A program made the position numbers and the translations under genes. Below, piece after piece: positions 1 through 64,000 of a stretch of 64,000 bases of DNA (its first letter is position 1; each line of letters begins with the position of its first letter). This DNA is from Comamonadaceae bacterium (GTDB lineage: Bacteria; Pseudomonadota; Gammaproteobacteria; Burkholderiales; Burkholderiaceae_C). Location: contig JAIXPL010000031.1 in NCBI GenBank assembly GCA_027486255.1, positions 1 through 64,000 on the forward strand. The letters are read 5' to 3'. The notes under the pieces were generated by a model that did no database searches, was not told the DNA's origin, and worked only from the letters and a program-made list of their open reading frames with translations.

Positions 1-583
1 CATAAACGGCGCAGTCCTTGAGGTCGCGGCCGATGGCGCCGGCGATCACCTCGCCCATCTTGAGGGCTGTGCCCGAGGGTGCATCCACCTTATGGCGGTG
101 GTGGGCTTCGATGATCTCGATGTCATAGCCCGTGGCCAGGGCCTTGGCGGCCATCTCCAGCAGCTTGAGCGTGACGTTCACGCCCACGCTCATGTTGGGC
201 GCCATGACGATGGCGATGTCCTTGGCCGCGCGAGTGATATCGGCCTTCTGTTCCTCGGTGAAGCCGGTGGTGCCGATCACCAACTTGACGCCCAGTTCGC
301 GGCAGACCGCCAGGTGGTCCATGGTGCCTTCGGGGCGGGTGAAGTCGATCAACACGTCGGCACCGGCGAGGCCCTGGCGCAGGTCGCTGGTGATGGCGAT
401 GCCGCTGGACTGGCCCAGGCTGGCGGCGGGATCCTGACCGAGCTGGGGGCTGGCCGGGATGTCGAGCGCACCACTGAGGCGCAGGTCAGTTGAGCCGAGG
501 ACGGCCTGCACCAGCATCTGGCCCATGCGGCCACTGGCACCGGCGACCGCGATCTTCAAGGTCGTACCGGCGGCCAGGTTCAC
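1..583 (-). CDS. dapB: 4-hydroxy-tetrahydrodipicolinate reductase, C-terminus cut by window edge
   Basis: Reads off the minus strand from a GTG at 583 and runs past base 1, so the C-terminal part is missing. The N-terminus carries the dinucleotide-binding loop [10 protein letters not shown]. It is followed by [25 protein letters not shown] and the substrate-site segment [15 protein letters not shown], all typical of DapB. The enzyme reduces the cyclic intermediate of the diaminopimelate/lysine pathway with NAD(P)H in the cytoplasm. The GTG overlaps the bamE stop by four bases (GTGA), so the two genes are probably co-transcribed and translationally coupled. A TTG nine codons further in is an alternative start, but the overlap favours the GTG. 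Confidence 0.95.
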
Positions 584-1152
584 GGGCGGTTTCCTTCAAG
601 GGGGGGATAGGTCGTGTTCGAAGGCGCGGCAGGTGATGCAGCGGGCGCTGCAGGCGGGCCTGCCGGGCGCGGCGATTTGGCTTCGGCGGCTTTGAGCTGC
701 TCGGGGGTGGCTTCCAGCTGAGGGATCTTGCCCAGGTTGCGGCGCGTATCGAGCTGGGCGATGAATTCGGCCTCGGTGGGCATGGCGTCGCCTTCGAAGC
801 GGCTCAGTTCGTCGCCTTGGAAGAACACGGCGTAGCGGTATACGCGGGGCTCACCGCCGCGGCGCTTGAAGCTGAATACGTAGTCCCAGCGGTCGGCGTG
901 GAACAGGCTGGCAACCAGGGGCGTGCCCAGCAGGTTGCGCACCTGGACACGGCTCATGCCTGCACGCAGTTGCGCCACTTGTTCACTGGAGATGAAGTTG
1001 CCTTGCACCACGTCAGGGCGGTACGTGGTGAGCAGGGAGCCTGTGCGCGAGAGCAGGGTGCTGGAGCCGCAGGCACTCAGCAGCGCCGACGAGCCCATGA
1101 CGGTGAGGGTGAGCAGCACAAGACGGGAGCGTGCGAACATGGGCAAGGGCAT
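580..1152 (-). CDS. bamE: Outer membrane assembly lipoprotein BamE (SmpA/OmlA)
   Basis: A protein of about 190 residues with a lipoprotein signal (hydrophobic stretch, then lipobox LSAC) and the BamE fold signature: [20 protein letters not shown], then GTPL and a WDYVFSF strand. BamE is an outer-membrane lipoprotein of the Bam complex that inserts beta-barrel proteins. The C-terminal tail after the domain is rich in Ala and Pro ([16 protein letters not shown]) and probably disordered. I start at the ATG at 1152; an internal ATG at 1140 would also leave a good signal peptide, and the frame is open further upstream without a usable ribosome site. It is divergent from fur, the usual Burkholderiales arrangement, and overlaps dapB downstream. 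Confidence 0.93.
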
Positions 1153-1168
1153 GACGATATGATGGTTT

Positions 1169-1174
1169 ATTGTA
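1169..1174 (-). promoter_or_regulatory. Candidate -10 box for bamE-dapB
   Basis: TACAAT on the minus strand lies 16 bases before the bamE ATG at 1152, giving a 5' UTR of only about 10 bases with no Shine-Dalgarno sequence. The -35 region is weak. It is the only good -10 match in the short bamE-fur divergent gap. Confidence 0.35.
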
Positions 1175-1257
1175 GCGGCAGGGTCCTGCAGCAAGGCCTT
1201 GCACGGCCTCCTGCCTTCCCTTGCCGGTCTTAAGCGCGGCCCTGCCTCCTGAACACC

Positions 1258-1728
1258 ATGAGCAACATCGACGAGCTGAAAAGTACGGGCCTGAAGGCCA
1301 CCCTGCCGCGCCTGAAGATCCTGGAGATCTTCCAGAAAGGCAAGCAGCGCCACATGACGGCCGAGGATGTGTTTCGCGTGCTGCTGGAGGAGCGCTCGGA
1401 CATTGGCCTGGCCACCGTCTATCGGGTGCTGACGCAGTTCGAGCAGGCCGGCCTGTTGAACCGCAGCAACTTCGAGTCAGGCAAGGCGGTCTACGAGATC
1501 AATGAAGGGCAGCACCACGACCACCTGGTCTGCCTGGACTGCGGTCGCGTCGAGGAGTTCTACGACGCTGAAATCGAGAAGCGCCAACAGGACATGGCCC
1601 AGGGCAAGGGCTTTCAGATTGCCGACCATTCGCTGTCCATTTACGCGCATTGCACGCGTTCGGACTGCCCACACCGTCCCGCCTCTGCGCGCCAGCCAGC
1701 TCACCAGGGCGCCCAGCGCCAGGACTGA
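1258..1728 (+). CDS. fur: Ferric uptake regulator Fur
   Basis: 156 residues, the usual length for Fur. The N-terminal winged helix-turn-helix (about 10-80) contains SDIGLATVYRVL, the recognition helix region. The metal-binding dimerisation domain contains HHDH (86-89), C92 and C95 (CLDC) and a second cysteine pair at C132 and C137. Fur with Fe(II) represses iron uptake genes; the C92/C95 pair is the usual structural zinc site. It is divergent from bamE and convergent with hprK, with only 10 bases between the two stops. I see no clear Fur box in its own 105-base upstream gap. Confidence 0.97.
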   Translation: MSNIDELKSTGLKATLPRLKILEIFQKGKQRHMTAEDVFRVLLEERSDIGLATVYRVLTQFEQAGLLNRSNFESGKAVYEINEGQHHDHLVCLDCGRVEEFYDAEIEKRQQDMAQGKGFQIADHSLSIYAHCTRSDCPHRPASARQPAHQGAQRQD

Positions 1729-1738
1729 CCCCGGCTTG

Positions 1739-2689
1739 TCAGTCGCCGCGTTCCATGGCGCGGCGGTGCCGCTCCACGAACTCTTCATAGGTGTTGATGC
1801 CGCGCAGTTGCAAGATGGCGTTGCGCACGGCCGCCTCGACCAGCACGGCGATGTTGCGGCCGGCTTCCACCTGGATGATGACTTTGCGCACGGGAATCCC
1901 CAGGATGACCTGGGTGAGCGGTTCGTAGGGAATGCGCTCGTAATCGCGCTCCAGCGTCTCGCGGCGCACCAGGTGCACGATGAGTTTGAGCCGCATCTTG
2001 CGGCGCACGGCCGTCTCGCCAAAGATGGCCTTGATGTCCAGCAGGCCGATGCCGCGCACCTCCAGCAAGTTTTGCAGCAGCTCCGGGCAGCGGCCCTCGA
2101 TGGTGGTCTGGTTGATGCGGTACAGGTCCACTGCATCATCGGCCACCAGGCCGTGGCCGCGCGAGATCAGCTCCAGACCCAGCTCGCTCTTGCCCAGGCC
2201 CGACTCGCCTGTGATCATGACGCCCAGGCCCAGGATGTCCATGAAGACGCCGTGCATGGAGGTGCGGTCGGCAAAGTGCTTGGAGAGGTAGGCCCGCAGC
2301 ACGTCGATGACAAAGGCCGCCGATTCGGGCGTAGAGAACATGGGCAGGTTGCCGCGCTCGCACATGGAGATCAGCATGTCCGGCGCCACCTGCCCGTCGG
2401 CCACCACCAGCACCGGGGGCTCGAGGGTGATGATGCGATTGATGCGGCGGCTGCAGTCCTCAAGGCTGCCCTGCGTGAGGTAGGCCACCTCGCGCTCGCC
2501 GAGGATCTGCACCCGGTAGGGGTGGATGTAGTTCAGGTAGCCGACCAGGTCGGCGCCCGATCGGGCGGCGCGCACGGCCACTTCGTCAAAGCGTCGCTCA
2601 GAGGCCCCCAGTCCGGCGATCCACTGCCACTTCAGGGACTGGCGGTGGTCTTCGAAGAGGACGTCGGCGCTGACGACCGTGGGCTTCAT
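1739..2689 (-). CDS. hprK: HPr kinase/phosphorylase
   Basis: 316 residues with the complete HprK layout. The N-terminal domain ends near residue 130. H146 sits in SMHGVFMD, the P-loop GESGLGKS is at 161-168, and the family signature [10 protein letters not shown] follows. The enzyme phosphorylates and dephosphorylates a serine of HPr. In proteobacteria with the PTS-Ntr branch it usually sits next to ptsN, as here, and links carbon and nitrogen status rather than sugar transport. It starts 19 bases after the ptsN stop on the same strand, so the two probably form one operon. HPr and Enzyme I are not in this window. Confidence 0.96.
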
Positions 2690-2708
2690 GCGCGACTGCC
2701 CAGCCGGT

Positions 2709-3179
2709 TCACAGATTCACGTGGGCCGATTGCCAGGAGGCAATCAGCTGGTGCAGCGCGGCTGCGTCTGCGCTGGTCTTGAGCTGCTCGCGCAAGGCGC
2801 CGTCGCTCAGGAGCTCAGCGATTTCCGAGAGGATTTCCAGGTGCTTCTGGGTAGCCGCCTCGGGCACCAGCAGGAAGATCAAGAGGCTCACAGCCTGCTC
2901 GTCGGGGGCATCGAAGCCGATCGGTGCGCTGAGCTGGAACACGGCCGCCATGGGCGATTTCAGGCCTTTGATGCGCCCGTGCGGAATGGCCACGCCGTGG
3001 CCCAACCCGGTGGATCCCAGGCGTTCACGGGCGAAGAGGCTGTCCGTGATCAGGGCTCGGTTGAGACCATGTGCGTTCTCGAACAGCAAGCCCGCCTCTT
3101 CGAAAGCACGCTTCTTGCTGGTCGCATCGACGCTGACCAGCACTTGGCTCGGGGGCAGGATCTGGGAGAGACGGTTCAT
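2709..3179 (-). CDS. ptsN: PTS IIA-like nitrogen regulatory protein PtsN (EIIA-Ntr)
   Basis: 156 residues, one PTS EIIA type-2 domain. The phospho-acceptor is H67 in [13 protein letters not shown]. The N-terminal half contains [20 protein letters not shown], as in other EIIA-Ntr proteins. It is a cytosolic phosphorelay regulator without sugar transport function. It lies between hpf and hprK on the same strand. A terminator-like hairpin separates it from hpf, and a CATAAT -10 box stands just upstream, so ptsN-hprK probably has its own promoter. Confidence 0.95.
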
Positions 3180-3196
3180 GGCAGTGAAGTGCGCGG

Positions 3197-3202
3197 ATTA
3201 TG
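3197..3202 (-). promoter_or_regulatory. Candidate -10 box for ptsN-hprK
   Basis: CATAAT on the minus strand lies 17 bases before the ptsN ATG and just downstream of the hpf terminator. That position suits an independent promoter for ptsN-hprK. I see no good -35 hexamer. Confidence 0.35.
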
Positions 3203-3235
3203 CACGGCACCAGGCCTGCGGCCTGTTGAGCAAAC

Positions 3236-3260
3236 ACAAAAAAGCCGCCCTAAGGCGGCT
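3236..3260 (-). terminator. Rho-independent terminator after hpf
   Basis: A perfect 7-bp stem (AGCCGCC/GGCGGCT, bases 3243-3260) with a 4-base loop. On the minus strand it is followed by six T residues. It lies 32 bases beyond the hpf stop. Confidence 0.8.
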
Positions 3261-3291
3261 GGCGGTACCGGCAGGCTCACCCACCTTGGGT

Positions 3292-3642
3292 TCAGCTGCC
3301 TAGGGCAGCACCATCGGGCTGTCTGCGGTGCGTTGCATGGTGGTGGTCTTGCACCTTGGTCTTGTAGCGGCCGACCTGGCGATCGAGCTTGTCTGCCAGT
3401 TCATCCACGGCGGCGTAGAGATCGGCATGGCAACTTTCTGCAAAAAGATCGCGGCCTTTCACGTGGACGTTGCATTCGGCTCGCTGTCTGCGCTCTTTCT
3501 CCTTCATGTTGTCCACCGTCAGGATGACCTTGACATCGACCACCTGGTCGAAGTGGCGGGTGATTCGATCGAGCTTGCTGGTCACATAGCCGCGCAAAGC
3601 GGGGGTGACCTCCAGGTGATGGCCGCTGATCGTCAGGTTCAT
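3292..3642 (-). CDS. hpf: Ribosome hibernation promoting factor, short form
   Basis: 116 residues. It begins [20 protein letters not shown], then [12 protein letters not shown], with the conserved basic patch [16 protein letters not shown] and the C-terminal helix [17 protein letters not shown]. This is the short HPF/RaiA family that binds the 30S subunit and promotes 100S dimers in stationary phase. The start is fixed by an AAAGGAG ribosome site 8 bases before the ATG at 3642. In many proteobacteria rpoN and lptB lie directly upstream of hpf. Here a 378-base gap and a divergent corA are found instead, so that linkage is broken. Confidence 0.95.
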
Positions 3643-3675
3643 GAGAAGCTCCTTTGTCGGGACGGGGACGAAGAA

Positions 3676-3698
3676 GGCTGTCCAGGAGATGGACAGCC
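3676..3698. repeat. Inverted repeat in the hpf upstream region
   Basis: GGCTGTCC and GGACAGCC are perfect 8-bp arms around a 7-base centre, 34 bases upstream of the hpf ATG. There is no T-run, so it is not a terminator. It could be an operator or an RNA hairpin in the hpf leader. The rest of 3699-3850 is GC-rich without a recognisable gene; ccccctcggggg near 3835 is another short palindrome. Confidence 0.4.
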
Positions 3699-3852
3699 GA
3701 CGGAACACTCTTAAGCCCATCATGCGCCCGGCCGAACGACTTGGCAAGGGGCTGGCCCGGCAGACCGGGGCTCCCCCTGAGCCGGCCTCTGAAGCGGGCC
3801 CTGCGGCCAGGCCCTCGCGAGGCCTGTGCCACCCCCTCGGGGGCGGCAGCGG

Positions 3853-3860
3853 TGCCATAA
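3853..3860 (+). promoter_or_regulatory. Candidate extended -10 promoter for the corA leader
   Basis: TGCCATAAT is a TGn extension followed by a good -10 hexamer (CATAAT, 3855-3860). It would start transcription near 3867, about 22 bases before the small leader ORF and about 154 bases before corA. No clear -35 is present, which suits an extended -10 promoter. Confidence 0.4.
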
Positions 3861-3888
3861 TCCCCCTGCCGAAACAAAGGAGAAATCC

Positions 3889-3912
3889 ATGGAAAGCAGC
3901 CCTAGTCGCTAG
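3889..3912 (+). CDS. Seven-codon leader ORF upstream of corA
   Basis: ATG at 3889 opens a 7-codon frame (MESSPSR, then TAG) preceded by AAAGGAG with ideal spacing, one of the best ribosome sites in this region. The peptide is too short to be a normal protein. Its position between a likely promoter and a GC-rich hairpin before corA suggests a translated leader or uORF. Alternatively it is the remnant of a lost gene. Function is inference only. Confidence 0.4.
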
Positions 3913-3940
3913 CTTTCAACTCCGCCACAGCACTGGCTGC

Positions 3941-3970
3941 GCGGGGTTGGAAGCGAGAACCAATCCCCGC
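3941..3970 (+). promoter_or_regulatory. Hairpin in the corA 5' leader
   Basis: GCGGGG-TTGG (3941-3950) pairs with CCAA-T-CCCCGC (3960-3970) with a single bulged base, enclosing a 9-base loop. It begins 28 bases after the leader ORF stop and ends 50 bases before the corA ATG. No T-run follows, so a simple terminator is unlikely. Confidence 0.4.
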
Positions 3971-4020
3971 CTGGCGCCACCTTGGTGCGCCCGCCCCATC
4001 CGTTCAAGGGAGCCCCTGCC

Positions 4021-5007
4021 ATGCTGAACATCTTTACGCTCGTCAACGGGCGCCTTTTCCAGGAAGAGATCGAATCCCTGGAGGAACTCTCCAAGTTCCA
4101 GCCCATCTGGGTCGATCTGGAAGCGCCCACGCCTGAGGAAAAGCGCTGGGTCAAGCAGTACTTCGGCCTGTCCATCCCGGAAGACGCGATGGACGAGGAC
4201 ATTGAGGAGTCTGCGCGCTTTTACGAAGAAGACAACGGCGAGCTTCACATCCGCTCAGACTTTCTGATCGCCGATGCCGACGAGCCGCATACCGTGCGCG
4301 TGGCCTTCATCCTCAACATGATGAACGAGGACCTCAAAAGCAAGGGCGTGCTGTTTTCCATCCACGACGAGGATGTGCCCGTGTTCCGCCTGGTGCGCAT
4401 GCGCGCGCGGCGCGCTGTCGGGCTGATTGATGACGCCAAAGACGTGCTGCTCAAGCTGTTTGATGCCGACGCCGAGTACTCGGCCGACACCATCGAGGGC
4501 ATTTACGTCGATCTGGAAAAAGTCAGCACCAAGGTGCTCTCTGCCAACGTGACCGACGAGCTCGCTGGCGAGGTGCTCGCTGCCATTGCCCGCCATGAAG
4601 ACCTCTCAGGCCGTATCCGCCGCAACATGATGGACACGCGGCGTGCCCTGTCTTTCATGATGCGCAGCAAGATGTTGCATGCCGAGCAGTTCGAAGACGC
4701 GCGACAGATTCTGCGCGACATCGACTCGCTCGATTCCCACACGGCCTTCCTGTTTGAGAAGATCAACTTTCTGATGGATGCCACCGTCGGTTTCATCAAC
4801 ATCAACCAGAACAAGATCATCAAGATCTTCTCGGTGGCCAGCGTCGCCCTGCTGCCGCCGACTCTGATCGCCAGCCTCTACGGCATGAACTTCCAGTACA
4901 TGCCCGAGCTGTCGCAGACCTGGGGCTACCCCTTCGCGTTGGCTCTGATGGTGGCCAGTGGCGTGCTGCCCATGTGGTATTTCCGCCGGCGCGGCTGGCT
5001 CAAGTAA
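4021..5007 (+). CDS. corA: Magnesium/cobalt transporter CorA
   Basis: 328 residues. A long acidic cytosolic N-terminal domain is followed by two C-terminal membrane helices (about 265-287 and 302-320). The family signature GMN is at 288-290 (LYGMNFQYMPEL) in the periplasmic loop, and the tail is basic (RRRGWLK). CorA is a homopentameric Mg2+ channel of the inner membrane. The ATG at 4021 has AAGGGAG eight bases upstream. An in-frame GTG upstream at 3982 lacks a ribosome site. The gene follows a 150-base leader with a short ORF and hairpin, which may control it. Confidence 0.95.
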   Translation: MLNIFTLVNGRLFQEEIESLEELSKFQPIWVDLEAPTPEEKRWVKQYFGLSIPEDAMDEDIEESARFYEEDNGELHIRSDFLIADADEPHTVRVAFILNMMNEDLKSKGVLFSIHDEDVPVFRLVRMRARRAVGLIDDAKDVLLKLFDADAEYSADTIEGIYVDLEKVSTKVLSANVTDELAGEVLAAIARHEDLSGRIRRNMMDTRRALSFMMRSKMLHAEQFEDARQILRDIDSLDSHTAFLFEKINFLMDATVGFININQNKIIKIFSVASVALLPPTLIASLYGMNFQYMPELSQTWGYPFALALMVASGVLPMWYFRRRGWLK

Positions 5008-5058
5008 GCCGCTGTCGTCAGCCGTAGTCGCCACCCGCTGGGCGGATGGCCGGTTTCC

Positions 5059-5496
5059 TCAGTCGGCAAACACCAGGCCGGCGCACGCCACCGTCATCCA
5101 GCTGTTCAGCAGGCTGGACCCGGGAGCTGGCTGCACCAGCAGCGGCAGGCCACTGGGTCCCAGCTTGGGGCGTCTTGCATCGATCACCCGGGCCTGGCCG
5201 TGCTCCTTTTGCAGCAGCTCGGTCTGGGCCTGAAGGTTGTGCTTACCGGTTAGGGTCAGCACCTCGTCGCCGGCCTCTTGCAAAGTGGGCACCAGCTGGG
5301 CGAACAGCTTGTCCGCCCATTTGCTGCGCCAGTTCTCTCGGGCACTGTGGGTGACCCATTTGCTCACGTGATGGGTCACGCGAGGAGCGCAACCCACCAG
5401 GATCCACTGCCGGGGACCCGGCAGGCCCACCATCAGGGGTTGCAGCACCCCCATCGCATGGGCTGCGTCATCCACGTAAACGATCAGCTTGTGCAT
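5059..5496 (-). CDS. Conserved hypothetical protein downstream of terC
   Basis: 145 residues starting MHKLIVYVDDAAHAMGVLQP, with GGAGG seven bases before the ATG. The frame is open further upstream but without a start signal. It begins with a beta-strand like that of nucleotide- or Rossmann-type folds and contains QWILVGCAPRVTHHVSKWV. It ends with a short hydrophobic segment (WMTVACAGLVF). I do not recognise a characterised family. It starts 38 bases after the terC stop on the same strand, so it probably shares the Mn2+-riboswitch transcript. Confidence 0.75.
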   Translation of the reverse strand: MHKLIVYVDDAAHAMGVLQPLMVGLPGPRQWILVGCAPRVTHHVSKWVTHSARENWRSKWADKLFAQLVPTLQEAGDEVLTLTGKHNLQAQTELLQKEHGQARVIDARRPKLGPSGLPLLVQPAPGSSLLNSWMTVACAGLVFAD

Positions 5497-5534
5497 TGAA
5501 TTCCTCCGGTAGTGGGCTGCCAGGGCCTGTGGCT

Positions 5535-6257
5535 TCAGTCGGCTGACGGGCCATCGTGGCCAACACGGGAGGCCCGGCGATTCTTCAGCCAGCCAGCCCC
5601 CAGTACGCCCAGCACGGCCACCGCATAGGTGATCCACTGCGCGGCCACCTGATTCGTCTGTGCGTCGGCGTTCTTGGCGCCGTAGAAGCTGGCCAGCAAG
5701 GGCTCGCTGACCACCATCTTGGCGGCCGTGAAGGCCAACACGGCCGCACCCAGGTGGATGATGATGGGGAAGCGCTCGACCAGCTTGAGCACCACTGAAC
5801 TGCCGAACACCACGATGGGCACGCTCACCAGCAGACCGATGACCACGAGGTCAAAGGAACCCTGGGCTGCACCGGCCACGCCCAGCACGTTGTCCACGCC
5901 CATCAGGGCATCGGCGATCACGATGGTTTTCATCGCGCCCCAGAAGGTGCTCGCGACAGGACCGTCGTGCTCCTCGCCCCCTTGATCGGCCAGCAGCTTG
6001 TAGGCGATCCAGACCAGACCCAGGCCACCGACCAGCATCAGGCCCGGAACCTTGAGCAGCCAAACCACACCCACGGTCATGACCGTGCGCACGACGATGG
6101 CTCCCACCGTGCCCCAGATGATGGCTTTCTTTTGCAGATCGGGCGGCAGATTGCGCGCGGCCAGGGCGATGACGATGGCGTTGTCGCCAGCCAGCACAAG
6201 GTCAATCAGGATGATGGCCAAGAGGGCCGAAAACCAGGCGGTCGAAAAAAGTTCCAC
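5535..6257 (-). CDS. TerC-family integral membrane protein
   Basis: 240 residues with about seven hydrophobic segments and the TerC-family acidic motifs IILIDLVLAGDNAIVIALAA near the N-terminus and IVIADALMGVDNVLGVAGA mid-protein. TerC/Alx/YkoY-type proteins are inner-membrane metal (mainly Mn2+) exporters or partners of exoenzyme metalation. The mRNA leader carries a yybP-ykoY riboswitch, which strongly supports a manganese role here. The start is GTG at 6257 with CGGAGAG seven bases upstream. The downstream gene at 5059-5496 is likely in the same operon. Confidence 0.92.
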   Translation of the reverse strand: MELFSTAWFSALLAIILIDLVLAGDNAIVIALAARNLPPDLQKKAIIWGTVGAIVVRTVMTVGVVWLLKVPGLMLVGGLGLVWIAYKLLADQGGEEHDGPVASTFWGAMKTIVIADALMGVDNVLGVAGAAQGSFDLVVIGLLVSVPIVVFGSSVVLKLVERFPIIIHLGAAVLAFTAAKMVVSEPLLASFYGAKNADAQTNQVAAQWITYAVAVLGVLGAGWLKNRRASRVGHDGPSAD

Positions 6258-6355
6258 GGTTGCTCTCCGATTTTGAAATGTTGTCGTGATGAAGCCGCTA
6301 AAGCAGCTTCACGGAGCATCGGAATGGGCGGAGCGTGGCTAGATGGGCGCCAATG

Positions 6356-6528
6356 CTTCGACCAAACCTGAGCAGGTTTTAATCGAAGGTCTGGCTCAAC
6401 TGCCAGTGTCGCTGGCAGCCCAGCAAGCCGGAAGCGTAAGCTTCGTAATGACGACTTGCTGATCGATCTGGCCGGCTGACTGTTGTTGAAATTGTCGGCA
6501 CAGATGTGGGAGTTACTCCCCTTCGCAG
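6356..6528 (-). ncRNA. yybP-ykoY (Mn2+) riboswitch with expression platform
   Basis: Read on the minus strand, the leader has the family's landmarks. These are CGAAGGGGAGTAAC at the 5' side (6525-6512), GTCGTCATTACG in the middle (about 6455-6444), and GAGCCAGACCTTCG at the 3' side (6397-6384). The outer P1 stem is CGAAGG (6525-6520) with CCTTCG (6389-6384). The same 3' strand (CTTCG) can instead pair with CGAAG at 6360-6356 around an inner AAACCT/AGGTTT stem, so the two folds exclude each other. No T-run follows the second hairpin. TCCGATGCTCCG further downstream could pair with the CGGAGAG ribosome site, so translational control is likely. Confidence 0.85.
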
Positions 6529-6534
6529 GGCGAG

Positions 6535-6563
6535 ATTGAACAACAAATTCAAGAAGCGTGCAA
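6535..6563 (-). promoter_or_regulatory. Promoter of the terC riboswitch transcript
   Basis: TTGCAC (6563-6558) and TTCAAT (6540-6535) are separated by exactly 17 bases. Transcription would start near 6528, just before the riboswitch P1 stem. Confidence 0.6.
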
Positions 6564-6630
6564 ACTGGCTTGAAAATTCCCCCGCCCGGCCTTCGTGGGC
6601 GGCTGGCTCTCGCCTCGCGCGCGGCTGGCC

Positions 6631-6636
6631 CATAAT
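6631..6636 (+). promoter_or_regulatory. Candidate -10 box for the DUF3717/DUF1289 gene
   Basis: CATAAT lies 36 bases before the GTG at 6673. It favours that start over an earlier in-frame codon at 6595, which would lie upstream of the promoter. Confidence 0.4.
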
Positions 6637-6672
6637 CCACCTCCTTCTGGTTTTCCCGCCCCCTCGGACGCC

Positions 6673-7146
6673 GTGTCCTCCATCCACATCACCGACATCG
6701 AAGCCGCCATCAACCACTGGCGCGACAAAAAGCCCTCGCCTGATGGCATCACGCTGGCGCCGGAGTTGCGCGCCCTGGCCGAGGTCTATGCGCTCATGGT
6801 TTACTACCATGAGGATGAGGCCGATGAGACCAGCTTTCCGCCCAAGGCCATGGCCGCTTGGCGGGCCTGGTACGACACCACGCCCGATACGCCCTGCATT
6901 GCCATTTGCTCGACCAGCCAGGGCGACGAGATGTGCAAGGGTTGTGGGCGCACCTTCGAGGAAGTGCAGCGCTGGCCCGAGATGAGCCCGGGCGCCAAGC
7001 GCAGCACCTGGCGGCGCATCAGCCTGGAAGCTTCGGCCTGGCGCTTCGGTCGCTATGCGGACCGGGCGGTGGAAAACCGGGGTAGCCCTGGCGCACCGTC
7101 GGCCCATGACGCGGGCACACAAAAGCCGGCCCCACAGGCCGGCTGA
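6673..7146 (+). CDS. DUF3717-DUF1289 fusion protein
   Basis: 157 residues from GTG at 6673. The first 60 residues match the DUF3717 pattern (ITDIEAAINHWR, LAPELRALAEVYALMVY). Residues 72-115 match DUF1289: TPCIAICSTSQGDEMCKGCG, then RTFEEVQRW and MSPGAKRSTW. It has four cysteines at 75, 79, 88 and 91 that look like a small metal site. Function of both domains is unknown; DUF1289 proteins are small Cys-rich, often Fe-S- or zinc-suspected. The last codons lie inside the purB terminator hairpin, so the C-terminal tail is constrained by that structure. Confidence 0.8.
   Translation: MSSIHITDIEAAINHWRDKKPSPDGITLAPELRALAEVYALMVYYHEDEADETSFPPKAMAAWRAWYDTTPDTPCIAICSTSQGDEMCKGCGRTFEEVQRWPEMSPGAKRSTWRRISLEASAWRFGRYADRAVENRGSPGAPSAHDAGTQKPAPQAG
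7119..7144 (-). terminator. Rho-independent terminator after purB
   Basis: AGCCGGCC (7124-7131) and GGCCGGCT (7137-7144) form a perfect 8-bp stem with a 5-base loop. On the minus strand TTTTGTGT follows. It lies 20 bases after the purB stop and overlaps the end of the convergent DUF1289 gene. Confidence 0.75.
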
Positions 7147-7164
7147 TCGCCCAGGCCGCGTGGC

Positions 7165-8547
<1,383 letters not shown>

Positions 8548-8550
8548 TCA

Positions 8551-8556
8551 ATTGTA
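8551..8556 (-). promoter_or_regulatory. -10 box of purB, probably leaderless transcript
   Basis: TACAAT on the minus strand ends 6 bases before the purB ATG, so transcription would start at or within the start codon. No Shine-Dalgarno sequence is present. Confidence 0.5.
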
Positions 8557-8635
8557 GTTGGCGAGCTCGGCCCTGAAGCGGCATGGGACCGGGCCAGCAC
8601 GGGCTTGGCCGGGGCGTCGGCAGGGGCCGAGTCGA

Positions 8636-8641
8636 TAGAAT
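8636..8641 (+). promoter_or_regulatory. Candidate -10 box for the GST-selD unit
   Basis: TAGAAT lies 40 bases before the ATG at 8682. Upstream in-frame start codons overlap this box, so the promoter supports the later start. The -35 is not convincing. Confidence 0.3.
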
Positions 8642-8681
8642 GCAAACTTCTTTCACGCAATGCCCCGACGTGCGCAACAAC

Positions 8682-9296
8682 ATGAAACTCATTGGATCCA
8701 TCACCAGCCCCTACGTCCGCAAGGTGCGCATCGTGATGGCCGAAAAAAAGCTCGACTACCACCTCATCCTGGAGGACGTCTGGGCCGCCGACACCACCAT
8801 GGCCGACGCCAACCCCCTGGGCAAGGTGCCCTGCCTGGTCATGGAAGGCGGCGAGGCGGTGTTCGACTCGCGGGTGATCGTGGAGTACCTCGACACGCTC
8901 TCCCCGGTGGGTAAGCTGATCCCCGCCAGCGGCCGTGAGCGCGCCGAGGTCAAAACCTGGGAGGCCCTGGCCGACGGCGTGCTCGATGCGCTGGTGCTGG
9001 CCCGCCTGGAAGCGAGCTGGTCCGGCCGCGCCCAGGGTGAGCGCAGCCAGTTCTGGATCGACCGGCAGATGAAGAAGGTGCACGACAGCCTGCGCGCCAT
9101 GAGCACGGGCCTGGCCGACAAGCCCTTTTGCAGCGGCGTGCATTTCAGCCTGTCCGACGTGGCCGTCGGCTGCGCCCTGGGCTACCTGGATTTCCGCTTT
9201 GCCTCGCTCGACTGGCGGGCCCAGTACAGCAACCTGGCCCGTCTGCAAGATAAGCTGATCGCGCGCCAGAGCTTCATCGACACCCACGCCAGCTGA
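8682..9296 (+). CDS. Glutathione S-transferase family protein
   Basis: 204 residues from ATG 8682. The N-terminal thioredoxin-fold domain (MKLIGSITSPYVRKVRIVMA) has a Ser/Pro/Tyr catalytic start, and ANPLGKVPCLV is the cis-proline loop of the glutathione site. The segment GGEAVFDSRVIVEYLD supplies the glutathione gamma-glutamyl contact. The C-terminal helical domain contains FSLSDVAVGCALGYLDFR. Substrate cannot be told from sequence. It is divergent from purB, and selD follows 13 bases downstream on the same strand, so the two are probably co-transcribed. Confidence 0.9.
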   Translation: MKLIGSITSPYVRKVRIVMAEKKLDYHLILEDVWAADTTMADANPLGKVPCLVMEGGEAVFDSRVIVEYLDTLSPVGKLIPASGRERAEVKTWEALADGVLDALVLARLEASWSGRAQGERSQFWIDRQMKKVHDSLRAMSTGLADKPFCSGVHFSLSDVAVGCALGYLDFRFASLDWRAQYSNLARLQDKLIARQSFIDTHAS

Positions 9297-9309
9297 GCCC
9301 CCGCCGCGC

Positions 9310-10374
9310 ATGACGACCCCGGCCACCGAGCCCCGCCTGACCTCGCTCTCACACGGCGGTGGCTGCGGCTGCAAGATCGCCCCCGGCGTGCTCTCACAAA
9401 TTCTGCAGGGCACGGCCGCTGCCGCGGTGCCCAAGGAGCTGCTGGTGGGCATCGAGACCGCCGATGACGCCGCCGTCTACCAGCTCAATGACGAACAGGC
9501 GCTGATCGCCACCACCGACTTCTTCATGCCCATCGTGGATGACCCGGTGGACTTCGGCCGCATTGCGGCCACCAACGCCATCAGCGACGTCTATGCCATG
9601 GGCGGGCGCCCCATCCTGGCGCTGGCCCTGGTGGGCATGCCCATCAACGTGCTGTCCACCGCCACCATCGGCCGCATCCTGGAGGGCGGCGCTTCGGTCT
9701 GCCAGCAGGCCGGCATCCCGGTGGCCGGCGGCCACACCATCGACTCGGTCGAGGCCATCTACGGCCTGGTGGCCCTGGGCCTGGTGCATCCGGGCCGCAT
9801 CAAGCGCAACAAGGACGCGCAGCCCGGTGACGTGCTGGTGCTGGGCAAGCCCCTGGGCGTGGGCGTGATGTCGGCCGCCCTCAAGAAGGGCCTGCTCGAT
9901 GCCGAGGGCTATGCCCGCATGATCGCCAGCACCACGCAGCTCAACACCCCTGGCCCCGATCTGGCTGCCCTGCCCGGCGTGCATGCGCTGACCGACGTCA
10001 CCGGCTTTGGCCTGGCCGGCCATGCGCTGGAGATGGCGCGTGGCGCCGGCTGCGAGATCGAGATCGACTGGGCCCAGGTGCCGCTGCATGCTGGCGTGCG
10101 CGACCTGGCCGCTCAGGGCCATGTCACTGGTGCTTCGGGCCGCAACTGGGCTGGCTATGGCAGCCAGGTGGCCCTGCCGGCCGGCTTTGCCGCCGAAGAC
10201 CAGGCCCTGCTCACCGACCCGCAAACCAGCGGCGGCCTGCTGGTGGCCTGCGAGCCCGGCAGTGTGGAGGCCGTTATGGCGGTGTTCCAGCGCCACGGCT
10301 TTGCCAGCGCCGCCGCCGTGGGCCGCGTGCGGGGCCAAAGCAGCGCCCCCGGGCTCGTGCTGCGCAGCGCCTGA
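9310..10374 (+). CDS. selD: Selenide, water dikinase (selenophosphate synthetase)
   Basis: 354 residues. The N-terminal glycine-rich catalytic loop HGGGCGCKIAP places the catalytic cysteine at 19 and lysine at 22. Many SelD proteins have selenocysteine or cysteine at this place; here it is an ordinary Cys codon. ETADDAAVYQLNDEQALIAT and TDFFMPIVDDP are AIR-synthase-fold metal/ATP segments. The enzyme makes selenophosphate from selenide and ATP. No selA, selB, selenoprotein or tRNA 2-selenouridine synthase gene is in the window, so whether it feeds selenocysteine or selenouridine cannot be told. It shares a strand and short spacing with the GST gene. Confidence 0.96.
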   Translation: MTTPATEPRLTSLSHGGGCGCKIAPGVLSQILQGTAAAAVPKELLVGIETADDAAVYQLNDEQALIATTDFFMPIVDDPVDFGRIAATNAISDVYAMGGRPILALALVGMPINVLSTATIGRILEGGASVCQQAGIPVAGGHTIDSVEAIYGLVALGLVHPGRIKRNKDAQPGDVLVLGKPLGVGVMSAALKKGLLDAEGYARMIASTTQLNTPGPDLAALPGVHALTDVTGFGLAGHALEMARGAGCEIEIDWAQVPLHAGVRDLAAQGHVTGASGRNWAGYGSQVALPAGFAAEDQALLTDPQTSGGLLVACEPGSVEAVMAVFQRHGFASAAAVGRVRGQSSAPGLVLRSA

Positions 10375-10386
10375 GCGCACGCCGCC

Positions 10387-10812
10387 TCAGCGATTGGCCT
10401 GGCGCTTGAGCCAGCGCATCAGACTGCCCACACCGGGCAATTTTTCATAGAGTTCTTCGGCCGCGTCCCAGTAGTCGCGGTGGAACTCCACCTGCCCGGC
10501 CTCGTTAAAGCGCACATGCGAGGCACCACGCACGGTTTGCCAGCGGCTGCGGTCAAAGCGCAGGAAGCGGAAGCGGAAATCCCAGGTCAGGAAGCACGCC
10601 TGGCCTTGCTCCACGCGGCCGGTGACGATGAAGTGCGGTGTCTCCAGTGCCTCGAACATATGGGTGAAGATGCCCTCGATTGCAGGCACCCCCCGCACTT
10701 CATTGAAGGGGTCCTTGAAGTAGGCGTCCGGCGCGTAGAGCTCATTCAGGCGCGCCAGATCAGCAGGCTTGAGTTGCTCGAAGAAAGCCACCAACGCATC
10801 AACCTGGCTCAT
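10387..10812 (-). CDS. NTF2-like (SnoaL-type) protein, last gene of the lipid operon
   Basis: 141 residues starting MSQVDALVAFFEQLKPADLA, with YAPDAYFKDPFNEVRGV and IFTHMFEALETPHF, the usual pattern of the small NTF2/SnoaL cone-shaped fold. A conserved C-terminal FHRDYWDAAEELYEKLP follows. Such proteins are isomerases, cyclases or ligand binders; no activity can be assigned. The ATG overlaps the SDR stop by 4 bases (ATGA). It is the distal gene of the eight-gene unit starting at 17432 and convergent with selD. Confidence 0.82.
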   Translation of the reverse strand: MSQVDALVAFFEQLKPADLARLNELYAPDAYFKDPFNEVRGVPAIEGIFTHMFEALETPHFIVTGRVEQGQACFLTWDFRFRFLRFDRSRWQTVRGASHVRFNEAGQVEFHRDYWDAAEELYEKLPGVGSLMRWLKRQANR

Positions 10813-11588
10813 GTGCCCTCCTTGACCATGCGCGTGACCAGCGGCAGATACAGGCTGTAGGGCAGCCACTGCAGCAGCTTCATGAAGCCGGTGAAGCGCC
10901 TTGGGAAATGAATTTCGAAGCGGCCGCGCTCCCAGCCGCGCACGATCTCCAGCGCCGCCTGCTCGGGCGTGATGAGGGCGGGCATGGTGAAGTGGTTCTG
11001 CGCGGTCAGGCCGGTCTGTACGAAGCCGGGGTTGATCAGGCTCACGCCCAGCCCCCGCGGATGCAGGTCGGCGTAGAGGGTTTCGGCCAGGTTGATGAGC
11101 GCCGCCTTGGTCGGGCCATAGGCCAGGCTGTTGGGCAGCCCCCGGTAGCCGGCCACGCTGGAGATCAGGCTCAGGTGGCCCTGCCCGCGCGCCAGCATGG
11201 CGGGCAGCACCGCATCGAGCACATACAGGGCGCCCAAGTAGTTGATGTCCTGGTGCTTGAGCATCTCAGCCAGATCGAAGTTGAAGGCCCGTTGGGCCTT
11301 GTAGTGTCCGGCGCAGTAGGCCACCAGGTCCAGCCGACCGTCTCCCGCTGTCAACTGCAGGGCGGCGGCCCGCACGGCCTGGGCGTCGGTGGCGTCCAGC
11401 GGCAGCGCCACGGCGCCGGGATGCGCCTGCACAAAGGCGTCGAGGGCTGCGGCCTGGCGCGCAGACACGACCACGCGTGCGCCCCGTGCATGCAGCAGCC
11501 GTGCGGTGGCCAGGCCGATGCCGCTGGAGGCACCGATCAGCCAGACCGTGCGGCCGGACCAGTCACGCAGGGGAGGGTTGTGAGGCAT
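10809..11588 (-). CDS. Short-chain dehydrogenase/reductase
   Basis: 259 residues of the classical SDR type. It has the cofactor loop GASSGIG at 19-25, S143/S144 and the catalytic pair Y157/K161 (YGPTKAALINLAE), and SLINPGFVQTGLT after the active site. Classical SDRs oxidise or reduce alcohols or ketones with NAD(P)(H). The last 20 residues (LLQWLPYSLYLPLV) are hydrophobic and suggest membrane association, which fits work on a lipid. It lies 14 bases after the DUF3833 lipoprotein gene and overlaps the NTF2-like gene. Confidence 0.88.
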   Translation of the reverse strand: MPHNPPLRDWSGRTVWLIGASSGIGLATARLLHARGARVVVSARQAAALDAFVQAHPGAVALPLDATDAQAVRAAALQLTAGDGRLDLVAYCAGHYKAQRAFNFDLAEMLKHQDINYLGALYVLDAVLPAMLARGQGHLSLISSVAGYRGLPNSLAYGPTKAALINLAETLYADLHPRGLGVSLINPGFVQTGLTAQNHFTMPALITPEQAALEIVRGWERGRFEIHFPRRFTGFMKLLQWLPYSLYLPLVTRMVKEGT

Positions 11589-11602
11589 GCGGGTTCCAGC
11601 GC

Positions 11603-12163
11603 TCAGCGCTTGACGAAAGACAGGGTGACTTCACCCAGGCGGATGCCGAACTTGCTCATGACGGCCTTATTGAGCATCACGCGCGCGTCCATCAGGTACA
11701 TCCAGTCGTCGAACTGCACCTCGTAGGTCTTGCCGTCCACCGGCAGCCGCAGCGTGTAGCCAAAGCGAAAAGCGTTGCCACTTTCCTCCCCCAGGGCCTG
11801 GCCCACCACATCGGCGGCGGTGCCCACGTAGCGGCCCTCGCCGGTGCGCTTGAGCGTCCAGATGCGGCGGTCGCGCGTGCCGTCGGAATAAATGAACTCC
11901 TCGTCCAGCACGCCGGTCTCCTGGCCAGCAGGGCCGCTCCAGCTGCACTTCATCAGGACCGTGAAGCGCTTGACCACCTTGCCCGAGCGGTCGGTGAAGA
12001 CGCCGTAGGCATCGACCGTGCCATTGAAGTATTCGCGCAGGTCCAGCCGCGGCTGTTCGCGGGCGTAGTCGCTGGGCTGGGGACCGGCGCAGCCCGCCAG
12101 GCTCAAGGTGAGCGCGGCCGCTGCCAGTGCGGCAGACCAGCGTCGTAAGGATAAAAAGCTCAT
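11603..12163 (-). CDS. DUF3833 lipoprotein
   Basis: 186 residues with a lipoprotein signal (SLRRW, hydrophobic AALAAAALTLSLAGC; lipobox LAGC). The mature part contains LDLREYFNGTVDAYGVFTDR and DDWMYLMDARVMLNKAVMSK, the pattern of DUF3833. It is probably an outer- or inner-membrane lipoprotein with a beta-rich lipocalin-like domain; function is unknown. Genes of this family recur beside CFA-synthase and DUF1365 genes, as here. The ATG overlaps the MFS stop (ATGA). Confidence 0.85.
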   Translation of the reverse strand: MSFLSLRRWSAALAAAALTLSLAGCAGPQPSDYAREQPRLDLREYFNGTVDAYGVFTDRSGKVVKRFTVLMKCSWSGPAGQETGVLDEEFIYSDGTRDRRIWTLKRTGEGRYVGTAADVVGQALGEESGNAFRFGYTLRLPVDGKTYEVQFDDWMYLMDARVMLNKAVMSKFGIRLGEVTLSFVKR

Positions 12164-13452
12164 GTGAGGTTCTCCCGCTTAGATGCAGTGTGGCCCGCAG
12201 CGGGCCGGATGATCCAGATGTAGAGGGCCGCCGCCGCGGCGAGCTTGAGCGCACACGGCAGCAGGCAGTAAGCCACCACCAGCGCGTCAAGGCCCGCCTC
12301 GTCACGCGCCCCGGGGGCATAGCCAAAAAACTCCAGCAGGGGCAGGGCCAGGCCTGCGGCCAGCGCCAGGTTCAGCTTGGTGGCGAAGTTCCACCAGCCG
12401 AAGTAGGCGCCGGCATGGCGCCCATTTGGCGCGCCCTGGATCAGCCCGGCCAGCAAGGCGCCTGGCAGGGCCAGGTCGGCCCCCAGGGCCACACCGGAGA
12501 GCGCGCACACCAGCGCAAAGGCCAGGGCGTCACCCGCGCCCAACTGGCTGGCAAACAGAAAGACGCTCACCGCCAGCAACATGCCCGCCAGCCAGCTGCG
12601 CGCCAGACCCAGGCGTTTGACCAGGCCCAGCCACAGCGGCATGGACAGCGCCGCACACAGAAAGTAGCTGCCCAGGAACAGCGGCTCCATGGCGGGCGGC
12701 GCCTGCAGCCGGTCCTGCACGAAGAACAGCACCAGCGTGGCCGGCACGGCACTGGCCACGCCATTGAGCATGAACACCCCCATCAGGCGCTGGAAAGGGC
12801 GCTGCTTGAGCGGGCCCCACAAGGACGGGGGCTGGCTCGACACCTGCGCGGCCTCGGGCGCCAGGCTGCGGCACCAGGCCAGCCAGCCCAGGGCCAGCAG
12901 GGCGGCGAAAACCCCCAGCGCCAAAGGCAGGCCCAGCACGCTGGGCAGCACCGAGGCCGTGAGCACGCCCAGCAGGCCCAGGGCCTCGCGGCTGCCCGTG
13001 ATGCGGCTGCGCTCGGCCTCATTGCCCCCCAGCAGCGCGCCCCAGGCCTGGTGTGTGATGCTCAGCAGGCTGTAGCCCAGGTAGGTCAGCAGCAGCATGG
13101 CCGCCGCCCATCCGAGCAAGGCCGCCGAGCCCTGCGCCTGAAGCCCGGCCGGCGGGAAAAACAGCAAGGCCAGGCCGGTGGCCAGCAGCACGGCCGCCAG
13201 CCCCGCCATGCGCAGCACGGCACGGGGCGAGCGCGCCAGCAGGGCATCGCTCCAGCGGCCCAACAAGGGGTCGATCAAGGCATCGAGCAGGCGCGCGCCC
13301 AGCAGCACCCCGCCCAGCGCTGCCAGGGGCACGCCGAATTCGCGTGCGTAGTGGTTGGGCAGCACCACATACAGCGGCAAGGCGGCAAAGGCCAGCGGCA
13401 GGCCCAGCAGGCCGTAGGCCATCGCGTTGCGCCAGCCGAAGGCCAAGTTCAT
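12160..13452 (-). CDS. MFS transporter of the lipid operon
   Basis: 430 residues with about 12 hydrophobic helices. It begins MNLAFGWRNAMAYGLLGLPL and has ARLLDALIDPLLGRWSD after helix 2, the melibiose-carrier-like (GPH) signature of MFS proteins. A second-half loop GVALGADLALPGALLAGLIQ follows. The gene lies inside a cluster of lipid-modifying enzymes, so a lipid or lysolipid may be moved, but that is inference from context. Both ends overlap neighbouring genes by four bases. Confidence 0.85.
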   Translation of the reverse strand: MNLAFGWRNAMAYGLLGLPLAFAALPLYVVLPNHYAREFGVPLAALGGVLLGARLLDALIDPLLGRWSDALLARSPRAVLRMAGLAAVLLATGLALLFFPPAGLQAQGSAALLGWAAAMLLLTYLGYSLLSITHQAWGALLGGNEAERSRITGSREALGLLGVLTASVLPSVLGLPLALGVFAALLALGWLAWCRSLAPEAAQVSSQPPSLWGPLKQRPFQRLMGVFMLNGVASAVPATLVLFFVQDRLQAPPAMEPLFLGSYFLCAALSMPLWLGLVKRLGLARSWLAGMLLAVSVFLFASQLGAGDALAFALVCALSGVALGADLALPGALLAGLIQGAPNGRHAGAYFGWWNFATKLNLALAAGLALPLLEFFGYAPGARDEAGLDALVVAYCLLPCALKLAAAAALYIWIIRPAAGHTASKRENLT

Positions 13453-14006
13453 GGCGCCGCCTTGCCCAGCAGAGCCTGCCGCAGCGCCGGCTCGGAGGTG
13501 CGGGGGGACAGCCAGATGCCGAAGAACAGCCGCGCGAACTCGGCATCGCGGATGTCGCCGCGCGCCTGGCCGTTGAGCCAGAAAGTCGCTCCCTGTCCCG
13601 GCCGGTGCAGGCCCAGCAGCCGGTCGCCTTTTTTCACGGACGACAAGACCCGCTGTATCTCGGCGCGCCAGCGCTGCTCTTGTTCGGCGCTGGGCGTGGC
13701 CAGTCGGCGCATCTCCTTGAGCGAACGGTCGGCGATATCGGCCAGATCGAAGTCGCGCAAATAGCGCAGCTCCAGCGCCACGGGGTGGGCATCGAAGGCG
13801 GCGGCGCCAAAGCCGGGCAAGGCCCAGAGGCTGGCGTCATAGACATCGAAGCCCCAGTAGCGAAAGCGCATCTGTCCCAGCAGCCCCGCACCGGGCAGGG
13901 CTTGCGTGAGTTCGGACGGCAGGGTCTGCGTGTGCCCCACTGCAGGGGCACCCAGCATCGGGGCCATGCAGGCAAGCAAGAGGGTACGGCGGGCAATCAT
14001 GCTCAT
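13449..14006 (-). CDS. Exported chalcone-isomerase-like protein
   Basis: 185 residues with an N-terminal signal (MIARRTLLLACMAPMLGAPA, cleavage near VGHTQT). The body is typical of the bacterial chalcone-isomerase-like family: GLLGQMRFRYWGFDVYDASL and VALELRYLRDFDLADIADRS. True flavonoid activity is not expected. The eukaryotic members of this fold bind fatty acids, which suits the lipid operon. It overlaps cfa upstream and the MFS gene downstream by four bases each. Confidence 0.83.
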   Translation of the reverse strand: MSMIARRTLLLACMAPMLGAPAVGHTQTLPSELTQALPGAGLLGQMRFRYWGFDVYDASLWALPGFGAAAFDAHPVALELRYLRDFDLADIADRSLKEMRRLATPSAEQEQRWRAEIQRVLSSVKKGDRLLGLHRPGQGATFWLNGQARGDIRDAEFARLFFGIWLSPRTSEPALRQALLGKAAP

Positions 14007-15241
14007 GCTTTCTCAAGGGTGTACTGCACCACGTCGGTGTTGCGCTCGGCGAAGGCCGCTTCGCAGTAAGCCAGGTAGAACTCCCAGATGCGCATGAAGC
14101 GGCGGTCAAAACCCAGCGCCAGCACCCGGGTCTCCTGGCGCATGAAGTCGTCGCGCCAGAGCTTGAGCGTGTGGGCGTAGTCCTGGCCAAAGCAGAACTC
14201 GTCCACCACTCTCAGGCCTGCGCGTGCGGCCTGCTCGCGGAAGGCGCCGGGGCTGGGCAGGCAGCCGCCGGGGAAGATGTACTGCTGGATGAAGTCGGTT
14301 GAGCCGAGGTAGCGCTCGAACAGCTCGTCGGCAATCACGATGCTCTGGATGCAGGCGCGCCCGCCTGGCTTGAGCAGCCGGGCCACGGCCTGGAAGTAGG
14401 TGGGCCAGAATTCGCGGCCCACGGCCTCGATCATCTCGATGGAGCACACGGCATCGAAGGGGCCATCGGCCTGGGCAATGTCACGGTAGTCCTGCAGGCG
14501 CAGGTCGGCCTGCTCGGCCAGGCCCTGGCGCGCCAGGCGCTCGCGGGCCCAGGCCAGCTGCTCGGTCGATAGGGTCACGCCCACCAGGCTGGCGCCGAAC
14601 TCGGCCGTGGCCATTTCGGCCAGCGCGCCCCAGCCGCAGCCGATCTCCAGCACGCGGTCGCCGGGCTGGACGCCGCTCATGCGCAGGGCGCGGCGCACCT
14701 TGGCGTTCTGGGCTTCGCGCATGGACTGGCCTGGCTGCTCAAAGAGCGCCGAAGAGTAGTTCATGCTGCCGTCCAGCCAGAGCTCGTAGAAGGCATTGCC
14801 CAGGTCGTAGTGGGCGTGGATGTTCTTCTGACTGCCGCCCTTGGTGTTGCGGTTGAGCAGGTGCTTGATGCGGTAAACGAGCCGACCGAACCAGGTGCCG
14901 TAGATCACGTCTTCCATTTCGCGGCGGTTGGCGATGAACACGCGCAGCAGTGCGCTCAGGTCAGGCGTGCTCCAGTCGCCGGCGATGTAGCCCTCGGCAA
15001 AGCCAATGTCGCCCGACTTCATTGCGGCGGCGCAGACATTCCAGTTGTGCAGCTTCAGGCTGGCCGCGAGGCCTTCACCCGAGCCGAAGTGCCGCACCGA
15101 GCCATCGGGCAACTCCACGGTGAGGCTGCCATGGCGCAGTCGCTGCAACAGCTTGAGCACGGTGCGGGCGGCCGCGGGCGCACCCGCAGGCAGGGATGTC
15201 GTGGCCTGGCGGGAAGAAGAGGTGTCGGTGGCAGAGCTCAT
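14003..15241 (-). CDS. cfa: Cyclopropane-fatty-acyl-phospholipid synthase family methyltransferase
   Basis: 412 residues, the CFA-synthase length. An N-terminal lipid-binding domain (about 1-130) is followed by AHYDLGNAFYELWLD (143-157), the family hallmark. The SAM-binding loop LEIGCGWG is at 198-205, and EMIEAVGREFWPTYF contains the catalytic bicarbonate/glutamate region. The enzyme transfers a methylene or methyl group from SAM to an unsaturated acyl chain of membrane phospholipid. In this gene context the product may be a methylated or furan fatty acid rather than a cyclopropane; that is inference. Four-base overlaps join it to DUF1365 and the chalcone-isomerase-like gene. Confidence 0.92.
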   Translation of the reverse strand: MSSATDTSSSRQATTSLPAGAPAAARTVLKLLQRLRHGSLTVELPDGSVRHFGSGEGLAASLKLHNWNVCAAAMKSGDIGFAEGYIAGDWSTPDLSALLRVFIANRREMEDVIYGTWFGRLVYRIKHLLNRNTKGGSQKNIHAHYDLGNAFYELWLDGSMNYSSALFEQPGQSMREAQNAKVRRALRMSGVQPGDRVLEIGCGWGALAEMATAEFGASLVGVTLSTEQLAWARERLARQGLAEQADLRLQDYRDIAQADGPFDAVCSIEMIEAVGREFWPTYFQAVARLLKPGGRACIQSIVIADELFERYLGSTDFIQQYIFPGGCLPSPGAFREQAARAGLRVVDEFCFGQDYAHTLKLWRDDFMRQETRVLALGFDRRFMRIWEFYLAYCEAAFAERNTDVVQYTLEKA

Positions 15242-16023
15242 CGGGTCACAAACTGTTCAGGGGGCTGGGGTTTGGAAAAGAAGGGCACGCGCTTGCGCCA
15301 GAGCTTGAAGGCCTGCCAGTGGATGCGGGCGACCACGCCCACCGTCATGGCCGGGTAGGCCCAGAAGGCGCGGCGCAGGCTGGCGGCCGTGATCGGTTCC
15401 AGGCGGCCGCTGACGCTGGTCTTGAGCAGCGGGCCAGTCTCGTCGTCGTAGTCGATGCGCGCCACGGTGCGGCCACAGCCGTCCTGCTCGGTGCGCATGA
15501 AGCGAAAGCGGTAGCTGCCCTCGACGCGGCAAAAGGGCGAGACATGGAACACCTTGCGGGCGCGCAGCTCCTCCCCGTAGCGCGGGGCATCGAGCAGGTA
15601 GCAGTGGCGCTCGCCAAAGGTGTTGTTCACCTCGACCACGATGGCCCGCAGGGCGCCCGAGGGCTCGTGCGCGTACCAAAAGCTCACCGGCTTGAAGGTG
15701 TGGCCCAGCACGCGCGGGTAGGTGTGCAGCCAAACTTCGCCTGCGGCGCCTATGCCTTCGCTGGCCAGCAACTCGTCGAGCCAGGCCAGGCTGTCCTCGC
15801 GGCCGTCGCCATGGTCGCGGTCGAAGAAGCTCAGGGCCGCGCGGCGGTTGCGCGCCAGCGCGCCGTTACCGCGGGCGCGCAGGCTGCGCATGGGCAGCAT
15901 CAGGAAATGGGTGGGGTAGGTGAAGGTGTTGCTGGCCGGGCGCAGGCGCTCATGGCGGACCTGTCCGAAGCCGATGAGCGCTTGGGGGGCGTCCATGTTT
16001 GCCACGCCTGGGCCTGCGTTCAT
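15238..16023 (-). CDS. DUF1365 protein
   Basis: 261 residues matching DUF1365: GQVRHERLRPASNTFTYPTH at the N-terminus, then LLPMRSLRARG, WLHTYPRVLGHTFKPVSFWY and KVFHVSPFCRVEGSYRFRF. No catalytic mechanism is known. It almost always sits between an FAD-dependent oxidoreductase and a CFA-type methyltransferase, as here, so it probably works on the same acyl chain. The ATG overlaps the stop of the FAD oxidoreductase. Confidence 0.9.
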   Translation of the reverse strand: MNAGPGVANMDAPQALIGFGQVRHERLRPASNTFTYPTHFLMLPMRSLRARGNGALARNRRAALSFFDRDHGDGREDSLAWLDELLASEGIGAAGEVWLHTYPRVLGHTFKPVSFWYAHEPSGALRAIVVEVNNTFGERHCYLLDAPRYGEELRARKVFHVSPFCRVEGSYRFRFMRTEQDGCGRTVARIDYDDETGPLLKTSVSGRLEPITAASLRRAFWAYPAMTVGVVARIHWQAFKLWRKRVPFFSKPQPPEQFVTR

Positions 16024-17432
16024 GCCAGCGCCGGTGCCGGTGCGTCCTGGGCCTGCGCAGCCCAGTCGGCCAGCAGCTGGCTGGCCGCTTGCAAGCCTGA
16101 TTTCAGGCCATCTTCATGAAAGCCGTAGCCGGCCCAGGCGCCACAGAAGTAGCTGTGCTGCTGGCCCTGCAGGCGGGGCAGCGCCTGCTGCGCGTGTATG
16201 GCCGCTGCGTCGAACACAGGATGGGCGTACTCGTACTCGCCGACGATGGTGGCCGGATCGATGGGCCGCACCGGGTTGAGCGAGACGATGACCGATTGCT
16301 TGAAGGGCAGCGGCTGCAGCATGTTCAGCAGGTAATGCAGGCACACCTGTGCCGACTCGCGGCCCGCATCGGTGGCGCGCTCGTAGTTCCAGGCCGCCCA
16401 GGCCAAGCGGCGCGTGGGCAGCACCGACTCGTCGGTGTGCAGCACGGCCCGGTTGGGCTGGTAGGCGATCGCGCCCAGCACCTCGCGCTCGGCCTGGCTG
16501 GGTTGGCTCAGCAGCGCCAGCGACTGGTCCGAGTGACCGGCCAGGATGACTTTGTCGAACAATTCAGTGTGCAAATGGCCTTCTTGCCGGCTGGTCAGGC
16601 GAACGCCCTGGGCTTCGCGTTCGACCAGCAGCACCGGGCAATTCAGGCGCTTGTCCTCGATGCCGGCCGTGATCTTGTGCACGTAGTCGCGCGCTCCGCC
16701 CTCGACGGTCCACCACTGAGGCCGATTAGCCACTTGCAACAGGCCGTGGTTATGGCAAAAGCGCACCATGGTCGCCACCGGGAATTGCAGCATCTGGTCG
16801 GTGGGGCAGGACCAGATACAACCGAGCATGGGCAGGAAGTAGCCGTCGCGGAAGTCGTCCGAGAAGCCTTGCGTCCGTAAGAACTCGCCCAGGGGCTGCA
16901 TCAGAGCCTGGTCATCGGCGCCTGATTCCAGCGACTGCGCCAGCTCGGTACTCAGCCGGTTAAAGCGCAGGATGTCCATCAGCATGCGCCAAAAGCGCGG
17001 CTTGAACAGATTGGCCCGCTGCGCAAAGACGGTGTTCAGGCTCGAGCCACTCCACTCCAGGGCCGCGCGCTGCGCCGTGGCGGGCGACTGCACCGAGAAC
17101 GACATGTCGGACTTGGCGGTGGGCACGCCCAGCTCGGTGAACAGGCGGATGAGTTGCGGGTAAGTGCGCTCGTTGAACACCAGGAAACCCGTGTCCACGC
17201 CGTGGGTGACAGGGCCTCGCGCCGTGGGCAGCGTGACATCCACGGTGTGCGTGTGGCCACCAAAGTAGTCACCCGCCTCGAACAAGGTGAGCTGAGCACG
17301 CCCGTGCAGGTGGTGCGCCGCGGCCAGGCCCGAGATGCCGGAGCCCACGATGGCCACGCGCGGGCCCTGGGGGTCGGCCGAGGATCCTGGCGCCAGGGCC
17401 AGGGCGGAGCGGGGGGTAATGAGGGCGGCCAT
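16020..17432 (-). CDS. FAD-dependent oxidoreductase (amine-oxidase fold), first gene of the lipid operon
   Basis: 470 residues from ATG 17432. The FAD Rossmann loop VAIVGSGISGLAAAHHL is at 27-43, with ARGPVTHGVDTGFLVFNERT and the C-terminal GAWAGYGFHEDGLKSG closing the FAD site. The fold is that of amine oxidases and phytoene/fatty-acid desaturases. Beside DUF1365 and CFA it probably oxidises a modified fatty acyl chain. Related gene sets in Rhodobacter under sigma-E/ChrR control have been linked to furan fatty acid formation. The 5' leader contains a 28-base pyrimidine-only run on the mRNA strand. Confidence 0.88.
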   Translation of the reverse strand: MAALITPRSALALAPGSSADPQGPRVAIVGSGISGLAAAHHLHGRAQLTLFEAGDYFGGHTHTVDVTLPTARGPVTHGVDTGFLVFNERTYPQLIRLFTELGVPTAKSDMSFSVQSPATAQRAALEWSGSSLNTVFAQRANLFKPRFWRMLMDILRFNRLSTELAQSLESGADDQALMQPLGEFLRTQGFSDDFRDGYFLPMLGCIWSCPTDQMLQFPVATMVRFCHNHGLLQVANRPQWWTVEGGARDYVHKITAGIEDKRLNCPVLLVEREAQGVRLTSRQEGHLHTELFDKVILAGHSDQSLALLSQPSQAEREVLGAIAYQPNRAVLHTDESVLPTRRLAWAAWNYERATDAGRESAQVCLHYLLNMLQPLPFKQSVIVSLNPVRPIDPATIVGEYEYAHPVFDAAAIHAQQALPRLQGQQHSYFCGAWAGYGFHEDGLKSGLQAASQLLADWAAQAQDAPAPALA

Positions 17433-17758
17433 GTCAGCCACCCGAAGACAAAGTTGTTGCGAAGCGTCCCGAGGCGAAGGAGGGAGAGAGGGAGGAGGAG
17501 AGACACCTCGAGCTTGCAACCGGGCCAAAGGGCACCAGAAGACTCCGCAACAAGAAAACTGCAGTCCCGGCGGACAGGCGAGCCTCTCCGATGGACAGGG
17601 GTTTGAGCGCTTCCGGGGCGACACAGTTCCCGCGGGATGCAGCGAAGGCGTAAGAAGATGTACTGGCAACGCCCATCATGTGCACCTCATCAGGAGAGCT
17701 GGTGTCGAATCGCCCGGATGGGCCATAACCGATCAGTCGCATTATGACCGAGCAGTTT
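17433..17758 (-). promoter_or_regulatory. 326-base upstream region of the lipid operon
   Basis: The gap between the gpx stop and the FAD oxidoreductase ATG. No gene is convincing: a minus-strand frame from 17742 is open but has no recognisable domain and no ribosome site. No terminator follows gpx, so read-through from gpx is possible. A TGATC element (minus strand, 17736-17732) resembles the -35 core of sigma-E/ChrR-type promoters, but I cannot find a convincing matching -10. Just before the ATG lies a long homopurine/homopyrimidine tract. Confidence 0.35.
17476..17503. repeat. 28-base homopurine/homopyrimidine tract
   Basis: 28 consecutive purines on the plus strand, hence 28 pyrimidines (repeated CCTCC/CTCTC) on the mRNA strand of the lipid operon. 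It ends 44 bases before the ATG at 17432. The RNA would resemble an anti-Shine-Dalgarno sequence; the DNA could form a triplex. Confidence 0.7.
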
Positions 17759-18382
17759 TCATTTTGCCAGCAAGAGTTCAAGTTGGCGCACGAAACGTGC
17801 ATCCTGGGGCCCGGTCATGGACCCATAGCTGCCCGCCACCTGCCCGTCCCGCCCCACCACGTACTTGTAGAAATTCCAGCGCGGCAGCGAGGCCCCGGCC
17901 TGGCTGGCCAGTTGCTTGAAAAAGGGATGGGCGTTCTTTCCGGCCACGCTGGTCTTGGTGAACATGGGGAACTTGACCCCGAAGGTGTTCTCGCAGAAGG
18001 CCGCGATGTCCTGGTTGCTGCCGCTTTCCTGGGCAAAGTCGTTGGAGGGAAAGCCCAGCACCACCAGGCCCCTGTCCTTGTACTTGGCATGCAGCGCTTC
18101 CAGGCCGCCGTACTGCTGAGTGAAGCCACAGAAGCTTGCGGTGTTGACCACAAGCAGCACCTTGCCCGTGTACTGGCACAGGGACTGGGGCTTTTCATCC
18201 TGCAGGCGAGGGAAGGTGTGTTGCAGCAAGGCTGGGCAGGCGGCCGCCTGGGCCGCAGCTGGCGCAGCCGCAGGGGCCTGGGCCCGCACCAGGGGGCTCC
18301 AGCCGGCCAGCGCGGCACCCATGAGAACAAGGGCGCAGCGCAGGCGAAGCGCGGGCAGCAGACCAGTGCAAGACAGGGGCAT
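17759..18382 (-). CDS. Exported glutathione peroxidase family protein
   Basis: 207 residues from ATG 18382, with GAGGACC as ribosome site. A signal peptide (basic RLRC, hydrophobic ALVLMGAALAGW, cleavage near VRAQA) and an Ala-rich linker precede the GPx domain. The peroxidatic cysteine is C85 in VVNTASFCGFTQQ. GFPSNDFAQESG supplies the Gln/Asn of the tetrad and PRWNFYKYVVG the Trp. It is a Cys-type, probably thioredoxin- or thiol-dependent, peroxidase acting on lipid or organic peroxides in the periplasm. It lies upstream of the lipid operon on the same strand, which suggests a shared oxidative-stress role. Confidence 0.9.
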   Translation of the reverse strand: MPLSCTGLLPALRLRCALVLMGAALAGWSPLVRAQAPAAAPAAAQAAACPALLQHTFPRLQDEKPQSLCQYTGKVLLVVNTASFCGFTQQYGGLEALHAKYKDRGLVVLGFPSNDFAQESGSNQDIAAFCENTFGVKFPMFTKTSVAGKNAHPFFKQLASQAGASLPRWNFYKYVVGRDGQVAGSYGSMTGPQDARFVRQLELLLAK

Positions 18383-18472
18383 GGCAGGTCCTCTCGGGGG
18401 GGCGGGGGTCAAAGGGGCGGCGCAGACGTCACACGCAGTGTGTCGTGGCCCGCAGATGAGCAGCTTCTGATT

Positions 18473-19702
18473 CTAGGCGGCGGGACTTGAGCTTAACGGT
18501 GCCAGGGGCAAGCACAGCACGAAGCATGCGCCCCCGCCCGGCTGGTCTTCGCAGTGCACGTGGCCGCCGTGGCGCTCGGCGATGCTCTTGACCAGGGCCA
18601 GCCCCAGGCCCACCCCGCCTTCGCGCTCGCTGGCGCCAGGCAGGCGGTAGAAGGGCTCGAAGATGCGTTGGCGCTGGTCGGCCGGAATGCCCGGGCCGCA
18701 GTCGCTCACGCGCACTTCGGCATCGGTGCCCGCGATGCGCAGGGCCAGCTGCACGTCGCCCGCGCCATGGCGGCGGGCGTTCTCCAGCAGGTTGCGCAGC
18801 AGCCGGCGCATCAGCCGAGGGGAGGCGTGCACCATCAGACCATGACCGTCGGTACCCGGCGCGGGCGCCTGCAGCTTGGCGCCGACCCGCGCGCACTCTT
18901 CGGCCGCCAGGCCCAAGAGGTCGAGCGGCTCCCGCGGCTCGGGGTCGCCCTGGGGGTCGTCCAGCCGGCTGGCCAGCAGGATTTCGTCGATCAGCTGGTC
19001 CAGCTCCTGGATGCTTCGCCGCAGTTCCTCGCGCGGTGCGCCGGCGCTGTCGCCCATGAGTTCCAGGCCCATGCGGATGCGTGCCAGGGGCGAGCGCAGC
19101 TCGTGCGAGGCATTGGCCAGCAGCGTCTTGTGCGAGGCCAGCAGCTGCTCGATGCGTTCGGCCGCATGGTTGAAGCGCGCCGCCAGAAAGGCCACTTCGT
19201 CGCCGCCTTCGACCTGCACACGTGCGCTCAGGTCGCCCGCGCCCCAACGCTCCACACCGCGCTGCAGTGCCTCCAGGCGCTTGGTCAGGCGCCGGATGAT
19301 GGGGTAGGCGCCCACGGCCACGGCCAGGCTCACCAGCACCAGCATCCACACAAAGCTCAGGGGTTGCCGGCCGCCCCACCAGCTGCCCCCGTGTGAGCCA
19401 GGCGGGCCGCCCGCGCGGGAGAATTCAATGACCAGGTGGCGTCCGTCGCTGGTCTCCACCTCAAAACGGGGTGGCCGTCCCGGTCCTCTGTGCGGGCTGC
19501 CCGGGGCCCGGCCGATGACCTGGCCGGCCTGGTCGCGCACCACCACCTCGCGCACGGCTGGGTTGCGCTCGTCGCGCGAGACTCGCCAGGCCCAGCCCAT
19601 GAGCAGGGAGAGCAGCAGGACCGTGCCGACCACCGCCAACCAGAGCCGCACGTAGAGGCGCGAATGAAGGCGCGAATGCAGGTGCGAATTCAGGCCGCTC
19701 AT
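18473..19702 (-). CDS. Two-component sensor histidine kinase
   Basis: 409 residues. TM1 is about 19-40, a short Pro/Gly-rich periplasmic part spans about 41-115, TM2 is about 116-135, and a HAMP linker (RRLTKRLEALQRGVERWGAG) follows. The H-box NASHELRSPLARIR has the phospho-acceptor at H200. The ATPase domain has the N-box RNLLENARRHG, G1 VSDCGPGIP and G2 GGVGLGLALVK. It starts directly after the stop of the response regulator (TGAATG). The N-terminus holds a repeated HSR(L) peptide encoded by 12-bp tandem repeats. The stimulus is unknown; the small periplasmic domain is of the RstB/CpxA class in size only. Confidence 0.93.
   Translation of the reverse strand: MSGLNSHLHSRLHSRLYVRLWLAVVGTVLLLSLLMGWAWRVSRDERNPAVREVVVRDQAGQVIGRAPGSPHRGPGRPPRFEVETSDGRHLVIEFSRAGGPPGSHGGSWWGGRQPLSFVWMLVLVSLAVAVGAYPIIRRLTKRLEALQRGVERWGAGDLSARVQVEGGDEVAFLAARFNHAAERIEQLLASHKTLLANASHELRSPLARIRMGLELMGDSAGAPREELRRSIQELDQLIDEILLASRLDDPQGDPEPREPLDLLGLAAEECARVGAKLQAPAPGTDGHGLMVHASPRLMRRLLRNLLENARRHGAGDVQLALRIAGTDAEVRVSDCGPGIPADQRQRIFEPFYRLPGASEREGGVGLGLALVKSIAERHGGHVHCEDQPGGGACFVLCLPLAPLSSSPAA
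19656..19691. repeat. Three 12-bp tandem repeats at the start of the histidine kinase gene
   Basis: Three near-identical copies of aggcgcgaatgn (19656-19667, 19668-19679, 19680-19691; the last has two changes) lie in frame. They encode the repeated LHSR tetrapeptides before the first membrane helix. Slippage could change copy number without breaking the frame. Confidence 0.75.
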
Positions 19703-20404
19703 TCAGTCCTGCTGCTTGGCGAACACATAGCCCACGCCGCGCACCGTGAGGATGCGGCGGGGGTTCTTGGGGTCGGCCTCGATGGCCTGGCGGATGCGGC
19801 CCATGTGCACATCGATGGAGCGGTCGAAGGCATCGAGCTCACGGCCCCGCACGGCCTCCATGATCTGGTCGCGGCTGAGCACCCGCCCGGCCCGCTCGGC
19901 CATGGCCAGCAGCAGATCGAACTGGTAGGAGGTGATGTCGCGCACCGCCCCGGACACCGTGACCGTGCGGGCATCGCGGTCGATCTCCATCGAGCCAAAG
20001 CGCAGCGGCGGTGTGCCGCTGTCCTGGGGCTGCGCCAGCGCCCGGCCCCGGCGCAGCACGGCGCGGATGCGCGCCAGCAGCTCGCGGGGCTCGAAGGGCT
20101 TGGGCAGGTAATCGTCAGCGCCTATCTCCAGTCCCACGATGCGGTCCATCGGGTCGCCCTTGGCCGTGAGCATGAGCACCGCCACGCCCGCGTCGTGCTT
20201 GATGCGTCGGCACAGCTCCAGGCCGTCGGCGTCGGGCAGCATGAGGTCCAGGATCACCAGGTCGGGCCTGGCCTGCGCCAGGGCTTTCATGCCGCTGGCG
20301 CCGTCGCCCGCATGGGCAAAACCAAAGCCCGACTGGCGCAGGTAGTCGCCCACCATGGCCGCCAGGCGGGCATCGTCTTCAATCATCAGGAGCTGGGCGG
20401 TCAT
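19703..20404 (-). CDS. OmpR-family response regulator
   Basis: 233 residues from ATG 20404 (a TTG ten codons upstream is an alternative). The receiver domain has the acidic pair ED at 9-10, phospho-acceptor D53 (LVILDLMLPDADG), and the conserved threonine/lysine segments VLMLTAKGD and LPKPFEP. The winged-helix DNA-binding domain ends MGRIRQAIEADPKNPRRILT, then VRGVGYVF, the classic OmpR/PhoB terminus. The kinase gene follows directly. Target genes are unknown; the adjacent gpx and lipid operon, both downstream on the same strand, are candidates by location only. Confidence 0.94.
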   Translation of the reverse strand: MTAQLLMIEDDARLAAMVGDYLRQSGFGFAHAGDGASGMKALAQARPDLVILDLMLPDADGLELCRRIKHDAGVAVLMLTAKGDPMDRIVGLEIGADDYLPKPFEPRELLARIRAVLRRGRALAQPQDSGTPPLRFGSMEIDRDARTVTVSGAVRDITSYQFDLLLAMAERAGRVLSRDQIMEAVRGRELDAFDRSIDVHMGRIRQAIEADPKNPRRILTVRGVGYVFAKQQD

Positions 20405-20469
20405 GGAACGGTCAGCTTGGGGCTTGTCTGCCAAGACCGGATGGCCAATGTGTAAACAAGGCGTAAAGC

Positions 20470-22023
20470 TCAGGCACTGCTGCGGGCCAAGAGGTGGCGG
20501 CCGGCCAGCCGCACCAGCAGCAACACGGGCAAGCCCATCAGCGTGGTGAGCACGAAGAAGCCGGGGTAGCCCAGGGCGTCCACCATGCCGCCCGAGTAGC
20601 CCCCCAGCGTTTTGGGCAGCAGCGTCATCAGCGAGCTGAAGATGGCGTACTGCACGGCGGTGAATGACACATTGGTCAGGCTCGAGAGGAAGGCCACGAA
20701 GGCCGCGCTGGCAAAACCGGCGGCCAGGTTGTCAGCGGCCACCACGGCGTACATGCCCACGGTATGGTGCCCGGCATAGGCCAGCCAGACGAAGCCCAGG
20801 TTGGTCAGCGCCGACAGCACCGCGCCCCAGTACAGCGAACGCATCACACCCATGCGTGTGGCCAGCAGGCCGCCCCAGAAGCCGCCCACGATGCTCACGA
20901 TCACCCCAAAGGTCTTGACCGCGTTGGCAATCTCCACTTTTGAAAAGCCCATGTCCTGGTAGAACACGTTCGAGATGACGCCCAGCACGATGTCTGAAAT
21001 GCGGTAGAGCCCCACTAGCGCCAGCAGCAGCCAGGCCGTGCGCACACCATAGCGTGCAAAAAAGTCCAGCACGGGCATCACCCAGGTGCTGCGCGCCTGC
21101 GCCCGGCTGGCCAAGCCCAGCCGCACCAACACCGCCCCCACCAGGAAGGCCGCAGCGAGCGACAGCATCATGCGCACAGCCTCCAGGGCGAGCCCGGCCA
21201 GCGGCCCTACCTTGGTGCCGCCCATCAGCTCCCCCCAGGTAGAGAACACGCCCACAAAAGCCAGCACGCTGGCCAGGAACACGCCCAGCAGGCGCAGGTG
21301 TTCACCCGAGGCTTGCCGTTCAGCCTGCGCGCTGGCCTCGGGCTCACGCACCACCAGCGTGGTGAGCATGCCCACCGCCATGGTGGCCGCCATCACGGCG
21401 TAGGTCCACTGCCAAGCCTGGTAGGCGTAGGCGCCTTTGGCCGACCCCCAGTAGGACGCCAGGTACAGCGCGCCTGCGCCGGCGACGATCATGCCCAGGC
21501 GGTAACCCGCAATGTAGGCCGATGACAGCAGGCCCTGCTGCTCAGGCCCGGCGATTTCAATGCGGTAGGCGTCCACCACGATGTCTTGGGTGGCCGAGGC
21601 AAACCCCAGGAGCACGGCGAACAGGGCCATGCGGGTGAGCGCGGCGGGCCCGGTGGCCGGGTCCGTGCCGGCCATGCCCAGGATGGCCAGCACCACCCCC
21701 AGCTGGGCCAGCAGCATCCAGGAGCGGCGCCGTCCCAGCCAGCGCGTGAGCACCGGCAGCGGCAGGCGGTCGACCAGGGGGGCCCAGACGAACTTGAACG
21801 AGTAGCCCAGAGCCGCCCAGCTGAAAAAGGTCACGGCCTTGCGTTCAACGCCGGCCTCACCCAGCCAGAGCGACAGCGAGGAAAAAATCAGCAGGATCGG
21901 TATGCCTGCTGAAAAGCCCATCGCCAGCAGGCACAGCACGCGCCAGTCCCACAAACTTTGAAGGGTGCTGCGCCAGCTGGGGCGCGCAGAAAGGCTGGGC
22001 TGGGTAGAGGCGGACATGCTCAT
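20470..22023 (-). CDS. AmpG-like MFS permease
   Basis: 517 residues with 12-14 predicted helices. The N-terminus LLAMGFSAGIPILLIFSSLS, then LWLGEAGV and FKFVWAPLVDRLPLPVLTRW, is the AmpG signature. SATQDIVVDAYRIE follows, also characteristic. AmpG imports anhydromuropeptides from the periplasm for cell-wall recycling and affects beta-lactamase induction in some bacteria. It is divergent from the M48 protease gene. A CACAAT -10 box lies only 6 bases before the ATG, so the transcript may be leaderless; a second ATG lies two codons in. Confidence 0.88.
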   Translation of the reverse strand: MSMSASTQPSLSARPSWRSTLQSLWDWRVLCLLAMGFSAGIPILLIFSSLSLWLGEAGVERKAVTFFSWAALGYSFKFVWAPLVDRLPLPVLTRWLGRRRSWMLLAQLGVVLAILGMAGTDPATGPAALTRMALFAVLLGFASATQDIVVDAYRIEIAGPEQQGLLSSAYIAGYRLGMIVAGAGALYLASYWGSAKGAYAYQAWQWTYAVMAATMAVGMLTTLVVREPEASAQAERQASGEHLRLLGVFLASVLAFVGVFSTWGELMGGTKVGPLAGLALEAVRMMLSLAAAFLVGAVLVRLGLASRAQARSTWVMPVLDFFARYGVRTAWLLLALVGLYRISDIVLGVISNVFYQDMGFSKVEIANAVKTFGVIVSIVGGFWGGLLATRMGVMRSLYWGAVLSALTNLGFVWLAYAGHHTVGMYAVVAADNLAAGFASAAFVAFLSSLTNVSFTAVQYAIFSSLMTLLPKTLGGYSGGMVDALGYPGFFVLTTLMGLPVLLLVRLAGRHLLARSSA

Positions 22024-22029
22024 AAAGCC

Positions 22030-22035
22030 ATTGTG
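22030..22035 (-). promoter_or_regulatory. Candidate -10 box of the ampG-like gene
   Basis: CACAAT on the minus strand ends 6 bases before the ATG at 22023, and there is no Shine-Dalgarno sequence. Same geometry as purB and smg. Confidence 0.35.
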
Positions 22036-22079
22036 CCCAAGCCAGATAGAGCGGCGTCAAGCCCAGGAGTGCACCTGCA

Positions 22080-22099
22080 TTGACCGTCGCTGACCGTCG
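22080..22099. repeat. Two direct 10-bp repeats in the ampG-M48 divergent gap
   Basis: TGACCGTCGC occurs twice head to tail (22080-22089, 22090-22099), upstream of both divergent genes. It could be a regulator site or a simple duplication. Confidence 0.45.
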
Positions 22100-22167
22100 C
22101 TTACTCACCCTGGAGCCAGTCCATCTGCGCGCAGGAATAATGGGTCTGTCTTTTTGTGGAGCTGGCC

Positions 22168-23055
22168 ATGGCCCGACCGTCTTTCCCCGCCGCTTGGCGG
22201 GTCACCACCCTGGCACTTTGCCTGGTCCTGGGCATGCCCGCCTGGGCGCATCCTTCGGCCGGCGCCACCGTGCTGGCGCAGGCCGAGACGGCCCCCCCTC
22301 CTGCGGCCCGGGCACGCGAAGGCGTTGACGTGGGGCGCAATTCAGCTTTCGCCAAGCTCGTGCCCGCCGACGAGATTGAGGCGGCGGCCGCCAAACAGTA
22401 CAACGAGATGATGCGCACGGCCGCCTCGCAGAAGGCCCTGGCGCCGCCCGACCATCCTCAGCTGCAGCGCCTGCGGCACATTGCCCAGCGCCTGATTCCT
22501 TTTGCCTACGAGTGGAACCCGCGCGCCCGGCAGTGGAAGTGGGAGATCAATCTGTTTGGCAACAAGCAGATCAATGCGTTTTGCATGCCTGGCGGCAAGA
22601 TCGGCTTTTACACCGGCATCCTCGACCAGCTCCAGCTCACTGACGACGAGGTGGCGCAGGTCATGGGCCACGAGATTGCGCACGCCCTGCGTGAGCACGC
22701 CCGCGCCCGCATGGGCAAGGGCGCGGCCACCAACATTGGCGCCAGCATCGTCTCGCAGCTGCTGGGCCTGGGGGACCTGGGCCGTACCGTGGCCAGCTAC
22801 GGCGTGGAATTGATCTCGCTGAAGTTCAGCCGCGATGACGAGACCGAGGCCGACCTGGTCGGCCTGGAGCTGGCCGCCCGTGCCGGCTACGACCCGCGCG
22901 CCGGCGTCACGCTCTGGAAGAAGATGCAGGCCGCCAACAAGGGTGCGCCGCCGCAGTGGCTGTCGACCCATCCGGCCGGCACCACGCGCATCACCGAAAT
23001 CGAAAAAGCCTTGCCGCTGGTGCTGCCCCTCTACGAGCGCGCCCCCAAAGACTGA
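22168..23055 (+). CDS. Periplasmic M48-family zinc metalloprotease
   Basis: 295 residues from ATG 22168, preceded by TGGAG (an upstream in-frame GTG at 22156 is less likely). A signal peptide (TTLALCLVLGMPAWA) ends near residue 27. The zinc motif HEIAH is at 168-172 (VMGHEIAHALREHAR), with the third ligand E225 in SRDDETEAD. Members of this BepA/LoiP-like group degrade misfolded or damaged envelope proteins. A lipobox is not seen; the signal ends in a normal Ala-x-Ala site. AATAAT at about 22135 is a possible -10 box. Confidence 0.9.
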   Translation: MARPSFPAAWRVTTLALCLVLGMPAWAHPSAGATVLAQAETAPPPAARAREGVDVGRNSAFAKLVPADEIEAAAAKQYNEMMRTAASQKALAPPDHPQLQRLRHIAQRLIPFAYEWNPRARQWKWEINLFGNKQINAFCMPGGKIGFYTGILDQLQLTDDEVAQVMGHEIAHALREHARARMGKGAATNIGASIVSQLLGLGDLGRTVASYGVELISLKFSRDDETEADLVGLELAARAGYDPRAGVTLWKKMQAANKGAPPQWLSTHPAGTTRITEIEKALPLVLPLYERAPKD

Positions 23056-23162
23056 GGGCGCCGCCGGTCAGCCCATTAACGGTGCCGGCCTACACGCCGG
23101 ACCGCCCGTCCGCCTTACCGTATCTGGCGTCGCTTGACGTTCAGGCCCTTCAGGAGGACCCC

Positions 23163-23450
23163 ATGGCAGCATCGGATGAGCCCCGTTCTTTCCACGCCCT
23201 CGCGCTTGAGGGCATGGCCCCGCAAGACACTGGCGAGACCCGCACGCTCCGCGACAGTGCGTCTGCGCAGCTGATCAATCTGCGCGAGCTCCAGGAAGTC
23301 AGTGCCTGGACTCGCCTGCTGGGTTGCACAGAGGAGCGACTTCGCCAGGCCGTGGCTGCCGTCGGCCCCGAGGTGGACGAGGTGTGCAACCACCTGGGCG
23401 CGGCGGGGCCGATCCAGGCCCACCAGGCAGGCAGCAGTGCCAGGCTCTAG
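23163..23450 (+). CDS. DUF3606 protein
   Basis: 95 residues with AGGAGG six bases before the ATG. The C-terminal half matches DUF3606: INLRELQEVSAWTRLLGCTE, then ERLRQAVAAVGPEV and VCNHLG. These are small helical proteins of unknown role, common in soil and water proteobacteria and often near stress genes. The N-terminal 38 residues (MAASDEPRSFHALALEG) are not part of the domain. It stands alone, 107 bases after the M48 gene. Confidence 0.8.
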   Translation: MAASDEPRSFHALALEGMAPQDTGETRTLRDSASAQLINLRELQEVSAWTRLLGCTEERLRQAVAAVGPEVDEVCNHLGAAGPIQAHQAGSSARL

Positions 23451-23496
23451 CCCAACGGCCAACTGACTGCGCGCAGGGCTGACCGCCTACAGGCTC

Positions 23497-23538
23497 ATGC
23501 CTCGGGAGGACATCGACATGCTCAGGAGGAGACGGTGA
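23497..23538 (+). CDS. 13-codon leader ORF overlapping the next small gene
   Basis: ATG at 23497 opens MPREDIDMLRRRR, then TGA. Its stop overlaps the GTG start of the next frame (GTGA at 23535-23538). Its rare Arg codons AGG AGG AGA form the ribosome site for that gene. The arrangement would couple translation, or could be accidental. Confidence 0.25.
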   Translation: MPREDIDMLRRRR

Positions 23539-23729
23539 GAGCGAAGCTGAACGACGAGGGGGCTGGACACGCTGAACACAGGCCTGCGGCACGCACGCCG
23601 CACAGGCCCCCGGGGAGCGCGGCACCCCTGTGCTGGCCTTTTCCGCCGGGCAGCCAGAACCACACGGACAAGGCCGTCAAGCTCAAGCCCTACACGCCGC
23701 CCAAAAGGCGCTCCCTGAACCAGTTCTGA
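23535..23729 (+). CDS. Small hypothetical protein
   Basis: 64 residues from GTG 23535, with a perfect AGGAGG five bases upstream. Composition is Pro/Ala/Arg/His-rich and ends HTDKAVKLKPYTPPKRRSLN. No domain or signal peptide is seen. A rho-independent terminator follows about 40 bases after the stop, which supports a real transcription unit. I do not recognise the family. Confidence 0.4.
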   Translation: MRAKLNDEGAGHAEHRPAARTPHRPPGSAAPLCWPFPPGSQNHTDKAVKLKPYTPPKRRSLNQF

Positions 23730-23770
23730 ACAAAATCCTCCGCTCGATCGCGGTCTGCAGAAGACATTAA

Positions 23771-23807
23771 AAAAGCGGGGTGGTTCTCAGAGATCCGCCC
23801 CGCTTTT
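23771..23807. terminator. Bidirectional rho-independent terminator
   Basis: AAAAGCGGGG (23771-23780) and CCCCGCTTTT (23798-23807) are perfect 10-bp arms around a 17-base loop. T-runs lie on both strands, suiting the converging small genes on either side. Confidence 0.8.
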
Positions 23808-23858
23808 CCTCAAGCCCAGCTCACCCTCAGGTGGGTAGGCCGTTCAGGACGGCGTCCT

Positions 23859-24149
23859 TCAGCTCTTGCCGCTCTGCGGACTGCCCTGCTGGCTGACTCC
23901 TGCGGTCTGGACGCCCTTGCGGGCGGCCTCACGGGCTTCCTCGGGGGTGGGCTCGTGGGCAAGCCCACTGTCCACGCTGGCTTTGCCTGCCTTGCTGGCC
24001 ATCTCGCGCTGCTTGTCCTGCTCCATCGAGGCCTGGCCCCGGTTAGCGACCCCAGCCTGGTCCTTACTGGCTGGAGCGCCCTGGTCTTTACCGCCTTGGC
24101 CCTTGCTGGCTTGATTGCCCTGATCCTTGCCCTGGTTGATTGAAGCCAT
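23859..24149 (-). CDS. KGG-repeat (Con-10/GsiB-like) stress protein
   Basis: 96 residues from ATG 24149, with GGAG nine bases upstream. It is extremely hydrophilic, rich in Gln, Gly, Lys and Ala. It has repeats such as QGKDQGNQASKGQGGKDQG and the KGG/Con-10 motif GQASMEQDKQREMASKAGKA, though the usual Lys-Gly-Gly is Lys-Ala-Gly here. TPEEAREAARKG is a second half-motif. Such intrinsically disordered proteins are general-stress or desiccation proteins. It converges on the small gene at 23535-23729. Confidence 0.75.
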   Translation of the reverse strand: MASINQGKDQGNQASKGQGGKDQGAPASKDQAGVANRGQASMEQDKQREMASKAGKASVDSGLAHEPTPEEAREAARKGVQTAGVSQQGSPQSGKS

Positions 24150-24369
24150 TTCCAAATCTCCTGTGACGATGAGAAATGCGCACTGATGAGCTCAGCAATG
24201 AGCTCATTCGTACACCTCGTTGACGGTTCCCGGGTGCTGGACGGACGCTGCCGCCCTCTTCCCTGGTTCCGAAGTGACCTGCCCCTGAGGACCTACCCTT
24301 AGGACCTGCCACCCAGTCACTCTTGGTCGCCGCAGGTCCGGGGCGTGTGGGTCATGCATAAGCCTTGCT

Positions 24370-24457
24370 GTAGGACGGTGGCCTGCGGCCGGGCGGCACA
24401 AGGCTCGCCGCCAGCGTGGCCACAGGTCGGCTGTTGAAGCCGTCCTACGTCTTTTTT
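24370..24457 (+). ncRNA. Long hairpin with T-run: terminator or small structured RNA
   Basis: GTAGGACGG (24370-24378) pairs perfectly with CCGTCCTAC (24440-24448), then GTCTTTTTT. The 61 bases between contain further complementary GC segments (ggccgggcggc against gctcgccgcc; gtggcc against ggccac), so most of the element can fold. No plus-strand gene precedes it after 23729, which has its own terminator. It may therefore end a separate short transcript. The rest of the 24150-24571 gap shows a duplicated ATGAGCTCA near 24185-24210 and nothing else recognisable. Confidence 0.45.
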
Positions 24458-24571
24458 CGACCTGCACGAGGTGGCCTGCCCTTTGCTCGGCCCTAAGCTT
24501 GATTGACAAAAAACGGGTGCCCTGCCAGCGCCAGCCAGGCGCGACATGGGGCTTCCAAGACAAGGACGGCT

Positions 24572-25153
24572 GTGGTCAAAAAGAACAACAAGGTATTGGC
24601 GCAAGTCCTGGCCCAGGAGCCCGCCATCCGCCTCTATGGCGCTGTCGACGATGCCTTTCTCGGGCGCTTCCTCGAGCAACTCAAGCCTTTGCGCGGCTGC
24701 AGCCAGGCGCTGGTGTTCGAGCTCTCCACCATCGGCGGTGACGCCGACGTGGCCCGGCGCATTGCCGAGGAGATCCGCCTGTGCCGCGAGGTCGGCGGCA
24801 TGGACCTGCACTTCGTGGGCAAGGCCATGGTGTATTCGGCAGGTGTCATGATCATGGCCGCCTTTCCGGTGGCGCACCGCCACCTCAGCCGCGATGCGGT
24901 GCTGCTGATCCACGAGTGGCAGATTGAAAAAGAGATTCGTTTTTCAGGCGCGTTGCGCGTGTGCGCCGCCACGGCGCACGACTTCCTGGCCGAACTGGAG
25001 GTGGCGCACAAGCTCGAGCGCCAGACTTTCACGGAGCTCGTGCAGGGCACGCGCCTGGACTATGAGCAGCTCAAGACCCAGGTCGCCAAGGCGGACTGGT
25101 ACCTCCTGGCCGAAGAAGCTGAGCAACTGGGGCTGGTAGCGGGCCTGGTCTGA
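24572..25153 (+). CDS. ClpP-like serine peptidase (S14 family)
   Basis: 193 residues from GTG 24572, preceded by AAGGA. ELSTIGGDADVARRIAEEI is the ClpP loop after strand 1. The likely nucleophile is S89 in VGKAMVYSAGVMIMAAF, and H114 lies in AVLLIHEW, both at ClpP-like spacing. It is shorter and more divergent than housekeeping ClpP and lacks the usual GxAASM consensus around the serine. It may be an independent peptidase or inactive relative. It sits alone between the KGG gene and the first molybdenum hydroxylase. A TTGACA at 24503 upstream may be a promoter -35. Confidence 0.75.
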   Translation: MVKKNNKVLAQVLAQEPAIRLYGAVDDAFLGRFLEQLKPLRGCSQALVFELSTIGGDADVARRIAEEIRLCREVGGMDLHFVGKAMVYSAGVMIMAAFPVAHRHLSRDAVLLIHEWQIEKEIRFSGALRVCAATAHDFLAELEVAHKLERQTFTELVQGTRLDYEQLKTQVAKADWYLLAEEAEQLGLVAGLV

Positions 25154-25311
25154 GCTTTCGAGTGCCAGGACCGGTTTTTCAGTGAAAACCCCAGGCGGGT
25201 GGCACGCTGAACCCTGGGTGCTTCAGTTAGCATCCTCCGGCGTGACAGCGGAGCCTTGTCGTGGCGCAAGCCCACGTGCCGCTGATCCGACCACACAGAA
25301 AGACCCTGCTC

Positions 25312-25770
25312 ATGAGCAACCTCTCCCTCACAATCAACGGAGCACCCACCAAGGTGGACGTGGATCCGTCCACGCCCTTGGTTTGGCTGCTGCGCGAGCA
25401 CCTCAAGCTCACTGGCACCAAGTTTGGCTGCGGCGTCGCCCAATGCGGCGCCTGCACGGTGCATGTCAATGGCGAAGCCACCCGCTCCTGCGTGACGCCC
25501 GTCTCGGCCGTGGCCGGCAAGGCGATCACCACCATCGAGGGCCTGTCGCCCGATGGCAGCCACAAGCTGCAAAAAGCCTGGATCGCTGAGCAGGTGCCGC
25601 AGTGCGGCTACTGCCAGTCGGGCCAGATCATGCAGGCCGCCACGCTGCTGGCCAAGAACAAAAAACCCACCCGCGAGCAGATCGTGCAGCACATGAACGG
25701 CAACATCTGCCGCTGCGGCACCTACCAGCGCATCGTCAAGGCCGTCCAACGCGCCGCCAAGGAGGCCTGA
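25312..25770 (+). CDS. Molybdenum hydroxylase 2Fe-2S subunit (IorA-like), copy 1
   Basis: 152 residues from ATG 25312. The N-terminal plant-type ferredoxin domain binds one cluster through [20 protein letters not shown] plus a later Cys (RSC). The C-terminal helical domain binds the second cluster through [12 protein letters not shown] and NICRCGTY. This is the small subunit of the xanthine-oxidase family, closest in layout to isoquinoline 1-oxidoreductase IorA. It carries electrons from the molybdenum site of the next gene to an external acceptor; no FAD subunit is encoded here. Confidence 0.92.
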
Positions 25771-25772
25771 AC

Positions 25773-28016
25773 ATGAATGCACGCACCGACTCCCAGCTCC
25801 TGGCCGGCGGCCTGAGCCGCCGCGGTTTCCTGGCCGCCACCGGCGGGCTGAGCTTTTCCGTCGCGCTGGGCGCAGGCCTGGCCGCAGCCACGTCCGACGC
25901 CAGCGCCCAGGCCGGCGATGCGGGCCTGAAGGCCAACGTCTGGGTCACCATCGGCACCGACGACTCGGTGGTGGTGATGACCCCCACCGGCGAAATGGGC
26001 CAAGGCACCCTGACGGCGCTGCCCTTGATCCTGGCCGAGGAACTGGACGCCGATTGGTCCAAGGTCCGCGTCGAATACGCCCCGCCCAACCCGCGCGTCT
26101 ATGGCAACCCGCATCCGCTGCTCAACGGCGGCCAGGCTTCGCTGGCCAGCATTGCCATCCCTGGCTACTTCATGCCGCTGCGCATGGCCGGTGCCCAGGC
26201 CCGCCGCGTGCTGCTTGATGCAGCTGCCGCGCGCTGGGGTGTGCCTGTGGCCGAGCTCTCCACCGATTCGGGCGTGGTGATCCATGCAGGCACCGGCCGC
26301 CGTCTGCGCTATGGCGAGATCGCCGCCTTCGCCACCGTGCCGGCCGAGCTTCCGAAGATCACCCCCGCCGACCTCAAGAAGCCTGAGCAGTTCAAGCTGA
26401 TCGGCCGTGCTGACATCGTCCGCACGGATGTCAAGTCCAAGGTGACCGGCCAGGCGCAGTTCGGCATTGACGTGCGCGTGCCCGACATGGTCTACGCCAC
26501 GGTGCTGGAGTCGCCCATGGACGGCGCCCGCCCGGACTTCGTCAACACCGCCGAGGCCATGGCGGTGCCCGGTGTGATCCAGGTCATGCCCATGCCCTTT
26601 GGTGTGGCGGTGCTGGCCAACACGGTCGAGGCCACGCGCATTGCGCGCAATGTGCTCAAGGCCAAGGTCACCTGGAACACTTCTGAGACCCGCCACAACG
26701 CGGTCAACTTCGATTCGGACAAGGCCAAGGAAGAGTACGCCCGCAACGGCCGATCGGCCGAAGCCAAGCCCATGACCGCCTACAAAAAGGGCGAGGCCGA
26801 TCAGGCCCTGGCCTCGGCCGCGCGGGTGATTGAGGCCACCTTCTGGTCGGAGCACACCTACCACGCGCAGATGGAGCCCATGAACTGCGTGGCCCGCGTG
26901 GCCGCCGACGGCCAGTCGGCCGAGATCTGGGTGGGCACGCAAGCCCCCGTGCTGGTTGCCATGGCCGCCTCCAATGTGCTCAAGACCACGCCGGACAAGA
27001 TCCGTCTGCACCAGGTGCTGCTCGGCGGTGGCTATGGCCGCCGCATCACGCCGGACATCGTGGCGCAGACCGTGGCCATTGCCAACGCCAGCAAGCGCAC
27101 CGTCAAGCTCATCCTCACCCGCGAGGACGATATGGTGGCTGCGCGCCCACGGCCCATGACCCACCACATCATGCGTGCCGGCCTGGACGCCAATGGCAAG
27201 CTGGTGGGATGGAAGCACCGCATCGTGGCCGAGAACGTGGATGCCGTGGCTGCTCCCCCGCGCTTTGCCGCCACCGGCGGCAAGGACTACATCGGCTGGC
27301 AAGGCTCGGACATGCCGCACTACAGCATCCCGAACTGGCAGTCCGAGGGTGTGCGTGAAATGCGTGGCATGCGCGTGCATGCGTTCCGCGGCATTGGTGC
27401 GGGTTACAACAAGTTCGCCATTGAAAGCTTCCTGGACGAAATCGCGCAGGCCCGCAAGATGGATCCGCTGGCCATGCGCCTGGAGCTGACGCAGGATGAT
27501 GCCCGCGCCCGCGCCGTGCTCGAGGCCGTGGCCGAGATGTCGGACTGGAAGCGCAAGCGCCGTGGCCGTGCCCTGGGTATCGCCATGGCCGACTACCACG
27601 GCACCTTGGCTGCCGGCGTGGCCGAGGTGTCGGTGGACCGCAAGAGCGGCAAGATCAAGGTGCATAACTACTGGACCTCGGTCGATGCCGGCCTGGTGAT
27701 CCAGCCCGAGAGCGTGCTCGGCCAGCTCGAAGGTGGCGCGGTCTATGGCCTGTCGGTGGCCTTGCTCGAAGAGCTGACCATCAAAGCCGGCGCGGTGCAG
27801 CAGAGCAACTTCAATGACTATCCGGTGCTGCGCATGGCCGATATGCCTGAGGTCCACACCCGAATCGTGAAGTCCAACGCACCGCCCACCGGTATGGGTG
27901 AGGCCGGCGTGGGGCCCGTGGCTCCGGCCATTGCCAACGCCGTGGCGCAACTCACCGGCAAACGCCTGCGTGAGCTGCCCATGTCGCCTGAACGCGTGAA
28001 AAAAGCGCTGGCTTGA
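25773..28016 (+). CDS. Molybdenum hydroxylase large subunit (IorB-like), copy 1
   Basis: 747 residues starting 2 bases after the small subunit. A twin-arginine signal (SRRGFLAATGG, R16-R17) targets the folded complex to the periplasm. The body has the molybdopterin-cytosine-dinucleotide segments GEMGQGTLTALPLILAEELD, LLGGGYGRR and MRGMRVHAFRGIGAGYNKFA. The catalytic glutamate is E710 in PTGMGEAGVGP. Such enzymes hydroxylate aldehydes or N-heterocycles with water as oxygen donor. A strong terminator follows, so the pair is its own operon. Substrate is unknown. Confidence 0.92.
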   Translation: MNARTDSQLLAGGLSRRGFLAATGGLSFSVALGAGLAAATSDASAQAGDAGLKANVWVTIGTDDSVVVMTPTGEMGQGTLTALPLILAEELDADWSKVRVEYAPPNPRVYGNPHPLLNGGQASLASIAIPGYFMPLRMAGAQARRVLLDAAAARWGVPVAELSTDSGVVIHAGTGRRLRYGEIAAFATVPAELPKITPADLKKPEQFKLIGRADIVRTDVKSKVTGQAQFGIDVRVPDMVYATVLESPMDGARPDFVNTAEAMAVPGVIQVMPMPFGVAVLANTVEATRIARNVLKAKVTWNTSETRHNAVNFDSDKAKEEYARNGRSAEAKPMTAYKKGEADQALASAARVIEATFWSEHTYHAQMEPMNCVARVAADGQSAEIWVGTQAPVLVAMAASNVLKTTPDKIRLHQVLLGGGYGRRITPDIVAQTVAIANASKRTVKLILTREDDMVAARPRPMTHHIMRAGLDANGKLVGWKHRIVAENVDAVAAPPRFAATGGKDYIGWQGSDMPHYSIPNWQSEGVREMRGMRVHAFRGIGAGYNKFAIESFLDEIAQARKMDPLAMRLELTQDDARARAVLEAVAEMSDWKRKRRGRALGIAMADYHGTLAAGVAEVSVDRKSGKIKVHNYWTSVDAGLVIQPESVLGQLEGGAVYGLSVALLEELTIKAGAVQQSNFNDYPVLRMADMPEVHTRIVKSNAPPTGMGEAGVGPVAPAIANAVAQLTGKRLRELPMSPERVKKALA

Positions 28017-28039
28017 TCCGCTGAGCTGCTTGCGAACAA

Positions 28040-28072
28040 GCCGCCGGTGCCACCCGCACTGGCGGCTTTTTT
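28040..28072 (+). terminator. Rho-independent terminator after the first molybdenum hydroxylase
   Basis: GCCGCCGGTGC pairs with GCACTGGCGGC (one mismatch) around a short loop, followed by six T residues at 28067-28072. It lies 24 bases after the stop. Confidence 0.85.
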
Positions 28073-28114
28073 CATGGGCAGGCTGGCCACTGGCTCAATC
28101 GGCCACCAGCTGCC

Positions 28115-29002
28115 TCAGAGTTCGAGCTCGTAATCCACCGTGATCGGTGCGTGGTCCGAGAAGCGCTCGGCCTTGTAGATGTGTTCGCTGCGGGCCAGGG
28201 CCGCCAGCTGCGGCGTGGCCAGGTGGTAGTCCAGGCGCCAGCCCACGTTCTTGGTATAGGCCTGACCACGGTTGCTCCACCAGGTGTAGCAGTCATCGGT
28301 GGTGCTGGGCTGGAGGCGCCGGTACACGTCGACCAGGCCGCCGCCCAAGGCGGTGCTGGGCTCCTGGGCACCGGCGTTGAGTTCACGCGCCGCCTCGTTC
28401 GCCACCTGGGCATCGTGGCGCAGCAGCGCGCTCATCCAGGCGCGCTCCTCAGGCAGGAAGCCCGAGTTCTTTTTGTTGCCCTTCCAGTTTTTCAGGTCCA
28501 TCTCCTGGTGGGCGATGTTGATGTCACCGCACAGGATGAACTCGCGTTCTGCCTTCAGACTGAGCAGGTAGGGGTAGAACTCGGCCAGAAAGCGGAACTT
28601 GGCCTCTTGTCGCTCTGGCCCGGAAGAGCCGCTGGGAAAGTAGCAGCTGATGATCGAGAGCCGGGGGGCGTGCTTGCGCCGGGCTGAGTCAAAGCGCAAT
28701 TCCACGTAGCGTCCTTCGGCGTCGAACTCGTGCGAGCCAAAACCCACCACCACGTCCGTGGGCTCGTGACGTGTGTAGATACCCACGCCCGAGTAGCCCT
28801 TTTTCTCGGCAAAGTGAAAGTGCCCCTTCAAGCCCGCCAGCACCTCGAACTTGCCGGCCACGTCGGCCTGCTGGGCCTTGACCTCCTGCACGCACATACA
28901 ATCCGGCCGCGTCTTTTCCAGCCAGGCTTCGAGCCCTTTGCTGGTGGCCGAGCGGATGCCATTGAGGTTCAGGCTGGTGAGTTGAAACAAGGAATGCCCC
29001 AT
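28115..29002 (-). CDS. xth: Exodeoxyribonuclease III (AP endonuclease)
   Basis: 295 residues with all ExoIII motifs: LNLNGIRSA, the metal ligand E40 (CVQEVKAQ), SGVGIYTR, LCGDINIAHQEMDL (D160, N162), WSNRGQAY, WRLDYHLAT and FSDHAPI. It repairs abasic sites and removes 3' blocks. An insertion of about 25 residues (around 197-221, NEAARELNAGAQEPSTALGG) lies between the EERAWM helix and LVDVYRRL, where most homologues are continuous. The ATG at 29002 overlaps the pyrE ATG on the other strand by two bases and has no ribosome site. A TTG four codons in is an alternative. Confidence 0.95.
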   Translation of the reverse strand: MGHSLFQLTSLNLNGIRSATSKGLEAWLEKTRPDCMCVQEVKAQQADVAGKFEVLAGLKGHFHFAEKKGYSGVGIYTRHEPTDVVVGFGSHEFDAEGRYVELRFDSARRKHAPRLSIISCYFPSGSSGPERQEAKFRFLAEFYPYLLSLKAEREFILCGDINIAHQEMDLKNWKGNKKNSGFLPEERAWMSALLRHDAQVANEAARELNAGAQEPSTALGGGLVDVYRRLQPSTTDDCYTWWSNRGQAYTKNVGWRLDYHLATPQLAALARSEHIYKAERFSDHAPITVDYELEL

Positions 29003-29699
29003 GACGATTGCGACGGCGGCGCGGGATGCGCTGGCTCAGGAGTTTGTGCAATTTTCGCTCGATTGCGGGGTGCTCAAGTTCGGCGAGTTCAAGACCAAGG
29101 CCGGTCGTCTGAGCCCCTACTTCTTTAACGCCGGTTTGTTCGATGACGGCGCCAAGCTGGGCCGGCTGGCCAGCTTTTATGCCCAGCGCTTGGTCAAAAG
29201 CGGCATCGAGTTCGACATGGTCTTTGGCCCGGCCTACAAGGGCATCCCCCTGGGCGCGGCCGTGACCATTGAGCTGGCGCGCCTGGGCAAGACCGTGCCT
29301 TTTGCCTACAACCGCAAGGAGGCCAAGGACCACGGCGAGGGCGGCCACCTGGTGGGCGCGCCGCTCCAGGGTCGGGTGCTGATCGTCGACGACGTGATGA
29401 GCGCGGGCACCGCCGCGCGTGAATCGATTGCCCTCATTGAGGCTGCCGGCGCCACGCCGCACGCCGTGGCGATTGCCCTGGACCGCCAGGAAATGGCCAC
29501 CGAAAAGCAAGCTGACGGCTCTACGCGCGATGTGCCGCACAGCGCCGTGCAATATGTGCGGGACACCCTGGGCCTGCAGGTCTGCGCCATCGCGGAACTC
29601 TCGGACCTGCTGGACTACCTGGCTGCCCGCCCCGGCCACGACATGGGCGAGCACCTGGCCCGCGTGCAGGCCTACCGCGACCGCTACGGCGTGCGCTGA
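29001..29699 (+). CDS. pyrE: Orotate phosphoribosyltransferase
   Basis: 232 residues. It has the OPRTase loop LKFGEFKTKAGRLSPYFFN, then GLFDDGAKLG and FGPAYKGIPLG, and the PRPP-binding motif VLIVDDVMSAGTA at 126-138. It joins orotate and PRPP to OMP in pyrimidine synthesis. The ATG at 29001 has AAGGA nine bases upstream and the usual length. It is divergent from xth with overlapping start codons, so the pyrE ribosome site lies inside the xth coding sequence. Confidence 0.96.
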   Translation: MTIATAARDALAQEFVQFSLDCGVLKFGEFKTKAGRLSPYFFNAGLFDDGAKLGRLASFYAQRLVKSGIEFDMVFGPAYKGIPLGAAVTIELARLGKTVPFAYNRKEAKDHGEGGHLVGAPLQGRVLIVDDVMSAGTAARESIALIEAAGATPHAVAIALDRQEMATEKQADGSTRDVPHSAVQYVRDTLGLQVCAIAELSDLLDYLAARPGHDMGEHLARVQAYRDRYGVR

Positions 29700-29763
29700 G
29701 CCGCGCGCAGTCGCTGTTCATCGCTCGGGCCCAGGCGGCGCTTGCGATACAGTGCCCCGAGCC

Positions 29764-30723
29764 ATGGCTGCACCCTACAACCTCGCCCGCTTTGACCTGG
29801 TCTCGATCCGCCTGGCGGTCGACTGCGCGCGCTTGGGCAGCCTCAGCGCTGCGGCCCTGCAGTCGCACCTGGCGCTGGCGGCCGCCAGCCGCCGTCTGCG
29901 CGAACTTGAAAAGGCGCTGGGTGATCCCTTGTTTGAACGCCACGGCCGCGGTGTGCGTCCCACGGCGGCCGGCCATGTGTTTGTCCGCTGTGGCCTGACC
30001 CTGCTGCAAAACCTCGAGCAGATGGCCGGTGAACTCAGCGACCTGCGCCAGGGCGTGGCCCGTCACATCCGCGTGTGCGCCAACACCGCCGCCATCAACC
30101 AGTTTCTGCCGCCTCTGCTGGCGCGCTATGCGAGCGAGCAGCAGCAGGTGCGCGTCGACCTGGAGGAGCAACTCTCCAGCGGTGTGGTCACCGCCCTGAA
30201 CGAGGGCCGCGCGGACATCGGTGTATTTGCCGAAGGCGGGGACACGCGCGGGCTGGACTGCCAGTTGTTCCGGCACGACGAACTGGTGCTGGTGCTGCCG
30301 GCGCGCCACCGGCTGGTGGGCCGTCGGCCGTTGGCCTTCAGCGACGCCCTGGACGAGGACTGGATCACCCTGAGCGACGGCGCGGCATTGCTGCTGCGGC
30401 AGCAGCAAACCGCCCTGGCCGCCGGCAAGCCGCTGCGCATTCGCATGCAGGTGCGCAGCTTCGACGCCGTCTGCCACCTGGTGGCCTCCGGGCTGGGCAT
30501 CGCCGTGTTGCCTAAGAACGCGGTGCTGCCCATCGTGCGCTCCATGGACCTGCGCTGGCGCCCGCTGGCCGATGCCTGGGCCTCACGCAGCCTGCTGGCG
30601 GCCACCCGCAGCGGCCCCCAGGACCCCATGGTGCAAGCGCTGCTGGCCTTCCTGGTGGCTCCGTCGCCAAGCCCTGACGAGCCTACGCAAAATACGAAAG
30701 CTCGCCGCTTGAAAGAGCAATAG
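29764..30723 (+). CDS. LysR-family transcriptional regulator
   Basis: 319 residues from ATG 29764. The N-terminal winged HTH (about 12-70) shows GSLSAAALQSHLALAAASRR and GDPLFERHGRGVRPTAAGH, then the periplasmic-binding-protein-like effector domain. It is the first gene of a same-strand series through 37502; the CoA-transferase starts 34 bases after its stop. That is unusual, since LysR genes are mostly divergent from their targets. It probably responds to the substrate of this cluster and may be autoregulated. A possible TACAGT -10 box lies 10 bases before the ATG. Confidence 0.92.
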   Translation: MAAPYNLARFDLVSIRLAVDCARLGSLSAAALQSHLALAAASRRLRELEKALGDPLFERHGRGVRPTAAGHVFVRCGLTLLQNLEQMAGELSDLRQGVARHIRVCANTAAINQFLPPLLARYASEQQQVRVDLEEQLSSGVVTALNEGRADIGVFAEGGDTRGLDCQLFRHDELVLVLPARHRLVGRRPLAFSDALDEDWITLSDGAALLLRQQQTALAAGKPLRIRMQVRSFDAVCHLVASGLGIAVLPKNAVLPIVRSMDLRWRPLADAWASRSLLAATRSGPQDPMVQALLAFLVAPSPSPDEPTQNTKARRLKEQ

Positions 30724-30757
30724 ACCAAGCAGGGCAGGGCTTGCACACTGCGGCCCC

Positions 30758-31975
30758 ATGACTTCCTTGCCTACTGCCGGCGCGCTGACCGGGCTCAAGG
30801 TGCTCGAACTCGGGCAGCTGATTGCGGGCCCCTTCGCGGCCAAGACCTTGGCCGACTTTGGCGCCGACGTCATCAAGATCGAGCCGCCTGGCGCGGGTGA
30901 CCCCTTGCGCAACTGGCGCCTGCTGAAAAACGGCACCTCCGTGTGGTGGCAGGTGCAGTCGCGCAACAAACGCTCCGTGGCCGTGGACCTGCGCCAGCCT
31001 GAGGGGCAAGCCATCGTGCGCCAGCTCGCCGGCGAGGTCGACGTGCTGATCGAAAATTTCCGTCCTGGCGCGCTTGAGGGCTGGGGCCTGTCGCCCGACT
31101 CACTGCTGGAGGACAATCCGCGCCTGATCGTGCTGCGCGTCAGCGGCTACGGGCAGACCGGGCCCTACCGCGACCGCCCCGGCTTTGGTGTGGTCGGCGA
31201 GGCCATGAGCGGCCTGCGCCACCTCACCGCCGAGCCGGGCCGCGTGCCCGTGCGCGTGGGTGTGAGCATCGGTGACACGCTGGCTGCGCTGCACGGGGTC
31301 ATCGGCATCCTGATGGCCTTGCAAGAGCGTCACAGCTCGGGCAAGGGGCAGGTGATCGATGTCGCCCTCTACGAGGCGGTGTTCAACTGCATGGAAAGTC
31401 TGTTGCCCGAATACAGCGCCTTCGGTGCCGTGCGCGGGCCCGCTGGCAGTGCGCTGCCGGGTATTGCGCCGAGCAATGCCTATATGTGCGCCGACGGCGG
31501 CTACGCCCTGATCGCCGGCAACGGCGACAGCATCTTCAAGCGGCTCATGACCATCATCGGCCGAGATGACCTGCGCGACGATCCGACCCTGGCGGACAAC
31601 GCCGGGCGTGTACAGCGCGTGAGCGAACTCGACTCCGCGATCGGGCAATGGACGCGCCGGCACACCGTCGATGAGGTGCTGGCTGCGCTCGAGGGCGCCA
31701 GTGTGCCCGCCGGCCGAATCTACACCGTGGCCGACATCGCGGCCGACCCACATTACGCGGCGCGCGACATGCTGCAGCAGGTCACGCTGGACGACGGCGA
31801 GACGCTCACTGTGCCGGGTATCGTGCCCAAGCTCTCGCGCACGCCTGGCATTCACCACCGCAATGCGCCCCGCGTGGGTCAGGACACGCTAGAGGTGCTG
31901 CGCCAGATCGGCCTCACCCAAGAGCAGATCGCGCAATTGAAGGCGGGCGGTATCGTCGCAGAAAGCCAGTCATGA
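30758..31975 (+). CDS. CaiB/BaiF (class III) CoA-transferase
   Basis: 405 residues. It has LKVLELGQLIAGPFAAKTLA and DFGADVIKIEPPGAGDPLR at the N-terminus, ENFRPGALEGWGL mid-protein, and the catalytic aspartate at 173 (VGVSIGDTLAALHG). Class III enzymes move CoA between two carboxylic acids through an aspartyl-CoA intermediate. The stop overlaps the HMG-CoA-lyase-like gene by four bases, so the product acyl-CoA is probably cleaved at once. In Chloroflexus an analogous CoA-transferase plus HMGL-type lyase pair processes (R)-citramalate; a similar pairing is a reasonable hypothesis here. Confidence 0.93.
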   Translation: MTSLPTAGALTGLKVLELGQLIAGPFAAKTLADFGADVIKIEPPGAGDPLRNWRLLKNGTSVWWQVQSRNKRSVAVDLRQPEGQAIVRQLAGEVDVLIENFRPGALEGWGLSPDSLLEDNPRLIVLRVSGYGQTGPYRDRPGFGVVGEAMSGLRHLTAEPGRVPVRVGVSIGDTLAALHGVIGILMALQERHSSGKGQVIDVALYEAVFNCMESLLPEYSAFGAVRGPAGSALPGIAPSNAYMCADGGYALIAGNGDSIFKRLMTIIGRDDLRDDPTLADNAGRVQRVSELDSAIGQWTRRHTVDEVLAALEGASVPAGRIYTVADIAADPHYAARDMLQQVTLDDGETLTVPGIVPKLSRTPGIHHRNAPRVGQDTLEVLRQIGLTQEQIAQLKAGGIVAESQS

Positions 31976-32919
31976 CACAGCGCATCCAGTTCAATGAAGT
32001 CGTCACCCGTGACGGCTTTCAGATCGAGCCGCAGTTCATCGCCACCGACGCCAAGGTCGCCTTGGTCGATGCCTTGTCGGACTGCGGTTACGCCAAGATC
32101 GAGGTGACCTCCTTCGTCTCGCCCAAGGCGATCCCGCAAACGCGTGATGCCGAAGAGGTGATGGGCCGCATCCGCCGCGTGCCTGGCGTGGAGTACACGG
32201 TGCTCGTGCCCAACCTTCGCGGCGCCGAGCGCGCGCTGGAGTCGCGCGCCGACGAACTGAACCTGGTGATGTCGGTCTCCGAGACGCACAACCTGGCCAA
32301 TCTGCGCATGCCCCGGGCCAAGAGCTTGGAAGCCCTGTCGGAGGTGATCCGTGCGGTCGATGGCCGCACCCCCATCAATGTGTCGCTCTCCACCAGCTTC
32401 GGCTGCCCCATGGAGGGCGAGGTGGCGCCCGCGCAGGTGCTGGACTGGGCCCAGCGCTTTGCCGACCTGGGGGTGCGCGGCCTGACGATCTGCGACACCA
32501 CCGGCATGGCCGACCCCGCCCAGGTGGCGCGGCTGTGCGAGGCCTTGCGCCAGAAGCTGGACCACCTGCAGCTGACCCTGCACTTTCACAACACCCGCGG
32601 CATGGGCCTGGCCAACGTGCTGGCGGCCGTGCAGGCCGGCATCACCCGCTTTGACGGCTCGCTCGGCGGTCTGGGCGGCTGCCCCTACGCCCCGGGCGCC
32701 AGCGGCAACATCTGCAGCGAGGACGCTCTGCACATGCTCGAGGCCATGGGCCTGGAGACGGGCGTCGACCTGCCCCGCCTCTTGCAGGTCGCCCGCGCCT
32801 TGCCGGACATCGTGGGCCACGCGGTGCCCGGCCAGGTGGCCAAGGCCGGCCGCAGTTGCGATCTGCATCCGGTGCCCGCCGCCGTCACCGAACTGCAGCA
32901 ACAACTCCAGCGGGCCTGA
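31972..32919 (+). CDS. HMG-CoA lyase family enzyme (possible citramalyl-CoA lyase)
   Basis: 315 residues, a DRE-TIM barrel. The metal/catalytic start is VTRDGFQIE (R13, D14), the metal histidines are H204 and H206 (LTLHFHNTRG), and the active-site cysteine is C237 in the signature SLGGLGGCPYAPGASGN. Members split 3-hydroxy-3-methyl-acyl-CoAs such as HMG-CoA (to acetoacetate and acetyl-CoA) or (R)-citramalyl-CoA (to pyruvate and acetyl-CoA). The substrate cannot be fixed by sequence, but the overlapping CoA-transferase and following maleate-isomerase-like gene point to a C4-C6 dicarboxylate rather than leucine catabolism. Confidence 0.92.
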   Translation: MTQRIQFNEVVTRDGFQIEPQFIATDAKVALVDALSDCGYAKIEVTSFVSPKAIPQTRDAEEVMGRIRRVPGVEYTVLVPNLRGAERALESRADELNLVMSVSETHNLANLRMPRAKSLEALSEVIRAVDGRTPINVSLSTSFGCPMEGEVAPAQVLDWAQRFADLGVRGLTICDTTGMADPAQVARLCEALRQKLDHLQLTLHFHNTRGMGLANVLAAVQAGITRFDGSLGGLGGCPYAPGASGNICSEDALHMLEAMGLETGVDLPRLLQVARALPDIVGHAVPGQVAKAGRSCDLHPVPAAVTELQQQLQRA

Positions 32920-32974
32920 GGGCCTGAACCTTTCGCCCCTTCTTTTTTGCACTGACCTCGGAATCCCTGACTCC

Positions 32975-33727
32975 ATGACCCGTTCCTACCGCGTCGGACT
33001 CATCGTCCCCAGCTCCAACACCACGATGGAGACTGAGATCCCGGCCATGCTGCGCGCCCGCGAACAGATTCTGCCTGAGCGCTTTACTTTTCACTCCAGC
33101 CGCATGCGCATGAAGGAAGTCACCAAAGAGCAGCTGGCCGCCATGGACCGCGACTCCGACCGCTGCGCCCTGGAGCTCTCAGACGCCCGCATGGACGTCA
33201 TGGGCTACGCCTGCCTGGTGGCCATCATGAGCATGGGCCTGGGCTATCACCGCGAATCGCAACAGCGCCTGGCGCAGGTGGCTGCCGGCAATGCGGCCGC
33301 GGCGCCCGTGACCACCAGCGCCGGTGCGCTGGTCGAGGGTCTGCAGGCGCTCGGGGCCAAGCGCGTAGCGATCATCGCGCCCTACATGAAGCCCCTGACC
33401 CGGATGGTGATCGACTACATCCAGCACGAGGGCATCGAGGTGGTCGACAGCCTGTCCCTGGAGATTCACGATAACTTGGCCGTGGGGGCCCGCGACCCGC
33501 GTGCACCGGCCGAATTGTGGAAGCAGCTGAACCTGAGCGGCGTCGACGCCATCGTCGCGTCGGCCTGCGTGCAGATGCCCTCGCTGGCCGCCGTGCCCCT
33601 GATTGAGCAGGCCAGCGGCCTGCCCGTGGTCTCAAGCGCCGTGTGCACCACCTGGTCGCTGCTAAAGCACCTGGGCCTGGAAAGGCGCGTGCCTGACGCC
33701 GGCACCCTGCTGTCAGGCCGTTTCTGA
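32975..33727 (+). CDS. maiA: Maleate cis-trans isomerase family protein
   Basis: 250 residues of the Asp/Glu-racemase superfamily. It follows maleate isomerase closely: VGLIVPSSNTTMETEIPAML, FHSSRMRMKEVTKE, the first catalytic cysteine C80 (MGYACLVAIMSMGLGYH) and the second C198 (ASACVQMPSL). It converts maleate to fumarate without reduction, for example in nicotinate catabolism. Methylated analogues (citraconate to mesaconate) are conceivable given the neighbouring genes. ATG 32975 lies 55 bases after the lyase stop. The gene symbol is by family resemblance. Confidence 0.87.
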   Translation: MTRSYRVGLIVPSSNTTMETEIPAMLRAREQILPERFTFHSSRMRMKEVTKEQLAAMDRDSDRCALELSDARMDVMGYACLVAIMSMGLGYHRESQQRLAQVAAGNAAAAPVTTSAGALVEGLQALGAKRVAIIAPYMKPLTRMVIDYIQHEGIEVVDSLSLEIHDNLAVGARDPRAPAELWKQLNLSGVDAIVASACVQMPSLAAVPLIEQASGLPVVSSAVCTTWSLLKHLGLERRVPDAGTLLSGRF

Positions 33728-33754
33728 CCCGCTAATTTACCCCTGGAGATTTTC

Positions 33755-34729
33755 ATGACCCGACGCCCCTTCCTGCGAAGCGCCCTGCTGGCCGCCGCCA
33801 CGGCCGCCTGCGGCACCCTGGCCCTGGCCCAGGCCTTTCCCAACAAACCCATCACCTTGATCGTGCCCAACCCGCCCGGTGGCGTGGTCGACACCTCGGC
33901 GCGTCTGTTGGCTGACCCGCTGGCCAGAATCCTCAATGCCACGGTCGTCATTGACAACCGCGCCGGCGGCAGTGGCAACGTGGCCTACGGTCATGTGGCG
34001 CGCTCACCCGCTGACGGCTATACCCTGCTGACCTCTTACTCCGCGTACCACGTGGGTAATCCCTCCCTGTCGCCCAGGCTGCCCTGGAGCCAGAAGGAGC
34101 TCGCACCCGTGGCCCTGATCACCGCGGCGACCAATGTGATTGCCGCGCATCCTTCGGTGCCAGCCAACACGCTGGCTGAATTCATCGATTATGTGAAGAA
34201 GAACCCCGGCCGCTTGAGCTATGCTTCGCAAGGTAATGGATCGCTCTCGCACATCGGCACCGAGATGTTCAAAAGCCAGACCGGCACCAGCATGGTCCAC
34301 ATTCCTTATCGTGGCTCGGGCCCGGCCATTCAAGACGTGCTCAGCGGCCAGGTGCAGGTGTTCATGACCACGCCGCCGTCTGTGATGCAGCACGTGCTCA
34401 GTGGCAAGCTCAAGGCCTTTGCCGTCACGGGAAAAACCCGCCATCCGGGCCTGCCCAACGTACCCACCACCACCGAGGCCGGCCTCAAGGGCTTTGAGTT
34501 GGAAGCCTGGGTGGGCATCTTCGCGCCGGCGGGCACGCCTGCTGACGTGATCACCAAACTGACTGCCAGCATCAAGCAGTCCCTCGAGCAACCAGACACC
34601 AAGACCCGTGCGGCGACCGCCGGCGTCGAACTGCGCTATCTGCCACCGGAGGCCCTGGACGCCCTGGTCAAGCGCGAGACCGAGTATTGGGCCAAGACGA
34701 TCAAGGCGGCCGGCATCACTGCCGACTAA
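33755..34729 (+). CDS. Bug/TctC-type periplasmic binding protein
   Basis: 324 residues with an export signal beginning MTRRPFLRSALLAAATAACG and ending near ALAQA. The mature part begins FPNKPITLIVPNPPGGVVDT, the Bug family start, then DNRAGGSGNVAYGHVARSPA and MVHIPYRGSGPAIQDVLSGQ. Bug proteins bind carboxylates or aromatic acids for tripartite tricarboxylate transport or for sensing. No TctA/TctB membrane genes are nearby, so it is an orphan, as is common in Burkholderiales. It likely binds the substrate of this cluster. Confidence 0.93.
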   Translation: MTRRPFLRSALLAAATAACGTLALAQAFPNKPITLIVPNPPGGVVDTSARLLADPLARILNATVVIDNRAGGSGNVAYGHVARSPADGYTLLTSYSAYHVGNPSLSPRLPWSQKELAPVALITAATNVIAAHPSVPANTLAEFIDYVKKNPGRLSYASQGNGSLSHIGTEMFKSQTGTSMVHIPYRGSGPAIQDVLSGQVQVFMTTPPSVMQHVLSGKLKAFAVTGKTRHPGLPNVPTTTEAGLKGFELEAWVGIFAPAGTPADVITKLTASIKQSLEQPDTKTRAATAGVELRYLPPEALDALVKRETEYWAKTIKAAGITAD

Positions 34730-34780
34730 ACTGAATCGTCCGCACCTTACAACCACCCAGCACCCATAAGGAGACAAGAC

Positions 34781-35242
34781 ATGCCGAAGTACACCCTGAA
34801 TGTCAACGGAAAGCGGCGCAGCGTCGACGCCGATGCCGACACGCCGCTGCTGTATGTGCTGCGCGACAACCTGGAGCTCAATGGCCCCAAGTTTGGTTGC
34901 GGCATGGGCCAGTGCGGTGCCTGCACCGTCCATGTGAACGGTGAGGCCACGCGCTCATGCCTGCTGCCCGTGAGCAGCCTGGCTGGCAAGAGCGTCACCA
35001 CGCTCGAGGGCCTGGGCAGCTCCACGATACCGAGCAAGTTGCAGCAGGCCTTCATCGACGAACAGGCTGTGCAGTGCGGCTACTGCTGCAGCGGCATGAT
35101 CATGACCTCGGCAGCGCTGCTCAAGAAGAACCCCAAGCCCAGCGAGGCGCAGATCAAGGAAGCTCTGGCTGGCAACCTGTGCCGCTGCGGTACCCATCAA
35201 CGCATCTGTAACGCCGTCAAGCGTGCAGCGACCACCATCTGA
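34781..35242 (+). CDS. Molybdenum hydroxylase 2Fe-2S subunit (IorA-like), copy 2
   Basis: 153 residues, preceded by AAGGAG. The first cluster is bound by [20 protein letters not shown] and the following RSC. The second is bound by CGYCCSGMIMTS (with one extra Cys) and NLCRCGTHQ. The overall layout equals the copy at 25312-25770, with about half of residues shared by eye. It is followed by its large subunit after 13 bases and preceded by the Bug gene, so it belongs to the catabolic series started by the LysR gene. Confidence 0.92.
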   Translation: MPKYTLNVNGKRRSVDADADTPLLYVLRDNLELNGPKFGCGMGQCGACTVHVNGEATRSCLLPVSSLAGKSVTTLEGLGSSTIPSKLQQAFIDEQAVQCGYCCSGMIMTSAALLKKNPKPSEAQIKEALAGNLCRCGTHQRICNAVKRAATTI

Positions 35243-35255
35243 AGGGAATAACATC

Positions 35256-37502
35256 ATGAATGCTCCCGACAACTTTCTCTCCCGCCGCAAGCTCCTCCAA
35301 GCCGGCGCCGCTGCCCTGGTGGTCGGTTTCAGTGCCGATGCCACCCTGGCCAAGACCGCTGCGCCCCTCTTGTCCCCCGCCAAGTCGGTGGCCAAGGACG
35401 TGGTCGATTCCTTCTTGGTCATGCACGCCGACGGCAAAGTCACGGTTTACGTGGGCAAGGTCGACCTGGGCACCGGCACCAAGACCGCACTGGCTCAAAT
35501 TGCCGCCGAAGAACTCGATGTGCCCTTCAACTCCATCACCATGGTGATGGGCGACACCGCCACCACCCCTGACCAGTGGCTCACGGGCGCCAACATCACC
35601 ATCGCCCAGGGCGGCGGCGAGTTGCGCCGCGCTTGCGCCACGGCGCGCGCTGCGTTGGTGGCACGTGCCGCTCAGCGACTGGGCGTGCCGGCGGCCGATC
35701 TGGCGGTCTCCGGCGGCGTGGTGCGCGTCAAGGCAGACCCCAGCAAATCGGTCTCGTACAGCCAGCTGATGCAAGGCGGCGCCTTCGACCTGAAGGTCGA
35801 TCCCAAGGCGGCGCTCAAGCCCGCTGCCGAATACAAAGTGGTGGGCACCTCGGTGCCCCGCGTGGACATCCCTGAAAAAGTCTCGGGTGAATTCATCTAC
35901 GCGCATGATTTCCGCATGCCCGGCATGTTGCATGCCCGGGTGGTGCGGTCTGATGACCTGGGCGCCACCATCGTCTCGGTGGACGACAGCGCGGCCCGCA
36001 AGGTCAGCGGCTTTGTGCGCACCGTGCGCAAGGACAACTTCCTGGCGGTGGTCTCGCGCACCGAGTGGGGTGCAGTCAAGGCTGCGCGCGCGCTCAAGGT
36101 GCAATGGTCCAAAGGTACGGGCCTGCCTGACCAAGCCAGCGTGTTCGACTACTGGCGCAAGCAGCCGATTGCCAAGGAAGAGTCCACCCAAAAGGTGGGC
36201 GACGCGCCGGCCGCCATCGCCGCAGCGCCGCGCAAGATCAAGGCCAGCTACGAGTTCGCCGTGCAAACGCACGCGTCGCTCGGCCCCTCCTGCTCGGTGG
36301 CCGACTACCAGGGCGGCAAGCTCGTGGTGTGGTCAGCCTCGCAGGCCACCCACTCCATGCAGACCGAGCTGGCGGGCGTGACGGGTGTGAAAGCCGAGGA
36401 CATTCGCGTGGTCTACCTCGACGGCTCCGGTTGCTACGGCCGCAACGGCCACGAAGACGCCTCGGCCGACGCCGCGCTCATCTCGGTGATGATCGGCAAG
36501 CCCGTGCGCGTGCAGTGGATGCGCGCTGACGAAACCGCCCGTGCGCCCAAGAGCCCACCGCGCGCCATCGACATGGAAGCCGGTTTCGACGCCAACGGCA
36601 AGTTGGTGGCCTGGTCGGCTGACTTCCACATTGCGCTGAACCACATCGCGGCCTTCAAGCCGCTGGACTTCCCGCTGCTGGCGGCCACCGACATCGGTCA
36701 GCCCAAGCCCGGCAACTGGGTGGGCTTTTTGTTCCAGAACTCGGCAGCGCCCTACCAGCTGCCGAACATCCGGGTCAACACCCGCCACGTGGCACAGGCC
36801 TTCTTCCGCTCGGCCCACCTGCGCAGCCCTGGTCGTATCGAGAACAGCTTTGCCAACGAGTCCTTCATGGACGAACTGGCCGCTGAAGCCAAGGTCGATC
36901 CGGCCGAGTTCCGCCTGCAGCACATGAGCGACCCGCGCGCCGTGGCGGTGATGCGCGGCGCCATGAAGCTGGCCAACTGGCAAAGCCGCGCCGGGCTCAG
37001 CCCCGACGCCGGCAAAGGCACCGTCAGCAAGGGCCGGGGCATCTCCTACGTCCGCTACAACAACGCCACCACTTATGTGGCGGCGATTGCAGAGGTGGAA
37101 GTCAATCGCCAAACCGGCAAGGTGCTGGTCACCCGCGTGTGCGTGAGCCATGACTGCGGGCAGATCGTCAACCCGGACGGCCTGGCCAACCAGATCGAAG
37201 GCGGTGTCATCCAGACCGTCAGCCGCACGCTGATGGAAGAGGTGAACTGGGACCGCAACAAGGTCACGAGTGTGGACTGGGTCAGCTACCCGATCCTGCG
37301 CTTCCCGGACGCACCGAAAGTGGAGGTGGACATGATCAACCGTCCCGGTGAAGTGGCCTGGGGTGCGGGTGAACCCACACCCACGGCCATTCCGGCGGCG
37401 ATTGCCAACGCCATCTATGACGCCACCGGGGCGCGTCTGCGCAGCATCCCGATCACCCCTGAAAAGGTGAAGGCGGCCATCGCCACCGTGCGCACGGCCT
37501 GA
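35256..37502 (+). CDS. Molybdenum hydroxylase large subunit (IorB-like), copy 2
   Basis: 748 residues from ATG 35256, with AAGGGA upstream. A twin-arginine-type N-terminus (LSRRKLLQAGAAAL, R10-R11) suggests periplasmic export. Molybdopterin segments include GKVDLGTGTKTALAQIAAEE, GSGCYGRNGHEDASADAALI and QAFFRSAHLRSPGRIENSFA. The catalytic glutamate is E706 in VAWGAGEPTPTAIP. No FAD subunit is present, so electrons probably go to a cytochrome. It hydroxylates an unknown heterocycle or aldehyde; it is the last gene of the same-strand series. Confidence 0.92.
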   Translation: MNAPDNFLSRRKLLQAGAAALVVGFSADATLAKTAAPLLSPAKSVAKDVVDSFLVMHADGKVTVYVGKVDLGTGTKTALAQIAAEELDVPFNSITMVMGDTATTPDQWLTGANITIAQGGGELRRACATARAALVARAAQRLGVPAADLAVSGGVVRVKADPSKSVSYSQLMQGGAFDLKVDPKAALKPAAEYKVVGTSVPRVDIPEKVSGEFIYAHDFRMPGMLHARVVRSDDLGATIVSVDDSAARKVSGFVRTVRKDNFLAVVSRTEWGAVKAARALKVQWSKGTGLPDQASVFDYWRKQPIAKEESTQKVGDAPAAIAAAPRKIKASYEFAVQTHASLGPSCSVADYQGGKLVVWSASQATHSMQTELAGVTGVKAEDIRVVYLDGSGCYGRNGHEDASADAALISVMIGKPVRVQWMRADETARAPKSPPRAIDMEAGFDANGKLVAWSADFHIALNHIAAFKPLDFPLLAATDIGQPKPGNWVGFLFQNSAAPYQLPNIRVNTRHVAQAFFRSAHLRSPGRIENSFANESFMDELAAEAKVDPAEFRLQHMSDPRAVAVMRGAMKLANWQSRAGLSPDAGKGTVSKGRGISYVRYNNATTYVAAIAEVEVNRQTGKVLVTRVCVSHDCGQIVNPDGLANQIEGGVIQTVSRTLMEEVNWDRNKVTSVDWVSYPILRFPDAPKVEVDMINRPGEVAWGAGEPTPTAIPAAIANAIYDATGARLRSIPITPEKVKAAIATVRTA

Positions 37503-37518
37503 CAGAGGGCACGCCAAG

Positions 37519-37549
37519 CAGACGGCCGCTGCCAAGCGGTGGCCGTCTG
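37519..37549. terminator. Inverted repeat between converging genes
   Basis: CAGACGGCC and GGCCGTCTG form a perfect 9-bp stem, with an inner CCGCT/AGCGG alternative, in the gap between the converging molybdenum hydroxylase and DUF1993 genes. There is no T-run on either side, so any termination would be weak. Confidence 0.4.
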
Positions 37550-37568
37550 GCCCTCCCCGCCTACAGGC

Positions 37569-38084
37569 TCAGGCTGAGGCGCCGGTGAGAAAGTCGCCCT
37601 TGCCGATCACCACGCCGTTGTGGCGCAGGATGGCGTAGGCCGTCGTGATGTGGAAGTACATATTGGGCAGCGCCCACTGCGTCAGATAGGCCTCGCCCGC
37701 CATGGTGCGCGAGCCGGTCTTGCCCACGGGGAAGGTGACTTCCTTGGCTTCCTGGCCGTCGATGGCCGAGGCCGGCACGGTCTTGAGCCAGGCCAAGGTG
37801 TTGTCGATGCGCGCCACCAGCTCGGCCAGTGTGCTTTCCGTGTTCTCGTACTTGGGCGCGTCCAGCCCGCCGATGCGCCCAGCCCACAGCTTGGCTGCGT
37901 CGCAGGCAATGCAGATCTGCGTTTTGAAGGGCAGCATGTCCGGCGCCAGGCGGTACTGCACCAGGGCCTGCTCGTCATAGCCACGCGCGGCCACGTCGGC
38001 CTGAGCTTTGGTGAGGATGTGGCGCAGGTTGCCCAGGAAATGGGTGAAGACGGGGACGGATGCGGAGTGCAGGGTGATGGACAT
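37569..38084 (-). CDS. DUF1993 family protein
   Basis: 171 residues. MSITLHSASVPVFTHFLGNL, DMLPFKTQICIACDAAKLWA and LPNMYFHITTAYAILRHNGV are typical of DUF1993, a helical DinB-like fold that sometimes binds metal by histidines. Function is unknown. It starts 14 bases after the gatB stop on the same strand, so it is probably the last gene of the gatCAB transcript. Confidence 0.87.
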   Translation of the reverse strand: MSITLHSASVPVFTHFLGNLRHILTKAQADVAARGYDEQALVQYRLAPDMLPFKTQICIACDAAKLWAGRIGGLDAPKYENTESTLAELVARIDNTLAWLKTVPASAIDGQEAKEVTFPVGKTGSRTMAGEAYLTQWALPNMYFHITTAYAILRHNGVVIGKGDFLTGASA

Positions 38085-38098
38085 GGGGTCTCCTGGGG

Positions 38099-39577
38099 TT
38101 AACTGAGTTTTTTCTTCAGCAGCTCATTGACCTGCTGCGGGTTGGCCTTGCCCTTGCTGGCCTTCATGATGGGGCCGACCAGGCCATTAAGCGCCTTGGC
38201 GTTACCAGCCTTGTATTCCTCAACGTTCTTGGGGTTTGCGGCCAGCACCTCGTCGACAATTTTTTCGAGCTCGCCGGAGTCGTTCATCTGCTTGAGGCCT
38301 TTGGCCTCGATGAGGGCATCGACACGCGCCGGGTCAGCGGCGCCCTCTGCGTCTGCGCCTTCGGTCCACAGCGAGTCCAGCACCTGCTTGGCCGCTGCGT
38401 TGCTGATGGTGCCGTCGCTGATGCGCGCAATCAGCTGGCCGAGCTTGGCGGCGCTCGCGGGCACGGCCTCGAAGCTGCCTTCGCTGGCGTTCAGGCGCCG
38501 CGAGACCTCGCCCATCACCCAGTTGGCCGCCAGCTTGGCTTGGCCGCAGGCCTGGGCCGTGGCCTCGAAGTAGGCTGACATGGCCTTGCTCTGCGTGAGC
38601 TGGCTGGCGTCGTATTCCGGCAGGCCGTAGTCGCGCACGAAGCGCTCGGCCATCACGCGTGGCAGTTCGGGCATGGCCGCTTGTACGCGCGCCACCCAAT
38701 CGCGCTCAATCACCAAGGCTGGCAGGTCGGGGTCGGGGAAGTAGCGGTAGTCGGCCGAGTCTTCCTTGGTGCGCATGGCGCGGGTCTCGCCCGTGTCGGG
38801 GTTGAACAGCACCGTGGCCTGCTGGATGGGCAGGCCGTCTTCAATTTGCTCGATCTGCCAGCGCACTTCAAAGTCGATGGCCTGCTGCATGAACTTGAAG
38901 CTGTTGAGGTTTTTGATCTCGCGGCGCGTACCCAGCGGGCCGCCCGGTTTGCGCACCGACACGTTGGCGTCGCAGCGGAAGCTGCCTTCTTGCATGTTGC
39001 CGTCGCAGATACCGATCCAGGTGACGATCTTGTGCAGCTCGCGGGCATAGGCCACGGCCTCGGCGCTGGAGCGCATGTCAGGCTCGGTGACGATCTCCAG
39101 CAGGGGGGTGCCTGCGCGGTTGAGGTCGATGCCTGATTGGCCAATGAAGTCTTCATGCAGCGACTTGCCGGCGTCTTCTTCCAGGTGGGCGCGCACCAGG
39201 CGCACCGATTTTTTCTCGTCGCCCATGAAGAACTCGACCACGCCGCCCTGCACCACAGGGATTTCGAACTGGCTGATCTGGTAGCCCTTGGGCAGGTCGG
39301 GGTAGAAGTAGTTCTTGCGCGCGAACACACTGGACTCGGCCACGTGCGCGTTCACCGCCAGGCCGAACTCGATGGCGCGCTCGACGGCGGCGCGGTTCAT
39401 CACGGGCAGGGCGCCGGGCAGCGCAAAGTCCACGGCCGAGGCCTGGGTGTTGGGCTCGGCGCCGAAGGCAATAGGCGCGCGGCTGAAGATTTTCGATTGG
39501 GTGGTGAGCTGGGTGTGCGTCTCAAAGCCGATGACGACTTCATAGCCTTGCACCAGCAGCGATTTGTCTTGGGCCAT
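38099..39577 (-). CDS. gatB: Aspartyl/glutamyl-tRNA amidotransferase subunit B
   Basis: 492 residues from ATG 39577. It opens [20 protein letters not shown], with [40 protein letters not shown] and [19 protein letters not shown]. The C-terminal YqeY-like tail domain ends [20 protein letters not shown]. GatB activates the misacylated tRNA carboxyl group with ATP in the GatCAB complex. Any longer upstream frame lies inside gatA and is not the gene. It follows gatA by 20 bases. Confidence 0.97.
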
Positions 39578-39597
39578 AAGGGGTTCCGGTGCGGGTG

Positions 39598-41087
<1,490 letters not shown>

Positions 41088-41091
<4 letters not shown>

Positions 41092-41387
41092 TCGATCACC
41101 TTGGGCACGAGGAAAAGACCGCGCTCGACGGCCGGGGCACTCACCTGCGAGGCCTCTCGCTGGTTGGGCTCACTCGCCACGTCGTCCCGCAGGCGCAAAG
41201 CGACCTGCCCCGTCACGGCCGCCGGGTGGGCCAGGGGCTCAATGCCTTCGGTGTCGACGGCGGCCATCTGCTCCACCAGCCTGAAGAAGCCGTTGATCTG
41301 GTCCAGGGTGTGCTGGGTCTCCTGGGGCGCCAGTTCCAGGCGGGCCAGGTGTGCCACGCGGGCGATGTCTTGGGAGGTCAATGCCAT
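41088..41387 (-). CDS. gatC: Aspartyl/glutamyl-tRNA amidotransferase subunit C
   Basis: 99 residues from ATG 41387, with GGAG-poor upstream sequence. It contains the family start [32 protein letters not shown] and LRDDV. GatC is the small belt subunit that stabilises GatA-GatB. It is the first gene of the gatCAB unit and divergent from mreB across a 312-base gap. Confidence 0.95.
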
Positions 41388-41462
41388 GGTCAAAGCCGGT
41401 GTGATGGGGAGCAAATAAGCTTGTTTCGGTCCATTTCGATCCATTTGTGCGTTGATCCCTGA

Positions 41463-42743
<1,281 letters not shown>

Positions 42744-42788
42744 GCTGCTTTGTCGCCGCGACCGGCGGCGCAGGGCCTTGTCTGATCC

Positions 42789-43733
42789 ATGCCTCTTGGA
42801 ACGCTCGACCGGTCACCCCCGCCTTTCTTCAAGCAAGGGCCGTCGGCGCTGTCCAAGCTGCTGTTCTTCAGTGCCTTTGCACTGTTCCTGATGATGGCCG
42901 ATGCCCGCTTTGGCATCACCCAGCCCCTGCGTTCTGCCGTCGTCACACTTCTGCATCCCTTCCAGTGGCTGGCCCTGCAACCGGTGCGCGGCAGCCAGGC
43001 GGTGGGCCAGTATTTCGCCAGCCTCGGCCAGGCCCAGTCCGAGGCCGAAACCTCCCGCCGTGAGCTGGCCCGCCAGCTCTTGCGCGGCGGCCAGGTCGAG
43101 CAGCTGGACATCGAGAACCAGCGTCTGCGTCAGCTGCTCGAGCTGCGCGGGCGGCTGGGCACACCGGCCACTGCCGCCGAGGTGCTCTACGAAGCGGCCG
43201 ATGCCTACACACGCAAGGTCATCATCGACAAGGGCCAGCTCGCAGGCCTGGCCCTGGGCTCGCCCGTGATCGACGCGGCCGGCGTGCTCGGCCAGGTCAC
43301 GCGCGTGCACCCGCTGGTCAGCGAGGTCACCCTGTTGGTGGACCGCGACCTCACCATCCCCGTGTTGAACGTGCGCACCGGCCTGCGCAGCGTGGCCTAT
43401 GGCGATGCCTCCGGCGGCGGCGATGGCCTGGAGCTGCGCTTTACCGGCAGCAACGCCGACGTCCAGGAGGGCGACCTGCTCACCACCAGCGGCGTGGACG
43501 GTGTGTATCCCCCAGGCCTGCCCGTGGCCAAGGTGGTGCGCATCGAGCGCCGGGTCGAGACCGCTTTTGCCCGCATTTACTGCAAGCCCCTGGCCCTGCC
43601 CGGAGGCGCCCGCCATGTGCTGGTGCTGCAGCCGCTGAGCTCGCAGTTGCCGCCGCGCCCGCCCAAGGAAGAGGCCGCGCCCACCAAGGCGGCTCCCAAA
43701 GGCCCGCCCCGTGGCAAGGAGGCCAAGCCATGA
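42789..43733 (+). CDS. mreC: Rod shape-determining protein MreC
   Basis: 314 residues. One N-terminal membrane helix (KLLFFSAFALFLMMADARF) is followed by a coiled coil (about 75-120, SEAETSRRELARQLL). The periplasmic beta domains contain KVIIDKGQLAGLALGSPVID and LLTTSGVDGVYPPGLPVAKV. The tail is low-complexity Pro/Lys/Ala-rich. MreC scaffolds PBP2 and MreB in the elongasome. It lies 45 bases after mreB and overlaps mreD by four bases (ATGA). Confidence 0.95.
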   Translation: MPLGTLDRSPPPFFKQGPSALSKLLFFSAFALFLMMADARFGITQPLRSAVVTLLHPFQWLALQPVRGSQAVGQYFASLGQAQSEAETSRRELARQLLRGGQVEQLDIENQRLRQLLELRGRLGTPATAAEVLYEAADAYTRKVIIDKGQLAGLALGSPVIDAAGVLGQVTRVHPLVSEVTLLVDRDLTIPVLNVRTGLRSVAYGDASGGGDGLELRFTGSNADVQEGDLLTTSGVDGVYPPGLPVAKVVRIERRVETAFARIYCKPLALPGGARHVLVLQPLSSQLPPRPPKEEAAPTKAAPKGPPRGKEAKP

Positions 43734-44248
43734 TCATGCGCAGTGGGCAGCCCCTGTTGCTGCCGGCCAGCCCGGCCTTCATCTGGTTCAGCCTGTGCGC
43801 CGCCTTGCTGCTGGACATGCTGCCCCTGGGGCGGCAGCCCTGGCGCCCCGACCTGCTGGCCTTGGTGCTGGTGTTTTGGACGGTGCACCAGCCGCTGCGC
43901 ATCAGCATTGGGGCGGCGTTTGTCTTCGGGTTGCTGGTCGATGTGCACCGCGCAGGCCTGCTGGGCCAGCATGCGTTGGTCTACACGGGGCTGAGCTTTC
44001 TGGCCATCATGGTCCACCGGCGCATCCTGTGGTTCCCGGTGAGCTCGCAGGCCCTTCAGGTGCTGCCCCTGCTGATGGCCGCGCATGTGCTGGACCTGGT
44101 CATTCGCCTCATCAGCGGCGACGCCTTTCCCGGCTGGTCCTTCTGGCTGGCGCCCTTGCTGCAGGCGCTGCTGTGGCCCGTGATCACCGTGCTCTTGTTG
44201 CTGCCCCAGCACCGGGCGCATGATCCGGACGAGAACCGGCCACTCTGA
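43730..44248 (+). CDS. mreD: Rod shape-determining protein MreD
   Basis: 172 residues with five hydrophobic segments. The start MIMRSGQPLLLPASPAFIWF and the FVFGLLVDVHRAGLLGQHAL segment are typical of beta-proteobacterial MreD. It is an inner-membrane elongasome part that joins MreC and PBP2/RodA. It overlaps mreC by four bases; mrdA starts 10 bases after its stop. Confidence 0.93.
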   Translation: MIMRSGQPLLLPASPAFIWFSLCAALLLDMLPLGRQPWRPDLLALVLVFWTVHQPLRISIGAAFVFGLLVDVHRAGLLGQHALVYTGLSFLAIMVHRRILWFPVSSQALQVLPLLMAAHVLDLVIRLISGDAFPGWSFWLAPLLQALLWPVITVLLLLPQHRAHDPDENRPL

Positions 44249-44258
44249 CCCCCTGTCC

Positions 44259-46355
44259 ATGACCACCCTGCGCAACATCGAGGCGGAGTTATCGCACTTT
44301 CGTGGGCGCGTGATGGCGGCCAGCCTGGTGGTGCTGCTGTGCTTTGGCCTGCTGGCCCTGCGCCTGGTCTACCTGCAGGTCATCCGGCATGAGCACTTCG
44401 ACGAGCAGGCCGAAAACAACCGCACGGCCATCGTGCCCATCGTGCCCAACCGCGGGCTGATCACTGACCGCCACGGCGTGGTGCTGGCCACCAATTACTC
44501 GGCCTACACGCTGGAGATCACGCCCTCGCGCGTGACCGACCTGGAGGCCACCATCGAGGGCCTCTCCGAGGTGCTTGAAATCAGCCCACGCGACAAGCGC
44601 CGCTTCAAGCGCCTGCGCGAGGAGTTCAAGAGCTTTGAGTCGCTGCCCATCCGCACCAAGCTCACTGACGAAGAGGTGGCCCGTTTTGCCGCGCAGCGCT
44701 TTCGCTTCCCCGGGGTGGACATCAAGGCGCGGCTGTTTCGCAGCTACCCCTATGGCGACCTCGCCAGCCACGTGGTGGGCTACATCGGCCGCATCAACCA
44801 GCGTGAAAAAGAGCGCATCGAGGAAGAAGACGAGAGCGGCAATTACCGTGGCACGGACTACATCGGCAAGCTCGGCGTCGAGCAGAGCTACGAAAAGAAG
44901 CTGCATGGCACCACCGGTGTGGAGCAGGTCGAGACTTCGGCCGGTGGCCGCGCCGTGCGGCGCCTGGCCAGCAGCCCCGCCACCCCGGGCGACACCGTCA
45001 AGCTGTCGATCGACATCAAGCTGCAAAAGCTGGTTGAGACCCTGTTTGGTGATCGGCGTGGCGCCTTGGTGGCCATCAACCCCAAGACCGGTGAATTGCT
45101 CGCTTTCGTGAGCAAGCCGACCTTCGATCCGAACCTGTTCGTCGAGGGCATCGACGTCGACAGCTGGGCGGCCCTGAACGAGTCCATTGACAAGCCGCTG
45201 CTCAACCGGGCTCTGCGCGGCACCTACCCACCTGGCTCGACCTACAAGCCCTTCATGGCCATGGCGGCGCTGGAGCTGGGCAAGCGCCAGGCCGGCCAGG
45301 TGATCAATGACACGGGCGTGTGGAACTACGGCGGCCACCAATTCCGCAGCCACGGCGATGCGCTGGGCCCTGTCGACATGCACCTGAGCATCGTCAAGTC
45401 GAGCAATGTGTACTACTACTCTCTGGCCAATGAACTGGGCGTGGACGCCATCCACGATTTCATGAAGCCGCTGGGCTTTGGCCAGGCCACGGGCATTGAC
45501 ATCTTTGGCGAGGTGCGTGGCGTGCTGCCCAACCAGGAGTGGAAGCGCCGCACCTACAAGCGCCCCGAGCAGCAGAAGTGGTACGGCGGCGAGACCATTT
45601 CGCTGGGCATCGGCCAGGGTTACAACAGCTTCACCATGCTGCAGCTGGCCCAGGCCACGGCCACCCTGGCCAATGGCGGCGTGCAGCACAAGCCGCACCT
45701 GGTGGTCGCCACGCAGGACAGCCTCACGCGCCAGCTCATTGCGGTGGAGCGCCCGGCGCCTGTGCAGCTGGGCTACCGGCCTGAGCACATCGCCATCCTC
45801 AAGCGCGCCCTGCTGGGGGTCACTCAGGAAGGCACCTCGGCGCGGGTTTTTGCCGGGGCGTCCTACCTCAGCGCGGGCAAGACGGGCACCGCGCAGGCCG
45901 TGACCATCGGCCAGAAAGACAAGTACAACGCCGGCAAGATGGAGGAGCACCAGCGCGACCACTCGCTCTACATGGCTTTCGCGCCGGTCGATGACCCGCA
46001 GGTGGCCCTGGCCGTGGTGGTGGAGAACGCCGGCTTTGGTGCCGCGCATGCGGCGCCGATTGCGCGCCGCGTGTTCGACTACCTGCTCCAGGGGGTCTAC
46101 CCCAGTGAGGAGGACATCGCTGCGGTGCAAAAGGGCCTGGCCCAGGCCCCCATCGGCAAGCTGCGCGTCGCCGCTGCGCTGGACGTCATGGGCAAGCCCT
46201 TGCCTGTGCCTGGCGCTGAGTCCGCTGCAGGCACGCGTGCACCTGTGGCCCCCCTGGGTGCCGCCACGGTGCCCATGAATGTGGCTTCTGCGGGTGCAGC
46301 CTTAACCAGCCCGACCAGCCCCGCCGTAGCAGCCAACGGGGCATCCCGCCGCTGA
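44259..46355 (+). CDS. mrdA: Penicillin-binding protein 2
   Basis: 698 residues. One N-terminal membrane helix (MAASLVVLLCFGLLALRLVY) precedes the pedestal (PNRGLITDRHGVVLATNYSA). The transpeptidase has the active-site serine S327 in PPGSTYKP (K330), SSN at 381-383 and KTG at 541-543. The C-terminal 60 residues are Ala/Pro/Thr-rich and probably flexible. It is the elongation-specific DD-transpeptidase. rodA, which usually follows, is not downstream here; a convergent TSUP gene is found instead. Confidence 0.96.
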   Translation: MTTLRNIEAELSHFRGRVMAASLVVLLCFGLLALRLVYLQVIRHEHFDEQAENNRTAIVPIVPNRGLITDRHGVVLATNYSAYTLEITPSRVTDLEATIEGLSEVLEISPRDKRRFKRLREEFKSFESLPIRTKLTDEEVARFAAQRFRFPGVDIKARLFRSYPYGDLASHVVGYIGRINQREKERIEEEDESGNYRGTDYIGKLGVEQSYEKKLHGTTGVEQVETSAGGRAVRRLASSPATPGDTVKLSIDIKLQKLVETLFGDRRGALVAINPKTGELLAFVSKPTFDPNLFVEGIDVDSWAALNESIDKPLLNRALRGTYPPGSTYKPFMAMAALELGKRQAGQVINDTGVWNYGGHQFRSHGDALGPVDMHLSIVKSSNVYYYSLANELGVDAIHDFMKPLGFGQATGIDIFGEVRGVLPNQEWKRRTYKRPEQQKWYGGETISLGIGQGYNSFTMLQLAQATATLANGGVQHKPHLVVATQDSLTRQLIAVERPAPVQLGYRPEHIAILKRALLGVTQEGTSARVFAGASYLSAGKTGTAQAVTIGQKDKYNAGKMEEHQRDHSLYMAFAPVDDPQVALAVVVENAGFGAAHAAPIARRVFDYLLQGVYPSEEDIAAVQKGLAQAPIGKLRVAAALDVMGKPLPVPGAESAAGTRAPVAPLGAATVPMNVASAGAALTSPTSPAVAANGASRR

Positions 46356-46381
46356 CGGCGGCCTCAGGCTCTGTTTGCGCG

Positions 46382-47140
46382 TTAGCGCAGGAAGGCGTCG
46401 TAGCCTGTTTTGAGGATCAGCACGCCCACCACCAACATGAAGACCCAGCGCACAAAGCCGGCGCCATGCTTGAGGGCCATGCGTGTGCCCAGCAGGCTCC
46501 CGATCACATTGGCCAGCGCCAGGGCCAGGGCGTAGTGCCACCAAATGTGGCCCTTGAAGGCGAACAAGGTCAGAGCGGCGAAATTGCTGCAGCTGTTGAG
46601 CAGCTTGGCCGAGGCCGAGGCGTGCAGGAAGTCGTAGCCCAGCAGGCGCACGAAGAGAAACACCAACAGGCTGCCGGTGCCCGGCCCAAAGAAGCCGTCA
46701 TAAAAGCCCATGGCCAGGCCGATGCCGCCTGCGGTGGCGGTCTGAGCCCAGCCCTGCAGGCGTGGCGCATGGTGGCGCCCGAGTTCCTTCTTGGCCAGCG
46801 TGTAGATCAGCACCACCAGCAGCACCCCGGGCAGCACCTTGCGCAGAAATTCGGGCGACACCATGGTGACCAGCCAGGCACCGGCCAGCGAGCCGGCCAG
46901 GCTCAGTGCCGCTGCCGGCAGCAGCATGCGCCAGTCCATGGTGACGCGCCGCGAATACTGCACTGTGGCCACCGCCGTGCCCCAGAGCGAGGCGCTCTTG
47001 TTCACGCCAAGCAGTGTGGCCGGATGGGTGCTCGGGAAGGCGGCAAAGAGGGCTGGCAGCAGCACCAGGCCGCCGCCGCCCACGATCGAGTCGACAAAGC
47101 CGGCCAGCAGCGAAGCGCAGGCGACAAGGAACAGTTCCAT
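46382..47140 (-). CDS. TSUP-family (TauE/SafE-type) permease
   Basis: 252 residues with about eight hydrophobic segments. It has the family repeats ASLLAGFVDSIVGGGGLVLL near the N-terminus and GIGLAMGFYDGFFGPGTGSL in the second half. TSUP proteins move sulfite, sulfonates or other organic anions across the inner membrane; the substrate is unknown. It is convergent with mrdA (26-base gap). The start region shows no strong ribosome site. Confidence 0.9.
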   Translation of the reverse strand: MELFLVACASLLAGFVDSIVGGGGLVLLPALFAAFPSTHPATLLGVNKSASLWGTAVATVQYSRRVTMDWRMLLPAAALSLAGSLAGAWLVTMVSPEFLRKVLPGVLLVVLIYTLAKKELGRHHAPRLQGWAQTATAGGIGLAMGFYDGFFGPGTGSLLVFLFVRLLGYDFLHASASAKLLNSCSNFAALTLFAFKGHIWWHYALALALANVIGSLLGTRMALKHGAGFVRWVFMLVVGVLILKTGYDAFLR

Positions 47141-47212
47141 CTATTCGATTGTCTCACCCGCTCTTGAGCTGGCCCGAGCTCACAGGGCTTGAGAACGCGC
47201 AGGTACACAAGC

Positions 47213-47384
47213 AAAAAGCGCCGGGGTTGCCGGCGCTTTTTTGGATTCAGCCTGTTGGGCTGTCTCGGTCAATCTCTTGTGAAGTCCTGTTTGTGGACTT
47301 GTCGTGGACTCGTGGGTCTGTGGACAGACCTGTGCTTGTGTGTCTCCTCGGCTCCTCGGCAGCCTGTACAGGACAAGCTGTGAT
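47213..47384 (-). ncRNA. Candidate small RNA in the TSUP-GMC gap
   Basis: On the minus strand TATATT (47397-47392) could be a -10 box giving a start near 47384, though its -35 is weak. The transcript would contain hairpins GGTCTGT/ACAGACC (47330-47315), AAGTCC/GGACTT (47300-47282) and AGCC/GGCT (about 47262-47250). It ends in a strong terminator: AAAAAGCGCCGG (47213-47224) with CCGGCGCTTTTT (47230-47241). Three GTCCAC copies lie in or beside the loops. The terminator is about 180 bases beyond the GMC gene stop, so a long 3' UTR of that gene is the alternative. Confidence 0.45.
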
Positions 47385-47420
47385 GCAGCGCAATATAGCT
47401 CTGCCTTAGAGACCCGCCGC

Positions 47421-49166
47421 CTAGGACTTACCCCAGCCGGGCAGGCCCTGGTCGCCCGAGCGAATCCAGGCCGCCGCCTTCTCGGCCATCATGAGCGTGG
47501 GCGAGTTGGTGTTGCCGCTGGTGATGAAGGGCATGGCCCCGGCGTCGACCACGCGCAGGCCCGCCACGCCGCGCACGCGCAGATGCGCATCGAGCACGGC
47601 CTGCTCGTCGTCGGCCCGGCCCATGCGCGTGGTGCCCACCGGATGGAAGATGGTGGTGGCGATGTCACCGGCCAGGCGGGCCAGGTCCTCGTCGCTCTGG
47701 TACTGCGCACCGGGCTTGAACTCCTCGGGCTGCCAGCGGGCCAGTGCGCCCTGGCTGACGATGCGGCGCGTCACACGCAGCGACTGCGCGGCCACTTTCT
47801 GGTCTTCCGGCGTGCTGAGGTAGTTGGGCGCGATCAGCGGCGCGTCCTCAAAGCGGGGGCTGCGGATCTCCACCGTGCCGCGGCTCGTGGGGTTGAGGTT
47901 GCACACGCTGGCGGTGAAGGCGTCAAAGGCATGCAGGGGCTCGCCGAAGGCGTCCAGCGAGAGTGGCTGCACGTGGTACTGAATGTTCGCGTGCGGTTGC
48001 TCGGGGCTTGAGCGTGTGAAGGCCCCCAGCTGAGAGGGCGCCATGCTCATGGGGCCGCTTTGCTTGAGCGCGTACTGCAGGCCGATTTTCAGGCGCCCCC
48101 AAGGTGAGGCCGCGATGGTGTTGAGCGTGGCCTGCCCGCCCTGAGGCGGCTTGATCTTGTAGACCGAGCGGATCTGTAGGTGGTCCTGCAGATTGGCGCC
48201 CACGCCCGGCAGCGCGCGGCGCACCGTGATGCCGTGGCGCGCCAGCAGATCGGCCGGGCCGATGCCCGAGAGTTGCAGGATCTGCGGCGAGCCGATGCTG
48301 CCGGCGCTCAAGATCACCTCGCCGCCGGCCGCCACCAGGGCCTGGGTCATTTCGCTGCCGGTCCAGACCTGCACGCCGGTGCAGCGCGGCTGGCCGTCGG
48401 CTTGGTCTTCCAGCAGCAGGCGGCTGACCTGGGCGCTGGTCCACATCTCGAAGTTGGGCCGCCCGTAGCAGGTGGGGCGCAGAAAGGCCTTGGCCGTGTT
48501 CCAGCGCCAGCCGCTGCGCTGGTTCACCTCGAAGTAGCTCACGCCCTCGTTGTCGCCGCCGTTGAAGTCCTCGGTAGCTGGAATGCCGGCTTCTTGCGCC
48601 GCGCGGGCAAAGTCGTCGAGGATGTCCCAGCGCAGGCGCTGCTTTTCCACGCGCCATTCGCCGCCGTGCATGCCATTGACGCGCTTCTGCTCGGCCGTGG
48701 GCGGCGTCTTGTGGCCGTGCAGGGCGCGGAAGGCCTCGCTCACCGGCGGGGCGCCCTCGTCCAGGCGGTAGTGGTCTTCGTGGCGCTTGAAGTCGGCCAG
48801 CACGTTTTGCCAGCGCCAGGCGTCTTCGCCCGTGACCTCGGCCCAGCGCTCATAGTCGCGTGCCTGCCCGCGCATGTAGATCATGCCGTTGATGCTGGAG
48901 CTGCCGCCCAGCGTTTTGCCGCGCGGGTAGCGCAGCACGCGGCCGTTCAGGCCCGTGGCCGGCTCGGTCTGGTAAAGCCAGTCGGTGCGCGGATTGCCGA
49001 TGCAGTAGAGGTAGCCCACCGGGATGTGGATCCAGTGGTAGTCGTCCTTGCGACCGGCTTCGATGAGCAGCACGCGCTTGCTGCGGTCGGCGCTCAGGCG
49101 GTTGGCCAGCAGGCAGCCGGCGGTACCGGCACCGACGATGATGTAGTCGAAAACGTTGTCGCTCAT
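47421..49166 (-). CDS. GMC-family FAD oxidoreductase (choline/alcohol dehydrogenase type)
   Basis: 581 residues from ATG 49166. The FAD loop is YIIVGAGTAGCLLANRL, followed by the GMC signatures YPRGKTLGGSSSINGMIYMR and GEVILSAGSIGSPQILQLSG. The C-terminal catalytic histidine and asparagine lie in IFHPVGTTRMG and SGNTNSPTLMMAEKAA. It oxidises an alcohol to an aldehyde with FAD; the electron acceptor is unknown. It is probably cytoplasmic, as no signal is seen. It is divergent from the DsbA-family gene at 49317. Confidence 0.93.
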   Translation of the reverse strand: MSDNVFDYIIVGAGTAGCLLANRLSADRSKRVLLIEAGRKDDYHWIHIPVGYLYCIGNPRTDWLYQTEPATGLNGRVLRYPRGKTLGGSSSINGMIYMRGQARDYERWAEVTGEDAWRWQNVLADFKRHEDHYRLDEGAPPVSEAFRALHGHKTPPTAEQKRVNGMHGGEWRVEKQRLRWDILDDFARAAQEAGIPATEDFNGGDNEGVSYFEVNQRSGWRWNTAKAFLRPTCYGRPNFEMWTSAQVSRLLLEDQADGQPRCTGVQVWTGSEMTQALVAAGGEVILSAGSIGSPQILQLSGIGPADLLARHGITVRRALPGVGANLQDHLQIRSVYKIKPPQGGQATLNTIAASPWGRLKIGLQYALKQSGPMSMAPSQLGAFTRSSPEQPHANIQYHVQPLSLDAFGEPLHAFDAFTASVCNLNPTSRGTVEIRSPRFEDAPLIAPNYLSTPEDQKVAAQSLRVTRRIVSQGALARWQPEEFKPGAQYQSDEDLARLAGDIATTIFHPVGTTRMGRADDEQAVLDAHLRVRGVAGLRVVDAGAMPFITSGNTNSPTLMMAEKAAAWIRSGDQGLPGWGKS

Positions 49167-49316
49167 GGTCTGCAGTGTTGGCGCGAGCCTGGGGCGCCGG
49201 CCAGTTGCCGACTGGGCGATTGTGGCAAAGGTCGACCGCCCCGGGACGCGGGCGGCTTCTGCAAGAATCCAGACACTGCGGCCCGGCCGCACCAGAACAC
49301 TTTATGGAGACCGGTC

Positions 49317-49913
49317 ATGCGCCACATTGATTACTACTTCACGCCGCAGAGTCCCTGGACTTACCTTGGGCACGAGCGCTTTGTCGCGCTGGCCCGCGCC
49401 GCCGGTGCCCAGGTGCAGGTGAGGCCGGCCGATTACGGTCAGATCTTTGCCGCCTCGGGCGGGCTGCCCCTGGCCAAGCGGCCACCTCAGCGCCAGGCCT
49501 ACCGCCTGGTGGAGCTGGCGCGCTTTCGTGACCACCTGCGTCTGCCGATGAATGTGCAGCCGCGCTTCTTTCCAGTGGCCGGTGATGAGGCGGCCCGGCT
49601 CATCATCGTGGCCCAATTGGAAGGCGGTGCGGAGGCTGCCCTGAAATTGAGCGGCGCGGTGTTCCGCGCCGTGTGGGAGCAGGAGCGCGACATCGCCAGC
49701 GCCGACACCCTGGCGCAGCTGCTGCAGGAGCAGGGCCTGCCGGCAGCCTGGCAGGACGCCGCGCGCCGGCCCGAGGTGCAGCAGACCTACGAGGCTCACA
49801 CCCGCCAGGCCATCGACATCGGTGTGTTCGGTGCGCCCAGCTACGTTGTGGACGGTGAAATTTTCTGGGGCCAGGACCGCCTGGACTTCCTGGAGCGGCG
49901 CCTGGCCGCCTGA
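49317..49913 (+). CDS. DsbA-like 2-hydroxychromene-2-carboxylate isomerase family protein
   Basis: 198 residues. The thioredoxin-fold start IDYYFTPQSPWTYLGHERF replaces the CxxC of DsbA with a Ser-Pro site, as in HCCA isomerases. The C-terminal FGAPSYVVDGEIFWGQDRLD is the cis-proline and substrate segment. Such enzymes isomerise using glutathione in aromatic catabolism or act as kappa-class GSTs. Only divergent neighbours are informative. It starts at ATG 49317 with GGAG upstream; the longer open frame before it lies over the GMC gene and is not coding. Confidence 0.88.
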   Translation: MRHIDYYFTPQSPWTYLGHERFVALARAAGAQVQVRPADYGQIFAASGGLPLAKRPPQRQAYRLVELARFRDHLRLPMNVQPRFFPVAGDEAARLIIVAQLEGGAEAALKLSGAVFRAVWEQERDIASADTLAQLLQEQGLPAAWQDAARRPEVQQTYEAHTRQAIDIGVFGAPSYVVDGEIFWGQDRLDFLERRLAA

Positions 49914-49954
49914 GCGGCTTTTCTTTCTCAACCAACCTCATTCAAGGAGTTCCC

Positions 49955-50638
49955 ATGGGCCAGTTCATCACCCTCACCGCTTCCGATGGTTTCAGCTTCC
50001 CGGCCTACGTGGCCGAACCCGCCGGCACACCCAAGGGCGCCGTCGTGGTGCTGCAGGAGATCTTCGGCGTGAACTCGCACATCCGCTCGGTGGCCGACGG
50101 CTACGCAGCCGAGGGCTACCTGGCGGTCGCGCCCGCTACCTTCCACCGGGCCAAGCCCGGTGTGGAGCTGGGCTACACGCCGGAAGACATGGGCGCGGGC
50201 ATGGCGCTCAAGACGGCGGTGGAGGCCCTGCCTGCCCCCGGCGTGTTGCGCGACATCGAGGCGGCCGTGGCCTACGCCGCGCGCGCCGGCAAGGTCGGCA
50301 TCGTGGGCTATTGCTGGGGCGGCCTGCTCACCTGGCGCTCGGCTTGTGCCGTGCCCGGCCTGAGCGCGGCCGTGGCCTACTACGGCGGTGGGGTCACCAC
50401 GCCAGGCGAGGCGGCCCGTCAGCCCCGCTGCCCGACTCTGGCGCACTTCGGCGAGCGCGACCACTGGATCCCGCTGGAGACGGTGGAGGCCTTCAAGAAA
50501 GCGCAGCCCGGCGTGGCCGTGCATGTGTATGCCGCGGACCACGGCTTTAACTGCGACCAGCGCGGCTCTCACGATGCCGCTGCCGCCAAGCTCGCGCGTG
50601 AGCGCTCGCTGGCCTTCTTCGGCATGCACCTGGTCTGA
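49955..50638 (+). CDS. Dienelactone hydrolase family protein
   Basis: 227 residues, alpha/beta hydrolase. The nucleophile is C120 in IVGYCWGGLLTW, the acid D169 in FGERDHWIP and the base H196 in AADHGFNCD, a complete DLH triad. AAGGAG stands eight bases before the ATG. The enzyme class opens enol-lactones in chlorocatechol pathways, but many genomes carry general carboxymethylenebutenolidase-like members. It follows the HCCA-isomerase-like gene by 41 bases, and the two may be co-transcribed. Confidence 0.93.
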   Translation: MGQFITLTASDGFSFPAYVAEPAGTPKGAVVVLQEIFGVNSHIRSVADGYAAEGYLAVAPATFHRAKPGVELGYTPEDMGAGMALKTAVEALPAPGVLRDIEAAVAYAARAGKVGIVGYCWGGLLTWRSACAVPGLSAAVAYYGGGVTTPGEAARQPRCPTLAHFGERDHWIPLETVEAFKKAQPGVAVHVYAADHGFNCDQRGSHDAAAAKLARERSLAFFGMHLV

Positions 50639-50701
50639 GCCTTGGCCGCGCCAGGCCCGATCTGGCTTGGCGCGAGCTGCGTGAGCCGATGAGGTCCGGG
50701 C

Positions 50702-51814
<1,113 letters not shown>

Positions 51815-51821
51815 TGCGTTT

Positions 51822-51930
51822 GTTTCGACAGCCGCATCCCGCTTTACCTCCCTGAGCGGGCGCCTCCTGCCTTTGGGCCAGGTGGCTTCCTCAGCCCGGC
51901 GGACCTTGGGTCCGGCCGGGTTTTTTTTGG
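51822..51930 (+). ncRNA. Candidate small RNA with CCUCC/UCCUC loops
   Basis: No plus-strand gene lies between divergent hemB and convergent pyk, yet a strong plus-strand terminator is present, so a short stand-alone RNA is the simplest reading. Hairpin 1 is CCCGCT (51838-51843) with AGCGGG (51855-51860) around UUACCUCCCUG. Hairpin 3 is GGCT/AGCC (51884-51896) around UCCUC. An imperfect hairpin lies between them. Pyrimidine loops of this kind can bind Shine-Dalgarno sequences. A 13-codon frame at 51814 (MRLFRQPHPALPP) starts in the promoter and has no ribosome site. Confidence 0.6.
51895..51928 (+). terminator. Strong terminator of the small RNA
   Basis: CCCGG-C-GGACC (51895-51905) pairs with GGTCC-GG-CCGGG (51909-51920), then eight T residues. 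On the plus strand it can only serve the short RNA upstream. Confidence 0.85.
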
Positions 51931-51934
51931 CTGT

Positions 51935-53368
51935 TCAAGCCACCCGGCAGATCATCAGCATGTTGGTGCCGCCTGGCGTGCCCATGGGTTCGCCACAGGT
52001 GATGGCGTAGACGTCGCCACTTTGCATGATTTTGCGGCGCAGCAAATGGCCTTCGGCCTGTTGCAGTGCGGTGTCGCGGTCGGCGGAGGTGTCCATCAGG
52101 ATGGGACGCACGTTCCGGTAAAGCACCATGCGGCGCTGCGTGGATAGCTTGGGCGTGAGCGCATAGATGGGGATGCGGATGTCATGGCGGCTCATCCACA
52201 GGGCGGTGGAGCCGCTGTCGGTGAGGGCCACGATGGCCTTGGCGCCCAGGTGCTGCGCCGTGAACAGCGCGCCCATGGCAATCGACTGGTCGATGCGGCT
52301 GAAGGTCTTGCCGGTGAAGTCGTTGTCGATCTCGCCCACCCCGGCCTTCTCGGCCTCCAGACAGATCTTGGCCATTTCCTCCACCGTCTCCAGCGGGTAG
52401 CGGCCTGCAGCCGTCTCGGCGCTGAGCATCACGGCATCCGTGCCATCGAGCACGGCGTTGGCCACATCGCTCACCTCGGCGCGTGTGGGCACGGGGTTGA
52501 CGATCATGCTCTCCATCATTTGCGTGGCCGTGATCACCACCTTGTCGGCCGCGCGGGCCATCTTGATCATCTGTTTCTGCAGCGCCGGCACCGCCGCGTT
52601 GCCCACCTCGACGGCCAGGTCGCCGCGGGCCACCATGATGCCGTCGCTCACCCGCAGGATTTCCTCGAGCTTCGGGATGGCCTCGGCACGCTCGATCTTG
52701 GCAATCAGCCCCGGCTTGTGCTTGAAGGGCGTGGCCGCCACGTTGCACAGCTGGCGGGCCATCTCCATGTCGGTGGCGTTCTTAGGAAAACTCACCGCCA
52801 CGTAGTCGGCCTGAAAGCTCATGGCGGTCTTGATGTCCTCCATGTCCTTGGCCGTGAGCGCGGGGGCGGTGAGGCCGCCGCCTTGCTTGTTGATGCCCTT
52901 GTTGTTGGACAGCTCGCCGCCGAGCTTGACGGTGGTGTGCACCTCCTCGCCGCGCACCGCATCCACGGTGAGCACGATCAGGCCGTCGTTGAGCAAGAGC
53001 ACATCGCCGGCCTTCACGTCGCGCGGCAATTCCTTGTAGTCCAGACCCACGCCCTTGAGGTCACCCGGCGCCGTGCGCGAGGCGTCGAGGATGAACTTGG
53101 CGCCAGCCTCCAGCATGACCTTGCCTTCTGCGAACTTGCCCACGCGGATCTTGGGGCCCTGCAGGTCGGCCATGATGGCGACTTCGCGGCCAGCACGCTG
53201 CGCGGCTTCGCGCACCAGCTGGGCGCGCTGAATATGGTCTTCGGCTTTGCCGTGGCTGAAGTTCAGCCGCACCACGTTCACGCCTGCGCGGATCATCTGC
53301 TCCAGCAGGGCGGGGTCGCTGCTGGCAGGTCCCAAGGTGGCAACGATCTTGGTGGCGCGGGTGGGCAT
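51935..53368 (-). CDS. pyk: Pyruvate kinase
   Basis: 477 residues from ATG 53368, with GGAG upstream. It has the start TKIVATLGPASSDPALLEQM, the substrate/metal loop GLIAKIERAEAIPKLEEILR, and MVARGDLAVEVG with ATQMMESMI, the active-site signature. The C-terminal domain shows ALTDSGSTALWMSR. It makes pyruvate and ATP from PEP. It follows pgk on the same strand after a terminator and a 254-base gap, so it has its own promoter. Confidence 0.97.
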   Translation of the reverse strand: MPTRATKIVATLGPASSDPALLEQMIRAGVNVVRLNFSHGKAEDHIQRAQLVREAAQRAGREVAIMADLQGPKIRVGKFAEGKVMLEAGAKFILDASRTAPGDLKGVGLDYKELPRDVKAGDVLLLNDGLIVLTVDAVRGEEVHTTVKLGGELSNNKGINKQGGGLTAPALTAKDMEDIKTAMSFQADYVAVSFPKNATDMEMARQLCNVAATPFKHKPGLIAKIERAEAIPKLEEILRVSDGIMVARGDLAVEVGNAAVPALQKQMIKMARAADKVVITATQMMESMIVNPVPTRAEVSDVANAVLDGTDAVMLSAETAAGRYPLETVEEMAKICLEAEKAGVGEIDNDFTGKTFSRIDQSIAMGALFTAQHLGAKAIVALTDSGSTALWMSRHDIRIPIYALTPKLSTQRRMVLYRNVRPILMDTSADRDTALQQAEGHLLRRKIMQSGDVYAITCGEPMGTPGGTNMLMICRVA

Positions 53369-53579
53369 GGATGAGGCTCCTGTCAATTTCTGTGAATGCT
53401 TACAAAGGGTCGAGTCATTCTGTCACAGGGGTCTGCTGTGGCGTTACGGGCCGGTTACAGCGCTTCCTTGGAGCTGCGCGGGCCTTGATGGTGGCCACAG
53501 ACGGGCCCAGCGCGCCCTGAGCATGCTTATACGTTGGTTCGCCTTTTTCAAGCGCTGGCAACAGGGGGCAGTGCCATGA

Positions 53580-53604
53580 AAAAGCCCCGCTTCGCGGGGC
53601 TTTT
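53580..53604 (-). terminator. Rho-independent terminator after pgk
   Basis: AAAAGCCCCG and CGGGGCTTTT are perfect 10-bp arms around a CTTCG loop, 18 bases beyond the pgk stop. The 53369-53579 stretch upstream of pyk shows no further gene. Confidence 0.85.
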
Positions 53605-53622
53605 GGCTGAGCGGGGCGGCCT

Positions 53623-54816
53623 TCAGCCTGCCGCGCGTTGGGCGAGGATCTCGAAGGCCGGCAGGGTCTTGCCTTCCAGCACTTCCAGGAAAGCGCCGCC
53701 GCCGGTGGAGATGTAGCCCACCTGTTTTTCGATGCCGTACTTGGCGATGGCGGCCAGGGTGTCGCCCCCGCCCGCAATCGAGAACGCGGGGCTGTCCGCA
53801 ATGGCGCGGGCGATGCCTTCGGTGCCTTTTGAAAACGCATCGAACTCGAACACGCCCACAGGGCCGTTCCACACAATGGTGCCCGCGGCCTTGAGCTGGG
53901 CGGCCAGGCGGGCGGTGGTCTCGGGGCCGATGTCCAGGATCAGGTCGTCCTCGGCCACCTCGCTGGCCTTTTTCACCGTAGCCGGTGCGTCGGCGGCAAA
54001 GGTCTTGGCCACCACCACATCGGTGGGAATCGGCACTTCGGCGCCGCGCGCTTTCATGGCCGTGATCACGGCATGCGCCTGGCCCACCAGGTCTTTCTCG
54101 GCCAGGCTCTTGCCGATGGGCAGGCCCGCGGCCAGCATGAAGGTGTTGGCAATGCCGCCGCCCACGATGAGCTGGTCCACCTTGCTTGCCAGGCTCTGCA
54201 GGATGGTGAGTTTGGTCGAGACCTTGCTGCCGGCCACGATGGCCACCAGCGGGCGCTTGGGTGCCGAGAGGGCCTGTGAGATGGCATCCATCTCGGCGGC
54301 CAGCAGCGGGCCGGCACTGGCCACCTTGGCGAACTGCGCGATGCCGTAGGTCGAGGCTTCGGCGCGGTGCGCGGTGCCAAAGGCGTCGTGCACGAAGATG
54401 TCGCACAGGCTGGCCATCTGGCGGGCCAGCGCTTCGTTGTTCTTCTTCTCGCCCTTGTTGAGGCGGCAGTTCTCCAGCAGCACCACTTGGCCCGGCTGCA
54501 CGTCCACGCCACTGAGCCAGTTCGAGATCAGTGGCACCTCGCGGCCCAGCAACTCGCCCAAGCGCTCGGCGACCGGGGCCAGGGAGTCCTCGGGGCTGAA
54601 CTCGCCCTCGGTGGGGCGGCCCAGGTGGGAGGTGACCATCACGGCAGCGCCGGCGTCCAGCGCCAGGCGGATGCAGGCCAGCGAGGCGCGGATGCGCGTG
54701 TCCTCGGTGATGCGGCCCTCGTCGTCCTGGGGCACGTTCAGGTCGGCACGGATGAAGACGCGTTGGCCTCGGGCCTGGCCCTGGGCGCACAGATCAGAAA
54801 AGCGGATGAAGTTCAT
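53623..54816 (-). CDS. pgk: Phosphoglycerate kinase
   Basis: 397 residues from ATG 54816. It has the start [32 protein letters not shown] with the 3-phosphoglycerate-binding arginine, [11 protein letters not shown], and the nucleotide-binding C-terminus [17 protein letters not shown]. It is a glycolytic/Calvin-cycle kinase. An ATG four codons upstream overlaps a TACAAT -10 box (54832-54827), which favours the inner ATG and a nearly leaderless message. It is downstream of azlD on the same strand. Confidence 0.97.
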
Positions 54817-54826
54817 GGCGGCAGGC

Positions 54827-54832
54827 ATTGTA
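54827..54832 (-). promoter_or_regulatory. -10 box of pgk
   Basis: TACAAT on the minus strand ends 10 bases before the pgk ATG and overlaps the alternative start. No Shine-Dalgarno sequence is present. Confidence 0.4.
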
Positions 54833-54873
54833 GGGGCCGGGGTTTCACGGGCCTGAGCACCGACGGCCCCCGC

Positions 54874-55209
54874 TTACCAGCCCAGCCCGATGTGCAGCGG
54901 CAGGTATACCGCCATGCCGCACACGATGGTGCCGAAGACGCCCCGCCTGAAGTAGAACCAGGCCACGCCAGCGGCCACGGCAAACAGCCGAGCGTCCTGC
55001 CAGGAGCTGATCAGCTGGCCCTGGCTCATCACCATCTCCGGAATGATCACGCTGGCCAGTGCGGCAATGGGCGCGTAGTTCAGGCCGCGCTGGGCCCAGG
55101 ACGGCAGCGACCAGGGCTTGCTGGAGATGAAGAAAAAGGAGCGGGTGATGACGGTGTTGGCCACCATCGCAAGGATGGTCACCACAGTCCACCAGTCGGT
55201 GCCTTCCAT
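54874..55209 (-). CDS. azlD: AzlD-type branched-chain amino acid exporter subunit
   Basis: 111 residues with four hydrophobic helices. TILAMVANTVITRSFFFISS and LNYAPIAALASVIIPEMVMS are the AzlD pattern. AzlD pairs with AzlC to export branched-chain amino acids or analogues. It starts 13 bases after the azlC stop. The stop is 46 bases before the pgk -10 region. Confidence 0.9.
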   Translation of the reverse strand: MEGTDWWTVVTILAMVANTVITRSFFFISSKPWSLPSWAQRGLNYAPIAALASVIIPEMVMSQGQLISSWQDARLFAVAAGVAWFYFRRGVFGTIVCGMAVYLPLHIGLGW

Positions 55210-55222
55210 CAGGGGCGTCCTT

Positions 55223-55963
55223 TCATCCTTGGCGGCCTTCGGCGGGTGCAGGCACCTCAGACTTGTCCATTAGCATGCAGATGCAGACCGCCGCTGCAAT
55301 GCCCACCAAGATGTTGAGCTTGAGCGGCAGCGCATAAGCTGCCACCGCCGCGCTGCCCGCCACCACCGCGGCGATGCCGCGCAAACGCGAGCTGGCCAGC
55401 GAGCAGAGGATGCCCAGCAGCGCCAGCATGCCTGCAAAGCCCAGCCCCCAGCTCGTGGGAATGGCCTTGGCAAAAGCGATGCCCAGCAGGCTGGGCGCCA
55501 TCCAGCTCGCCCAGGCCACGGCACAGCTACCGGCCAGGTAGTCGAGTTGCGTCTGCCGGCCGTCCTGCGTGGTGGCCGGCTGAGGGTGGCGCTTGGTGAA
55601 CAGCACATAAGACAGGTCGGCTGTCAGATAGCCGCGCAGCAGCCGCTGCGGAAGGCTCAGGTGCATCACATAGCCGCGGATGTGGGCACTGAAGACCACA
55701 AAGCGCAGGTTCACGCAAAACGCAGTGGCCAGCACCACCCACATGGGCGCGCCGGCAGCGATCAGGGGCAGGGCCGAGAGCTGGGAGCTGCCGGCATACA
55801 CGAACACGCCCATCAGCAGCACCTCGGCCATGCTCATGCCGGAATTGGCCATGGCCACGCCTGTCATCAGGCCCCAGGCGGCCAGACCGGGCGCCACACT
55901 GGACATGTCGCGCGCACCGGCGCGAAATTCCGGGTCGCGCCAGAGGCGCCGCAGCTCGCTCAT
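55223..55963 (-). CDS. azlC: AzlC-family branched-chain amino acid exporter
   Basis: 246 residues with about seven hydrophobic helices. It has the family start [20 protein letters not shown], then [20 protein letters not shown] and [20 protein letters not shown]. It overlaps the fmt stop by four bases (ATGA), joining it to the def-fmt transcript. The pairing of def-fmt with azlCD has no known functional link, though methionine and related amino acids are plausible cargo. Confidence 0.92.
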
Positions 55964-56916
55964 GCGCTGTCCCGTGGCGCAAACTGCTGGCCGGGTTGCA
56001 CCTCAAAACCGCGCAGGAACTCGGCCGCCTCCAGCGGCTTGCCGCCGGCTTTTTGCAGCCGGTGCAGGCGCAGCACGCCCTCGCCCGTGGCCACGTCCAC
56101 GCCGTCTGCGCTGGCCGCCAGCACCGTGCCGGGCGGCCGGTCCTGGTGAGGCAGAACGGATGCGCGCCAGAGCTTGATGGCCGTGCCCTCCAGCAGGGCC
56201 GAGGCCCCGGGTGCCGGCTGGAAGGCGCGGATGCGCCGCTCCAGCAGCGCGGCCGGCTCGCGCCAGTCGAGTGGGGCCTCGGCCTTGTCGATCTTGGCGG
56301 CGTAGCTCACGCCTTCGGCGGGCTGGGGCGTGCGCGAGAGCGCTGAACGCTGCAGCGCCTCCACGATGAGCCTGCCCCCCAACTCGGCCAGTTTGTCATG
56401 CAGGCTGCCGGTGTCGTCGGTGGGCGTAATCGGCAGGCGTTCGGCCAGCAGCATGTCACCGGTGTCCAGGCCCGCGTCCATCTGCATGATGGTGATGCCT
56501 GTTTCCGTGTCGCCTGCCTCGATGGCGCGGTGGATGGGGGCTGCACCCCGCCAGCGCGGCAGCAGCGAGGCATGAATATTCAGGCAGCCCAGGCGCGGCA
56601 GGTCCAGCGTCCACTGCGGCAGGATCAGGCCGTAGGCCGCCACCACCATCACATCGGGCCGCGCACCGAGCAGCGCCTGCTGCGCCGCCGCTGAGTCGTC
56701 GGGGTACTTGCCGTCCAGGCGCAGGCTGCGCGGCTGGGCCACGCGGATGCTGTGGTCGAGTGCGAACTGCTTGACCGGCGAGGCCTGCAGCTTCAGACCG
56801 CGGCCGGCCGGGCGGTCGGGCTGGGTCAGGACCAGGGGAATCTCAAAGCCTGCCGCATGCAGGCGGGCCAGGGCGACCTGGGCGAACTCGGGCGTGCCCG
56901 CAAAGACCACACGCAT
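55960..56916 (-). CDS. fmt: Methionyl-tRNA formyltransferase
   Basis: 318 residues. It has [20 protein letters not shown], the formyl-folate site [15 protein letters not shown], and the catalytic segment [20 protein letters not shown] with the HxSLLPxxRG signature. The C-terminal domain binds the tRNA. It formylates initiator Met-tRNA. The ATG directly follows the def stop (TGAATG), and azlC overlaps its own stop. Confidence 0.97.
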
Positions 56917-57450
56917 TCAGCGCGCCCGGGCTTTGTCGGCGTAGCGCTCGTCGTCCCGCTGCTGCTTGACCAGCTTGGTCTTGATGCGGTTGCGCTTGAG
57001 CGGTGAGAGGTATTCGACGAACACCTTGCCCAGCAGGTGGTCCATCTCGTGCTGGATGCACACGGCCAGCATGCCCTCGGCCTGGTGGGTGCGCAGCTGG
57101 CCATCGAGGTCCAGGGCCTGCACCTTGATCGAGGTGGCGCGCTCCACGCCGTCATAGATGCCGGGCACCGAGAGGCAGCCCTCTTCGCCCAGGCGTTTTT
57201 CGTCGCTGGCCCAGGTGATCTCCGGGTTGATCAACACCATGGGCTGATCGCGTTCTTCGCTCACGTCAATGACGATCAGGCGCTCATGCACGTTCACCTG
57301 CGTGGCCGCCAGACCAATGCCCTTGGCTTCATACATGGTCTCGAACATCTGCGCCGCCAGCTCGCGGATGCGGGCATCCACGGCCGCCACGGGCTGGGCC
57401 ACGGTGTGCAGGCGCGGATCGGGGTAACGGAGGATGGCCAGGCTGCTCAT
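56917..57450 (-). CDS. def: Peptide deformylase
   Basis: 177 residues from ATG 57450. All three motifs are present: GIGLAATQV (45-52), EGCLSVPG (90-97) with metal ligand C92, and the metal histidines in QHEMDHL (H134 and H138). It removes the formyl group from nascent proteins. It is the first gene of def-fmt-azlC-azlD and divergent from dprA. A longer in-frame start at 57537 lacks a ribosome site. Confidence 0.96.
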
Positions 57451-57616
57451 GTCGGTTCGGGGCTCAGGGAAAAACATGCATTTTCCCCTCAAAGCGGGTG
57501 CCGCGCTCAGGGCGTGGGTCAAGGCTGTATTTGTCAAAGTTGGTCATGCCTGCACGGCAGGGCTGGCGCAGGTAGCTGCCCCTCCTAAACTGCCTCGCCA
57601 CAGGAGGGCATGGGGC

Positions 57617-58732
57617 ATGGACACCGATGAACTGAGGGCCTGGCTGCGCCTGCTGATGTCGCCGGGTATCGGCCGCCAGCAGGCCCGGCAGCTGCTGGGT
57701 GCCTTCGGCAGTCCCCAGGCGGTATTCGCTCAGGAGGCGTCTGCCTGGGAGGCCCTGGGCCTGGCCAAGGTGCTGCCTGCCCTGGCGGCCGAGCCGCCTG
57801 AGCTGGCGGCCCTGCTCGAGCACACCCAGGCCTGGCTGGCGCAGCCCGACTGTGCCGTCTTCACGCTCGGGGACCCTGGCTACCCGGCCTGCCTGCTGGA
57901 CATCGACGACCCGCCGCTCATGCTCTTTGCCATGGGCAGCCTGGTGCGTCCGTGGTCCGAGGCGCCGTTCTCGAACGCCCACTGCCTGGCCATGGTCGGC
58001 AGCCGCAACCCCACACCGCAGGGTGAGCTCAATGCCCGGCAATTTGCCCAGGCGCTGGCGGCCCAGGGCATCTGCGTGGTTTCGGGTCTGGCCCTGGGCA
58101 TTGATGGCGCAGCCCATGCCGGTGCGCTCGAGGGCGGGGGCCTCACCCTCGCGGTGGTCGGCACCGGCCTGGACCGGGTCTACCCCAGCCGGCACCGCGC
58201 GCTGGCGCACCGCATCGCGGGCCAGGGCGCGTTGCTCAGCGAATTTCCGTTGGGCACGCCCGCCCTCGCCCACCACTTTCCCCAGCGCAATCGCCTGATC
58301 GCGGGGCTGAGCCGGGCCACGCTGGTGGTCGAGGCCAATTTACAGTCGGGCTCGCTCATCACGGCGCGCCTGGCCGCCGAGCAGGGCAAGGACGTGCTGG
58401 CCATCCCAGGCTCCATCCATTCGCCGCAGTCGCGCGGCTGCCATGCGCTCATCCACCAGGGCGCACGGCTGGTCACGTCCGTGCAGGATGTGCTGGATGA
58501 GCTCGGTGGGCTGGCTCCGGCGCCTGTCCAGGCGGCCGCCCCTGCCGCTCTGGGCCCCACGCCTTCTGACCTGCTGCAGGCCCTGGGCTTTGAGCCCCTG
58601 GCGCTGGATGCGCTGCAGCAGCGATGTGGCTGGCCCACCGAGCGCCTGCTGGCCGAGCTGTTGGAGCTCGAGCTCGCAGGCCAGGTGGCGCGCCTGCCCG
58701 GGGGCCTGTTCCAGCGGCTGGTGCGGGCCTGA
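57617..58732 (+). CDS. dprA: DNA processing protein DprA
   Basis: 371 residues from ATG 57617, with AGGAGG upstream. The N-terminal helical part (LRAWLRLLMSPGIGRQQARQ) is followed by the extended Rossmann domain: MVGSRNPTPQGELNARQFA, SGLALGIDGAAHAGALEGGG and LTLAVVGTGLDRVYPSRHRA. The C-terminal winged helix follows about residue 300. DprA protects incoming single-stranded DNA and loads RecA during natural transformation. It is followed by smg after 67 bases. Confidence 0.96.
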   Translation: MDTDELRAWLRLLMSPGIGRQQARQLLGAFGSPQAVFAQEASAWEALGLAKVLPALAAEPPELAALLEHTQAWLAQPDCAVFTLGDPGYPACLLDIDDPPLMLFAMGSLVRPWSEAPFSNAHCLAMVGSRNPTPQGELNARQFAQALAAQGICVVSGLALGIDGAAHAGALEGGGLTLAVVGTGLDRVYPSRHRALAHRIAGQGALLSEFPLGTPALAHHFPQRNRLIAGLSRATLVVEANLQSGSLITARLAAEQGKDVLAIPGSIHSPQSRGCHALIHQGARLVTSVQDVLDELGGLAPAPVQAAAPAALGPTPSDLLQALGFEPLALDALQQRCGWPTERLLAELLELELAGQVARLPGGLFQRLVRA

Positions 58733-58787
58733 AGGGGCTGCGTCACCAGAGCAGCCCTTGAGCCCTGCCTGAGCTCGTCTTCTGCGT

Positions 58788-58793
58788 TATATT
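58788..58793 (+). promoter_or_regulatory. -10 box of smg
   Basis: TATATT ends 6 bases before the smg ATG, and no ribosome site is present. This suggests a leaderless smg transcript separate from dprA. Confidence 0.5.
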
Positions 58794-58799
58794 GGGTCC

Positions 58800-59288
58800 A
58801 TGTTTGAAGTGCTGGTTTATGTCTACGAGAACTACTGGCACGGCGATGCGTGTCCCGAGGCACAGCAGCTGGGCCGCAAGCTCAGTGCCGCAGGTTTCGA
58901 GCCCGAGGAAATCCAGGCTGCGCTGACCTGGCTCGATGGCCTGCATCTGGCCGCGCAGACCCTGCGTCCCGCCGCCGAGGAAGAAGCCCCCCTGCCCGCG
59001 GTGCTGGCCCAGTCTGAAGGCAGCTTGCGCGTGTATTCAGTGGCCGAGCGCGAGCACCTGGGTGCCGATGCCCTGGGTTTCCTGATCTTCCTGGAGGCGG
59101 CCGGCGTGCTGCCGCCCTACATGCGCGAGATCGCCGTGGACCGTGCCATGGCCGTGCCCGGCGAGCCCCTGATGCTCGACGACCTCAAGATCATCGTGCT
59201 GATGGTGTACTGGAGCTTCGGCGAGGAGCCCGATGCCCTGGTGCTCGACGAGCTGTGTGACGACACCAGCGGCCGCCTGCCGCATTGA
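58800..59288 (+). CDS. smg: Smg (DUF494) family protein
   Basis: 162 residues, the usual Smg length. It starts MFEVLVYVYENYWHGDACPE, with SLRVYSVAEREHLGADALGF and LKIIVLMVYWSFGEEPDALV. The molecular function is unknown; smg/DUF494 sits after dprA in most beta- and gammaproteobacteria, and this order is kept here. The protein is acidic, cytosolic and helical. Confidence 0.93.
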   Translation: MFEVLVYVYENYWHGDACPEAQQLGRKLSAAGFEPEEIQAALTWLDGLHLAAQTLRPAAEEEAPLPAVLAQSEGSLRVYSVAEREHLGADALGFLIFLEAAGVLPPYMREIAVDRAMAVPGEPLMLDDLKIIVLMVYWSFGEEPDALVLDELCDDTSGRLPH

Positions 59289-59340
59289 GCCAGCTGCATT
59301 GCGCATGGCGGCCCCAGGGCCGCGACCCCCCTACAAATGC

Positions 59341-59366
59341 AAAAGGCCGTCGCAAGACGGCCTTTT
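59341..59366. terminator. Bidirectional terminator between smg and secF
   Basis: AAAAGGCCGTC (59341-59351) and GACGGCCTTTT (59356-59366) around GCAA, with T-runs on both strands. It serves the convergent smg and secF genes. Confidence 0.88.
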
Positions 59367-59388
59367 TGCTGGGCACGGTGCCTGTGCG

Positions 59389-60345
59389 TCAGACGGTGGC
59401 GCCTGCGTTCGGATCCTTGGGGTCGGTGTCGTCTTTCTTGGGGGTGGCCTTGATCAGGTCTTCGCGTTTGACGCCCAGCCACATGGCAATTGCCGCGGCC
59501 ACAAACACCGACGAATAAATACCAAAGCAGATGCCGATGGTCAGTGCCATGGCGAAGTAGTGCAGCGTGGCACCGCCGAACAACAGCATGGACAGCACCA
59601 TGATCTGCGTCGAGCCGTGGGTGATGATGGTGCGGCTGATGGTGGAGGTGATCGCGTTGTCGATCACGCCCACCGTGTCCATTTTGCGAAAACGCCGGAA
59701 GTTCTCGCGGATGCGGTCAAAGATCACCACCGACTCGTTCACCGAGTAACCCAGCACCGCCAGCACCGCCGCGAGCACCGCCAGCGAGAACTCCCATTGG
59801 AAGAAGGCGAAAAAGCCCAGGATGATGATCACATCATGCAAGTTCGCGATGATGGCCGCCACCGCGAACTTCCACTCGAAGCGCATGGCCAGGTAGATCA
59901 TGATGCCGACCACCACCATGGCCAAGGCCTTGAGGCCGTCGGCGGCCAGCTCGTCGCCCACCTGCGGGCCTACATATTCGGTCCGCTTGAGCTCGACGCT
60001 GGCGTCATCCGTCTTGAGCGCACCCATCACGCGCTCGCTCAGCTGCGCGCTGGTCACGCCTTTTTGGGCGGGCAGGCGGATCATCACATCGCGCGCAGTG
60101 CCAAAGTTCTGCACCTGCACGTCGGTCAAGCCCAGGCCAGCTACCGTGCCCCGCACTTTCTCCAGGTTCGCTGGCTGGCTGTAGCTCACCTCCATGAGCG
60201 TGCCGCCCGTGAACTCCACCGACAGGTGCAGGCCGCGCGTGAACAGGAAGAACACGGCCAGCGCGAAAGTCAGAAAAGAAATCGCGTTGAAGACCTTGGC
60301 ATGCCGCATGAACGGGATGTCACGTTGGATCTTGAAGAACTCCAT
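59389..60345 (-). CDS. secF: Protein translocase subunit SecF
   Basis: 318 residues with six membrane helices. A large periplasmic loop follows helix 1 (FTGGTLMEVSYSQPANLEKV), and the C-terminal helices contain LGYSVNESVVIFDRIRENFR and SRTIITHGSTQIMVLSMLLF. SecDF uses the proton gradient to pull proteins out of SecYEG. It is 23 bases after secD on the same strand. Confidence 0.96.
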   Translation of the reverse strand: MEFFKIQRDIPFMRHAKVFNAISFLTFALAVFFLFTRGLHLSVEFTGGTLMEVSYSQPANLEKVRGTVAGLGLTDVQVQNFGTARDVMIRLPAQKGVTSAQLSERVMGALKTDDASVELKRTEYVGPQVGDELAADGLKALAMVVVGIMIYLAMRFEWKFAVAAIIANLHDVIIILGFFAFFQWEFSLAVLAAVLAVLGYSVNESVVIFDRIRENFRRFRKMDTVGVIDNAITSTISRTIITHGSTQIMVLSMLLFGGATLHYFAMALTIGICFGIYSSVFVAAAIAMWLGVKREDLIKATPKKDDTDPKDPNAGATV

Positions 60346-60368
60346 GGTGCTCTGTCTTTCTGAGGCGT

Positions 60369-62249
60369 TCAGCGGGGGGTGTTCTGGCCGGCCTGTGCCT
60401 GCGGGCGCCAGATGGTGCCGATGGACACCGACTTGAGTTTCTTCTGACGGCCATACCAGAGGTTCACCAGGGCGCGCGAGAAGAACACCGCCGAGAACAT
60501 GCTGGTCAGGATGCCGATGCAGTGGACCACGGCGAAGCCGCGCACGGGGCCCGAACCAAACGCCAGCAGCGCCAGGCCCGCGATCAGCGTGGTGATGTTG
60601 GAGTCCAGGATGGTGGCCCAGGCGCGGTCGTAGCCGGTGTTGATGGCCACCTGCGGCGCCACACCGTTGCGCAGCTCTTCTCGCACGCGCTCATTGATCA
60701 GCACGTTGGAGTCGATGGCCATGCCCAGGGCCAGCGCCATGGCGGCCATGCCGGGCAGCGTGAGCGTGGCCTGCAGCATGGAGAGCACCGCCACCAGCAG
60801 CAAGAGGTTCACGGCCAAGGCCAGGCCCGAGAAGAGGCCAAACAGCATGTAGTACAGCGCCATGAAGGCCACGATCACCACAAAGCCCCAGGTCACGCTG
60901 TTGAAGCCCTTGGCGATGTTTTCGGCGCCCAGGCTCGGGCCGATGGTGCGCTCCTCGATGATCTCCATGGGCGCGGCCAGGGAGCCGGCGCGCAGCAGCA
61001 GGGCCAGGTCATTGGCTTCGACCGTGCTCATGGAGCCGGAGATCTGGAAGCGGTTGCCCAGCTCACCCTGGATCACCGGGGCCGTGAGCACCTCGCCCTT
61101 GCCCTTTTCGAAGAGCACGATGGCCATGCGTTTTTTCAGGTTCTCGCGGCTGACATCGCGCATGATGCGGCCGCCCTTGGCATCGACCGTGAGGTCGACC
61201 TTGGGCTGTTGTGTCTGCGAGTCGAAGCCGGGCTGGGCATCGGTGAGGCTGTCGCCCGTGAGCACCACCTGCTTCTTGACGATGACCACGCGGCCGTCGC
61301 GTTCCAGGAATTTCTCCGAGCCGAAAGGCACCAGGCCACCGCTGAGTTCAGCGGCGCGCGCCTCGGCGCTTTCATCGACCAGGCGCATCTCCAGCGTCGC
61401 GGTGCGACCCAGGATGTCCTTGGCCTTGGCCGTGTCCTGCACGCCGGGCAACTGCACCACGATGCGGTCCAGGCCCTGCTGCTGAATCACCGGCTCGGCC
61501 ACGCCCAGCTCGTTGATTCGGTTGTGCAGCGTCATGATGTTTTGCTTGAGCGCTTGCTCCTGCACACGGCGCACGGCTTCGGGCTTGATGCCAGCCACCA
61601 GCTTGAATTCGCTGCCTTCGGCTTCCACGCGGGCCTGCAGGTCGGGAAACTGCTCTTGCAGCAGCGTCCGGGTGGCATCGGCGGTGGCCTGGTCGCGCAC
61701 GCGCAACTCCACGGCCTGGCCGTTGCGGCTGATGCCACCATGGCGCAGGCTCTTCTCGCGCATGGCCAGGCGCAGGTCGCCGGCCAGCGACTCGGCGCGC
61801 TTGGTCAGCGCCGCCTGCATGTCCACCTGCAGCATGAAGTGCACGCCGCCGCGCAGGTCCAGGCCCAGGTACATGGGGGCGGCATGGATGCTGCGCAGCC
61901 ACTCGGGCGAGCGCGAGATCAGGTTGAGCGCGACGATGTAGCTGGGATCGGCTGGGTCGGTGATGAGGGCGCGCTGGATGGCGTCCTTGGCCTTGAGCTG
62001 CAGGTCGGTGCTGTCAAAGCGCGCCCGCACCGAGGTGCCGTCCAGGCTCACCTGCTCGGCTTTCAGGCCTGCCGCCTTGAGCGCTTCTTCCACCCGGGTG
62101 ACGGTGGCGCCGTCCACCTTGGCCATGGCCTTGAGGCTGGAGACCTGTACGGCCGGCGCCTCGCCGAAGAAATTCGGCAGCGTATAGAGCGCAGCGACCA
62201 ACAGCGTCGCGGCGATCACCAAGTATTTCCAGACCGGGTAGCGATTCAT
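60369..62249 (-). CDS. secD: Protein translocase subunit SecD
   Basis: 626 residues. The first helix (YLVIAATLLVAALYTLPNFF) is followed by a long periplasmic domain with MYLGLDLRGGVHFMLQVDM. The five C-terminal helices contain LTLPGMAAMALALGMAIDSN and VLINERVREELRNGVAPQVA, where the conserved Asp lies. It works with SecF and YajC. It starts 121 bases after yajC; that gap has a GC-rich inverted repeat (about 62335-62365) but no gene. Confidence 0.96.
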   Translation of the reverse strand: MNRYPVWKYLVIAATLLVAALYTLPNFFGEAPAVQVSSLKAMAKVDGATVTRVEEALKAAGLKAEQVSLDGTSVRARFDSTDLQLKAKDAIQRALITDPADPSYIVALNLISRSPEWLRSIHAAPMYLGLDLRGGVHFMLQVDMQAALTKRAESLAGDLRLAMREKSLRHGGISRNGQAVELRVRDQATADATRTLLQEQFPDLQARVEAEGSEFKLVAGIKPEAVRRVQEQALKQNIMTLHNRINELGVAEPVIQQQGLDRIVVQLPGVQDTAKAKDILGRTATLEMRLVDESAEARAAELSGGLVPFGSEKFLERDGRVVIVKKQVVLTGDSLTDAQPGFDSQTQQPKVDLTVDAKGGRIMRDVSRENLKKRMAIVLFEKGKGEVLTAPVIQGELGNRFQISGSMSTVEANDLALLLRAGSLAAPMEIIEERTIGPSLGAENIAKGFNSVTWGFVVIVAFMALYYMLFGLFSGLALAVNLLLLVAVLSMLQATLTLPGMAAMALALGMAIDSNVLINERVREELRNGVAPQVAINTGYDRAWATILDSNITTLIAGLALLAFGSGPVRGFAVVHCIGILTSMFSAVFFSRALVNLWYGRQKKLKSVSIGTIWRPQAQAGQNTPR

Positions 62250-62370
62250 GGGGGAGTTCCGGGGGCTTGAGGGGCCGCACGAGGCCCCGGGGATGAAAGC
62301 CGCAAAGGCCGGCGGCTCGAAAGGACAGAGGACCGCCGGCGGCAGGGGCGGCTGCAGCCGCCCCGAGGCA

Positions 62371-62703
62371 TCACTTCATGGTGCCCTTGGGCAGCACCTG
62401 CACCACCGAGGCGCGCTGCAGCTGCACTTCCACGCCCTCGGCCACTTCCATGCTGACGAAGCCTTCGCCGAGCTTGCTCACGCGGCCGAGCAGTCCGCCG
62501 GCAGTGATGACTTCGTCGCCCTTGGCCAGCGCGTCGATCATGGCGCGGTGCTCCTTCTGCTTCTTCATCTGAGGACGGATCATCACAAAGTACAGCACGG
62601 CGAACATGAGCACCAGGGGCAGCATGCTCGTCAGCGAGGACATCATGTCGCCACCTGCGGCGGCGGCCGGGGCGGTCTGTGCGAACGCGGAAGAAATGAA
62701 CAC
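62371..62703 (-). CDS. yajC: Preprotein translocase subunit YajC
   Basis: 110 residues with one membrane helix (LVLMFAVLYFVMIRPQMKKQ), then KEHRAMIDALAKGDEVITAG and the small soluble domain. It is an accessory part of SecDF. tgt, which often precedes yajC in proteobacteria, is not upstream here; mltA is. The 155-base gap to mltA holds four 8-bp tandem repeats. Confidence 0.95.
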   Translation of the reverse strand: MFISSAFAQTAPAAAAGGDMMSSLTSMLPLVLMFAVLYFVMIRPQMKKQKEHRAMIDALAKGDEVITAGGLLGRVSKLGEGFVSMEVAEGVEVQLQRASVVQVLPKGTMK

Positions 62704-62819
62704 GATCAGTACTCCAAAGGGTGGTGCCTGGATTCAGGCGCAAATAATCAGCCGCGGATTGTATGCGGGGGGGCCTCCCCGCGGCCGGCTAGGAAAAGTC
62801 CCTCGACCTTCCAGGGCTC

Positions 62820-62851
62820 TTCGGGCCTTTGGGTCTTTGGGCCTTCGGGCC
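62820..62851. repeat. Four 8-bp tandem repeats between mltA and yajC
   Basis: ttcgggcc, tttgggtc, tttgggcc and ttcgggcc follow one another immediately after the mltA stop on the minus-strand sense. The unit could vary in number between strains. Confidence 0.6.
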
Positions 62852-62858
62852 GGCGCCT

Positions 62859-64000
62859 TCAGCGCGGCCAGAGCACCCACAGCCGCAGGGGCTGGTTCAC
62901 CCGGCTGGCCAGTTGCCCGGCTTCCGGCCCGGTGCCGGCAAAGTAATCGGCGCGCACGGGCCCCACGATGGCGCTGCCTGTGTCTTGCGCCACCACCAGG
63001 CGCTGCAATTGCGCCGCCGGTCCCGAGGAGGCCAGCCACACGGGGGTGCCGTAGGGAATGCTCTCGCGGTCTACGGCGATGGAGCGGCCCGCGCTCAGCG
63101 GTACGCCCTGGGCGCCGCGCGGGCCGACGCTGGGGTCGGCCAGGGCTTCCTCGCGGAAGAACACATAGCGCGGGTTGCTCCACAGCAACTGGTTCACCCG
63201 CTGCGGGTTCTGCGCTGCCCAGGCCTTGGTGGCCTCGGGCCAGGGGTTGATGCGGCGCACCCCCTGGTCCAGCAGCCACTGGTTGATGCTGCGGTAGGGC
63301 TGCTCGTTAGAGCCGGCAAAGGCCACGCGCACCTGGCGCTGCGCGCCGTCGGGCTCGGTCACCACCAGGCGCCCCGAGCCCTGAATGTGCAGCAGCATGG
63401 CGTCGATGGGGTCGCTCAGCCAGGCGATCTCGCGGCCGCGCAAGGCAGCCTGCGCCTGGGGGAGCGAGTCAATCTCCTGTCTGGAGAACCAGGGTTTGCG
63501 TTGCCCCAAGTCAGCAGGCGGCCGATACAGCGGCACGCCATGGCCGGCCCCGGCCTGGCGGCGGGCGGTCAGCACCGGCTCGAAGTAGCTGGTGAGCAGG
63601 CCCTGGTCAAGGCCCTGGAGCGACTCCACGCGGTAGGGCTGCAGGCGCGTCATCAGCCATTGCCGCTGCTCGGCCTCGCTGGCCGAGGCCAGACGGCGGA
63701 TGTCCGGGCACAGCGCTGCAAAGGCCGGGGGCGGCCGCTCGCAGCTGCGCACCTTGGCCGACCAGGCTTCGGCAATGCGGTCGTTGGCAAAGCCGGGCAG
63801 TTCGGACCATGCCACGGGCACCCAACGGCTCTTGGCTTGCAGGATGTCAGACCCTGACGCTGGCTGCGGCGTTGGCGAAAGCACAGCCGGCGCCTCAGCA
63901 GTGCGGGGCACGGGCACGGGTACAGGCACCGGCACAGGCATTGGCACAGGCTGGGGTGCGGGACGATCAACCGCACAGGACAGCAGGGCAAAGGCGCTGG
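62859..64000 (-). CDS. mltA: Membrane-bound lytic murein transglycosylase A, N-terminus beyond the window
   Basis: At least 380 residues; the start codon lies past base 64000. The visible N-terminal end (SAFALLSCAVDRPAPQP) is the end of a lipoprotein signal with lipobox LLSC. A VP/MP dipeptide linker follows, then the MltA domain (LTSYFEPVLTARRQAGAGHG, and IQGSGRLVVTEPDG) and the 3D domain with the catalytic aspartates (VVAQDTGSAIVGPVRADYFA). It cleaves peptidoglycan to 1,6-anhydro-muropeptides at the outer membrane, the substrates of AmpG. GTG/ATG codons near 63947 are inside the signal-bearing frame and are not the start. Confidence 0.94.
   Translation of the reverse strand, partial: SAFALLSCAVDRPAPQPVPMPVPVPVPVPVPRTAEAPAVLSPTPQPASGSDILQAKSRWVPVAWSELPGFANDRIAEAWSAKVRSCERPPPAFAALCPDIRRLASASEAEQRQWLMTRLQPYRVESLQGLDQGLLTSYFEPVLTARRQAGAGHGVPLYRPPADLGQRKPWFSRQEIDSLPQAQAALRGREIAWLSDPIDAMLLHIQGSGRLVVTEPDGAQRQVRVAFAGSNEQPYRSINQWLLDQGVRRINPWPEATKAWAAQNPQRVNQLLWSNPRYVFFREEALADPSVGPRGAQGVPLSAGRSIAVDRESIPYGTPVWLASSGPAAQLQRLVVAQDTGSAIVGPVRADYFAGTGPEAGQLASRVNQPLRLWVLWPR
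63906..63947. repeat. Hexanucleotide repeats coding the mltA linker
   Basis: Seven near-identical hexamers of the form nGGCAC (63906-63947) encode alternating Val-Pro or Met-Pro between the lipobox and the MltA domain. Slippage would change linker length in steps of two residues without frameshift. Confidence 0.75.

Follow-up and report, generated by a model that had tools for sequence, protein, structure and literature searches.

Seven genes lie on the same (plus) strand at positions 29764–37502 of the window, by which we mean the whole 64,000-nucleotide stretch that was analysed; the source genome is that of a relative of Polaromonas. The run begins with a LysR-type regulator (29764–30723; Pfam HTH_1 and LysR_substrate, start at 29764), followed by a CaiB/BaiF family III CoA-transferase (30758–31975; PF02515, 422.5 bits) carrying D173 and an HMGL-family lyase (31972–32919; PF00682, and PRK05692 at 329.8 bits) carrying R13, D14, H204, H206 and C237. 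Next come a maleate cis-trans isomerase (MI; 32975–33727; match to 4fq7) with two catalytic Cys, C80 and C198, and a Bug/TctC periplasmic solute-binding protein (33755–34729; PF03401, 238 bits). The last two genes encode the 2Fe-2S subunit of a molybdenum hydroxylase (34781–35242; PF01799 and PF00111) and an aldehyde dehydrogenase-like Mo-cofactor subunit (35256–37502; MoCoBD_1/2), with E706 in a WGAGEP motif and a Tat-type signal, judged by eye, with RR at 10–11. Successive gaps are 34, −4, 55, 27, 51 and 13 bases. The same-strand run claimed in the earlier note was confirmed in coordinates and families, by profile matches and gaps of at most 55 bases. The catalytic residues claimed to be intact (those above, D14 apart) are all present, and the coordinates of the transferase and lyase bear out the 4-base overlap of their reading frames. 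A promoter scan of both strands returned 0 sites against 0.6 expected, an uninformative count. The terminator scan found two plus-strand terminator-like sites, both within the Mo gene, and none between the seven genes.

The CoA-transferase/lyase pair

The transferase and lyase are adjacent, with the catalytic Asp of the former and the R, D, H, H and C residues of the latter intact. Relatives of CaiB in the PDB include the succinate-hydroxymethylglutarate CoA-transferase 9br7 (E 2.6e-61), and the lyase matches 6nds (E 1.2e-104) and scores above the NCBIfam cut-off for the HMG-CoA lyase subfamily (329.8 vs 246 bits). The 9br7 similarity and this score would suit a pair that degrades 3-hydroxy-3-methylglutarate by a succinyl-CoA:HMG CoA-transferase and an HMG-CoA lyase. 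We consider that quite unlikely: it leaves the adjacency of LeuC-LeuD or MI genes (see below) unexplained, and the window lyase sits in a clade of 56 alignment rows whose conserved residues (e.g. R112 in 53/56) differ from those of a second HMG-CoA lyase of the same genome, on contig C45.

The C45 lyase, to which the window lyase is 38% identical, reaches 433 bits against PRK05692 compared with 330 for the window copy, and adjoins biotin carboxylase- and carboxyltransferase-type genes. Neither of these carboxylase genes reaches its equivalog cut-off, and therefore the label ‘methylcrotonyl’ is our own assignment. Leucine-pathway HMG-CoA lyases, which are encoded with acyl-CoA carboxylase genes, have their fold family and metal and catalytic residues in common with the window lyase; the window copy adjoins CaiB. 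Leucine catabolism was rejected as its main role, because a better-scoring lyase adjoins carboxylase-type genes elsewhere in the genome.

A family III CoA-transferase adjoining an HMGL-family lyase is presumably also what makes up the (R)-citramalate system of Chloroflexus. The likeness is one of family and adjacency alone, and the window pair differs in lying under a LysR regulator together with Bug, MI and Mo subunits. The two activities, succinyl-CoA:(R)-citramalate CoA-transferase (EC 2.8.3.20) and (R)-citramalyl-CoA lyase (EC 4.1.3.46), appear as EC/KEGG entries in PMC8307300. We propose that CaiB is a succinyl-CoA:(R)-2-alkylmalate CoA-transferase and the HMGL protein an (R)-citramalyl-CoA-type lyase.

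Isomerase, binding protein and molybdenum enzyme

The window MI is closely similar (E 4.9e-102) to 4fq7, which we take to be the maleate isomerase of the Pseudomonas putida S16 nicotine pathway, and shares its family and active-site residues. Unlike 4fq7, it has no linkage to 2,5-dihydroxypyridine genes and is instead paired with Bug and CaiB-HMGL. Both catalytic Cys are present, as are the Asn and Tyr residues conserved in the Asp/Glu racemase-like family, which have active-site roles in its maleate isomerases. N15, C80, Y137, N167 and C198 were invariant in 100/100 aligned MI sequences, drawn from NicX-, gentisate-, Bug- and CaiB-linked loci and including the window copy, and no active-site change suited to a methyl group was seen across them. 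This invariance suggests that the MI most likely converts maleate to fumarate and, with the same active site as the NicX- and gentisate-linked isomerases, need not touch a branched acid. The earlier note had left the choice between maleate/fumarate and citraconate/mesaconate; the first is thus the most likely, whilst an isomerase retuned for citraconate was rejected, the active site being without change.

Close relatives of the Bug protein pair with MI or, in loci L206 and L207, with HMGL and the FeS-Mo genes. The best PDB match of the Mo subunit is 8gy3, the large subunit of an aldehyde dehydrogenase (E 8.9e-64), and periplasmic aldehyde dehydrogenase/IorB-type enzymes likewise combine a Mo subunit carrying a Tat-type signal with a 2Fe-2S subunit as a separate protein. 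Some members have a cytochrome c partner nearby; no CxxCH motif was found in the Mo subunit, nor in any ORF of 80 aa or more with its start between 22 and 42 kb. The partners of the Mo enzyme (Bug, MI and CaiB-HMGL) suggest rather that it acts on a diacid of the aliphatic kind, or on the corresponding aldehyde. Within the genus, its presence does not track that of the lyase (5/9 genomes, p 0.59) and tracks MI weakly (4/9 genomes, p 0.10).

Alternatively, a pathway for an aromatic compound or an N-heterocycle might be begun by the Mo hydroxylase and finished by this unit. Of 80 MI loci, 77 of them evaluated, 13 have gentisate dioxygenase-type genes within 7 kb and 2 have NicX/D/F-type genes (labels assigned by eye, with examples put to a test), and the L207 unit adjoins genes that by eye resemble the kynurenine pathway. 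Against this, the source genome, which has ring-cleavage genes outside the window, keeps its NicX-type cluster on a separate contig (C71), where a 2,5-dihydroxypyridine dioxygenase-type gene is accompanied by its own MI and by deformylase and maleamate amidase genes, with a three-subunit Mo hydroxylase on the other strand; a profile search found no dioxygenase, deformylase or maleamate amidase gene among the seven window genes. An N-heterocycle start by the window enzyme, as the earlier note had it, is therefore not supported, and we reject a nicotinate start likewise. The gentisate-type operon, on contig C21, has an isomerase of the GST type and gave no match to MI; it is not the direct-hydrolysis set of dioxygenase, FAH-type hydrolase and MI without GST isomerase. 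Its gentisate route thus need not make maleate and is an unlikely source of maleate here. Moreover, inspection by eye of the L044, L046, L058, L088, L206 and L207 stretches revealed no gentisate- or NicX-type gene. An aromatic or N-heterocycle origin is, in our judgement, very unlikely.

Distribution in related genomes

The CaiB-HMGL pair is a widespread Burkholderiales unit. HMGL and CaiB share a stretch in 37/40 fetched Burkholderiales loci (40 of the 51 other genomes with a match), and the unit also occurs in Burkholderiales genomes of about 2 Mb. A LysR of the same type (60–68% identity) precedes CaiB-HMGL in 29/37 same-genus loci; we know of no assigned function for this LysR-CaiB-HMGL unit. 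The 40 HMGL loci taken from across the order all lack MI, which is therefore an add-on.

Among 80 MI loci, the best 80 of at least 572 relatives, CaiB and HMGL lie within the same fetched stretch in 6, from Polaromonas, Massilia, Rubrivivax, Hydrogenophaga, a Comamonadaceae MAG and a Caulobacterales MAG. Gene orders differ, the Rubrivivax locus (L088) having the same seven gene kinds in another order. As a check on whether the set is conserved as a block, these 6/80 loci show MI, CaiB and HMGL together more than expected by chance, but not in a constant order. MI-linked units do not group together on the HMGL tree: they need 6 changes (gains or losses), all 6 forced by well-supported branches, and 125/500 shuffles of the MI label gave a number as low. 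Such scatter, as opposed to clustering, would be expected from repeated events and also from noise. The lyase is present in 24/33 same-genus genomes with MI compared with 22/53 without (one-sided Fisher p 0.004), and in 15/19 compared with 31/67 when MI is taken at ≥79% identity (p 0.011), in tests that leave out the source genome and are uncorrected for kinship. Many contigs end close to the genes compared.

LeuC-LeuD hydratase genes follow HMGL in 3/108 HMGL loci examined, in three different genera: one in the same genus (L222), one in Cupriavidus necator N-1 pBB2 (L236) and one in Massilia (L077), where Bug-MI is oriented divergently. The L222 LeuC is 61–64% identical to the LeuC of five other same-genus genomes, which are 77–96% identical to one another, and looks like a paralogue. 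LeuC was present in 1 of 46 other same-genus HMGL loci, and LeuC-LeuD in 1/16 plasmid records inspected out of 39 with HMGL matches (six of the 16 stretches were unannotated and were assessed solely with BLAST). From the LeuC-LeuD neighbours, which lend indirect support to (R)-citramalate and its CoA ester as substrates, we propose a chain in which a cis-diacid would give an (R)-2-alkylmalate, then its CoA ester, then acetyl-CoA and a keto acid. These gene neighbourhoods in relatives make it probable that the pair cleaves hydroxy acids with a methyl branch. The earlier suggestion that CaiB and HMGL act on a branched dicarboxyl-CoA gains support from the three relatives with LeuC-LeuD beside the pair and from the unlikely leucine role. 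The hydratase step was absent from the earlier scheme. None of the seven window genes is a hydratase gene; one LeuC was found in the source genome, on contig C62.

A VOC-family protein follows HMGL in 18/46 other same-genus loci, which suggests a different substrate for many CaiB-HMGL units. VOC-linked relatives may serve 2-hydroxyparaconate/itatartarate, with a VOC-type lactonase opening the lactone, CaiB forming itatartaryl-CoA, and HMGL yielding acetyl-CoA and hydroxypyruvate, which would go to glycerate. Consistent with this, 2-hydroxyacid dehydrogenase-type genes (61–79% identical to that of L245) occur in L160, L170, L242, L249 and L278; likewise, L242 and L245 have SMP-30-type genes, L242 also an annotated glycerate kinase, and L158 has a MOFRL/DUF4147 gene. 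The VOC protein is similar to glyoxalase domain-containing protein 5 and, to almost the same degree, to Salmonella STM3117, presumably a gene of an itaconate operon. A 77% identical VOC gene in the source genome adjoins MmgE/PrpD, acyl-CoA dehydrogenase and CaiB genes, on the opposite strand. This neighbourhood resembles the PA0878-0883 set of PMC9875883 in its gene content. However, the window unit has neither VOC gene nor reductase, no itaconate-type neighbours were recognised near the VOC gene in the 12 other Gammaproteobacteria inspected of 24 with a match, and the MI is left unexplained. We therefore regard itatartarate as an unlikely substrate of the window unit.

Proposed function

We favour, with a probability of slightly under one half (about 0.48), a single LysR-controlled operon for small cis-configured or branched dicarboxylic acids. 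In our reading the operon has a dual purpose, with two predicted substrates: maleate, and a branched analogue of the kind of citraconate/(R)-citramalate. Bug would bind the acid for uptake, TctAB membrane parts being assumed elsewhere in the genome. MI would turn maleate into fumarate for the TCA cycle, a step well supported by homology. Citraconate may be hydrated by a LeuCD-type hydratase to (R)-citramalate, which here would need the C62 LeuC. CaiB would then move CoA onto the 2-alkylmalate, most likely (R)-citramalate, and the lyase would split the CoA ester into acetyl-CoA and pyruvate, as family chemistry and neighbours suggest. The weakest step is that of the Tat-type Mo enzyme, probably the periplasmic oxidation of an aldehyde precursor to the acid. 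In this operon an MI stands together with a CoA-transferase/lyase pair. No description of this gene combination was found among the matches listed from the open-licence literature.

A further related system is the Ict-Ich-Ccl cluster of Pseudomonas, whose Ccl-type lyase we take to be of the CitE-like family. According to PMC9875883 and PMC12290011, this itaconate/(S)-citramalate cluster likewise activates a branched C5 diacid with CoA, after which a lyase cleaves the ester into acetyl-CoA and pyruvate, but its lyase acts on (S)-citramalyl-CoA, unlike the proposed (R)-type window lyase. In PMC9875883, the Pseudomonas branched short-chain diacid cluster gave no growth on citraconate or (R)-citramalate, neither of which was used by wild-type P. 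putida KT2440. If our reading is true, the operon fills a gap in bacterial consumption of these two acids, and offers parts for upcycling branched diacids. Many such pairs are annotated by family alone, as CoA-transferase and ‘hydroxymethylglutaryl-CoA lyase’; a substrate would be named for them.

A more tentative and somewhat doubtful extension is that LysR-CaiB-HMGL forms a modular R-branch for 2-substituted malates, complementing the S-branch of Ict-Ich-Ccl, in which the slot after the lyase takes a feeder gene. The slot would hold LeuCD where citraconate is the substrate, and a VOC lactonase together with enzymes that reduce hydroxypyruvate in the case of 2-hydroxyparaconate/itatartarate. 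MI, with Bug and a Mo aldehyde oxidoreductase of the periplasm, would occupy it where maleate and citraconate are supplied jointly, possibly as acids or semialdehydes derived from oxidised organic matter. If true, the R-branch would explain a catabolic unit found throughout the Burkholderiales. An atmospheric origin of maleate and methylmaleate is offered as an idea only.

Organisation of the unit

The seven plus-strand genes at 29764-37502 lie 34, -4, 55, 27, 51 and 13 bases apart, and coordinates together with family scans bear out the earlier note in placing all seven on one strand. In order, the scans recognise LysR, CaiB/BaiF (PF02515, 422 bits), HMGL (PF00682; NCBIfam PRK05692, 330 bits), an arylmalonate decarboxylase/maleate isomerase-type protein (MI), TctC/Bug, a 2Fe-2S subunit (FeS) and a Mo-cofactor subunit. 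The CoA-transferase CaiB and the lyase HMGL share the four-base overlap previously claimed, and every catalytic residue named as intact is present. By eye, a pyrE-like gene lies upstream of the unit, and a minus-strand gene followed by a gatB-like gene lies downstream. The source genome comprises 2.66 Mb in 85 contigs and is 90% complete. The gene combination is intact and recurrent.

The CaiB-HMGL lyase and its substrate

Of 399 sampled Burkholderiales genomes, 52 have a relative of the lyase (E ≤1e-105), as do 47 of 87 genomes of the genus (E ≤1e-90), the window's own genome counted in both. Among 40 loci fetched from the 51 other matching Burkholderiales genomes, 37 carry CaiB in the same stretch and none carries an isomerase. 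On the HMGL tree the window lyase clusters with those of loci L206 and L207 (support 98/96), far from the two other lyases of its own genome that were included, on contigs C26 and C45. The C45 lyase reaches 433 bits with the HMG-CoA lyase model and adjoins biotin carboxylase- and carboxyltransferase-type genes, which makes leucine catabolism an unlikely role for the window lyase. R112, H106, N107, M100, N136, S138 and R209, among others, are shared by 53 or more of the 56 clade lyases and differ in the C45 lyase. The C26 lyase (within C26:8500-25500) belongs to another CaiB-HMGL pair, is 43% identical to that of the window and, by eye, has an FAD-monooxygenase-like gene nearby. Plasmids of Shinella (L239) and Ponticoccus (L243) share a similar arrangement: an HMGL-type lyase, in a stretch without an annotated CaiB, beside divergent aldehyde dehydrogenase, iron alcohol dehydrogenase, GntR and TRAP genes.

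Three of the 108 HMGL loci inspected (L048 and L210 being one and the same place) carry a LeuC-LeuD hydratase. The order is LysR-CaiB-HMGL-LeuC-LeuD-Bug on Cupriavidus necator N-1 plasmid pBB2, CaiB-HMGL-LeuC-LeuD in the same-genus genome G006, where HMGL overlaps LeuC, and CaiB-HMGL-LeuC-LeuD with a divergent Bug-isomerase pair alongside in Massilia (L077). Family scans confirmed LeuC at each of the three loci, and LeuD for G006. The single LeuC found in G006 (82% complete) shares 61-64% identity with the LeuC of five other genus genomes, compared with 77-96% among those five, which suggests a specialised paralogue. LeuCD enzymes add water to cis-unsaturated diacids such as isopropylmaleate and citraconate. 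Together with CaiB and HMGL, this chemistry suggests a chain in which a LeuCD-type hydratase would convert citraconate to (R)-citramalate, and CaiB and HMGL would take the latter through (R)-citramalyl-CoA to acetyl-CoA and pyruvate. In the window, MI stands in the slot that LeuCD holds at these three loci; a single LeuC match was found in the window's own genome, on contig C62, and a hydratase for the unit would have to come from there.

At 18 of the 46 other loci from the genus, HMGL is followed by a VOC protein of ~130 residues. Its relatives include glyoxalase domain-containing protein 5 and Salmonella STM3117, a gene of the itaconate operon. In addition, genes of the 2-hydroxyacid dehydrogenase, SMP-30 or glycerate kinase type occur in some CaiB-HMGL units. 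VOC-linked units may instead cleave itatartaryl-CoA, giving hydroxypyruvate, a product that these additional genes would suit. In the Pseudomonas itaconate set, the 127-residue PA0880 is described as a 2-hydroxyparaconate lactonase (PMC9875883). The window's own genome holds a 77% identical VOC copy, on the strand opposite to adjoining MmgE/PrpD, acyl-CoA dehydrogenase, FAS1-like dehydratase and CaiB genes; C34:1-14913 holds this gene content and Bug, similar to the Pseudomonas itaconate/methylsuccinate set. The VOC-linked units also hint that the lyase clade accepts 2-substituted malyl-CoA esters in general. From sequence, the CaiB-HMGL pair is best read as cleaving branched hydroxy-diacids, with (R)-citramalate a likelier substrate than itatartarate or HMG. 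The splitting of a branched dicarboxylate proposed in the earlier note is retained on these terms, and the heterocycle origin offered there, alongside an aldehyde, is not.

Maleate isomerase

The window MI aligns with the maleate cis-trans isomerase 4fq7 (E 4.9e-102) and with the putative maleate isomerase 2xec (E 1e-59). Across 100 aligned sequences belonging to differing pathways, two Cys, two Asn and one Tyr of the active site are unvarying, and the surrounding motifs PSSN, CLVAIM, PY and CVQM vary in few. This invariance across pathway contexts suggests that the enzyme genuinely acts on maleate and serves any route in which maleate arises, and maleate isomerisation by the window unit is a well-supported prediction. 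Among the best 80 of at least 572 relatives, with neighbours labelled by eye within 7 kb of the isomerase and three loci unevaluated (no isomerase ORF picked), Bug genes accompany MI at 37, gentisate dioxygenase-type genes at 13, TRAP large-permease genes at nine, NicX/D/F-type genes at two and no labelled gene kind at eight. Family scans back one gentisate dioxygenase-type label (score under its equivalog cut-off), malonyl-CoA synthase (one example) and dihydroxypyridine dioxygenase (own genome). The simplest setting would be a regulator, binding protein and isomerase for imported maleate.

At L213:636-9401, MI lies near gentisate dioxygenase-type, FAH-type and 3-hydroxybenzoate 6-monooxygenase genes, by eye with no GST isomerase, which looks like a gentisate route in which direct hydrolysis gives maleate, and maleate in turn gives fumarate. 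Gentisate dioxygenase-, FAH- and nitrilase-type genes accompany MI at L070, L076, L081, L084, L087, L097, L101, L105, L114, L121 and L122. In Marinobacter, MI lies near TRAP transporter genes and a malonyl-CoA synthase-type gene, family-tested at L099:7435-9744 and labelled by eye at L098, L100, L104, L119 and L120, an odd pairing of malonate use with maleate use.

Linkage of isomerase, lyase and hydroxylase

CaiB and HMGL share the stretch at six of the 80 MI-centred loci (best 80 of at least 572), from Polaromonas CG9_12, Massilia, Rubrivivax, Hydrogenophaga, a Comamonadaceae MAG and a Caulobacterales MAG. At the last of these (L115) the order is CaiB-HMGL-MFS transporter-isomerase, with no match to a Mo or FeS gene. 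On the HMGL tree (55 rows, after dropping two outside lyases and one duplicate), MI linkage takes six changes, six being forced by well-supported branches, and 125 of 500 label shuffles were as low as observed. Therefore, the pairing was gained or lost several times; since the linked rows were drawn from the MI-centred scan, the tree speaks to independence, not frequency. Within the genus, leaving out the own genome and with p values that ignore kinship and completeness, the lyase occurs in 24 of 33 genomes having MI versus 22 of 53 without (one-sided p 0.004), and in 15 of 19 with MI at ≥79% identity versus 31 of the remaining 67 (p 0.011). The Mo gene (≥68% identity) is not associated with the lyase (5/9, p 0.59) and is weakly associated with MI (4/9, p 0.10). 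In L206 and L207, CaiB-HMGL-Bug and FeS-Mo stand in a single run, as isomerase-Bug and FeS-Mo do in L044, L046 and L058.

In the Bug tree (six duplicate loci dropped), 40 other rows are ≥58% identical to the window Bug and all adjoin MI except L206 and L207, most loci having been fetched for MI, which biases the tree toward MI neighbours. Among HMGL-centred loci such a Bug is confined to L206, L207 and L210; at L210 it occurs together with MI.

The Mo subunit has a Tat-type start and its closest likeness is aldehyde dehydrogenase 8gy3; no cytochrome c motif was found near it. An aldehyde-to-acid step by the Mo enzyme ahead of uptake would fit. A second 2Fe-2S and Mo subunit pair, also with an RR motif, lies on the plus strand at 25261-28016, a few genes upstream of the unit. 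The N-heterocycle start suggested earlier is not supported: the own-genome 2,5-dihydroxypyridine dioxygenase clusters with a second MI copy (64-65%) at C71:11500-31000. That cluster further holds isochorismatase-type, alpha/beta hydrolase, Rieske oxygenase and amidohydrolase genes, with a three-subunit Mo hydroxylase on the opposite strand.
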